Assembly: GCA_022865265.1 (NCBI GenBank)
Contig: JALIDO010000003.1
Location: 1-34,868 of the forward strand
DNA: 34,868 bases
Direction of reading: 5' to 3'
Origin: Candidatus Nanohalarchaeota archaeon QJJ-5
Lineage (GTDB): Archaea > Nanohalarchaeota > Nanosalinia > Nanosalinales > Nanoanaerosalinaceae
Shown here piece after piece: positions 1 to 34,868 of the stretch. A model generated the notes under the pieces. The model saw only the letters and a program-made list of their open reading frames with translations. It was not told where the DNA came from and ran no database searches. How positions within the stretch are numbered: the stretch's first letter is position 1; every line of letters starts with the position of its first letter. The position numbers and the translations under genes were made by a program.

Positions 1-1
1 G

Positions 2-91
2 TCACAGCTATTGTTGATCGGACGGGCGGCGTTTGCAGGCTATGCAGCCATCATCGCACTTGTCATCGCACAGTGGTGGAGGCGTCTGTGA
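2..91 (+). CDS. C-terminal end of a membrane protein (5' truncated by window)
   Basis: An open frame enters from the window edge and ends at TGA 89-91, giving 29 residues. Nearly all are hydrophobic (a Phe-Ala-Gly-Tyr-Ala-Ala-Ile-Ile-Ala-Leu-Val-Ile stretch) and it ends in Trp-Trp-Arg-Arg-Leu. This looks like a last membrane helix with a positive cytoplasmic end. Its stop overlaps the next gene's ATG by one base (TGATG), typical of co-translated genes, so it is probably the upstream member of the same operon. Family cannot be told from this fragment. Confidence 0.6.
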   Translation, partial: SQLLLIGRAAFAGYAAIIALVIAQWWRRL

Positions 92-426
92 TGGTGTTTC
101 GGATCGAGGCTATCTGGGCCGGGGTGATGGTGTGTCTGATGGTGGCGATTCTGTGGTACAACTATCGTGTTGTCCGGCTGTTCGATACTGATCCGAAACT
201 CGCTGCCACCCGTCTGTTTCTCGATGGTGATGCAGCCAGGGTCTTCAAGATCTTTGCCTTCGGGATCACCTGTTATGGGCTGACAGCGCTGGTCGGTGTG
301 GTTACGTTGTCGGTCGATCCGGATATATACCGTATCATCACGAAGATCGGGTCACTGCTTCTGTTCGGGTCCTGGGTCGTGTTCATGCGTACCTTGACAC
401 AGGTCATCGAGGTAGCAACGGAGTAA
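91..426 (+). CDS. small three-helix membrane protein, unknown function
   Basis: A 111-residue protein with three likely membrane helices (about residues 8-25, 49-70 and 85-105) and short charged loops. I do not recognise a family. The ATG at 91 overlaps the previous stop by one base and is preferred over the in-frame GTG at 73, which lies inside the upstream gene. The length and three-helix layout resemble the protein at 1162-1491, so the two may be distant relatives; that is inference from topology, not from a sequence match. It is followed after 37 bp by a short-chain dehydrogenase with its own promoter-like box. Confidence 0.65.
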   Translation: MVFRIEAIWAGVMVCLMVAILWYNYRVVRLFDTDPKLAATRLFLDGDAARVFKIFAFGITCYGLTALVGVVTLSVDPDIYRIITKIGSLLLFGSWVVFMRTLTQVIEVATE

Positions 427-433
427 GGGCAGG

Positions 434-443
434 TTGATAAATA
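434..443 (+). promoter_or_regulatory. TATA-like box of the SDR gene
   Basis: The AT-rich ttgataaata is centred about 25 bp before the ATG at 464. This is the expected spacing for a leaderless archaeal transcript and supports ATG 464 over the in-frame TTG at 434, which lies inside the box itself. Confidence 0.5.
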
Positions 444-463
444 TCGCTTGTCCGTTGAGTGAC

Positions 464-1129
464 ATGACGGCGACAGTGATCATCACCGGTGCCGCATCTG
501 GTATCGGTCGTGCGACGGCTCAGTTATTCGCTGAGAACGGTTATACGGTCGGTATCATCGACAAACAGGAGGAACCGCGTGAAGGCGGCACACCGACGCA
601 TGAGCTGATCGAACAGGAGGGTGGTGATGCCTTTTTCATCGAAGCCAATGTCCGTCGTCGGGGCGAGGTAGATGAGGCCTTTGATGCGATCGAGGATCGT
701 ATCGAGGAGTTCGAGGTCTTGATCAATAATGCAGGGTTTGCTGAGACGGTCTCGATCGGTGATATGCGGGATCATCTCTGGCACAAGATCATGGAGGTCA
801 ATGTCGATGGTGTCTATTACTGCACCCAGGCGGCCTTATCAGGACTAGGAACAGATGGAGCTATCGTGAATATCTCGTCCCGTGTAGGGAAAGAGGGGGT
901 GGCTGATCTGTCTGCGTATGCTGCGGCCAAGCATGCTGTTCTCGGGTTCACTGAATCCATCAGTAAGGAGCTGGATGATATACGGGTGAATGCTGTTTGT
1001 CCTCGCAGGACCAAAACAGCCATGACCGGGTTCGAAGGTGATCCGCCTGAGAAGGTTGCTGAGACCATCTATGCGGTCAGTCAGGCAGACTATACTGGTC
1101 GAGCGATCGATGTCGGTGACGATGGATAA
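464..1129 (+). CDS. short-chain dehydrogenase/reductase (SDR)
   Basis: A 221-residue classical SDR that would carry out NAD(P)-dependent oxidation or reduction of an alcohol/carbonyl substrate in the cytoplasm. Visible motifs: the nucleotide-binding TGAASGIG near the N-terminus (residues 8-15), an acidic residue after beta-strand 2 (IIDK), the structural NNAG, a serine-containing NISSR strand, and the catalytic Tyr-x-x-x-Lys in SAYAAAKH. The C-terminal substrate loop (CPRRTKTAMTG, where family members often have a PG-x-x-x-T type sequence) and the tail are short, so it is slightly below the usual 240-250 residues. Substrate cannot be inferred. The start at 464 is chosen because the Rossmann motif normally begins within the first ten residues and a TATA-like box lies 25 bp upstream. 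Confidence 0.85.
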   Translation: MTATVIITGAASGIGRATAQLFAENGYTVGIIDKQEEPREGGTPTHELIEQEGGDAFFIEANVRRRGEVDEAFDAIEDRIEEFEVLINNAGFAETVSIGDMRDHLWHKIMEVNVDGVYYCTQAALSGLGTDGAIVNISSRVGKEGVADLSAYAAAKHAVLGFTESISKELDDIRVNAVCPRRTKTAMTGFEGDPPEKVAETIYAVSQADYTGRAIDVGDDG

Positions 1130-1161
1130 GTACTTATAGCGGTCTCGAACTGTGTAAGTAT

Positions 1162-1491
1162 ATGACAACAGTCCCAACATCGGTACCGGTCATCCTGACA
1201 GTGGTCGGTCTTGGCTTTCTGATCTATGGCTTTTTTGTTGCCTTCCGGTTCAGGGAGACCCTCGGTACTGGTCGGCTCGCCGAGGCATGGGATAAACTAC
1301 TCGGGCTCATTGCATTGTTCATCTTCGGCTATATCGCGTATCTGGCACAGTTGATCAGTGGGGATCCACTGGTTGATCCGGAACTTATCACTGCAGGTAT
1401 CTTTGCGGCAGGTGCCATCTTCGTGGCGACTGTTGCCCGATTGAACTATCAGGTCTTTTCCGCTGTTGGTGGTGATGGTGATGGTGAGTGA
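1162..1491 (+). CDS. small membrane protein, unknown function
   Basis: A 109-residue protein with three hydrophobic helices (roughly residues 7-27, 46-65 and 74-95) and an acidic, glycine-rich tail (GGDGDGE). No family recognised. A TATA-like tacttatag at 1131-1139 is centred 26 bp before the ATG, so the transcript is probably leaderless. Its 3' end overlaps the start of the following DUF4395-like membrane protein, so the two are likely translated together. Confidence 0.65.
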   Translation: MTTVPTSVPVILTVVGLGFLIYGFFVAFRFRETLGTGRLAEAWDKLLGLIALFIFGYIAYLAQLISGDPLVDPELITAGIFAAGAIFVATVARLNYQVFSAVGGDGDGE

Positions 1492-1942
1492 CTGGACCCG
1501 GTGTCGGCTGGATGAACAGGGATTCATGGATGTCGAGGACAAAACAGTTGCACGCTGGCTCAAGTTCTCACCGTTGATGTGTGCTATCGGATTTGGTGCA
1601 GGAACATATCTCCAGAGCCCGCTTGTGCTGTATCTGATGGGATTGATGGCTGTTGCCGGTCTGACATTCCACAAGACGATCTTCGACTGGTTCTATGATG
1701 CTGTGATAGCCCGGGTCATCGATGGACCGCAGCTACCTGATCGTCCGGCACCAGCACGGTTCGCGTGTTTCATCGCAGTGATCTGGTCGGCCTTTACAGC
1801 GTCCGCGTTCCTTGTGGGCTATACAACTGCTGGGTATGTTCTCGGTGCAGGGCTCACATTTGCTGCTGGGCTGCTCGGGACTGTTAATTACTGTATCGCA
1901 TCGGTACTCTGGCGCAAACTCTATGGATGGCCGGATCGGTGA
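1481..1942 (+). CDS. DUF4395-like membrane protein
   Basis: About 153 residues with four predicted membrane helices in two hairpins. After a short N-terminus the sequence reads like the DUF4395 family: an Asp-Val/Asp-x-x-x-x-Arg start, a first hydrophobic pair, a loop with two aromatic-rich helices (FDWFYDAVIARVI), a PxRPAPARFA linker, then a second hydrophobic pair ending in a conserved-looking asparagine and tyrosine. DUF4395 has no known activity. Several in-frame starts lie at 1466-1484, inside the previous gene's end; ATG 1526 (MDVEDKT) is an equally good start by family comparison. Confidence 0.55.
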   Translation: MVSDWTRCRLDEQGFMDVEDKTVARWLKFSPLMCAIGFGAGTYLQSPLVLYLMGLMAVAGLTFHKTIFDWFYDAVIARVIDGPQLPDRPAPARFACFIAVIWSAFTASAFLVGYTTAGYVLGAGLTFAAGLLGTVNYCIASVLWRKLYGWPDR

Positions 1943-1944
1943 TC

Positions 1945-2181
1945 ATGATGGGGGAAAAACAGGATGCACAACGGCTGCTCGATGCCTACAAGGAGGTGAT
2001 CGGGAATGCGGCCATCGGTATCGCCAAGCGCCACAGCACTGTAACGATCGAGGAGGGGGATGTTGTTGCTTTCGAGGGAGGGAAACAAGATATGCATACG
2101 TTCGTGGAAGCATATGAAGATATTCTCGGTGATGTTGCGACCCGGATCGCCAGGGATACGCTGTCCGATGAGTACTTCTAG
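1945..2181 (+). CDS. small acidic soluble protein, unknown function
   Basis: About 78 residues, helical and soluble. It has two similar amphipathic halves: one around LLDAYKEVIGNAAIGIAKRH and one around FVEAYEDILGDVATRIARDT. These share an A-Y-(K/E)-(E/D)-(V/I)-(I/L)-G pattern followed by a-IA(K/R), which suggests an internal duplication. No family recognised. ATG 1945 follows the previous stop by two bases, so it belongs to the same operon; ATG 1927 is an alternative. Its stop overlaps the convergent methyltransferase gene by 4 bp. Confidence 0.6.
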   Translation: MMGEKQDAQRLLDAYKEVIGNAAIGIAKRHSTVTIEEGDVVAFEGGKQDMHTFVEAYEDILGDVATRIARDTLSDEYF

Positions 2182-2888
2182 ATGAATCGTGGTGTTGTTT
2201 CGCGGTATTCTTCGAGGTCTGTCGTGTCCTCAAGCATTGTTTCGAGATGTTGTTCTTCCGAGACAGAAAGGCGATAATACACGTATACGAGCACAGGAAG
2301 CATCGCCAGTGTCAGGAGTGATGGCCAGTGGATGAACCAGCCGGCCACGATCATGATCAGGCCGAGGTACTGTGGATGTCGGGAGTACTGATAGATACCG
2401 TCGGTCACGAATGATTCATCGCTCCGATACAATGTGTACCAGCCGATCGCCACGATGAGACAGCCAAGCACGGTGATACCAAGACCGATGACTTTCCACG
2501 GTGTCATGGCAAAAGACTGGCCCAGCAGATCGAAACTGAGGATGACATCATGTGGATGGCTGCCTGTCGTGGTGGTCAGGGCAGCTGCTGAGAGATAGAT
2601 GCTCAAGGGCACGCCATACATCTCCACGAACATCGAGACCATGAATGCTGCATAGATCCCGAGTGAGGAGGTCTGCCAGTTGACTTGTCCTTTCAGGCCG
2701 ATCAGCAATGGTGCTGCAAACAACAGAAAGATACCGATGTTCAGGGCAACCAGATCCCACCGTCCCTGGATCACGAACTGTTCTGCCTGGCCGGAGATGA
2801 ACCACAGCGCATGTTCGAGGAATGATGGCAGGCTGATCAAGCTCACGAGGATGATGCTGCCTATCAGGAGTTGACGCCATCGACGCAT
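2178..2888 (-). CDS. ICMT/PEMT-like integral membrane methyltransferase
   Basis: A 236-residue membrane protein with about six helices. The C-terminal part carries the hallmark of the isoprenylcysteine carboxyl methyltransferase / phospholipid methyltransferase group: a Gly-Ile-Tyr-x-Tyr-x-Arg-His-Pro-x-Tyr-Leu-Gly motif (GIYQYSRHPQYLG), a hydrophobic helix, then a paired E-E-x-H-L (VSEEQHLE). These residues bind S-adenosylmethionine in the family. The target is unknown; archaea have no prenylated CAAX proteins of the usual kind, so lipid or another thiol is possible. A TATA-like acttaaag (reverse strand, 2911-2918) is centred 27 bp upstream of the ATG. Confidence 0.8.
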   Translation of the reverse strand: MRRWRQLLIGSIILVSLISLPSFLEHALWFISGQAEQFVIQGRWDLVALNIGIFLLFAAPLLIGLKGQVNWQTSSLGIYAAFMVSMFVEMYGVPLSIYLSAAALTTTTGSHPHDVILSFDLLGQSFAMTPWKVIGLGITVLGCLIVAIGWYTLYRSDESFVTDGIYQYSRHPQYLGLIMIVAGWFIHWPSLLTLAMLPVLVYVYYRLSVSEEQHLETMLEDTTDLEEYRETTPRFI

Positions 2889-2938
2889 ACAGACTCCATG
2901 GCAGCCAGGGCTTTAAGTCTGTCTCGGTCGGGCCTGTC

Positions 2939-2948
2939 TATTTAAAAG
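2939..2948 (+). promoter_or_regulatory. TATA-like box of the UPF0182 gene
   Basis: tatttaaaag is centred about 27 bp before ATG 2971, indicating a leaderless transcript. It faces away from the reverse-strand box at 2911-2918, so the two divergent promoters are packed within about 80 bp. Confidence 0.6.
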
Positions 2949-2970
2949 AATCGGTACCGATGTCTGCAGC

Positions 2971-5679
2971 ATGCGGCTCGCACGTCTGCGTCATCTGATC
3001 ATCGGGTTCCTCGTGTTTTTGTTTGCACTTCCGACGTTCGTGACCTTCTATACTGATTATCTCTGGTTCAGATCGCTTGGATTCGTTTCTGTCTTCATGA
3101 CGATCCTGACAACACGTATAGGGGTCTTTTCTGCTGTCTTTATCGGTGCAGGGATATTCATCTATGCGAACTATCGGTGGGCGGTCGATAATACCGGCGG
3201 GGACCGATCGATGCTTGCGACCGGTGGGATCGTCCTGTTGTCCGGTATCCTTGCAGGGATCGCATCTGGCTACTGGGAGACGGTCTTGCGGTTCTTCAAT
3301 CAGGTTCCCTTTGGTCTGTCTGAACCATTGACAGGTCTCGATGCAGCGTTTTTCGTCTATACACTACCATTTGCCAGTCTCGTATTGAATGTGGCATCGG
3401 TGATGGTCTTGTTCGCTGCTGGGATCGTTGCCTGGACCTATGTTTCGAAATGGGGCTTACAGGAGTACAATGATGTGATGGAGACATTTATGGGTATGCA
3501 GGATGTCTCCGGAACCGAACTTGATATTTTCAATGTAATTGAACATCTCAGGACCGATGCACGTCGTCACATTATGGCATTGATGGGTGCTGGTGCGGTT
3601 CTGACCGGTGGCTGGCTTGTCTTCATGCGATATGGGTTGTTCCTATCACAGCAGGGAGCGGTCTTCGGTGTCGGGTATACACGATCATTGGTCACGATGC
3701 CGCTGTACACGATCCTTGCAGCAGGATGTCTGCTTGTTGCAGTAGCGGCAGTCACGTCTTTGTTCCTGAACACTGAGCGATTGACACTTGGTGTAGCAGG
3801 ACTGACAGTTGTCGTGGCCGTGGCTGGATTCGCTGGTGCGGCGGGGGTGCAGACCTTTGTCGTTGAACCGGATGAGTTCAACAAAGAACGGCCGTATCTG
3901 GAGAATCAGATCGATATGACACGGAAGGGCTTCGGGCTCGATCGGATCGAGTCACAATCGTTCACACCGTCTCCGAACCTGACACGGGAACAGATCGAGA
4001 ACAATCCAGGTACGATGGAGAATATCCGTCTGTGGGATTACCGGCCATTGCGCCAGACATACAATGAGATGCAGATCTTCAGGACCTACTATCAGTTCAA
4101 TGATGTCGATATCGATCGGTACGAGGTCGATGGACAGGAGAAACAGGTGATGCTGTCTGCTCGAGAGATCGATATGGCCTCGCTGCCTGAGCAATCTCGT
4201 TCATGGGTGAATCGTCACCTGGTCTATACGCATGGGTTCGGGATCGCGATGTCGCCGGTCGATAAGGTCTCAGAGGAGGGGTTTCCTGAATACTATGTGA
4301 AAAACATCCCACCATCATCGTCGATCGATCTCAATGTGACCCAGCCACGGATCTACTATGGTGAGAGCACACATCAGTACGCGATCACGAACACGGGCAC
4401 ACGGGAACTCGATTATCCAAGCGGGGATAACAATGTCTATACACGGTATGCTGGTGATGGGGGTGTCCAGCTCGATTCGATGCTGAAACGGCTGGCGTTT
4501 GCATGGCGATTCGGTGATCTCCAGATCCTGTTCTCCGGGTCGATCGAGGAACAGAGCCGGCTCCAGTTCAAACGAACTATCCAAGAGCGTGTCCGAGCGG
4601 TGACGCCGTTTCTGACGTTCGATGATGATCCATACATCACCGTGACCGATGATGGGCTCAAATGGGTCTATGATGCTTACACGAGCACCGATCAGTTCCC
4701 ATATGCTGACAAACAGCGGTTCAAAGGAAAGGATATCAACTATGTCAGGAATGCTGTCAAGGTTGTGGTCGATGCCTACAGTGGTGATATGACATACTAT
4801 ATCGCTGATGAGAATGATTCGATGGTCCAGACATACGAGGAGATGTTCCCTGTTCTGTTCGAACCGATGGAAGAGATGCCTGCTGATCTGCAGGATAATA
4901 TCCGGTATCCAGAGGATCTGTTCACTGCCCAGACACGGGCACATTTCGACTATCATATGACCAATCCGAAAGTGTTTTACAACAGGGAGGATCAGTGGCG
5001 GGCCCCGATGGAGACCTTGCGTGGCTCTCGATCAGAGATCGAGCCCTATTATGTCATGATGAGTCTGCCGGACAGCAACAGGACCGAGTTCATGATGATC
5101 CAGCCGTTCATCCCGGAGGAACGAGAGAACCTGATCGGATGGATCGGAGCGCGGTCTGATCCGCCGAACTACGGGACGATGAAGGCCTACACCTTCCCGA
5201 AGCAGGAGCTTGTCTTCGGGCCGGCACAGGTCGATGCCCGTATCGATCAGGATACAGAAATCTCCCAGCGGATGACGCTGTGGTCTCAGCAGGGATCATC
5301 AGTCTTCCGTGGTAATCTTCTCGCGATTCCGCTGGATGATACGCTGTTGTACGTCGAGCCATTGTATCTCGTTTCGGGTGGTTCAGGTGCTGTGCCACAG
5401 CTCCGTCGTGTGATCGTGGCACATAATGATCGTCTGACAATGCAGCCAACACTCGATAATTCACTCGATGTCCTGTTCGGTGATGCTGCAGCAGAAGGAC
5501 CGGTGGTTGTCTCACCTGGTGCTCTCGAGGAGGCTCGGAGTGTCTACAATGACGCCCAGACTGCTCTTCAGAATGGTGATTTTGCCACGTATGCTGAACG
5601 GATCGAGGAGCTGGGATCGTTGCTGAACCAGGAGGATTCAGCAGGGTCCACGATCAACCAGACCATGCCGATGAACTAG
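2971..5679 (+). CDS. UPF0182 family large membrane protein
   Basis: A 902-residue protein matching the UPF0182 layout: seven N-terminal membrane helices (about residues 8-30, 45-66, 82-104, 130-155, 200-222, 242-265 and 272-295) followed by a soluble domain of about 600 residues. Recognisable family segments in the soluble part include the Arg-Pro-Tyr-Leu-x-Asn-x-Ile start (ERPYLENQID), a NIRLWDYRPLRQTYN stretch, PRIYYGE, the DDDPYITV strand, and a Phe-Met-Met-Ile-Gln-Pro-Phe strand near residue 710. The family occurs in actinobacteria, cyanobacteria and some archaea and has no established function. The 3' end overlaps the convergent phosphoribosyltransferase gene by 4 bp (shared CTAG). Confidence 0.9.
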   Translation: MRLARLRHLIIGFLVFLFALPTFVTFYTDYLWFRSLGFVSVFMTILTTRIGVFSAVFIGAGIFIYANYRWAVDNTGGDRSMLATGGIVLLSGILAGIASGYWETVLRFFNQVPFGLSEPLTGLDAAFFVYTLPFASLVLNVASVMVLFAAGIVAWTYVSKWGLQEYNDVMETFMGMQDVSGTELDIFNVIEHLRTDARRHIMALMGAGAVLTGGWLVFMRYGLFLSQQGAVFGVGYTRSLVTMPLYTILAAGCLLVAVAAVTSLFLNTERLTLGVAGLTVVVAVAGFAGAAGVQTFVVEPDEFNKERPYLENQIDMTRKGFGLDRIESQSFTPSPNLTREQIENNPGTMENIRLWDYRPLRQTYNEMQIFRTYYQFNDVDIDRYEVDGQEKQVMLSAREIDMASLPEQSRSWVNRHLVYTHGFGIAMSPVDKVSEEGFPEYYVKNIPPSSSIDLNVTQPRIYYGESTHQYAITNTGTRELDYPSGDNNVYTRYAGDGGVQLDSMLKRLAFAWRFGDLQILFSGSIEEQSRLQFKRTIQERVRAVTPFLTFDDDPYITVTDDGLKWVYDAYTSTDQFPYADKQRFKGKDINYVRNAVKVVVDAYSGDMTYYIADENDSMVQTYEEMFPVLFEPMEEMPADLQDNIRYPEDLFTAQTRAHFDYHMTNPKVFYNREDQWRAPMETLRGSRSEIEPYYVMMSLPDSNRTEFMMIQPFIPEERENLIGWIGARSDPPNYGTMKAYTFPKQELVFGPAQVDARIDQDTEISQRMTLWSQQGSSVFRGNLLAIPLDDTLLYVEPLYLVSGGSGAVPQLRRVIVAHNDRLTMQPTLDNSLDVLFGDAAAEGPVVVSPGALEEARSVYNDAQTALQNGDFATYAERIEELGSLLNQEDSAGSTINQTMPMN

Positions 5680-6377
5680 ATATCGAGTGGATCAAATGGT
5701 TCGTTGTCGTCTGTGGCGGTCTCATCACCAAGGCTCCAGGCCGCCATCATCTCATAGTCACTGACCTCCTCATTCGCTTCGAGCCACTGGCCGATTGTCT
5801 CTGCGGTGCTCCCGTATTCGATGATGTCATCGACGATCAGGACCGAACTATCATCTGGTTCGAATCGGTCCTCCATGCCTGGGCTGAGGGTGACTGCATC
5901 ATCGCCACGGTCTTTTGAATACCGGATCAGGACCGGTTCAGCATCGAGATGCTGGTCGGCGGCATACAATGGTGCCATGCCGCCAGCGAATGGTGCAACC
6001 ACATAATCGAAGGTGTCGGGGGCATATTCCTCGGCGACAGCGTCACCGAGGGCAGTCACTCGATCGCTTTTCGGTGACAGTGAGATGCCTGGGTGTGTGG
6101 TCTCGACGTCATCGAGGCGGTCACGCCATTCATCCGTATCTTCTGTCAGTGTGTCGCCGTTGTGGTATGCTTCAAGATGGGGTGCTGCGAATTCTTCCAT
6201 CACTGCCTGTGCATCAGCGTCATCATCGTCCTGATAGGCCTGCTCATAGGCTGTGATGGCGATGCCGACGGCGACTTCGGTCTTCCAGTCCATCGGATCA
6301 AGTTCATCATAGAGGTCGAACTGGGTTTCGATACTGGTATCGTATCGTTCCGACCGAGATAGTGATGATCGAGCCAT
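5676..6377 (-). CDS. phosphoribosyltransferase-domain protein
   Basis: A 233-residue protein. Its C-terminal half is a type I phosphoribosyltransferase fold: the PRPP-binding motif VLIVDDIIEYGSTA at about residues 179-192 (hydrophobic strand, two acidic residues, then the Gly-Ser-Thr phosphate loop), preceded by VVAPFAGGMAPLY, the first substrate loop. The N-terminal 100 residues are an acidic helical region I do not recognise. The base it acts on, if any, is unknown; regulators in this fold also exist. Start ATG 6377 is chosen over GTG 6380 because a TATA-like cttatttatg (reverse strand, 6401-6410) is centred 28 bp upstream. Confidence 0.75.
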   Translation of the reverse strand: MARSSLSRSERYDTSIETQFDLYDELDPMDWKTEVAVGIAITAYEQAYQDDDDADAQAVMEEFAAPHLEAYHNGDTLTEDTDEWRDRLDDVETTHPGISLSPKSDRVTALGDAVAEEYAPDTFDYVVAPFAGGMAPLYAADQHLDAEPVLIRYSKDRGDDAVTLSPGMEDRFEPDDSSVLIVDDIIEYGSTAETIGQWLEANEEVSDYEMMAAWSLGDETATDDNEPFDPLDI

Positions 6378-6435
6378 CACGTTCCTATTGACGATGACAA
6401 CATAAATAAGTTGTTGTTATTGAAGAGTGGCTACA

Positions 6436-7218
6436 TCATGTGGTCTCATCGAACTGGCGTTGTACCCGATACAGCCATTCATCAGTGCCATACTTGTCCT
6501 TGACACGTTGTTCTGCATTCTTGATGGTCGCTTGTGAGAGGCTATCTTCCTGCAATGGTGTCTGTTCACTGAACCGGGAGATCATCTGTTCGAGGACCTC
6601 GTCCCGGCTCAGATCGGTGTTCTCGGAGATAGGGGCCACACGTTTCGCTGCGCTTTTGATTGCCTTATCGGAGATTTTTTCTTTCCCGATCTTCAGGACC
6701 TGTAGCATGGTCTTGATATCGATATCATAGGCCATCATGGTGTGATGAAGCACGACACCATCACGACGGGCCTGTGCAGAGCCACCAATCTTGCGTCCAT
6801 TCGTGATGATATCATTGACTGGTTTGTGTTCGGCATCGATCCCGATATCGGTGAGCGCCTGGACGGACCACTGTTCCAGTTCCCGATATGATCCGAGGAT
6901 ATCATTGCTTTCGAGCATATCTTCGGGCAGTGTCAATGAGTAGGTGATGACGTTTTTGGGTTCGGTGAACATCGCGCCACCACCGGTCATCCGTCTGACG
7001 ATCTCGATGTTGTTTTTCTTAGCCATGGGTTCGAAGACTTCATCTTTGAGTGCCTGGAACCGACCGATCACGACTGCAGGTGTTGGCCACTCCCAGATGC
7101 GCAGTGTGGGTCGTGTCTCACCGCTGGCAAGCCGGTCGGTCAGTTCTTCATCCAGGGCCATATGCATTGCCGGAGAGTAGGTCTCCTGTACGAGACGCCA
7201 TTCACGGTCACTGTTCAT
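6436..7218 (-). CDS. lplA: lipoate-protein ligase A, catalytic subunit
   Basis: A 260-residue member of the BPL/LplA/LipB fold. It would activate lipoate with ATP and attach it to lipoyl-domain lysines of 2-oxoacid dehydrogenases or glycine cleavage H protein. Key features: RRMTGGGAMF (residues 75-84), the lipoate/adenylate loop, and NGRKIGGSAQ with the catalytic lysine K143. It lacks the accessory C-terminal domain of the long bacterial enzyme; that domain is encoded by the upstream overlapping gene, matching the two-subunit LplA-LplB enzyme known from Thermoplasma acidophilum. It overlaps lplB by 11 bp, so translation is probably coupled. No lipoyl-domain protein lies in the window. Confidence 0.88.
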   Translation of the reverse strand: MNSDREWRLVQETYSPAMHMALDEELTDRLASGETRPTLRIWEWPTPAVVIGRFQALKDEVFEPMAKKNNIEIVRRMTGGGAMFTEPKNVITYSLTLPEDMLESNDILGSYRELEQWSVQALTDIGIDAEHKPVNDIITNGRKIGGSAQARRDGVVLHHTMMAYDIDIKTMLQVLKIGKEKISDKAIKSAAKRVAPISENTDLSRDEVLEQMISRFSEQTPLQEDSLSQATIKNAEQRVKDKYGTDEWLYRVQRQFDETT

Positions 7219-7504
7219 CGGTATCCGCCTCCAGGGCCTGTTTCACAACAGCTGTTACATCGGATGGCCTGAACCCGACGAGTTTCGTATTGGTATCGAG
7301 ATTGTCTTTGATGGTCTGGGTCATGGTCTGTTCATCCATATCGGTCTTGCATCCTTCCAGTGCTGTCGTGATATCGTCCAATGCTGTTTCAGGATAGATG
7401 AAAAAATCACCATGTAGGCTCACGGCGGTGATTTCTCCGTTCGCAGCCACATCGGCACGGAGTAGTTTCCCGTCAGGAACCTTGTACTCGGCGGTCTTGG
7501 TCAT
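7208..7504 (-). CDS. lplB: lipoate-protein ligase C-terminal-domain subunit
   Basis: A 98-residue protein matching the free-standing LplB subunit: it corresponds to the C-terminal domain of bacterial LplA and is needed for lipoate adenylation in the split archaeal enzyme. The central segment (a Gly-Asp-Phe-Phe-Ile-Tyr-Pro-Glu strand-turn followed by a helix with a Leu-Glu-Gly end) is typical. It is the first gene of the lplB-lplA pair. A TATA-like box (reverse strand, 7526-7535) is centred 27 bp before the ATG, so the mRNA is probably leaderless. The family match rests on short similarity plus the neighbouring lplA. Confidence 0.8.
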   Translation of the reverse strand: MTKTAEYKVPDGKLLRADVAANGEITAVSLHGDFFIYPETALDDITTALEGCKTDMDEQTMTQTIKDNLDTNTKLVGFRPSDVTAVVKQALEADTDEQ

Positions 7505-7702
7505 ACCATAATGACTGATGCAGGACTAGATAAAGGTGTGGGCTCATCGACAATCGAGACCGATCAGTGCTTTTGTATGTACTGATAATCAACCGTGTTC
7601 GTGTGGTGGTCTATCGATCGTGATGATCTGGTTACCAGTACCATATGGCATGATTGGTAGGTGTGGGACAGTCATTAGAAGCTTTGTCTATAAAGAGATG
7701 AT

Positions 7703-8323
7703 ATGACAGACAATCGCGAACCGGTGACCGATGATCTGCCGGACAGTCCGATGCATACCATCGGAACAGACCATATAACGATTTGGGGAAGTAATACCGA
7801 GGACACGATCGAATTCTACCGAGATACACTCGGGATGCCACTGGTCCTCCGTCAGCCAAACCTCGATGATCCTGATCAGACCCACCTGTTTTTCGACACG
7901 GGTGATGGAACGATCCTGACCGTGTTCGTGAATGATGATCGGCCATCACATCAGGGGCCCCAGCGCGGACAAGTGGGAAGTGTGCATCATCTCGCGTTCA
8001 CGATCGATCCAGATCGGTTCGAAGCGGTCATGGAGGCACTTGAGGAGAAAGGTAGACATTACAACATGTTCGATCGTGGGATCTTCCACTCACTGTATAC
8101 CAGTGACCACAATGGGCTCGTGATCGAGCTTGCTGCTGATAAATACGATATACCGGATGAGCGCCGAGGCGAGGTCATGGCCACGGTCCAGCGTATCCGG
8201 GAAGAGGCTGGTGCCGACTATGCCAAAGATGAGCATATGCAAGCAGCATTGGATAAACTTGGTATCGATGCCGAAAAGCATGATCTTCCTGCGGCAGATT
8301 CTGGTGTCGGTGAGCTTGAATGA
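7703..8323 (+). CDS. VOC-family ring-cleaving dioxygenase-like protein (MhqO-like)
   Basis: A 206-residue vicinal-oxygen-chelate protein. Candidate metal ligands of an extradiol dioxygenase or glyoxalase site are visible: His24 (TDHITIW), a histidine at 95/96 (VHHLAF) and Glu142 (LVIELA). The next gene is a serine hydrolase of the phospholipase/carboxylesterase family; the same pairing in bacteria (mhqO-mhqD) handles quinones and other electrophiles, so a similar detoxifying role is inferred. The start is uncertain: a TATA-like tctataaag at 7688-7695 lies only about 12 bp before ATG 7703, so GTG 7724 or ATG 7751 may be the true start if that box is used. Confidence 0.75.
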   Translation: MTDNREPVTDDLPDSPMHTIGTDHITIWGSNTEDTIEFYRDTLGMPLVLRQPNLDDPDQTHLFFDTGDGTILTVFVNDDRPSHQGPQRGQVGSVHHLAFTIDPDRFEAVMEALEEKGRHYNMFDRGIFHSLYTSDHNGLVIELAADKYDIPDERRGEVMATVQRIREEAGADYAKDEHMQAALDKLGIDAEKHDLPAADSGVGELE

Positions 8324-8964
8324 CGGATTATAAGCATGCGAACAGTCCGATCATCAGAGATGAGATCGGTGATCCGGACAAGGCGATCATCCTGTTACAT
8401 GGACGTGGAGCGACTGCCCGGGGAATGTATGATCTGGCTGCGGCTGTTGCCGATGATGCTGTTGTTCTTGCACCACAGGCCGTCAACCGGACATGGTATC
8501 CAGAATCGTTCATGGAGCCGATCGAGGCCAACCAGCCATGGCTGGATGGATCGCTCCAGAAGGTCGATGACTGTCTCACGATGGCGAGTAATGCTGGCTT
8601 CGAGCCAGATGAGGTCTCTGTGCTTGGTTTCTCACAGGGAGCCTGTCTGGCCACAGAGTGGGCTGCACAGAATGATCCTGGAATCCATCTTGTTGCCGGG
8701 CTCAGTGGCGGACTCATCGGAGCGGAGATCGATCGATCCCGCTATGCGTCTTCGTTCGATGATCTGGCGGTGTTTCTCGGTTGTTCGGACACTGATCCAC
8801 ATATACCCGTCGAGCGTGTCCATGGAACAGCCGCGGTCTTCGAGGAGGGTGGTGTCGATGTCGAGACTCGTATCTATGAGGGGATGGGTCACACGATCAA
8901 CGATGATGAACGACAGTTCCTCCGGACCCTGTTCACTGGTGAGGAACCTGCCTCTGTTTTTTAA
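8320..8964 (+). CDS. phospholipase/carboxylesterase-family serine hydrolase (MhqD-like)
   Basis: A 214-residue alpha/beta hydrolase. The oxyanion segment LLHGRGA is at residues 25-31, the nucleophile elbow GFSQGA has Ser105, and the likely remaining triad members are Asp159 (in a G-x-x-D-x-x-V/I-P type loop) and His191 (EGMGHTI). Length and motifs fit the PF02230 group of small cytoplasmic esterases and thioesterases. Its ATG overlaps the stop of the VOC gene (ATGA), so the two are co-translated; together they suggest breakdown of aromatic or electrophilic compounds. The natural substrate is unknown. Confidence 0.85.
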   Translation: MTDYKHANSPIIRDEIGDPDKAIILLHGRGATARGMYDLAAAVADDAVVLAPQAVNRTWYPESFMEPIEANQPWLDGSLQKVDDCLTMASNAGFEPDEVSVLGFSQGACLATEWAAQNDPGIHLVAGLSGGLIGAEIDRSRYASSFDDLAVFLGCSDTDPHIPVERVHGTAAVFEEGGVDVETRIYEGMGHTINDDERQFLRTLFTGEEPASVF

Positions 8965-8988
8965 TAGCACCATCGACCACTATCAAGT

Positions 8989-9396
8989 ATGAGCGAAGAT
9001 GAGTTACCATCGTCAGAGGAGGAATGGCGAGAAGAACTCTCTGATGATGCCTATCGTGTTCTTCGAGAAGCTGGTACGGAACCGGCATTCAGTAGTGATA
9101 TGATCGATGAGGACCGAGATGGTGTGTTCCACTGTGCAGGGTGTGGGGCTGAGCTGTTCGATAGTGAGACCAAATTCGAGTCCGGTACCGGCTGGCCGAG
9201 TTTCTGGGATGTGCGTGATGAGGATACTGTAGCATTGCATGAAGATACGAAACTTGGACGTACACGGATCGAGGTTCGCTGTGCACGCTGTGATGGACAT
9301 CTCGGACATGTCTTTGAGGACGGGCCTGACCCCACAGGGAAGCGATATTGTATCAATGCAGCAGCGCTTGAATTCGAACCGGATGAGGATGAATGA
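8989..9396 (+). CDS. msrB: peptide-methionine (R)-S-oxide reductase
   Basis: A 135-residue MsrB, which reduces methionine-R-sulfoxide in oxidised proteins. Zinc is held by two Cys-x-x-Cys pairs, C49/C52 (FHCAGCGAELF) and C98/C101 (RCARCDGHLGH). The catalytic cysteine is C121 in RYCINAAAL, where most homologues have RYCINS. The conserved SGTGWPSF substrate loop is present at about residues 65-72. It has its own TATA-like box, ttttttaata (8957-8966), overlapping the stop codon of the hydrolase gene and centred 27 bp before the ATG. No msrA lies nearby. Confidence 0.93.
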   Translation: MSEDELPSSEEEWREELSDDAYRVLREAGTEPAFSSDMIDEDRDGVFHCAGCGAELFDSETKFESGTGWPSFWDVRDEDTVALHEDTKLGRTRIEVRCARCDGHLGHVFEDGPDPTGKRYCINAAALEFEPDEDE

Positions 9397-9553
9397 AGCC
9401 ACCCACTTCGATATATGTATTCGAGTACATCATGTGAGACGGGTGCTATGAGATGCTTTGTATTCTTAGAGTAGCAAATCTGGGTATGGTAGGTGTTACT
9501 CCAAATGCGGAAAGCAGGTGGTCCTAGATCGAATAATACACCAAGATAGTCCA

Positions 9554-9600
9554 AATATTAATAAAGGAGGATCAACTGTGTACAGTATGAGGTGACTACT
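9554..9600 (+). promoter_or_regulatory. histone promoter with TATA box and Shine-Dalgarno leader
   Basis: aatattaataaa (9554-9565) is a strong TATA box centred about 41 bp before ATG 9601. The predicted transcript therefore starts near 9586 and has a short leader. That leader contains GAGGTGA (9589-9595), a close match to the 16S anti-Shine-Dalgarno, five bases before the ATG. This differs from the leaderless pattern of most genes here and decides the start at 9601 over GTG 9592. Confidence 0.65.
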
Positions 9601-9807
9601 ATGGCAGAACTACCACGAGCACCTCTGGAACGACTTCTGCGACAGGCTGGTGCAGAGCGAGTTTCCGACGAAGCAACTGAAGCACTACGTGAAGCAGTTG
9701 AAGAGGAAGCTCTCGAACTAGCCGAGCGAGCTCGAGAATTTTCTCAGCACGCTAACCGGAAGACAGTCCAGAGAGAAGACGTTCGCGCAGCAAGGAGGGA
9801 CCGATAA
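9601..9807 (+). CDS. archaeal histone (single histone fold)
   Basis: A 68-residue archaeal histone of the HMf type that wraps DNA as dimers and larger multimers. The usual features are present: the N-terminal LPRAPLERLLRQAGAERVS (with the proline and arginine typical of helix 1 and loop 1), the long central helix, and the RKTVQREDVRAA loop 2/helix 3. Halobacteria usually carry a fused double-length histone; this one is single, which helps place the organism outside classical Halobacteria. Codon choice (many cga, gaa and gca codons) looks less GC-rich than in neighbouring genes, as in highly expressed genes. Confidence 0.93.
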   Translation: MAELPRAPLERLLRQAGAERVSDEATEALREAVEEEALELAERAREFSQHANRKTVQREDVRAARRDR

Positions 9808-9842
9808 GTCCCTTCTCCCATTTTCTTTTTTCTTTCTTCCCA
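9808..9842 (+). terminator. pyrimidine-rich terminator after the histone gene
   Basis: Directly after the histone stop lies a T/C tract with several runs of four to six T (9820-9840) and no clear hairpin. Oligo-T tracts of this kind terminate archaeal RNA polymerase, and the next gene has its own promoter box. Confidence 0.6.
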
Positions 9843-9881
9843 GCACAAGTTTCTTATGTTGGTATAAGGTATGCTTGAGGT

Positions 9882-10091
9882 ATGTCTGGTCCAACAGAAG
9901 TATTCATCTGTCCGGCCTGTCAGAAATATCTTCCTGTCGATGAGACTGACGAAGACAAGCCGGTCTGCCGGACAGCCGGCTGTGAGCGTGAAGGCAAGAT
10001 TCTGAATCGTATGTATATGTGTCCGGCCTGTAAACAGTGTTTCTCATCAAAGCAGGCAGTAGCTCGCCACGGTGCCCAGAAGCATCAGTAA
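9882..10091 (+). CDS. small zinc-binding protein with C-terminal C2H2 finger
   Basis: A 69-residue protein with two likely zinc sites. The N-terminal part has Cys-Pro-Ala-Cys (10-13) and a second pair in CRTAGC. The C-terminal part fits the classical C2H2 spacing Cys-x2-Cys-x12-His-x4-His (CPACKQCFSSKQAVARHGAQKH), including a phenylalanine in the usual core region. Such fingers bind nucleic acid or protein; the target is unknown. TATA-like tttcttatg (9850-9858) is centred 27 bp before the ATG. The 3' end overlaps the convergent membrane-protein gene by 7 bp. Two other mini zinc proteins lie at 21693-21830 and 22834-23256. Confidence 0.75.
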   Translation: MSGPTEVFICPACQKYLPVDETDEDKPVCRTAGCEREGKILNRMYMCPACKQCFSSKQAVARHGAQKHQ

Positions 10092-10459
10092 TCCTCATCA
10101 TCGATGATCGATTCGAGGACATGTCGGTGGGATGCTGCCTGGATGCCGGTGTAATACACAGCAAGCGTGCTTGCGATGACCAGACTGAGCGATGCAAATG
10201 CTGCCGGTCGGAGGGACAGGGACGCTGTCATGACCAAGAGTCCGATACCGACCAGTCCAGCAAAGGTCACAGTAAGTATGCGGTTCCTGAGATCGTGCAT
10301 ACCGCGGATCCGTTCTAGTTCGAGATCTTTCTCGACCTGGATCCGATCCTGTCGTCTGAGCTGGGCGATGAGTTCCTCGTTATCACTGTTCTCGGGTTCT
10401 TCAGGTTCGCTGTCGAGAAGTTCATCGACGATCCGGTTGATCAGGAGGGATTTGAGCAT
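10085..10459 (-). CDS. coiled-coil protein with C-terminal membrane hairpin
   Basis: A 124-residue protein. An N-terminal amphipathic start (MLKSLLINRIVDELL) leads to an acidic linker, then a charged helix (about residues 28-55, likely coiled coil), then two membrane helices separated by a short SLRPA turn (about 60-82 and 87-105) and a short acidic tail. No family recognised. The reading frame is open further upstream, but ATG 10459 is preferred because the upstream extension would run into the promoter of the divergent ndk gene and is poorly protein-like. Both ends would face the cytoplasm. Confidence 0.6.
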   Translation of the reverse strand: MLKSLLINRIVDELLDSEPEEPENSDNEELIAQLRRQDRIQVEKDLELERIRGMHDLRNRILTVTFAGLVGIGLLVMTASLSLRPAAFASLSLVIASTLAVYYTGIQAASHRHVLESIIDDEDY

Positions 10460-10525
10460 ACTATCACTACTGAAGTGTTGCTGAACCAGCCTTAAGTGTG
10501 CTTGTGCTCGGCCAGCGTCGGGAAG

Positions 10526-10569
10526 TTTATAAATGTAAACCCTAATGTTATGAGGTCTCGGTGATACCA
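10526..10569 (+). promoter_or_regulatory. ndk promoter and Shine-Dalgarno leader
   Basis: tttataaa (10526-10533) is a good TATA box. Transcription should begin near 10555, leaving a leader of about 15 nt that carries GGTGAT (10560-10565), a Shine-Dalgarno match four bases before ATG 10570. This favours ATG 10570 over the in-frame GTG 10561, which lies inside the Shine-Dalgarno. Confidence 0.55.
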
Positions 10570-11136
10570 ATGACTGCTCATGATATCCAACCCTACGATC
10601 GGACATTCGTGATGGCCAAACCTGATGCATTCTATGAAGGTGTTGTGGGAGAGATCCAGACACGTCTCGAGGATGCAGGGCTCATGAAACAGGCCTCACG
10701 TGTGACCGTTCCATCTGAAGAACTTGCCCATGAGCATTATGATGATGCAGGGTTGCCTGAGGATCTCCACGATCAGGTCGTGGAGTACCTGACATCGGGT
10801 CCGGTCGAGCCGATGGTATGGGCAGGTGAAGACAGCATCGAGACTGTCCGCGCCCTCGTCGGTGAGAGCTTCGATCCGACCGAGTGCTCACCGGGAACGA
10901 TCCGGGGCGATTATGGTGGCGAGTACGGGACAGCATTTGCCGATGAATATGATGTGGCTGTACCGAATATCGTCCATGCTGCCGATGAACCCGCTGCGGC
11001 AGAGCGGGAGATCGATATCTGGTTCGATGATGAGGACCTGGCGATGTATGAGATGCTCGAGAGCCAGGATGCGATGGTCGATGAGTTAGTTACAGATCGG
11101 GGCTATGCTCGGGAACCTCAGCCATCTCGGTACTGA
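10570..11136 (+). CDS. ndk: nucleoside diphosphate kinase, long form
   Basis: A 188-residue NDP kinase, which moves phosphate between nucleoside tri- and diphosphates through a phosphohistidine. Visible: TFVMAKPDAFYEG with the conserved lysine, the TSGPVEPMVWAG strand, the SPGTIRGDYG loop, and the NIVHAADEP loop with the catalytic histidine, followed by AEREIDIWF. It is longer than the usual 130-150 residues: there is a roughly ten-residue insertion between the RGDYG loop and the catalytic His loop, and a 30-residue acidic C-terminal extension. The threonine often seen in the LxGxT segment is serine here. The gene stands alone with its own promoter. Confidence 0.9.
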   Translation: MTAHDIQPYDRTFVMAKPDAFYEGVVGEIQTRLEDAGLMKQASRVTVPSEELAHEHYDDAGLPEDLHDQVVEYLTSGPVEPMVWAGEDSIETVRALVGESFDPTECSPGTIRGDYGGEYGTAFADEYDVAVPNIVHAADEPAAAEREIDIWFDDEDLAMYEMLESQDAMVDELVTDRGYAREPQPSRY

Positions 11137-11227
11137 TATAACACCGTTATATTCACGTTCGTTAGTATCGATCTTGTGCCGGCGTGAGACATTTATACTG
11201 ATCGAAGATAGCCAATAGTAGATACGA

Positions 11228-11602
11228 ATGCCGCTTCCACGGATCGAATCTCTTCATGAAGAGGTTGGTGACTATCTCTCGACGATCACATCGTCCCGTG
11301 CGCTGGATAAAATACAGGAATCGGAACTGCGCTATGCGGATCCTGAGGCTGAGATCGGGCCCTACAAGCATGTAGAACGCACGGAAGATCCCTGGTTGAC
11401 TGTCAGTGGAGAGGAAGAAGGCGGGTTTCCGGCTGTATCTGTCTATGATGTTGATGATGAGTTACTGGTAGAATACGAGCCTCATGCATCGGTTGGTCTG
11501 TTCTATACTATGGAGGAAGCAGGCATGAACCCGTTGATCGATTTCATCCGGTCGGAGGAAGCTTTACCTGATGGGGCCTGGCTGGACGAGCTGTACCGAT
11601 GA
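11228..11602 (+). CDS. acidic protein, unknown function
   Basis: A 124-residue soluble acidic protein. Its middle looks like a beta-rich domain (WLTVSGEEEGGFPAVSVYDVD, then LLVEYEPHASVGLFYTMEEAG) and its start is helical. I do not recognise a family. A TATA-like catttatactg at 11190-11200 lies about 34 bp before the ATG, suggesting a leader of a few bases. The following PHP gene starts 52 bp after the stop with its own box. Confidence 0.6.
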   Translation: MPLPRIESLHEEVGDYLSTITSSRALDKIQESELRYADPEAEIGPYKHVERTEDPWLTVSGEEEGGFPAVSVYDVDDELLVEYEPHASVGLFYTMEEAGMNPLIDFIRSEEALPDGAWLDELYR

Positions 11603-11654
11603 TGATCGGGGTATGTCGGATTCATTCTTAAAGGTGTCCTGTGTCTTATACAAT

Positions 11655-12275
11655 ATGAGTGTCGATCTCCATACACATACTGAGGCCTCGTTCGATTCTG
11701 ACTGTACGATGGCCCAACGTGTTGCCCTGGCGGATGATGCTGGTATCACGACGATCGCCTGTACGGATCACAATGCTGTGCATCCACGTCTCGATGACCG
11801 AACACAGATGATCGATGGGATCGAGGTCATTGCTGGAGTAGAGCTGTTCACACGGGGGCAGTACGGTCGGATCGATGTACTCGGGCTGATGATCGATCCC
11901 GCAATGATGCGCAAACAGGTGCCGGCTGAAGGGCGTGAGAAGATCGCGTATCGAGAGGCGATCGATAGGATCCATGACGCCGGTGGTGTGGCCATCATGG
12001 CACATCCTGGACGGTATGATACAGATCTCGAGGCTGCGGTCCAGCATCTGCTCGAGCATGGTGTCGATGGGATCGAGACAGCGTATCCGTATGAATTTGT
12101 TTCTGATCCGATGCCATATACGCCACATGAGCGTATCGTCAGGATCGCACAGGAGTATGATCTGTTAGAGACTGGCGGGTCGGACTGTCATGGTACCCGC
12201 CGACAACATATCGGCGCGATCAGGCTCGATGAGGCGGTGCTCCGTAAGCTCCGGCAACGGGCTGCCATGGGCTAG
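11655..12275 (+). CDS. PHP-domain phosphoesterase-like protein
   Basis: A 206-residue PHP-fold protein, probably a metal-dependent phosphoesterase of the YciV/TrpH type. Metal ligands appear in order: H6-x-H8 in LHTHTEAS, the Asp-His of CTDHNAV (38-39), a glutamate in VELF, the AHPGRY histidine, and the Asp-x-His of GGSDCHG near the end. The family removes phosphate from small molecules or short nucleotides; the substrate is unknown. The ATG at 11655 is chosen because the metal motif follows it directly and a TATA-like ttcttaaag (11625-11633) is centred 26 bp upstream. The frame is open further upstream without protein-like sequence. A second PHP gene lies just beyond sucCD. Confidence 0.85.
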   Translation: MSVDLHTHTEASFDSDCTMAQRVALADDAGITTIACTDHNAVHPRLDDRTQMIDGIEVIAGVELFTRGQYGRIDVLGLMIDPAMMRKQVPAEGREKIAYREAIDRIHDAGGVAIMAHPGRYDTDLEAAVQHLLEHGVDGIETAYPYEFVSDPMPYTPHERIVRIAQEYDLLETGGSDCHGTRRQHIGAIRLDEAVLRKLRQRAAMG

Positions 12276-12309
12276 CACCTTTTTCAATCGGTCATGTTCA
12301 TCTGTATCT

Positions 12310-13377
12310 ATGGACCTCTTGGAATGGCAAGGCCGTGGTCTGTTCGAGCAGTATGATATTCCTGTTCCTGCAGGAACGGTTCTTTCAGAGACGGATGAAC
12401 TCCGTCTTCCTGATGCTGCATCTTTTGTCGTCAAGGCCCAGGTACCGGCTGGTAAACGGAAGAAACACGGTGGTATCGTGATGGCCGGGCCGGATGAGGT
12501 AGATGATGTTATCGGGTCGATGTTCGAAAAAACCGTCGCCGGGCATCCTGTCGAGACCGTCATGGTCGAGGAGGAGCTTTCGATTGCTGATGAATTCTAT
12601 CTCTCGCTGTCGATCAATCGTGCACACGAGGACTATCGGCTGGTCTTTTCTCATCAAGGTGGGTCTGGAGTAGAATCGGTAGCAGCGGCGGATGATGATG
12701 CGATCACTGTTATCGAGCTCTATGAATATGATAAGGAAAAGATACGTGAAGCCTTGCCAGAACGTGATATCAACGAGGATCTTCTTGCATTGACTGAAAA
12801 GATGTACACGCTGATGCGTGAAGAGGATGCAGTACTTGTCGAGATCAATCCTGTCATCGAGACAACCGATGGTCGATTGGTCGCCTCGGATGCGAAGGTG
12901 CGTCTTGATGATGCTGCGATGTATCGTCATGATCGGTCATTCGATACCGAACAGGATGATGCTCTCGAGTTCGTCCCGCTCGATGGGTCGATCGGGATCA
13001 TCGGTAATGGTGCGGGTCTGGTCATGGCAACACTGGATACGATCAACGCCTATGGCGGTGCCCCGGCGAATTTCTTGGATATCGGTGGTGGTGCCTCGGT
13101 CGAGAAGATGACCGAAGCGATGCGTGTGGCGGTTACCGAGCAGGATGTCGATGGTCTATTTGTCAATATATTCGGCGGTATAACACGATGTGACCTGGTT
13201 GCTGAAGGTATTCTTGATTTCGTGGAAGAATATGAGCCAGGTATCCCGATGGTGGTCCGGATGGTCGGGACAAACCAAACAGAAGGACGGCAGATGCTTG
13301 AAGACCACGGGATCGATGCCCTGGATTCGATGGAAGCCTGTGCTGAGCGGATCTGTGAGCTGGTTGCTGATGATTGA
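12310..13377 (+). CDS. sucC: succinyl-CoA synthetase, beta subunit
   Basis: A 355-residue beta subunit (ATP-grasp plus CoA-ligase domain) of ADP- or GDP-forming succinyl-CoA synthetase, which couples succinyl-CoA cleavage to substrate-level phosphorylation. Landmarks: the N-terminal [18 protein letters not shown], the [15 protein letters not shown] nucleotide loop, [17 protein letters not shown], the [13 protein letters not shown] CoA-ligase loop, [10 protein letters not shown], and the [12 protein letters not shown] strand. It is slightly short of the bacterial 385-390 residues. The open frame extends 120 bases upstream but overlaps the PHP gene; MDLLEW is the family start. A weak AT box (ctttttcaa, 12279-12287) lies about 27 bp upstream. 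It overlaps sucD by 8 bp. Confidence 0.93.
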
Positions 13378-14227
13378 TGAAGAGACAAAGGTCGTAGTAC
13401 AGGGAATAACAGGCGAACAAGGATCGTTCCACACAGAGGCGATGCGTGAGTACGGAACGAATATCGTGGCAGGGGTTACCCCTGGCAAAGGAGGACAGCA
13501 TGTTGCAGGTGTACCGGTCTATGACTCGATCGAGGATGCTGTCGAGGCCCACGAGCTTGACTGGTCGATCGGATTTGTTCCACCACGGTTCGCGAAGGAT
13601 GCGGCGATGACGGCTATCGAAGCAGGTCTACATACCTGTGTGATCACAGAACATATCCCGGTCCATGATGCGGTCGATATCGTCCAGGCAGGGAAGGCCC
13701 ATGATCAACACGTGATCGGGCCGAACTGTCCGGGGATGATCGCTCCAGGACAGGCAAAGCTCGGGATCATGCCGGGTGAGATCTTTACAGCTGGGTCGGT
13801 CGGTGTTGTATCGCGGTCTGGCACGCTGACATACGAGATCGTCGATCAATTGACACAGCATGGCTATGGACAGTCTCTGGCTGTCGGGATGGGTGGTGAC
13901 CCGGTCGTCGGGCGGGATTTCCTGGACTGGGTGCCATGGTTCGATACTGATCCGGGTACGGACGCGATCGTGGTGATCGGTGAGATCGGTGGTGATCTCG
14001 AAGAGCGGACTGCCCGTCTGATCGAGGAATCGGTTGATACGCCGGTGATCGCGTATATCACTGGCAGGACGGCACCAGAAGGCAAACAGATGGGGCATGC
14101 GGGAGCGATTGTCCACGGTGATGCTGGCAGTGCTTCTTCGAAAGTGCAGGCGTTTGAAGAAGCTGATGTGCCGGTCGCATCGCTGCCATCAGAGATTCCG
14201 GAATTGTTGGATACCCGTTCTGTTTAA
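13370..14227 (+). CDS. sucD: succinyl-CoA synthetase, alpha subunit
   Basis: A 285-residue alpha subunit that binds CoA and carries the phosphohistidine. Motifs: [15 protein letters not shown] (CoA-binding Rossmann start), [35 protein letters not shown], and GHAGAIV with the active His243. The usual GIPV of the second segment is HIPV here. It starts inside the sucC stop region (8 bp overlap), so equal production of both subunits by translational coupling is likely. The presence of the pair suggests a full or partial TCA cycle or acyl-CoA energy conservation, which fits the lipoate ligase upstream. Confidence 0.94.
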
Positions 14228-14251
14228 AGGATTGGTTCGAAGGGTACAATC

Positions 14252-14962
14252 ATGGCCGAGTTCAGTATCTCGTTCGATCCACATGTCCACTCTGAAGGGT
14301 CATTCGATGGAAAAGAGCCTGTCGAATTGATTCTTCAACATGCTGATGATATTGGACTGGATGCGATCGCGATCACGGATCATGATGTGATCGAGTATTC
14401 GCTCGAGGCTGTCGAGTTGGCACAGGACTATGATGTGATCGCTGTCCCCGGTGTCGAGGTCTCGACGAAGGCAGGGCATCTTCTTGGACTCGGTATTGAG
14501 GAAAAACCCCCGAAGAAGCTACCTGTGGCCGAGACGATCGAGATGATCAAGGCAAAAGGTGGAACAGCGATCATCCCGCATCCGTTCCAGCGGATGCGTC
14601 ATGGTATTCCACGTCGCAAGATCACGGCCTGTGATGGGATCGAGGTCTACAATGCCTGGTTGTTCACTGGCTATCGGAACCGTCAGGCGGCTCGCTATGC
14701 AAAGCACCACGAGTTCACGGGGATCGCTGCGAGTGATGCCCACCGGATGGGAACGGTCGGTCGAGCGTACACGGAACTCGAGATCGAGGCCGAATCTCGT
14801 GACGATATCACGGCCGAGGATATCTTGCAGGCGATCTCGAATGGGGATACCGGGATACAGGGACGTCGGAAGCCGATCCATACGAGTGCGATCGATTACA
14901 CGAAGGCCTTGCTCCGGAAGGGGCGTTGGTTGACCGATAAGATACCGCATCCAGGTCGTTGA
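14252..14962 (+). CDS. PHP-domain protein, second copy
   Basis: A 236-residue PHP-fold metal-dependent phosphoesterase-like protein. Metal motifs: H11-x-H13 (DPHVHSEGS), ITDHD, a GVEVS glutamate, IIPHPF, and SDAHR near residue 166. It ends with a basic region (KALLRKGRWLTDK) that is unusual for this acidic proteome. It is only loosely similar to the PHP protein at 11655-12275, differing after each motif, so the two are unlikely to be a recent duplication. The TATA-like tgtttaaag (14221-14229) overlaps the sucD stop codon and is centred 27 bp before the ATG, so it has its own leaderless transcript. Confidence 0.82.
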   Translation: MAEFSISFDPHVHSEGSFDGKEPVELILQHADDIGLDAIAITDHDVIEYSLEAVELAQDYDVIAVPGVEVSTKAGHLLGLGIEEKPPKKLPVAETIEMIKAKGGTAIIPHPFQRMRHGIPRRKITACDGIEVYNAWLFTGYRNRQAARYAKHHEFTGIAASDAHRMGTVGRAYTELEIEAESRDDITAEDILQAISNGDTGIQGRRKPIHTSAIDYTKALLRKGRWLTDKIPHPGR

Positions 14963-15000
14963 TAGTAATCTTTTAATGCGAGGTTCTCAAGCATGGATAT

Positions 15001-15879
15001 ATGGGGTTCCTACGGAGGGTCATTGTTCCTGATCTTCAGCAACTGCTTGTTCCATCGCTGATGGCTGGTCTGATCGTTGTGATGTTGCTCACTGGATCGA
15101 TGGCTCGATCAGCAGGTCATGACCGGACACTGGCATTCGCATCGTCAGAGAGTGAGATCGATCGGATGGTGATCGATAATGAATATGCGGTCTTCGATGA
15201 TGTGCCGGGCGATCGGGTACAACGACGTGAAGATGCTCGAACACAGGCACAGGAACGGATTGCGATAGCGAAGTCTGATCTTGTGTCGGTCATCACTGGT
15301 GGCTTGCTCCACTGGACATACAATACGCCGCTGTATATTCTGATGCCAAGTTCACCATCGGCATTCATCGAGACGGATCATTCTGCCAGGATCTATCCCC
15401 GTTCTGCGGGCTATTTCATGAGTGGGGATGTGCCGGCTGCGATGGTACTGGAAGCATATCAGCGGGATAAAATCACGAATCTTACTAACCGGGTTAATGA
15501 TGCACGCAACGAGAACAAAACATCCTGGACGCTTGAGGAATACAGACAGAAGATCGAGGAGATCCGGTCGGTTTCGTATGATGATACCGAGGTCCGATCG
15601 TATATCGAGCATATGAACAGCTCGGCTGATCGAGAGCTGGTGATCGAGGATCCAGTGGTCAAACGACACGTCATCGAAGCTACTGTCAAAGAGGTAGGCT
15701 ACCGTGAGTATCTACCGGCGATCGTTGGCAACTTTCTGTTGTACTATCTGGTCTTCGGGCTGTTGACCGCGATGATCGGGCTTGTTGTCGGGTCTGATGC
15801 AGACACGAATCAGAAACGTACCCCACAACAGCCTAGGAGGCAAGGTCCTTCACAGAATCGAAGAAGGAGTTCTCGGTAG
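15001..15879 (+). CDS. two-helix membrane protein with basic C-terminal tail
   Basis: A 292-residue protein with one membrane helix near the N-terminus (about 16-34), a roughly 200-residue extracytoplasmic or loop region containing weakly hydrophobic segments and a coiled-coil-like part, and a second helix near 240-264. It ends in a strongly basic, glutamine-rich tail of about 25 residues. No family recognised. TATA-like cttttaatg (14970-14978) is centred 27 bp upstream of the ATG. The last 47 bases overlap the end of dnaJ on the other strand and encode much of the basic tail. Confidence 0.65.
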
Positions 15880-16897
15880 TCGGCTCGGTTCTGAACTGTT
15901 CGAACAGTTCTTTTGTCTGTTCATCCAAATCCTCTGGGATGTCGATGTCGATCTTGAGATAGATGTCGCCATCATGACGGCGTCCAGGCATGCCTTCGCC
16001 TTTGAGTCGTAGTACATCGCCTGGCTGGATGCCCTCGGGGATCGAGACTGATAATGTCTTGCCGAAGACATCGATGGTCTTTTCTGCACCAAGGACAGCG
16101 TCTCCAAGACCGATTTCGAGGGTGGTGAACAGATCATTGTTCCGGCGTTCGAACTGTTCATCGCCTTTGATTCCGACAAAGAGATAGAGGTCTCCTGTTT
16201 CTCCGTTCGGTAATCTGTTCCCCTTGTTCTTGATACGGAGTCGTTGTCGATGTTCTACTCCTGCGGGGACATCGACAGTGATCGTTTCCTGTGTCTGTGT
16301 CGTGCCGGTCCCGCTACATGCGGAACATGCTGTCTCTGGTTGTGTGCCCCGACCATGACACTGGTCACATTGTTCGACGACACGTGAACGGCCGAATGGT
16401 GTCCGTCGTACAGCCTTGACGCGGCCTTGTCCATTGCATTGCTGGCAGGTTGTGGTGTTGCCGTTTTCTGCACCGGTTCCATCACACTGTTCACAGGCTG
16501 CCTGTCGTTTTACGGTGATGGTCGTTTCTGTGCCATGATAGGCATCTTCTAATGTGATGGTGATGGTTTCTTTGATATCAGCGGTCTGTTGACTACGGCC
16601 ACGCCCACCGCCCCCACCGAGTAGTGTCTCGAAGAGGTCTTGGAGGTTCTGAAAGCCTGCTCCGGTTTCGGCCGATCCATCGACGGCTGCTTTGCCGAAT
16701 TGATCGTACTTCTTCCGTTTTTCCTCATCGCTCAGAACATCATAGGCCTTGTTGATCTTTTTGAATTTCTCTTCATCGGCCTGGTCGCTGTTCGAATCTG
16801 GATGATATTTTTTCGCCTTTTTGCGATAGGCTTTCTTGATCTCGTCTTGGGAGGCGTTTTGATCAACACCTAACAGGTCATAGTATTCTTTTGCCAT
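15833..16897 (-). CDS. dnaJ: chaperone DnaJ (Hsp40)
   Basis: A 354-residue type I J-protein that delivers substrates to DnaK and stimulates its ATPase. The J-domain (1-70) has the essential HPD at 32-34. A short Gly-rich linker follows (GGGGGRGR, about 94-100). The zinc domain has four Cys-x-x-Cys-x-Gly-x-Gly repeats starting at C135, C151, C177 and C191, then the two beta-sandwich substrate domains. The glycine/phenylalanine region is shorter than in E. coli. It follows dnaK by 30 bp in the reverse-strand order grpE-dnaK-dnaJ. Its final 47 bases overlap the convergent membrane protein gene. Confidence 0.96.
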
Positions 16898-16927
16898 GGT
16901 TGTGTGGTCTCAGGTGATTGCTATCTG

Positions 16928-18832
16928 CTATTCGTCGTCGGTTTCTTCGAAATCAGCATCGACGACATCGTCCTGGCCACCTGGCTGACCGGGTTGTCCC
17001 TGGCCCATGTTCATCTGCTGTGCGGCCTGTTTCAGGTCTTCTGGATCCATGTTCGATGGATCAAAGCCCCCGGGGCCTTGCTGGTCGCCGTAGATCTCTT
17101 TGCCGATCTCTTGCATTGCCTGTTCCAGGTCATCGAGTGCTGTTTCAAGTGTTTCTTTGGCTTCTTCCAGATCATCGATATCATCTGCTTCGTCTCTGGC
17201 TTCTTCGAGATCCTCGATCGCTTCCTCTACACGTTCGATGATGCTGTCATCGATCTCGTCTTCGAACTCCTCGATCTGGTCTCGTGCCTGTCCGATGGCC
17301 TGGTCTGCTTTGTTCTGTGTCTCGATGTAGGCACGGCGTTTCTTGTCTTCTTCTTCGTGTTGTGCTGCTTCCTGTTTCATCTGTTCGATCTCATCGTCAT
17401 CGAGGCGTGCCTGGTCTTCGATGGTGATAGATGCCTCTTTCCCGCTCTGTTTTTCTTCGGCTTCGACCTGCAGGATGCCGTCTGTATCGATTTCGAAGGA
17501 GACTTCGATCTGTGGCTGGCCGGCTGGTGCCGGTGGGATGCCTTCGAGCTGGAACATCCCGAGTGATTTGTTATCTTTCGCCATCTCTCGTTCGCCCTGC
17601 AGTACATGGACCGGTACAACGGACTGATTGTCCTGTGCTGTGGTGAATGTCTTGGTTTCTGAGGCAGGGATCTTGGTGTTTTTCTCGATCAGGGTCGTCA
17701 TGATGCCTCCTTTGGTCTCGACGCCGAGACTGAGCGGGGCCACGTCCAACAAGAGGATGTCTTCCATCTCGCCTGAGATCGATCCGGCCTGGGTCGCAGC
17801 TCCCAGTGCAACGGCTTCATCAGGGCTGACTGACTTGTTGGGTTCCTGGCCCGTGATCGCCTGGACATGTTCTCTGACGGCTGGAACGCGAGTACTGCCA
17901 CCGACAAGGATGACCTCATCGATATCGTTTTTCCCGATACCAGCGTCTTCGATGGCTTTTTCTGTCGGGTCGGTTGTCCGCTGGATCAGATGCTCGATCA
18001 GGTTCTCGAACTTCGAGCGTGTCAGTTCATAATCGATGTTGTATGCATCGCCATCGTCTTGATAGATGAATGGGATGTTGATAGTGGTCTTTTTCCGAGA
18101 TGATAGTTCTTTCTTTGCCTCTTCTGCATTTTGACGGATCCGTTGCAGTGCATCATCGTTTTCACTGAGATCGATATCGTTCTCGTCTTCAAATCGCTCG
18201 AGGATCCAGTCAACGATCTCCTGGTCGAAGTCATCGCCACCAAGGTCATTGATTCCTTCGGTCGACTGGACTTCATAGATGCCATCGCCGATATCCAGTA
18301 CAGTCACATCGAAGGTTCCGCCACCGAAGTCATAGACGAGGATGGTCTGATCGGTATCATCATCCAGGCCATAGGCAAGTGCTGCTGCGGTCGGTTCATT
18401 GAGGATCCGTTCGACCTCGAGGCCTGCGATGGTCCCGGCATCTTTGGTTGCCTGTCGCTGTGCATCGTCGAAGTGTGCAGGAACGGTGATGACGGCTTTC
18501 TCGACATCATCGCCGAGCTTGTCTTCAGCATCATTTTTGAGTTTCTGGAGGATCATGCTGGAGATTTCCTGTGGTGTGTAGTCGTCTCCGTCCAGTTCGA
18601 CGGTATAATCTTCACCCATATGGCGCTTGATCGAGGTGACGGTATTTTTTTGGTTGGTGATCATCTGGTTCTTGGCAGGTTCGCCCACCAGTCGTTCGTC
18701 ATCGTCAAAGGCGACAATCGAGGGAGTGACGCGTTTGCCTTCGTTGTTTTCCAGGATTTTTGGTTCACCGTCTTCGACGGCTGCGACGGCTGATCGTGTT
18801 GTTCCGAGATCGATACCGATGATTCGTGTCAT
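16928..18832 (-). CDS. dnaK: chaperone DnaK (Hsp70)
   Basis: A 634-residue Hsp70: an ATP-driven chaperone. The start [17 protein letters not shown] is the family start; four upstream in-frame codons are not needed. Other marks include [17 protein letters not shown], the phosphate loop [12 protein letters not shown]-like segment ([12 protein letters not shown]), GGSTRVPAV, the interdomain [14 protein letters not shown] linker, and the substrate domain, ending in a charged lid and a [13 protein letters not shown] tail typical of DnaK. It lies 42 bp after grpE. Archaeal hsp70 systems are generally regarded as acquired from bacteria; that is established knowledge, not read from this sequence. Confidence 0.97.
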
Positions 18833-18874
18833 TGGGACCATCACCAGTGTATGGCCTAACTAAGAAAAAGGTTG

Positions 18875-19378
18875 TTATTCGGGTTCGTTGTTCTCCCCGA
18901 CCACAACCTGGGCCGGGCGCAGGATGGTGTCACCGAACCGGTATCCGGGTTGTTTCTCTTCGACCACGACTCTGTGTTCATCATGATCAGTGGTCTCGAC
19001 GGCATTGTGGAGCCGTGGATCGAATTCTTCCCCTTCGGCATTGATCCGTTCGAGGCCGCGTTTTGCAAGTTCCTCATACAGTTGGTCCGCAACCATCTTG
19101 ACGCCTTTGAGTAATGATGTATCCTGGTCTGCAGCCATGATGGCACGTTCGAGGTTATCGATCACACCGATCAGGTCTGTCGCCAGATCTTTCTTGGCCT
19201 CATGTTCCCATCGTTGTCGGCGCTGTTCCTGTTTATCTTTGTAGTTCTCATAGTTGGCCTTGACCTTCTTTGCAGCACGTTCGTACTGGTCTGCTTTTGC
19301 TTCCTGCTGTTCGAGTCGTTGTTCGAGTTCTTCGATGATCTCGATCAACTGGCTGCGGTCGAGGTTGTCATAGGCCAT
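18875..19378 (-). CDS. grpE: nucleotide exchange factor GrpE
   Basis: A 167-residue GrpE, which releases ADP from DnaK. It has a long N-terminal coiled coil (about residues 8-60), a short four-helix-bundle region (DLIGVIDNLERAI), and the C-terminal beta domain with the family's LYEELAKRGLERINAEGEEFDP and TILRPAQVVVGE stretches. The acidic N-terminal extension seen in many bacteria is missing. It is the first gene of grpE-dnaK-dnaJ and begins 43 bp after the stop of the tryptophanase-like gene. I see no CIRCE-like inverted repeat or strong TATA box in that gap, so read-through is possible. Confidence 0.93.
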   Translation of the reverse strand: MAYDNLDRSQLIEIIEELEQRLEQQEAKADQYERAAKKVKANYENYKDKQEQRRQRWEHEAKKDLATDLIGVIDNLERAIMAADQDTSLLKGVKMVADQLYEELAKRGLERINAEGEEFDPRLHNAVETTDHDEHRVVVEEKQPGYRFGDTILRPAQVVVGENNEPE

Positions 19379-19421
19379 AGGTATGGAGAATGCCGGTAAC
19401 TGTTTTCAACATTTCCCCCGA

Positions 19422-20762
19422 TCACAGGCTTCGGGGATGATAGGAGCGCTGGAAAGGTGCAAGGCTCTCATGGTCGGGTTCTTTCGTGATCTCCAGACCG
19501 GGTATTTGGTTACTATCTTCGAGTAAGGTCGCTGCTGTTTCTGCAATATCTTCGAGATGATCACGGTGGTATGTTCGTGGTGGAAGACACAGGCGTAACA
19601 GGGCATCGTGACTATCATCATAGGGCAATGTTCCATCGGGACTGGTCCTGATACCGCCTTCGAGGTAGAATGCTGCTGCCAGTGCTTCGGCTGGATGATC
19701 ATCAACATCGAGGTGATCGAGGAATGCACTCGCATTGATATAGACAGCATGGCCCGAGACTGGTTTGTACAGTGGTATGCCACGGTCTTCCAGTAACTGG
19801 CCCAGGTCTTGTGTCTGTTCGACACGTTGTTCGATGAACCGTGGGGTCAGTGCTTCCTGGAGTCCGATGCGGAACGCTTCCATGGTGCGTCCTGACATTC
19901 CGCCATAGGTATAGAAGCCTTCATGGAGCATGGTCTGTTCTTTGATTGCTTCGGCTAGTTCATCGTCATCGAGAGCTACGAAGCCGCCCATATTAACCAG
20001 TCCATTTTTCTTCCCGCTCATCGTGATGATGTCTGCGTGTTGAAGTTGTTCTTTGGCTATCGCCGGCAGTTCACGGTGCTGTTGTCCGTCTTCGTGGTGC
20101 TGTATGAAGTATGCATTTTCAACATATCGACAGGCATCGATGATGAAATAACGGTCATGTTGGTCTGCGAGGTCTCGTGTGGTCTTGATATTGTCCATAC
20201 TGACAGGTTGGCCGGCTAATGCATTGTTTGTCAGTGCCAACATGATCGCTGGTACATGCTCTGTTCCGACCTGTTCGATGACAGCTGCCACTTTCGCCGG
20301 GTCGATGTTGCCTTTGAACGTATCATGCTCTGTCGATCGTCCTGCTTCGATGGGGCAATTGACCGGGATCGCATCGTTGTCTTTGATCTGGGCTTCTGTG
20401 GTCGCGAAATGGGTATTGTTCGGAACATGGTCGTTTTCCTCTAGCAGTGCCCTGAACAGGACATGTTCGGCTGCCCGGCCTTGGTGGGTCGGTATGACAT
20501 GATCGAATCCGAATGTCTCCTGGATATATGTTTCAAGGTCACGGAAGCTCTTGCTGCCTGCATATGATTCATCGGCGGTCATCATCGCAGACCATTGTTC
20601 TTTGCTCAATGGTCCGGTCCCACTATCGGTCAGAAGATCGAGATAGACATGTTCGGCATCGAGTCGGTAGGTATTGAAGTTCGCAGCTGCAAGCTGGCGT
20701 TCTCGTACATCACGAGACGGGCATTCGATTGTTTCGACCATACCGAACCGGTAGTTGCGCAT
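19422..20762 (-). CDS. tryptophanase / tyrosine phenol-lyase family PLP enzyme
   Basis: A 446-residue beta-eliminating lyase. The family splits tryptophan (to indole) or tyrosine (to phenol) into pyruvate and ammonia. Motifs: LTDSGTGPLSKEQWSAMM (about 44-61), PTHQGRAAEHVLF (PLP phosphate site), IIDACR with the PLP-pairing aspartate, and SGKKNGLVNMGGF, where the second lysine (K252) should hold PLP. The Ser-Gly-Lys-Lys form is closer to tyrosine phenol-lyase than to E. coli TnaA (Ser-Ala-Lys-Lys) as I recall them, so substrate is left open. A TATA-like gatatatgc (reverse strand, 20787-20795) is centred about 29 bp upstream. The enzyme is scattered in archaea and may have come by transfer. Confidence 0.88.
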   Translation of the reverse strand: MRNYRFGMVETIECPSRDVRERQLAAANFNTYRLDAEHVYLDLLTDSGTGPLSKEQWSAMMTADESYAGSKSFRDLETYIQETFGFDHVIPTHQGRAAEHVLFRALLEENDHVPNNTHFATTEAQIKDNDAIPVNCPIEAGRSTEHDTFKGNIDPAKVAAVIEQVGTEHVPAIMLALTNNALAGQPVSMDNIKTTRDLADQHDRYFIIDACRYVENAYFIQHHEDGQQHRELPAIAKEQLQHADIITMSGKKNGLVNMGGFVALDDDELAEAIKEQTMLHEGFYTYGGMSGRTMEAFRIGLQEALTPRFIEQRVEQTQDLGQLLEDRGIPLYKPVSGHAVYINASAFLDHLDVDDHPAEALAAAFYLEGGIRTSPDGTLPYDDSHDALLRLCLPPRTYHRDHLEDIAETAATLLEDSNQIPGLEITKEPDHESLAPFQRSYHPRSL

Positions 20763-20839
20763 ACCACTTCAGTACCGCTTTTGGTTGATATATGCTGTGG
20801 CGGATGGGGTTTTTATGCCTGGATGTGTTGAACTGCGGT

Positions 20840-21295
20840 ATGGACCTTCCGGATGAGATGATCTTCGCCAGTCCGGCTGTTGATTATGGTCAGCGGTTGC
20901 CTGATCGGTTCACCCAGGCAGGAGAAGGGCTCTCACCGCCACTTGTTGTCGGTAATCTTCCAGATCAGATCGTCGAGGTCATGGTCATCATGGATGCACC
21001 AGGGATCCGTGTTGAAGGTCGTGCCAGGGTACACTGGACAATATGGGGCCTGACCGGGACGGATATCGAGATGGAGGCAGGAGAGATACCAGAGGATGCT
21101 GTACAGGGGGAGAATGATTTCGATACGGTAGGGTACACCGGTCCAACGGCCGAACAGAGTACCACATATCGGTTCAGGGCATTTGTTCTGGATGCGGAGC
21201 TAGGTCTTAACTCGGGGGCTGGGCCAGAGACGGTCCTCGATGCCATTGATGGCCATATTCTCGAAGCGGAGTTGTTCGAAGTACGCTATCCATAG
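20840..21295 (+). CDS. PEBP-like (YbhB/YbcL) protein
   Basis: A 151-residue phosphatidylethanolamine-binding-protein-like fold. Typical elements: FASPAVDYGQRLP at the start, SPPLVV (ligand-pocket strand), a VHWTIWG segment where the family has hWxxWN, VGYTGPTAE, TTYRFRAFVLDAELGL, and the closing GHILEAELFEVRY. The asparagine often found after HWxxW is replaced by glycine. Bacterial and archaeal members have no firmly established role. ATG 20840 is chosen because the TATA-like tttttatg (20810-20817) is centred 27 bp upstream and the family sequence begins there; the frame is open 48 bases further upstream. Confidence 0.85.
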   Translation: MDLPDEMIFASPAVDYGQRLPDRFTQAGEGLSPPLVVGNLPDQIVEVMVIMDAPGIRVEGRARVHWTIWGLTGTDIEMEAGEIPEDAVQGENDFDTVGYTGPTAEQSTTYRFRAFVLDAELGLNSGAGPETVLDAIDGHILEAELFEVRYP

Positions 21296-21296
21296 G

Positions 21297-21638
21297 CTAG
21301 AGGTCGAGTGATTCGCCTGGCCCAGGAACATATGCCTGGTCTTCTTCGTCGTCATTGAAAAAGCGATACAGCACAAGGGTCAGCACAAGCCCGATCACGA
21401 TGAGTCCGATCGATGTGTATGGTTCATAGGTGTAGGGGTACTGCCATCCGGTATAGTGGTGTGCATAGACCAGATATGATAGTGAGAACAGTGGAAGGAT
21501 TGTCAACAGATAGAGGCCACCGTACTTGATCGGCTTCAGCAAGAAGCTGTCTGCCTGTTGTGGGCCATTCCGGTATTTGGCAGCCATCTCGTTGACTTCA
21601 TCAGCGATTTCACTGATATCTTTCTCATCATCGTCCAT
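21297..21638 (-). CDS. small two-helix membrane protein
   Basis: A 113-residue protein: acidic, helical N-terminus (about 1-30), two membrane helices (about 40-59 and 75-92) separated by an aromatic loop rich in Tyr, His and Trp (HHYTGWQYPYTYEPY), and an acidic tail. No family recognised. Its stop lies one base after the stop of the convergent PEBP gene. The T-rich stretch upstream (reverse strand, 21662-21668) could be its AT box, centred about 27 bp before the ATG, or the oligo-T of the upstream gene's terminator, or both. Confidence 0.6.
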   Translation of the reverse strand: MDDDEKDISEIADEVNEMAAKYRNGPQQADSFLLKPIKYGGLYLLTILPLFSLSYLVYAHHYTGWQYPYTYEPYTSIGLIVIGLVLTLVLYRFFNDDEEDQAYVPGPGESLDL

Positions 21639-21660
21639 ACAGGCTCATGGCGTATCACGG

Positions 21661-21694
21661 TAAAAAAGGATACCGGTGAGGGGAAAACCCCCTC
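21661..21694 (-). terminator. hairpin plus oligo-T after the zinc-ribbon gene
   Basis: A perfect 6-bp inverted repeat (gagggg/cccctc, loop of five) spans 21678-21694, overlapping the end of the zinc-ribbon stop. On the reverse strand it is followed by six T (21662-21667). The layout is that of an intrinsic terminator, though archaea mostly rely on the T-run alone. Confidence 0.55.
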
Positions 21695-21830
21695 AGACCG
21701 ATGCATCGATGAACGAGGTCGGTTCACCATAGAAGGTCGTGCCACATTGCATGCACCTGAATTGAAGGTTTTCAGGGTCTTTTTCCTCGATATTGGCTGT
21801 ACCGCACTGTGGACACGTATTCATGGTCAT
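21693..21830 (-). CDS. zinc-ribbon mini-protein (45 aa)
   Basis: A short reverse-strand frame from ATG 21830 (or ATG 21824) to TGA 21693 encodes 45 residues. Two well-spaced zinc knuckles are visible, CPQCGTANIEEK and RCMQCGTTFYGE, giving Cys-x2-Cys-x16-Cys-x2-Cys, a rubredoxin-like zinc ribbon. Such mini-ribbons occur as free proteins in archaea and often act in transcription or RNA-protein contacts; this one has no assignable job. A hairpin with a T-run follows the stop, supporting a real transcription unit, and an AT-rich stretch at 21850-21860 is centred about 27 bp upstream. Confidence 0.7.
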   Translation of the reverse strand: MTMNTCPQCGTANIEEKDPENLQFRCMQCGTTFYGEPTSFIDASV

Positions 21831-21937
21831 TGGTACCACCCGTACGTGTCAATCGATATTCATGGAGGTTCCTGGATTTAAAGATTATCCTGGATATAAC
21901 CGGTGTGTTGAAAAATACTGCTCGTGGTGGTATATGT

Positions 21938-22837
21938 ATGCGAGCTGATGCGGTACTTGATGCTCTTGGATATGACTATGACCATGTGGAACAGGATGAA
22001 CCGACTGAGGCCTGTGATGCGGCCGCGGACCAGCGTGGTCTGGAGACCGGCCAGATTGTCAAGAGTCTGATTGTCAGTATCGATGGGCAAGACTATCATC
22101 TTTTGGTACCAGGTGACAGGCAGCTCTCGGAACGGAAGGTCGGTTCGTATAGGCTCGTGGAGCCTGATCGGTCGACAGAGTTGACAGGCTGTGAACCAGG
22201 CACGGTACACCCATTTGCATCTGAGCTTCCGCATCGTGTGGATTATCGGTTGTTCCTGAATGAAGAGGTATCGTTCACTGTCGGGAATCGACAGGAGGGC
22301 GTCATCATCGATGCTGAGCGGTTCCGTGATGCTTTGGATGATGAGGATTTTGAATGGGTCGAGGATGATCTGGTCTCGTTCACCGAGCAGGATGTCCGTG
22401 CTCTTGATAGCTATGAACTAGATGAAGAGACTGCAACGTTCATCGCGAAGGAAGGATACACTCGTGTCTTTGAACAGCTTGTTGATGATGTCTCGATCAG
22501 TGATCTCGTGATGGCGATCGAGTCACTACACCGTGAGGAGGTGTCAGTTTCCCCGATGCTGGTGGATGAGCTCATCGAGCGGGCTGAGGGAGAGACCCAC
22601 ATGCAACGGCTTGCTGCTCATCGTGCAGAACATGGGGAGTGGCCGGAAGACGTCTCATATGATCTTGATGCTATCATTACAGAGATCCTGACGGAGCATG
22701 AAAATGCTGTCCAGGATTACAGAGATGGAAAATCTTCGGCTGTGAACTTCCTGATGGGGCAGGTGATGAATGAGACACAGGGTCAGGCTGATCCAGGATC
22801 GGTCAGGCGTGAACTTATGTCCCGGCTTGAGGATTAG
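21938..22837 (+). CDS. YbaK-type aminoacyl-tRNA editing domain fused to GatB/YqeY tail
   Basis: A 299-residue two-domain protein. Residues 1-145 match the YbaK/ProX deacylase fold that hydrolyses mischarged tRNAs: lysine K42 (GQIVKSLIV), a GTVHPFASEL loop (88-97) in the place of the usual G-x-V-S-P, and the closing GVIIDAERF strand. Residues about 150-299 match the C-terminal GatB/YqeY helical tail that binds the elbow of tRNA: YELDEETATFIA, FEQLV, SPMLVDELIE, and YRDGKSSAVNFLMGQVMNETQGQADP. It could remove wrong amino acids from a tRNA recognised through the tail; the target is unknown. ATG 21938 is supported by the TATA-like tgaaaaata (21909-21917) 26 bp upstream. Confidence 0.82.
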   Translation: MRADAVLDALGYDYDHVEQDEPTEACDAAADQRGLETGQIVKSLIVSIDGQDYHLLVPGDRQLSERKVGSYRLVEPDRSTELTGCEPGTVHPFASELPHRVDYRLFLNEEVSFTVGNRQEGVIIDAERFRDALDDEDFEWVEDDLVSFTEQDVRALDSYELDEETATFIAKEGYTRVFEQLVDDVSISDLVMAIESLHREEVSVSPMLVDELIERAEGETHMQRLAAHRAEHGEWPEDVSYDLDAIITEILTEHENAVQDYRDGKSSAVNFLMGQVMNETQGQADPGSVRRELMSRLED

Positions 22838-23256
22838 TTGAGGCGTTCATCCATCTTCTGATAGATGCCCGTGTTCTTGAGTGACTGGAACCGGACGAAC
22901 CACTGGTTATGATCATGGTTGGCGCGGTGGTTCTTTGCTCTGCTCAGCTTTTCGAAATCTTCGTCACAGACAGCACACTTGAGGTAATGGCCACCTTTTT
23001 TCTTGCTGATGGCTCGATCGAGTGGTATGGCTTCTTTGGCATATTTAATCTTTCCTTCTTCGTCTTCCTCGGTAGTTGTATCTTCATTGACTTTGACGCC
23101 TTCAGGTTTGTCGATTTTTGTAACGTTCCGCCCCATTTCGTCGGTAGAATCGGTGATTGTTGACCCTCTCCGTGCATACTTTTTTCTGAGATGTTCGGAT
23201 GGTATCTGTTCAATACCATCCGTTCCTTCAAGCAAGTATACTATAATGGGATACAC
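22834..23256 (-). CDS. C2H2 zinc-finger protein
   Basis: About 140 residues. A single classical C2H2 finger lies near residues 92-115 (CAVCDEDFEKLSRAKNHRANH: Cys-x2-Cys-x12-His-x3-His). The N-terminal 85 residues are charged and probably disordered, with mixed basic and acidic patches. Single-finger proteins in halophilic archaea are often DNA- or RNA-binding regulators; no target can be named. The start is uncertain: ATG 23256 lies only about 10 bp from a TATA-like gttaaaaacc (reverse strand, 23262-23271), so TTG 23235 (about 31 bp away) may be used instead. Its stop overlaps the convergent editing-protein gene by 4 bp. Confidence 0.65.
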   Translation of the reverse strand: MYPIIVYLLEGTDGIEQIPSEHLRKKYARRGSTITDSTDEMGRNVTKIDKPEGVKVNEDTTTEEDEEGKIKYAKEAIPLDRAISKKKGGHYLKCAVCDEDFEKLSRAKNHRANHDHNQWFVRFQSLKNTGIYQKMDERLN

Positions 23257-23350
23257 AGGTTTTTAACAGTTGTTGAAGCTCTGGCGATGAGGCAATGAAA
23301 TGTCTGTGTATGCAGCCGGACCGATGATGCCCGTCGACATCAGACCGCCA

Positions 23351-23395
23351 CCAATAAACGTTACTAAATTTGTTACTTTCTAATAACAATATATA
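23351..23395. promoter_or_regulatory. AT-rich segment with GTTACT repeats
   Basis: In a 170-bp gap between two reverse-strand genes, GTTACT occurs at 23360-23365 and 23372-23377 (12-bp period), with an inverted TAAC at 23383-23386, next to a TATA-like tatatattg (reverse strand, 23386-23394). This could be an operator and distant promoter for the zinc-finger gene, giving a leader of about 110 nt. It is not resolvable by eye. Confidence 0.35.
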
Positions 23396-23426
23396 GCGAT
23401 CTCTCCTGAATGGTTGTCTAGTGTAT

Positions 23427-24353
23427 TCAATCTGCCGTATTGACCAGCTGTTGTTGTTCAAGCATTACTATCGGAAGGTATCGGAGAAAGACCTTGACTG
23501 GAAGCTGGACGAACAACAGAAAGCTCATAATAAGGCCAACAATCGTGCCGGTGAATGTGGTAAGCTGTGCGATAATCGTTGACAGTGTTCCGCCTGTGCT
23601 TGGTGCAGAAAGCACTGATCCGATGATATCGAACACCGGTATGCCGGTGATGATCGCGATCATGCTGCCGATAAAGAGTGTGCCAATACTGATCACAGTA
23701 TTCAGTGTTACACGAATACTGGTGTAGGAGAGATAGGCTTTAGGATGGTCGCGAACATCAGTTATCAGTGTCCTGGCCGCAGTCTGGTAGTCCGCATGGA
23801 TGAGTCGAAGTGGTACGAGGAAATCGGTCATGAATCCATTGGTCACCGTGTATCCGATGACTGCGATGGTATTGATAAAAACGAGTCCGTATTCGATCAT
23901 CGGGTCTCCCTGTCTGAGATTGAAGATGAGATACTGGATGGCAAAGACGGCGGTGAATCCGATCAACAATGCGATTCTGATACCGAACAAACGTATACCG
24001 GCGGGGGTCCATATTTTCAGACTGTCATTAGCTGGTTGTTTGTCCTCCAGTAGCCATTTGGTAAAGATGAAATCCAGGATGCTCCCGATCAGATAGTAGA
24101 TAAAGATAATGGTTCCGATGATGCTACTGATTCCTAGGATGGTATCGAGGCTGTATGAAAGATGTGCTGAAAGAGTACCCAATCCCTCAGTGGATAATGG
24201 AAGGTAACTCGAGATGATAGTGTAATTGAACCGTGCACCGGCACTGATGAAGGTAGCAAGAGACACCAGAGCAAGCCAGGATCGGGGTGTCAGTGTGAAC
24301 ACGAGGTGATAGGTTCGTCGAAGACTTTCACCGATCAATCGGCCTACACGCAT
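23427..24353 (-). CDS. polytopic membrane protein, unknown function
   Basis: A 308-residue protein with about six membrane helices (near 28-45, 70-95, 125-145, 155-178, 210-235 and 260-290) and a positively charged N-terminus. It is rich in Ile, Thr and Ser and poor in charged residues, which suggests a structural or transport role in the membrane. Haloarchaea have similar-looking uncharacterised six-helix proteins, but I recognise no motif. The AT box at 24375-24383 is centred 26 bp before its ATG and is shared with the divergent gene at 24406. Confidence 0.65.
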   Translation of the reverse strand: MRVGRLIGESLRRTYHLVFTLTPRSWLALVSLATFISAGARFNYTIISSYLPLSTEGLGTLSAHLSYSLDTILGISSIIGTIIFIYYLIGSILDFIFTKWLLEDKQPANDSLKIWTPAGIRLFGIRIALLIGFTAVFAIQYLIFNLRQGDPMIEYGLVFINTIAVIGYTVTNGFMTDFLVPLRLIHADYQTAARTLITDVRDHPKAYLSYTSIRVTLNTVISIGTLFIGSMIAIITGIPVFDIIGSVLSAPSTGGTLSTIIAQLTTFTGTIVGLIMSFLLFVQLPVKVFLRYLPIVMLEQQQLVNTAD

Positions 24354-24374
24354 ACCATCAGGATGCGGCCGGAA

Positions 24375-24383
24375 CTATTTCAA
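24375..24383. promoter_or_regulatory. shared bidirectional AT box
   Basis: ctatttcaa reads as ttgaaatag on the other strand. Its centre (24379) is 26 bp from the reverse ATG (24353) and 27 bp from the forward ATG (24406). Both are at leaderless spacing, so one box could serve both genes. Confidence 0.5.
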
Positions 24384-24405
24384 GGACAGGATGTGTATCT
24401 TCAGT

Positions 24406-24597
24406 ATGGTCTATTCTGATCAAGACGATATCGTTTTTGGTGGGATCATCGTTCTGTGTCTGGTTGTGATCGTGGGCTTTATCGCGAACCAGATGGGGAT
24501 GCCGGCCCATGCCTTTTTCGGACCACCGGGGCTTGTCCTTGTACTTTATTCAGGTCTTGTGTATGTTATCGGGGTCTATATCGGGAAACGGGCTTAA
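24406..24597 (+). CDS. small two-helix membrane protein (63 aa)
   Basis: A 63-residue protein made almost entirely of two membrane helices (about 9-27 and 38-57) with a short GMPAHAFFGPPG turn between them. No family recognised. ATG 24406 is preferred over ATG 24391 because the shared AT box is centred 27 bp upstream. Its stop overlaps the convergent DUF1122-like gene by 4 bp (TTAA). Confidence 0.6.
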   Translation: MVYSDQDDIVFGGIIVLCLVVIVGFIANQMGMPAHAFFGPPGLVLVLYSGLVYVIGVYIGKRA

Positions 24598-25127
24598 AGT
24601 TGGTCTAGTGCCTGTTGTGCTAACCTCTGACACTTCTCAGGTCCATACGGGTCATCGAGAAATGTTCTGAGATCGGACCTGAGATCTGTAAGATGATCTG
24701 TCCCGCGTGGTTTGTTTGCCTGGAGTTTCTGTCCGCCTTCACGCCATCCTTCTGCAATGTACCAGTCTTTGAACCAGGTGAATCCATTGATGAACAGAAG
24801 ATGGCCGATCGGTGTTGCGGGTGGCGGGATATCGATATTAAGTGCTTCTGCCGTCAGGCTATCGGTATACTGTATCATGATATGGCTGCCTGGCACGAGT
24901 TGGTCGGCACAACAGGTGATGAGGTCTATATCATCGTCATTGTCTGGTGACAGTGTTTGATCGGGCACAAGTTCAATCCATGGTTCGATGTACCTGGTTT
25001 GCTCACGAAACGTTACCCGATATGTGCTATCGTTCCGTGCTATGGTCATGACTGTCGTTTTTCGCTTGCGTTCGGTGATCGTTGTCTCGTACCCCAGGTC
25101 TTTCAGTCGATCAACAAGTGGATCCAT
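24594..25127 (-). CDS. DUF1122-like archaeal protein
   Basis: A 177-residue soluble protein. The C-terminal half holds the strongest family mark: residues 100-140 contain IPPPATPIGHLL, GFTWFKDWY and EGWREGGQKLQ, which match my memory of the archaeal DUF1122 family (proline pair, Gly-Phe-Thr-Trp-Phe-Lys-Asp-Trp-Tyr, then E-G-x-x-E-G-G-x-K-L-Q). No function is established; a GNAT-like fold has been suggested for relatives, but I cannot confirm it here. Start ATG 25127 is preferred over ATG 25139 because the AT box ctttttac (reverse strand, 25151-25158) is centred 28 bp from it. Confidence 0.7.
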   Translation of the reverse strand: MDPLVDRLKDLGYETTITERKRKTTVMTIARNDSTYRVTFREQTRYIEPWIELVPDQTLSPDNDDDIDLITCCADQLVPGSHIMIQYTDSLTAEALNIDIPPPATPIGHLLFINGFTWFKDWYIAEGWREGGQKLQANKPRGTDHLTDLRSDLRTFLDDPYGPEKCQRLAQQALDQL

Positions 25128-25301
25128 CGTTCTGACCATGGTATCTGGTTGTAAAAAGCATTATCCTTGACTTGTTCGTGATCGGGCAGTTAGTCAGGGT
25201 GCCTTTCTGTGAACATATGTACTTCATCAAGAACCCTGTCTGGTCTGATCACTATCGCTCGGCTGTCAGAACTTTTATATATCGTTCATGAGAAATTGAG
25301 G

Positions 25302-25407
25302 TCTGCCTTCTGTGGGGGGAAGGTTCGAAAGGGTTGTGCGAGAGGGAGGTTTTTGACGCACCTCATCTATTGTCCCTCTTGCCGTTTCCTACCCTTTCTC
25401 TTTTTCA
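25302..25407 (+). ncRNA. candidate structured small RNA gene, about 105 nt
   Basis: An excellent TATA box, cttttatata (25272-25281), has no protein start at the right distance; transcription should begin near 25302. The following sequence holds three nested or adjacent helices with perfect or near-perfect pairing: 25306-25310 with 25319-25323 (5 bp), 25327-25334 with 25391-25398 (8 bp, all Watson-Crick), and 25340-25347 with 25373-25380 (8 bp, one G-U), plus a small apical stem, 25347-25350 with 25360-25363. A T-run (25401-25405) ends it, touching the convergent trm1 stop. It does not match 5S, SRP, RNase P or tRNA as I know them, nor an H/ACA or C/D layout. The small overlapping frame at 25209-25421 looks spurious. 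Confidence 0.5.
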
Positions 25408-26520
25408 ACATTCTTCGATGATCGTTCTGATATGATCGAGTGGCGCATTTGTTCTGATACCAGTATCTTCGAAATGAGAACGGACTGCATTGTATCCTCG
25501 TTCTTCAAAGGCCCTGAGAAGGTCTTCGATAGCAGGTGCAGGTACATTGTAGGTGGCTGCAAGGTCATGAGTGTCATAGTACGGTGTTGATATCGGTATT
25601 TCGGTGATGAGCCTATCCAAAAGAGCTGTAGCATCATCGAACCCGCGTTCGGTGCAGTTGTCTCGTGTCTGTTCGATGAACTCTGTTCGTCCGAGATGAC
25701 CGATCCAGGTCGGCCCGATTCTGTTCAGGTCCGTCTCGCAGTAAGGACATGTTGTTTCTTCTACGTTTGGTTCCATGGTCCGATAACAGCAATCAGGGCA
25801 GGCCAGGATATAGCCGATCTTGTCCAGTGACCGGTTAACCCCTTTCTTCGATTCACGGACAGTCCCATTGAGACGATAGTAGTGTTTCTGTGCAAAACTG
25901 AGCTGGGGTCTGAATACCATGTCTCGTCTCGCAAATGCTTCAAAGACCGCCTTGATCAATGTCCGGATCCCGACCTCGTGCTGGAAGCTTGTCTTGTGCA
26001 TCCATGTTCCGTACCGGCGTCGACAGGTCTTCGTATAGCTGCCACAGAGGGTGGCAAGGTCTGTCGCTGTGATACCGAGAAAGGCTTCATGATTGGCTCC
26101 TCGAGCCGCTGCATCAAGGAACGGGACTGGTGATCCGAAGGGATCGATATCGATGATATCGTATTGCCCGGCTTCGGTGGTCATATGGATAACCGCATCA
26201 GTGTGTTCGATATCGATATCCATGCCCGCATTGAGTTCATTGTTCTGTTCCATGTTCTCGATCGCATTTGGATTGGTGTCTGTGGCCTTGATAGATTGTA
26301 GACCAGTGGTCTCGTTCGCATACCGGAATGCACGGACACCAGATGCGGCCAGAGCATCGATCAGAGAAAGTTCTCGCTCCTGTCCATCGATGTATGATTG
26401 GACCGCTGCGACGGAGATATCTCTGTTCAGGATCATATCTGTATTGTAGAAGACCTCATCATCCGCTGTTGGTTCTTCTGCCGGATCGAGGTCGAGGCTG
26501 ACCGAGCGTTCGTCTATCAT
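25405..26520 (-). CDS. trm1: tRNA (guanine-26 N2)-dimethyltransferase
   Basis: A 371-residue Trm1, which methylates G26 at the junction of the tRNA D and anticodon stems, using S-adenosylmethionine. Marks: DEVFYNTDMILNRDISV near the start, the SAM-binding LIDALAASGVRAFRYA (52-67), the acidic ATDTNP strand, the catalytic DPFGSP (126-131), and a zinc site in the C-terminal domain (CPDC and CPYC). The length fits the archaeal enzyme (about 370-380). It follows the nucleotidyltransferase gene by 7 bp, so the two share a transcript. Confidence 0.94.
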   Translation of the reverse strand: MIDERSVSLDLDPAEEPTADDEVFYNTDMILNRDISVAAVQSYIDGQERELSLIDALAASGVRAFRYANETTGLQSIKATDTNPNAIENMEQNNELNAGMDIDIEHTDAVIHMTTEAGQYDIIDIDPFGSPVPFLDAAARGANHEAFLGITATDLATLCGSYTKTCRRRYGTWMHKTSFQHEVGIRTLIKAVFEAFARRDMVFRPQLSFAQKHYYRLNGTVRESKKGVNRSLDKIGYILACPDCCYRTMEPNVEETTCPYCETDLNRIGPTWIGHLGRTEFIEQTRDNCTERGFDDATALLDRLITEIPISTPYYDTHDLAATYNVPAPAIEDLLRAFEERGYNAVRSHFEDTGIRTNAPLDHIRTIIEEC

Positions 26521-26527
26521 CGGCTAC

Positions 26528-27766
26528 CTACTCATCATCAGTCTCGAGTTCCTGATCCCGGACGGTCGGCCGAGTGCCTTTTGCTTCTTTCTTTGCGGAT
26601 TCGGCGATCTGGTCCGTATTCAATGATGGCGTCATGTCCTGTGCCTCTTGTTCGGCATCCTGTTTCTCTTTGATATCTTCACCGACCTTCGATGCGAACT
26701 CTTTGGTTTCTTCTTTGAGTTCCATGAGTTCAGTATCGTCCAGCTCATCGAGTTTCTTGTCTTTGACCATGCTGATGACGTCATCCCAGCGGTCGAACAG
26801 TTCGCGGTGGTCTTCACCGAAATCGAGTTCTTCATCGACCACATCCGGCAGATCTTCTTTGTCTTCCGGTGGTTCGATGCCTTCTGATTTGAGAGCGGCT
26901 ACATTAGCCTTCAGGAACGTCTTGTAGTCATCGACGACATCTTTGACTTTTCGCTGTGAACCAAGTTCGCTGACTAGCTTGTGCATCCGTCGGATGAAAT
27001 CATCGGTCATCTCGAGATGTTCTTCAACTTCTTCGGCTGTGACCTCATCAGGGTGTTTCTCGCCCTTGTTGCCGAATTCATGGATCTGTTCAGCCATGTC
27101 TGCATATTTCTCCTCGAGCAGATCTTTTTCGACGAATAGTTCACGCAGTGCCTTGGCTACATCTTCCTTGTTCGGTGGTGTCTTGCCGATATACATGATC
27201 GGGGCTTGGCCAGCGTTCGCGATCGCCTGTTCCAGATTATGTGGGATACTCTGTCGCATCTTCTTGTCGCTTTTCTTGTAGCCAGCTGCCGCCATCTTGA
27301 GTCGTTTCTTGACGGCTTCTTCTGATGATGAGATCTTCCCACGTTCGAGCATCCGTTTCGCAGGCATGAATACGCCAACGTCATAGACCGGTTCTCCTTT
27401 CCGGAGCACACCGATGATCAACGGCTCGCCCTTTCTGATCGAATCCCAGAAGTCTGTCAGGAAGGAGAAATACTGGATGGTGATACGATCATCGGTCTCT
27501 TTCGCGAGCTTGGTGACCTTTTTCCTGATCTTGTCTTTGGCTTCGTCTGGAACATCTTTATCGAGCTTTGTATCATCCAGGACAACGAATGTATCGATAT
27601 CTGACTCATGTGTATGGCGTCCATCGGGCACAGATCCATAGACGGCGACACACATGACCTTGTCGCCGAGTTTTTCTTTCAACAGATCAGCGAATTCTTC
27701 GACTTTTTCGAATCGGCGTTCCTGTGATTTCTGACGGGCTTCCTGGAGCTTGTCTTTTGAACTCAT
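26528..27766 (-). CDS. MNT-type nucleotidyltransferase-domain protein
   Basis: A 412-residue acidic protein. Residues 18-110 form a minimal nucleotidyltransferase: the Gly-Ser of VAVYGSVPDGR (44-45) followed by the Asp-x-Asp metal pair of ESDIDTFVV (56 and 58). The rest is helical, with a probable HEPN-like or coiled-coil region and a long acidic tail without clear domains. The family transfers nucleotides to RNA, protein or small molecules, and many members are toxin-antitoxin partners; nothing here names the acceptor. A TATA-like cataaaaag (reverse strand, 27800-27808) lies about 38 bp upstream, giving a short leader. It sits between the TIM-barrel gene and trm1. Confidence 0.75.
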   Translation of the reverse strand: MSSKDKLQEARQKSQERRFEKVEEFADLLKEKLGDKVMCVAVYGSVPDGRHTHESDIDTFVVLDDTKLDKDVPDEAKDKIRKKVTKLAKETDDRITIQYFSFLTDFWDSIRKGEPLIIGVLRKGEPVYDVGVFMPAKRMLERGKISSSEEAVKKRLKMAAAGYKKSDKKMRQSIPHNLEQAIANAGQAPIMYIGKTPPNKEDVAKALRELFVEKDLLEEKYADMAEQIHEFGNKGEKHPDEVTAEEVEEHLEMTDDFIRRMHKLVSELGSQRKVKDVVDDYKTFLKANVAALKSEGIEPPEDKEDLPDVVDEELDFGEDHRELFDRWDDVISMVKDKKLDELDDTELMELKEETKEFASKVGEDIKEKQDAEQEAQDMTPSLNTDQIAESAKKEAKGTRPTVRDQELETDDE

Positions 27767-27830
27767 GAATAAATCACAGATACCTTTGCCATTGCAATCT
27801 TTTTATGCCTTAGAGAACAGGGAGAACGGT

Positions 27831-30425
27831 TCAACGGTATTTTTCTTGTTCCCATTGTTCCGGCTGATTGTCCTGTTTCAGGGCAGCACGGCCGGTCCAT
27901 GTGTGATCTGGATTTTCCATGTACAGTAAGCCTTCAAGCGGGGCGAATGCGTTTTCAAAGATGGTCTCCCACTCATGATGCCATTCTTCATCGGTCAGTC
28001 CGAAGAACTTGAGGACGAGATAGTCTTTCAGGGTGAGGTCTTCGTTGCCTTTCTCATCGTATCGGTTCCAGGCCTCATCCACGTATTCGGTGGTCAGATC
28101 CTCAGGTGTGACGCCATGTTCGATCATATGCATCATCAGGCGCAGCATATAGGTGGACTCGGCTTTCTCTTCTCCGATCTCATACATCACGATGCTCGGT
28201 CGGTCATCGCGTTCACAGAAGCCACGTTCCACGAGAGAATACAGGTGTTCGAACACGATAGTGTCGCCACGTCTGATCGGCTGGTGATGGTGGCCGGTTT
28301 CGGAAAGTGCAGGATGCGTAACGTGTTGTTTTGTGATATAACGTCCATCACCATCTTCTAAACCTTCGAAATTATGTTCTTCATTGCCCTGGATTGTCCA
28401 GAGTGGATCAACGCCGTTCATGGCGAGATGTTCCATATCGATAGTACAGAACATGACATCATAGGTCTCACCGTTGATCTCGGTATTGTTGACCTCACGA
28501 CATACCTTGATGATGTCGCGTGGTTTCCAGAGTTTGCTCCGTCCTTCGCTCCCGACATTGTGCGATTCCCAGTCGAGTGTTAGTCCATGTTCATTCAGCA
28601 ACTCTACCAATGTCTTGTCTTGCCCGCGGCCGATGACCTGGGTGAACTGGCCCCACACATATGCAGCTGCACCGGCCGCATGGATCTTATCGTAGTCTTC
28701 TGAGTCTGCTAACTCGGCCAACCGTTCTTCGAAGGCATCCAGGTTATTCATACTGTATTCATCAGGATCGATGCCTGTGATCGCGTGCCATAACCGTTCG
28801 AGGTGCTCGTTGTCCGAAAACGGCATCCAGCGTGGCATGATCTCCCAGAAGATGTTCGATTCACGATTCATTTCATCCTGGAAGGCACCGCCACGGAAAT
28901 TGATGATATCACGGAACGCGACTTCGCCCTCGCTCATAGGATCATCATCTTTCATGAAGTAATCGCGGTTACCATCATACACTTCGGTCTCTTTCAGCCG
29001 TTCCTGTATCTCATCTTTCAGATCTTGCTTCAGTTTCTCATATACTGTATCCATTTCTTCATTGAGCCGTGCTTGGTCGCGTAGTGTATCGTCTCGGTCT
29101 TTCTCCCAGAATAGCTTCGGAATCATATGGATCCAGCGTGAGTTCGTATGCAGTTCTGGATCGAACCGAACCAGGGCCTGTGCGATGTTGGATCCTTCAC
29201 GATGCTTTTTCAGATCATCGAGACTCTCCGGGACATCCGATCTGACACCGGCCATCGTCTGGATAGCTGAGGTCCGGAGTTGATCATTCGTATTCTGAAA
29301 TCGCTGATTGTTCACATAGTGTTCCAAAAGGGATTCTTTATCTGGATACGCCTCATAGATGTCCTCACTATCGACAGCTGCCAGTGCACTTTGAAAGTCT
29401 TCCATGAGCTGGTTCAATTGATTCTGTAATAATTGTCTCTCCTGTGGGTCTGCTTCTGCAATCTGTTCCCGAAGATCATCCATCCTCGATTGGATGTCTT
29501 GGAGTTGTTCTTGGTGCTCGCCAGGTACGTTATTCACGAGGGCATCGATATCCATATCGTCTTGGTTACGGATGACTACTCTGCCAAGAGGAACGTCGAA
29601 TTCGACGATATCAGGGCGTTCATCTAATAGATATTTGAGATTTTCTACCATGTTTTCAGTTTCATCCAGATTGCTAACTGCTTCTAACATATCCTCTGTC
29701 AGATAACCGTCATCGCTCATGTGGTCGACGATGATCTTCCTTTGAAGGATGTTGAAGTCCGTATATCCTTCGATATCGTTTGCTATGCCCTGTAGTGTCT
29801 GGAAGTTATCTTTCAGTTCGCTTTCCCACAGATATTCCCGGAAGAAACTGACACGGAATTCTGGGCACTTGAAGATCCGTGACTCCATCATTTCGGTACC
29901 AAATGGATCGACTGACACTGATCCCGCCATGCGTTCTTCTCTTGCAGGGATTTCTGATTTCACGAGATGGGTATTGATACCATACACTGATTGCTGGTTC
30001 CCATTGACATCGGGTTCGCTTTCGATGGCGTCTTTGAAATCGCCCCAGGCATCGATGAAGTCATACATGAACTCATGACTGTAGTAAAAGCCCATCTGTT
30101 CGCGCTGTTCATAGTACGGGTTCGCATAATCGAACGGTATCTTGACCGGGAAATGGGCATCGAAGCTGAGTCCAAGCTGGCGTGACATCTGGATGAGCTG
30201 GTCCCATTCATTGTAGATCTGATTTGGGCCACCGAGATACATCTCGATGAAGCTCGCTCCCTGGTTCGAGGCCCAAGCGGCTCGTTTGTACAGTTCATCG
30301 GGAATGTCCGGGACGACATTCATGCCTGAAGAGACGGCAACGATATAGTTGAGATCCAGTGTCTTGTGCTGGTCCTGATTGATGAGTTGTCGGTACTGTT
30401 GTTTGACTTCTTGTTTTGTTGGCAT
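27831..30425 (-). CDS. endonuclease IV-like TIM-barrel protein with a large helical insertion
   Basis: An 864-residue protein. N-terminal (20-155) and C-terminal (about 590-770) parts together look like one xylose-isomerase/endonuclease IV barrel. Candidate metal ligands: H91 (DAHFP), H153 (INTHL), E620 (LDWESHN), D663 and H666 (IDMEHLAMNG, like Asp-x-x-His of Nfo), H701/H704, H712-H714 followed by IRRG (like DRH-x-x-IG), and E749 (VMYEIG). Between them is a helical insertion of about 430 residues with a coiled coil near 303-350. Endonuclease IV cleaves DNA at abasic sites; relatives isomerise sugars. Activity here is not predictable. It follows the 463-aa gene by 10 bp, so they are one operon and probably work together. 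Confidence 0.7.
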   Translation of the reverse strand: MPTKQEVKQQYRQLINQDQHKTLDLNYIVAVSSGMNVVPDIPDELYKRAAWASNQGASFIEMYLGGPNQIYNEWDQLIQMSRQLGLSFDAHFPVKIPFDYANPYYEQREQMGFYYSHEFMYDFIDAWGDFKDAIESEPDVNGNQQSVYGINTHLVKSEIPAREERMAGSVSVDPFGTEMMESRIFKCPEFRVSFFREYLWESELKDNFQTLQGIANDIEGYTDFNILQRKIIVDHMSDDGYLTEDMLEAVSNLDETENMVENLKYLLDERPDIVEFDVPLGRVVIRNQDDMDIDALVNNVPGEHQEQLQDIQSRMDDLREQIAEADPQERQLLQNQLNQLMEDFQSALAAVDSEDIYEAYPDKESLLEHYVNNQRFQNTNDQLRTSAIQTMAGVRSDVPESLDDLKKHREGSNIAQALVRFDPELHTNSRWIHMIPKLFWEKDRDDTLRDQARLNEEMDTVYEKLKQDLKDEIQERLKETEVYDGNRDYFMKDDDPMSEGEVAFRDIINFRGGAFQDEMNRESNIFWEIMPRWMPFSDNEHLERLWHAITGIDPDEYSMNNLDAFEERLAELADSEDYDKIHAAGAAAYVWGQFTQVIGRGQDKTLVELLNEHGLTLDWESHNVGSEGRSKLWKPRDIIKVCREVNNTEINGETYDVMFCTIDMEHLAMNGVDPLWTIQGNEEHNFEGLEDGDGRYITKQHVTHPALSETGHHHQPIRRGDTIVFEHLYSLVERGFCERDDRPSIVMYEIGEEKAESTYMLRLMMHMIEHGVTPEDLTTEYVDEAWNRYDEKGNEDLTLKDYLVLKFFGLTDEEWHHEWETIFENAFAPLEGLLYMENPDHTWTGRAALKQDNQPEQWEQEKYR

Positions 30426-30435
30426 CTGGTGTCAC

Positions 30436-31827
30436 CTACTTCATCACGTACAGTCCGACATCGTATTTCAGCGAGATGTAGAGGGCTGCTGATCCACCGA
30501 ATTTCGGCCCGAGAAGGCCTTCACGGAGATCGGATGGGTCAACATGATAGTACGCATCACCTTTGCCTGCCCAGAACAGGAGCCGTCGCTGGAGTTCATC
30601 GAGGAATGACGGATCATAGGGGGTATATTCCTTATCAGTATGTTTCTGGATATCTGGTGCAATATCGTCTCCCACATACTCGGTGATATATCGTTTGACC
30701 TCGTTCTTTCGTTCATCGATCTGTGGCTGGAAGACCTCCTGGAAGACATGTTCACAGACCACATACTCTTTGAAATTGATCTTCATGACCTCACCCCCCT
30801 GGCCCGGGGACTGTGGCTGTTCAGAGCCTCCGAGGGAAATGTGGGTCGCATCAAGGATAACGACGTCTCGGTGCGTGACGACATCTTCGCCTTCATCATT
30901 TTCTGCTTCCCGGACAGGTTTATGGCAGATGACTTTGATGCCCCGGACAGACGAGGAATATCCTTCCATCATGTACGGATCGGACATCTCTGAGACTTTC
31001 GCTTCGGGGTCGCCTTCCATCTGCTGGATGGTCTGTACATACGGTTTGATCCAGTTCTCGGTCTGTTCGATCGATGTTTCGACCGATTTCAACCGGCGTT
31101 TGACTTCCCGGACCTTATCCTCGATCGCATCGGCATACCGATCTTTCCATTGTTCATAGAGCTTCCACTTCTTCCTGAGGATTGCTTTTTCCTGTTCGGG
31201 AAGATCACTCAGGTGTCCATCGCCTTTGAGATCATCGAGTGATTCCATGCTGTAGAAATCAGCCGTGATCGATGGGAAAATATCATTAGCAGTCATCTGG
31301 AGGATGCTGGCACGACCGGTATGTTGGTCGACCTCATCGACGAAATCGCCTTTGAGTGCTTCTTCTTTCCGATCTTCGAAGTGTTCGAGTTTCTCCTCGA
31401 GCATCCGTTCATCGTGTTCCAGCAGTTCCTTTTTCTCATAGAGTTCCTCGAGGTTCGCCAATGTCCTGCCGATCTGTTGTTCGGCCTGCTGGCGGCGTTG
31501 CTCCATCTCATGGTGGAGCTGAGACCCGGGGTTCGCATGAAGCCATTCACCAACTTTGCTGACCTCATATCCGAATTGGGTATCGAGGAGATCGACAGTC
31601 GCAAGATATGTGTCCACAGGAAGCCCCTGTGTCGCATCTGAAACCTTGATAAGCCTATTATGTGGTTCATCATGTGTTGCCCCTACATATGGTTCGCCGC
31701 TCGGCTGATTTTCATCGATCCATTCTTGTGCGGCTCCTGGTCCTTCTGTCCGGGCGATTTCACGAATTTTATCGATATTTGCCGGGTAACATCCATGCAT
31801 ACATCGATCCTCGGCTCCTTTTGTCAT
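30436..31827 (-). CDS. coiled-coil protein paired with the TIM-barrel protein
   Basis: A 463-residue protein I do not recognise. Residues 1-100 hold a small N-terminal domain (a CMHGCYP segment, then GAAQEWIDENQPSGEPYVG). Residues 103-156 and 210-270 are strong heptad-rich coiled coils. The C-terminal 180 residues form a mixed domain with a VVILDATHISLGG strand and a FKEYVVCEHVFQEVF helix. The layout suggests an elongated dimer acting as a scaffold or specificity subunit. The likely AT box ctaaataac (reverse strand, 31847-31855) is about 24 bp upstream, and a GGTGAG lies close to the ATG. It is first in the order 463 aa - TIM barrel - nucleotidyltransferase - trm1. Confidence 0.65.
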   Translation of the reverse strand: MTKGAEDRCMHGCYPANIDKIREIARTEGPGAAQEWIDENQPSGEPYVGATHDEPHNRLIKVSDATQGLPVDTYLATVDLLDTQFGYEVSKVGEWLHANPGSQLHHEMEQRRQQAEQQIGRTLANLEELYEKKELLEHDERMLEEKLEHFEDRKEEALKGDFVDEVDQHTGRASILQMTANDIFPSITADFYSMESLDDLKGDGHLSDLPEQEKAILRKKWKLYEQWKDRYADAIEDKVREVKRRLKSVETSIEQTENWIKPYVQTIQQMEGDPEAKVSEMSDPYMMEGYSSSVRGIKVICHKPVREAENDEGEDVVTHRDVVILDATHISLGGSEQPQSPGQGGEVMKINFKEYVVCEHVFQEVFQPQIDERKNEVKRYITEYVGDDIAPDIQKHTDKEYTPYDPSFLDELQRRLLFWAGKGDAYYHVDPSDLREGLLGPKFGGSAALYISLKYDVGLYVMK

Positions 31828-31909
31828 CTTCTCACCAGTATATCCCGTTATTTAGGTGCGGCCTCATAAGAATGTATCGCTCACAGTTGATTGTTCTAGA
31901 CAGTTCGAC

Positions 31910-31949
31910 AGGTGTATCCTACAAGGACATTCAGGTCTAGGATATACCT
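31910..31949. repeat. 12-bp inverted repeat in divergent promoter region
   Basis: 31910-31921 and 31938-31949 pair over 12 positions with one G-T mismatch (loop 16 nt). The repeat lies between two divergent operons, about 95 bp before the start of the disordered-protein gene. It could be an operator read by a dimeric regulator, or an RNA hairpin. Confidence 0.5.
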
Positions 31950-32010
31950 AAGGTGTCATCGTTACGCTTGATGATACTGAACTGATGATTGTACTGGATG
32001 ATTTGGCCAA

Positions 32011-32020
32011 AATTTAATAT
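32011..32020 (+). promoter_or_regulatory. TATA-like box of the disordered-protein operon
   Basis: aatttaatat is centred about 29 bp before ATG 32045, giving a leaderless or nearly leaderless transcript for the five-gene run that follows. Confidence 0.5.
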
Positions 32021-32044
32021 TCAGGTAGCTGAAAGAGATATACC

Positions 32045-32743
32045 ATGGGACTCGTGGACGATATCAAGGATAAAGTCGGAGATGAGAATACTGGGTCAGA
32101 CTCACAGGTTCGACGCCCACCAAAGAAACCTGGACAGGATAACAACACTAACAGAACCAGACAACAGGGATCACAGCAGTCACAGACTGGTCAGCGTCGC
32201 GGATCAAACCAGCGACAGGGCCAGAGCCGCGGGCAACAACAGAATCAGCGCGGTGGTTCCCAGCATCAAGGACGATCTGGTGGGCAGAATCAACGCCAAC
32301 AGTCCTCCCACCAATCACAGCAATCATCTCAGCCACGTCGTGGGCCTGGCGCAGAACAGGGGCCGCCTGACAGCCAGGGGCCGGACAGTCTCTCAGCACC
32401 AGGTCCGGCAGAGAATTCATCGGGCTCAGGCCGCGGTTCAGCAAATCCAGGTCCGACGGCGAACACATCACGTGGGCCGGAAGGTGGTCTCGATGATCTC
32501 GATGATCTTGGGTCCGCAGATGATCTTGGACAGAGTGAATCACCACCGGGTAATAGTCGGAGCCCTGAGGCATCTCTCAGAGATGATCCTGGTCCGGGTA
32601 ATGATATCACGCCGCCAGGGATGGATACCGATCGTGGATCATCAAGCGGCGAGCCGGACATGAGTCAGTTACAACAGCAGAATCAACAGATCATAAACCT
32701 TCTTGAAGATATTCGTGATGCACTGGAGCGACAACCGCGATGA
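32045..32743 (+). CDS. disordered Gln/Arg/Gly-rich protein with conserved end motifs (paralog A)
   Basis: A 232-residue protein with almost no hydrophobic core. It starts with a short amphipathic motif (MGLVDDIKDKVGDE), continues with about 100 residues rich in Gln, Ser, Arg, Gly and Asn that are not acidic, then a Pro/Gly/Asp-rich part with LDDLDDLGSADDLG, and ends in a hydrophobic helix (LQQQNQQIINLLEDIRDAL). The same start and end patterns recur in the next two genes. The prion-like middle is odd in a salt-in proteome. No family recognised; a phase-separating or multivalent binding role is inference. It overlaps the next gene by 4 bp. Confidence 0.65.
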   Translation: MGLVDDIKDKVGDENTGSDSQVRRPPKKPGQDNNTNRTRQQGSQQSQTGQRRGSNQRQGQSRGQQQNQRGGSQHQGRSGGQNQRQQSSHQSQQSSQPRRGPGAEQGPPDSQGPDSLSAPGPAENSSGSGRGSANPGPTANTSRGPEGGLDDLDDLGSADDLGQSESPPGNSRSPEASLRDDPGPGNDITPPGMDTDRGSSSGEPDMSQLQQQNQQIINLLEDIRDALERQPR

Positions 32744-33090
32744 AGATCTTTGATAAACTCAATGACGACAATGAGGATGAAGAAGTAGAGCTCAAGCCAG
32801 ATACGCGGTTGAAAGATGAGGTGGCAGCCCGCACACAGGATCGGGGATCATCATCGACTTCGACAGATGATGAAAGCGAGTCCCTTCTACCTGGTGCTGT
32901 TGGTGGTAGCGATACTACATCGGATCGTGGACGTGTATCCTCATCCACAAAGACGGATGGTGATCTCGAGGAACAGATCAAGACCGTGATCGAGCAGAAT
33001 GAACGTATAATCGAACTGCTCGAGACCATCTCATCCGTGTCCTCGGGATCGACGAATCGTTCTAGTGATGGCAAGGACGAATTATGGTGA
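32740..33090 (+). CDS. disordered acidic protein with conserved end motifs (paralog B)
   Basis: A 116-residue protein. The start MKIFDKLNDDNEDEE resembles the first residues of its neighbours (Met, two to three hydrophobic residues, Asp, then a lysine and acidic run). The middle is Ser/Thr/Asp-rich and disordered. Near the end is a helix, EEQIKTVIEQNERIIELLETI, with the shared Gln-Asn-x-x-Ile-Ile-x-Leu-Leu pattern, followed by a short Ser/Gly-rich tail. Its ATG overlaps the previous stop (ATGA), so translation is coupled. Function unknown. Confidence 0.65.
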   Translation: MKIFDKLNDDNEDEEVELKPDTRLKDEVAARTQDRGSSSTSTDDESESLLPGAVGGSDTTSDRGRVSSSTKTDGDLEEQIKTVIEQNERIIELLETISSVSSGSTNRSSDGKDELW

Positions 33091-33102
33091 CGGCTGATAG
33101 TC

Positions 33103-33576
33103 ATGTCGTTTTATGATAGTGTCAAAGATCGTGTGCGTGATGATGAGACAGATGAAGACGATGATACGGAATCAAGTGGTGGTACAATGGCATTCGATGA
33201 ACTAGTGAAGAAAGCAGAACAACAAGACGATGATGAGGAAGAACAACAAGATGATACAGAGATCGAGGACTTTTCCGGTGGTGGCAGTGGTGGATCAAAG
33301 GATTATGGAGATCCATCGAGCATCGAGCTGAATGAAGAGACAGAACCACAGGCGGGAGATGGGTCGAGTGAGCCCTCATCGTCTGAGGACAAGGACGATG
33401 ATGAGGTCGAAATCCATAGTGATGGTTCTGTTACACCCCCCGGAGAGCAAGAACAGCATGAGCAAGAGCAGAAACCTGTTGATGGAGATGGTGATGTCAT
33501 CGCACTGCTCCAGGAAATCCGTAATCAGAACGACCAGATTATCAGTGTACTTCGCGATATCCGCGAACGCATGTAA
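33103..33576 (+). CDS. disordered very acidic protein with conserved end motifs (paralog C)
   Basis: A 157-residue protein. It begins MSFYDSVKDRVRDDE, close to paralog A (hydrophobic pair, Asp, Ile/Val, Lys-Asp, Val/Arg, Asp-Asp/Glu). A second amphipathic segment, MAFDELVKKAEQ (residues 27-38), is followed by about 80 disordered residues rich in Asp, Glu, Gln, Gly and Ser. It ends in the same helix type, IALLQEIRNQNDQIISVLRDI, and stops four residues later. It lies 12 bp after paralog B and just before alaX. No family recognised; assignment to a group with A and B rests on the ends only. Confidence 0.65.
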   Translation: MSFYDSVKDRVRDDETDEDDDTESSGGTMAFDELVKKAEQQDDDEEEQQDDTEIEDFSGGGSGGSKDYGDPSSIELNEETEPQAGDGSSEPSSSEDKDDDEVEIHSDGSVTPPGEQEQHEQEQKPVDGDGDVIALLQEIRNQNDQIISVLRDIRERM

Positions 33577-33587
33577 GGGTGTTTTTA

Positions 33588-34301
33588 GTGACAGAACGGA
33601 TCTATATGGAAGATTGCTATGCTGAGACGGTCTCGACACAGGTCGAAGCTATAAGGGCTGGTGGTATTGTCCTCAGTGAGACTGTTTTTTACCCAGAGGG
33701 CGGTGGTCAGCCTGCAGATCAGGGCGTGATCAACGTCGGTGGGACGTCCATCCAGGTTACAGACGTTTCCGTCGATCACGGGGAAATTCTCCATCATGTC
33801 GAATCGACAGATCCAATCACGGAGGGGGATGATGTGGATGCGAGGATCGACTGGGAGCGTCGTCATATGTTGATGCGTATGCATACAGCCCAGCATCTTC
33901 TCAGTGCTGTTGTTCTGGATATGTTTGATGCAAAAACTGTCGGTAATCAGATCCATCCGTCATATTCCCGTATTGATTTCGAGCCGGTAAATTTCAGTCA
34001 AAAGGATCTCGATCGGATCGAACGTCGTTGTAATGCCTTGATTGAAGAAGAACGGTCTGTATCGATCTATGAAGAAGACCGGGAAACTGTTGTTGAGAAA
34101 CTGCCAGTAGGACGATCGAACCTCGACCTCATACCAGATCATATCGATCCGTTGCGGGTTGTCGAGATTGAAGGTCTCGATATCTGTCCCTGTGGTGGGA
34201 CACATGTGAGCAATCTCGATGAGATTGGTCGATTCATCATCGAAGACAGGAAAAGCAAAGGCGAGGACATCGATCGTATCGAGTTCAGTCTCGATGCATG
34301 A
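33588..34301 (+). CDS. alaX: alanyl-tRNA editing protein AlaX
   Basis: A 237-residue free-standing editing protein that hydrolyses Ser- or Gly-tRNA(Ala), homologous to the editing domain of AlaRS. Marks: TERIYMEDCYAETV at the start, the family's FYPEGGGQPADQG, the zinc-binding His-x3-His (H99, H103 in HTAQHLL), and CPCGGTHV (C202, H206). The length fits the medium AlaX-M type with the glycine-rich N-terminal domain. GTG 33588 is preferred because relatives start at TER; GTG 33579 is an in-frame alternative. It belongs to the disordered-protein operon and overlaps the next gene by 8 bp. Confidence 0.9.
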   Translation: MTERIYMEDCYAETVSTQVEAIRAGGIVLSETVFYPEGGGQPADQGVINVGGTSIQVTDVSVDHGEILHHVESTDPITEGDDVDARIDWERRHMLMRMHTAQHLLSAVVLDMFDAKTVGNQIHPSYSRIDFEPVNFSQKDLDRIERRCNALIEEERSVSIYEEDRETVVEKLPVGRSNLDLIPDHIDPLRVVEIEGLDICPCGGTHVSNLDEIGRFIIEDRKSKGEDIDRIEFSLDA

Positions 34302-34868
34302 CTTCAAGGCACTTGTGCGGTCAGTGTGGGAACGCAGTTTTGATGGGGAAAACCGTCGGTACCACCGATTCAGAACAGCAGATAGCGGATCGACACTGGT
34401 TGCCGATTGTATTGGATCAAATCTCCGATGTGCCCACGAGTGGGGATGGTGTGAAGGGATTCTTGATGATCCATCAGCTGGCCGACTTGTATCGCCTGAT
34501 GAGATCGTGAACCGAGCTAAGGACTGTGATGCAACGGCAGTACGTGTCACAGGGATGGAACCCGTGATGCATGATCGTCATCTCCTCCAGCTGGCAGAGA
34601 CCATTCCTGAGAGCATGACCTTGCGGATCGAAACCAACGGGATGTTACTTGGTGGAGCATACATGCGTGCTCTGACTGATCGCTGTGATTGTCATGTCCG
34701 GCTCTCGTTCAAGGGAAGCGATCCGGAACAGTTCAGCAAGCTGGCTAGGGTAGATCAACGGTATTTTCAGAATCAGGTCCAGTCATTCCACGCGATACGG
34801 AAAGCTGAGTGCAGCATTGAGCTGGCTCTTGCTGGTGTCTATGATGAGGAAGATGCAAAAAAGCTTGG
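34294..34868 (+). CDS. degenerate radical-SAM family protein (3' end beyond window)
   Basis: An open frame from ATG 34294 runs to the window edge (191 codons, no stop). It matches an archaeal radical-SAM group at several places: RRYHRFRTADSG, then DCIGSNLRCAHEWGWC (38-53), VRVTGMEP (83-90), LRIETNG (110-116) and HVRLSFKGSDPEQFSKL. The group normally has Cys-x3-Cys-x2-Cys (CNLRCxxC) for its 4Fe-4S cluster. Here the first is Ser42 and the third is Glu49; only C46 remains, and the usual GGEP is GMEP. It is therefore probably not a classical radical enzyme. The frame is intact, so it is not simply decaying. It overlaps alaX by 8 bp. Confidence 0.75.
   Translation, partial: MHDFKALVRSVWERSFDGENRRYHRFRTADSGSTLVADCIGSNLRCAHEWGWCEGILDDPSAGRLVSPDEIVNRAKDCDATAVRVTGMEPVMHDRHLLQLAETIPESMTLRIETNGMLLGGAYMRALTDRCDCHVRLSFKGSDPEQFSKLARVDQRYFQNQVQSFHAIRKAECSIELALAGVYDEEDAKKL

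Follow-up and report, generated by a model that had tools for sequence, protein, structure and literature searches.

In our study, a small intergenic gap of an archaeal genome was found to contain what is probably a discrete small RNA gene of about 104 nucleotides on the plus strand (25303-25406), as judged from its sequence and from comparison with the rest of the genome. We lean towards the fuller reading, in which the putative gene would be a stand-alone intergenic sRNA gene with its own promoter, two hairpins and a T5C end. The predicted BRE/TATA belongs to no protein gene on the plus strand, and a T-stretch that resembles a terminator is present after the structured part. The initial annotation had described a complete RNA-gene layout at this place, and the description was borne out by the own-genome promoter profile, the strand preference, the T5C tract and the fold statistics.

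The window, i.e., the whole stretch of 34,868 nucleotides that was analysed, is contig 33 of an archaeal MAG of 701 kb, which is about 80% complete. The candidate sits in a 265-nucleotide gap, with trm1 on one side and the DUF1122 gene on the other (Table 1). The nearest relatives by Trm1 were Ca. Nanoanaerosalina NHA24 and Nanohalarchaeota QJJ-9, and therefore the MAG is placed in the Nanohaloarchaeota, in the family of Ca. Nanoanaerosalina. Elsewhere in the window, the ORF 21809-22837 was found to contain an aminoacyl-tRNA editing (YbaK-like) domain and a GatB/Yqey C-terminal domain in a single reading frame, which is an unusual combination.

Table 1. Features of the gap and of its two neighbouring genes, with positions in the window.
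Feature	Position	Strand	Basis
Predicted BRE and TATA box (TCAGAACTTTTATATA), orphan promoter facing right	25266-25281	plus	consensus match and own-genome profile
Candidate small RNA, about 104 nt, predicted start about 25303-25305, end in TTTTTC	25302-25406	plus	fold, promoter spacing
Hairpin 1, 7 bp, loop GUGGGG	25305-25324	plus	MFE and centroid; includes CCUUC/GAAGG
Hairpin 2, with 8-bp base, internal loop and 10-bp stem	25327-25398	plus	folding
Apical loop, 25 nt, mostly unpaired, with UUUUUG and CACCUC	25348-25372	plus	unpaired probabilities
Terminator-like T5C tract; the trm1 stop codon of the opposite strand overlaps it	25401-25406	plus	sequence
Second hairpin, H/ACA-like by shape, possibly the DUF1122 leader	25173-25252	minus	fold z -2.05; post hoc descriptor match
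trm1, tRNA (N2,N2-dimethylguanosine) methyltransferase, converging neighbour	25405-26520	minus	PF02005, E 2.9e-93
DUF1122 gene, far side of the gap	24594-25139	minus	PF06557, E 1.9e-26

The strongest evidence for the putative sRNA gene is the rank of its predicted promoter within its own genome. The archaeal BRE/TATA consensus is cRnAAnT-TTTAWATA, and the plus-strand segment 25266-25281 matched it at 13 of 13 positions, the runner-up in the window reaching 11. The TATA box itself (TTTATATA, 25274-25281) was the sole exact match on both strands of the window. The match to the BRE is an independent check, since the BRE was absent from the reasoning of the earlier reader. The own-genome profile, which is independent of the consensus, was trained by expectation-maximisation on 322 gene starts of the MAG with free upstream DNA, and about 654 kb of the 701 kb was used. 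These gene starts were preceded by A-rich (-36 to -32), T-rich (-31 to -27) and A-rich (-27 to -23) stretches, a pattern that reads as BRE plus TATA box at a spacing indicating mostly leaderless genes. The segment 25266-25281 lies outside the 60-nucleotide upstream stretches used for training and did not train its own profile; it scored 11.66 bits and ranked 27th among 1.306 million positions. For comparison, the SRP RNA gene of this MAG has a promoter of 8.21 bits at normal spacing, and the promoters of tRNA genes scored up to about 9.6 bits. Orphan promoter-like sites are not rare in the MAG. Among the 55 sites of at least 11 bits, a called gene start was present within 120 nucleotides in 28 and farther away in 7, and none was in range in the remaining 20. 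About 27 of the 55 strongest sites are therefore found with no called gene start within 120 nucleotides, and such a site is no proof of transcription.

The TATA box is quasi-palindromic, and it might instead serve the minus strand and drive the DUF1122 gene (start codon at 25139), the plus-strand hairpins being untranscribed or noise. Toward DUF1122, the same box scored 8.95 bits (within the top 299 of the 1.306 million positions) and was the highest-scoring site within 160 nucleotides upstream of that gene. The start predicted from it, 25251, falls at the base of the minus-strand hairpin 25252-25173, which would form the first 80 nucleotides of a DUF1122 leader of about 112 nucleotides. However, so long a leader stands against the genome-wide signal at -31 to -24, which marks mostly leaderless genes, and the plus reading exceeds the minus reading by 2.7 bits, i.e., about 6-fold. 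The segment 25266-25281 is a strong site that is better oriented rightward. Use of this promoter in both directions is possible, and we consider it unlikely that DUF1122 is what the box serves and that the plus-strand hairpins are mere noise.

For a rightward transcript, both ends can be predicted. Archaeal transcription usually starts about 23 bp past the TATA box (PMC4247193), and therefore the start of the candidate is expected at 25303-25305, which coincides with the beginning of hairpin 1. The T-run that had been noticed at the end of the candidate was found at 25401-25405, within a TTTTTC that starts two bases past the last helix. The terminator between genes in Haloferax volcanii is a T-stretch ending at C, and 95% termination was measured in vivo with T5C (PMC7237163). 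Of 229 genes of the MAG, 20 have T5C in the 60 nucleotides past their end, 19 have T5A and 3 have T5G. The T-run within the apical loop (25350-25354) is T5G and is a less likely stop, since T5G is rare at gene ends of the MAG. T5C is frequent in the window (37 sites).

Folding of the candidate recovered the helices listed in the initial annotation. The MFE structure was the same as the centroid (-39.5 kcal/mol, z -2.67, with 1 of 200 shuffles equally good), and z was -2.95 for 25302-25405. Three helices of 5, 8 and 8 bp had been described; all of them exist, but the 5-bp helix is part of a 7-bp hairpin and the third helix has 10 bp, not 8. The base helix of hairpin 2 (GAAAGGGU/ACCCUUUC) is formed by 25327-25334 with 25391-25398, a perfect 8 bp at a distance of 56 nucleotides, followed by an upper helix (GCGAGAGGGA/UCCCUCUUGC) of 25338-25347 with 25373-25382, which has 10 bp including one G-U. 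The closing 8-bp helix had been regarded as unlikely by chance, and this was overstated. By our own arithmetic, about 0.36 perfect 8-bp inverted repeats within about 90 nucleotides are expected per 265-nucleotide gap, and comparable 9-nucleotide repeats at 89% are also present in the gap. What is above chance is the nesting of the 8-bp and 10-bp helices, with the promoter and the T-run in register.

The fold of the candidate ranks among the best 2% in the window and is only moderately unusual by itself; its z was reached by 12 of 656 tiled 106-nucleotide segments (both strands of the window) and was better than that of all 25 other promoter-plus-T-run segments tested. The 12 segments speak for a chance origin, in which a random promoter-like site lies near a GC-rich inverted repeat in the gap and no functional RNA is made. 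The same is true of the lack of conservation in the BLAST and covariance model searches, and of the choice of this spot by the earlier reader for these very features. Against it stand separate features in register, namely the rank-27 promoter, its spacing to hairpin 1 and the T5C after the last helix, and we hold a coincidence of this kind to be improbable.

The hairpin might also act on the minus strand, in the 3′ untranslated region of trm1, for stability or 3′-end formation. It begins 7 nucleotides past the trm1 stop codon, the candidate region also folds when read on the minus strand (z -2.1), and the minus strand after trm1 has no T-run of 5 before 25157-25153. However, the plus fold is better than the minus fold by 9 kcal/mol, owing to G-U pairs, and archaeal intergenic terminators are chiefly T-stretches (PMC7237163). 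A role in the trm1 3′ region is quite unlikely in our view, and the plus-strand sRNA gene is the preferred reading.

BLAST against 60 genomes found no homologue of the candidate, giving short matches only, many of which fall in the T-rich end, and a covariance model built on the single sequence had the candidate as its sole match in 40 genomes. No match was present in IMG/VR, plasmids or phages. As no homologues were found, covariation contributes no evidence. Conservation in relatives, to which the initial annotation had looked for support, was thus not seen, in a weak test: the nearest relatives searched, which are of the same family, have about 46–50% Trm1 identity and different genes flanking trm1, and a homologue that keeps only the structure may escape the first pass of the search program. 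The interpretation in the initial annotation is supported in part: the RNA-gene layout is retained, and novelty as a structured RNA is not backed by any homologue or covariation. The claim that the sequence fits no known RNA family agreed with the Rfam covariance search, which gave no match at the gathering cut-off, nor at E values up to 5 on 25100-25500.

Known RNA types were compared with the candidate and rejected. ARAGORN gave no tRNA or tmRNA match, and the GGTTCGAA in the candidate forms no T-arm. The candidate falls well short of the length of RNase P RNA and gave no match to it; the family model did not find RNase P RNA in the MAG assembly. The SRP RNA gene is present elsewhere in the MAG. 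As to proteins, the largest ORF across the candidate has 70 aa and a GTG start codon that lies upstream of the promoter, and no plausible ORF was found. The candidate is similar in size to archaeal C/D box sRNA, but by eye both strands lack the boxes or have them at the wrong spacing, the plus strand having no C (RUGAUGA) and D (CUGA) in the required order. It resembles archaeal H/ACA guide RNA in its two stacked helices (8 and 10 bp) parted by an internal loop. In H/ACA RNAs the ACA lies 14–16 nucleotides from the target uridine (PMC7991803), whereas the candidate, with a 3/8-nucleotide pocket, has no ACA at that distance and none after P1; TCTCTTTTTC stands after the stem. Nor is there a kink-turn or kink-loop atop the upper stem (P2), where the loop is GG...UUG with no tandem GA.

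On the minus strand, the neighbouring hairpin (25252-25173) contained P1 of 6 bp (GUGAUC/GAUCAC), a pocket, P2 and a GA/GA kink-turn-like motif, followed by ACA two bases past P1. Its predicted transcript would begin at 25251 and share the TATA box of the plus-strand candidate. By this H/ACA-like shape, the hairpin could be read as an H/ACA guide RNA whose target would lie in 23S rRNA close to E. coli position 2605, and its guides ACUG/GACC fit CAGU-UU-GGUC in the 2605 region of the G008 23S. This fit is to the G008 23S; rRNA genes, including 23S, were not found in the MAG, and the 23S of G002, from the same family, differs at the guide target (CCAGAUCGGUU). The H/ACA descriptor was fitted to this very hairpin; it rarely matched elsewhere (two further sites in the window, nine in a relative of 1.05 Mb). 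P2 has one mismatch and one bulge, no homologue of the hairpin was found, and Nop10 (PF04135) was above the cut-off in 0 of 5 family genomes, with Cbf5 in 4 of 5. No clear H/ACA guides for 2605, 1940 or 1942 were found in the complete relative G007. We strongly doubt the guide RNA reading; a structured DUF1122 leader is the simpler one. Considered by itself, Nop10 was not found above the cut-off in G000-G004 (the family of the window) but occurs in every other genome of the order except one, and it may possibly have been lost or have strongly diverged in these five genomes.

The plus-strand candidate plausibly belongs to a known and ordinary kind, the orphan archaeal intergenic sRNAs. Those of Haloferax, Thermococcus and halite communities (itsRNAs) are intergenic and 50–200 nucleotides long, have their own BRE/TATA and a T-stretch end, and are structured and mostly unconserved (PMC7002113, PMC4983044, PMC4247193), and the candidate is alike in each of these. 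BRE-TATA promoters are borne by archaeal orphan sRNAs (PMC4247193), and expressed intergenic sRNAs number in the hundreds in halophile communities (PMC7002113). In contrast to them, the candidate is known from sequence alone, and its host is a DPANN symbiont. Our literature search found no dedicated sRNA study of DPANN symbionts.

In the proposed mechanism, the BRE/TATA promoter would start plus-strand transcription at about 25303-25305, the RNA would form two hairpins, one short and one long, the latter with an open apical loop of 25 nucleotides, and transcription would stop at TTTTTC (25401-25406), giving an RNA of about 104 nucleotides. Given that the gene is real, there is an even chance in our judgement that the sRNA is a base-pairing regulator. 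The exposed loop could then pair with mRNAs in trans, and its CACCUC could cover Shine-Dalgarno-like GAGGUG sites. Alternatively, the sRNA would be fully complementary to a trm1 transcript running past the stop codon and may act as a 3′ UTR antisense RNA.

Other orphan promoters were also found. An orphan promoter of 12.9 bits was present at 1566 on the minus strand of G000:C45 (L198), followed by a two-hairpin RNA of about 75 nucleotides (about 1544-1470), which ends in TTCTTTTT and has CTGTGGGGGG in common with the candidate; no Rfam match was over the cut-off. On G000:C7 (L165), promoters at 7236 (plus, 13.7 bits) and 8208 (minus, 12.8 bits) had no called gene at the usual spacing, and the sequence downstream of both folds well and has no Rfam match. 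It is very unlikely, but conceivable, that the candidate represents a lineage-specific structured RNA class of the Nanohaloarchaeota with two hairpins and a strong own promoter, to which the G000:C45 orphan might belong; the link between the two would lie in the 75-nucleotide length, the two hairpins, the shared CTGTGGGGGG and the T-run end. The own-genome promoter profile offers a means of finding more orphan RNA genes in a MAG without RNA data. Hardly any work exists on small RNAs of DPANN symbionts, and the candidate, if transcribed, would be a concrete and easily probed example of them.

Follow-up and report, generated by a model that had tools for sequence, protein, structure and literature searches.

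A conserved radical-SAM homologue with a possibly remodelled cluster site in a small clade of Nanohaloarchaeota

Background

The hallmark that identifies radical-SAM enzymes is a motif of three cysteines. Its CX3CX2C form is inessential for a SAM-linked [4Fe-4S] cluster, as shown by ThiC, HmdB, QueE and Dph1-Dph2 (PMC4389238, PMC11048331). HmdB works with CX5CX2C spacing, QueE with CX14CX2C (PMC4389238), and Dph1-Dph2 is a working radical-SAM enzyme with distant cysteines (PMC11048331). Going by its name, the haloarchaeal 'pseudo-SAM/SPASM' family TIGR04347 of NCBIfam, a 390-position model that includes a SPASM part, is a radical-SAM homologue of salt-loving archaea that is regarded as non-radical. 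No match to TIGR04347 (cut-off 525 bits) was obtained in the genome concerned. Searches of the pseudo-radical-SAM literature yielded nothing useful.

The closest relatives come from an archaeal family whose stand-alone radical-SAM proteins are ~250 residues long and show the pattern RKYYRFR...ADxxGCxLxCxxCW. A family-profile search recovered full-length relatives across many archaeal families, and no NCBIfam equivalog matched this family above its cut-off. Canonical members are also carried by two IMG/VR contigs classed as viral (L073 and L074; viral-contig scan).

The gene under study probably lies in QJJ-5_bin.20, a Nanohaloarchaeota assembly from the Qi Jiao Jing Lake salt crust that has been assigned to a proposed order, Nucleotidisoterales (PMC9563170, Table 1). 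The window, that is, the whole stretch of DNA analysed, is one entire contig of 34,868 bp from a genome of 701,335 bp in 48 contigs, 80% complete.

Results

A radical-SAM homologue with an altered cluster site

The last gene on the contig starts with an ATG at 34294 and its frame is open up to the contig end, in agreement with the intact frame described in an earlier note on this DNA. The translated protein matches Pfam Radical_SAM (PF04055) at 31.4 bits, above the cut-off of 29.5, and a full-length ortholog from QJJ-9_bin.46 matches at 59.0 bits. The relevant features are as follows.

33579..34301, forward strand: stand-alone alanyl-tRNA editing protein of the alaX type, overlapping the next gene from upstream; order kept in QJJ-9
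34294..34868, forward strand: radical-SAM-fold gene, 191 codons visible, 3' part cut off by the contig end
34354..34374, forward strand: RRYHRFR (R21-R27), the archaeal family's N-terminal signature, RKYYRFR
34408..34410, forward strand: C39, first Cys of C-x6-C-x6-C; Cys also in 15/33 canonical members
34417..34419, forward strand: S42, at the first cluster cysteine position, Cys in 33/33 others; TCA, in QJJ-9 AGC
34429..34431, forward strand: C46, the sole canonical cluster cysteine retained and the middle Cys of C-x6-C-x6-C
34438..34440, forward strand: E49, at the third cluster cysteine position (Cys in 33/33 others), subject to placement of a 2-residue insertion
34450..34452, forward strand: C53, third Cys of C-x6-C-x6-C, within the stretch bearing the 2-residue insertion found only in the variants
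34552..34563, forward strand: GMEP (G87-P90), a GGEP-type SAM motif; the family is variable at the second position
34630..34641, forward strand: ETNG (E113-G116), family-conserved motif kept; DTNG in QJJ-9
34699..34716, forward strand: RLSFKG (R136-G141), family-conserved R/S/K motif kept

The cluster site translates as D-C39-I-G-S42-N-L-R-C46-A-H-E49-W-G-W-C53. Thus the S-x3-C-x2-E arrangement and C-x6-C-x6-C spacing that the earlier note placed at 34408-34452 (codons 39-53), and GMEP at codons 87-90, are all correct by translation.

The window protein and its QJJ-9 ortholog (the two variants) were aligned with 33 canonical family members, which share 22-37% identity with the variants; the closest of them matched the window protein at E 2e-25. 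Likeness extends to length, the N-terminal signature (R-K-Y-Y-R-F-R in nearly all 33 members, kept as RRYHRFR in the variants), GxEP, ETNG, RVSxKG, H96 and overall order. At the 41 positions conserved in >=85% of the 33 relatives, the window protein keeps 27, among them R21, Y23, R25, R27, D38, G41, C46, G87, E89, P90, H96, E113, N115, G116, R136, K140 and F147. The protein is a radical-SAM homologue that keeps the fold and the greater part of the pocket. It is not a radical-SAM enzyme in the strict sense, because the defining C-x3-C-x2-C motif is absent anywhere in either variant protein.

The earlier note took GMEP for a lost SAM contact. Among the 33 members, GxEP has N (17), C (7), A (6) or G (3) at its second position, so GMEP is ordinary for this family and that part of the earlier reading falls away.

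The variants differ from the family at the cluster site itself. All three cluster cysteines are Cys in 33/33 other members, and the variants retain one; they carry instead a 2-residue insertion and C-x6-C-x6-C, which is present in both and in no other family member compared, and have lost the YGG preceding the site. The residue opposite the third cysteine depends on where the 2-residue gap is placed, being E49 in alignments A1 and A3 and G51 in A5. None of the alignments, however, brings back C-x3-C-x2-C. In a tree the two variants form one supported group (100/99) on a long stem, which leaves the position of their clade inside the family unsettled.

The altered site is conserved in a second genus

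The closest relative was sought in 60 related genomes, and the best match came from another genus of the same family (QJJ-9_bin.46, G001). This ortholog, at L020:9968-10711 on contig JALIDQ010000012.1, encodes 247 aa from its ATG and is intact to the stop. It shares 51% identity overall with the window protein, and over residues 35-57 the two are identical at 21/23 positions, including C39, S42, C46, E49 and C53; given the overall identity, a best window of this quality was matched in 36 of 20,000 shuffles. Different codons are used for 11 of the 21 identical residues. Ser42 is encoded by TCA in the window gene and by AGC in QJJ-9, indicating that the serine was either kept or arrived at despite a switch of codon family.

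Since dS is saturated, dN/dS was expressed only via pN and pS. The nonsynonymous difference (pN) was 0.10 over residues 35-57 versus 0.37 for the whole gene, with synonymous differences near saturation in both and changes within the site mostly synonymous. Constraint on the gene (51% identity between the two genomes) resembles that on its syntenic neighbours AlaX (45%) and Trm1 (48%), and the order trm1, alaX, radical-SAM-fold gene is identical in both. Shared substitutions and purifying selection, named beforehand as support for the earlier interpretation, were thus both found.

The window protein contains seven cysteines and the QJJ-9 ortholog seven, of which five fall in the aligned part. 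Those that coincide are exactly C39, C46 and C53 (chance 3e-4). The variant-bearing sample comprises two genera, both from a single lake. When 84,980 genomes were scanned and ~420 archaeal genomes searched, QJJ-9 was the only further variant member obtained. Together these data suggest, at the level of sequence, that the protein is functional and conserved, from a small Nanohaloarchaeota clade, and not a broken gene.

Gene neighbourhood and genomic context

The stop of the upstream alaX overlaps the ATG of the radical-SAM-fold gene by 8 bases, and an overlap is found in both genomes. Genes like alaX were present in 28/28 Nanohaloarchaeota genomes searched, and in the two of these 28 whose alaX flanks were read there was no radical-SAM neighbour. 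The pairing hence seems peculiar to the variant clade, and AlaX as an ancient partner was rejected. No recurrent neighbour of canonical members was seen in the flanks read.

Other genes nearby share the conserved order. Three adjoining acidic, low-complexity genes at 32045-33576 (forward strand) have similar tails (QNQQIINLLEDIRDALE, QNERIIELLETI and QNDQIISVLRDIRERM) and no Pfam match, and their order is kept in QJJ-9 at 33-39% identity. Two large proteins of 864 and 463 aa, encoded at 27831-30425 and 30436-31827 (both reverse strand), also have no Pfam match and are found in the same order in QJJ-9 at 51-53% identity. On the QJJ-9_bin.46 contig that carries the ortholog, the aRF1 release factor (L020:11535-14354, reverse strand) is split directly after GGQ by an intein of ~510 residues. 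The intein contains LAGLIDADG parts, with a helix-turn-helix domain embedded in it (Pfam Intein_splicing, LAGLIDADG_3, HTH_3).

The cellular context is suggestive only for the cluster question. SufBD Fe-S assembly genes were not found in genomes G000-G004, G005 and G008 and were present in all 21 other genomes of the phylum. Three small genomes of the same family (G002, G003 and G004; e.g. L097-L099) each hold 14-17 Radical_SAM genes, often several per contig, compared with 1-5 in most of their relatives.

Predicted structure

An AlphaFold2 model of the QJJ-9 ortholog had a mean pLDDT of 71 and a pTM of 0.67. Its best solved matches were radical-SAM enzymes (BlsE, SuiB, viperin) at E 3e-5, with a TM of only 0.4-0.5. 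The top matches, whether by sequence profile or by fold, included BlsE (PDB 7vob), MoaA, viperin and PFL-activating enzyme; these have a canonical cluster and ~15-25% identity, and shared function is not implied.

The ortholog and a canonical relative were modelled from the same, equally shallow alignments of four sequences. Where the canonical relative was modelled with a loop at the old cluster site, the variant was given a helix, with low confidence in both cases, and this difference is only a hint of a remodelled site. Ortholog residues C57 and C64 (C46 and C53 of the window protein) were placed on one helix seven residues apart, again at low confidence. Such a predicted spacing would be awkward for a single cluster and was counted against a metal site.

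Discussion

The altered site points to one of two things, a metal site that has been rebuilt or a binding protein that does no catalysis. The reading we favour, which we put at slightly under an even call, is that this conserved protein of radical-SAM fold has a cluster site that was remodelled and probably binds metal. Its ancestor would be a member of the archaeal family of stand-alone radical-SAM proteins of ~250 residues. It would have kept the radical-SAM barrel, along with most of the residues thought likely to contact SAM and substrate, and had the cluster loop rebuilt by loss of two of three ligand cysteines, insertion of two residues and fixation of C39-x6-C46-x6-C53. These cysteines, perhaps with S42, H48 or E49, may bind a metal or Fe-S cluster with an altered geometry, and the metal site would adjoin bound SAM, which might still be used or sensed there. 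The specific proposal that C-x3-C-x2-C was rebuilt as C-x6-C-x6-C and still binds a metal or Fe-S cluster beside SAM is more tentative, falling well short of even. The substitutions, their presence in both genera, purifying selection, the conservation of exactly three cysteines and the kept fold and pocket signatures are observed, whereas binding of metal or of SAM, chemistry of any kind and a functional link with AlaX are inferred.

The loop still has three conserved cysteines, and C53 may be seen as the old third cysteine shifted by four residues. This unchanged number would make a rebuilt metal site more likely than plain loss. The earlier note had allowed for a different metal site at C39, C46 and C53, and that idea gains weight since these are the only cysteines conserved between the two variants. 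The variants have a conserved, relocated cysteine trio, which would make them comparable to the non-canonical radical-SAM enzymes if it bound a [4Fe-4S] cluster. They differ in that CX6CX6C was found in none of the enzymes located (ThiC, HmdB, QueE, Dph1-Dph2) and in that HmdB and QueE keep the CX2C half, whereas the variants have lost it. Conservation of C39 need not imply ligation, because 15/33 members, all canonical, also have it, and the limit of two variant sequences was counted against the rebuilt-site reading.

A close second, credible though doubtful, is a metal-free pseudoenzyme that lost its cluster for good and kept the fold as a SAM-, nucleotide- or protein-binding scaffold, possibly as a partner of AlaX. 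Two cluster ligands are gone in both genera while the signatures of the SAM and substrate pocket are retained, and TIGR04347 offers a named precedent for such losses. A second, intact paralog had been sought, and the gene is the sole Radical_SAM match in the 80%-complete assembly, which also favours this view, as does the failure to find a SufBD-type Fe-S assembly gene in the five genomes of this family when families f3 and f4 have one. However, G001 likewise gave no SufBD hit and yet holds four further Radical_SAM genes, and G002-G004 hold 14-17, so that a genome lacking SufBD need not lack clusters. Moreover, the only conserved cysteines are the three of the old cluster loop, and no part of the protein is more conserved than this loop, which exceeds what a cluster-free scaffold would need. 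It is improbable that these cysteines instead serve a non-metal role, as a disulfide or catalytic thiol on a SAM-independent barrel: cysteine conservation alone cannot separate metal binding from either, but the sequence as read shows no evident export signal, the conserved number is odd (three) and the SAM-pocket residues are kept.

Least probable by far is that the gene is decaying or reflects a sequencing or assembly error. Such artefacts might be expected of a metagenome-assembled, 80%-complete genome with the gene cut by a contig end, and of an ortholog contig whose stated coverage is as low as 2.6x. Against this, the frame is intact in both genomes, within-site changes are mostly synonymous, and identical substitutions (S42 and E49) occur on a separately binned contig from another genus at 49% amino-acid divergence. 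Close homologues with all three cysteines would have pointed to an error in the window; the closest one, from QJJ-9, has the same altered site, and sequencing error and pseudogene status were rejected on that ground. As a whole, the earlier interpretation of the locus is partly supported.

In this clade the motif that identifies radical-SAM enzymes has been replaced under strong selection in an otherwise canonical family, with relatives close enough to compare, which makes a tractable case. One can ask here if a cluster may move elsewhere or be done without, and what role the radical-SAM fold has once it is gone. The case is also a warning that, in reduced archaeal genomes, radical chemistry does not follow from a match to Pfam Radical_SAM by itself.
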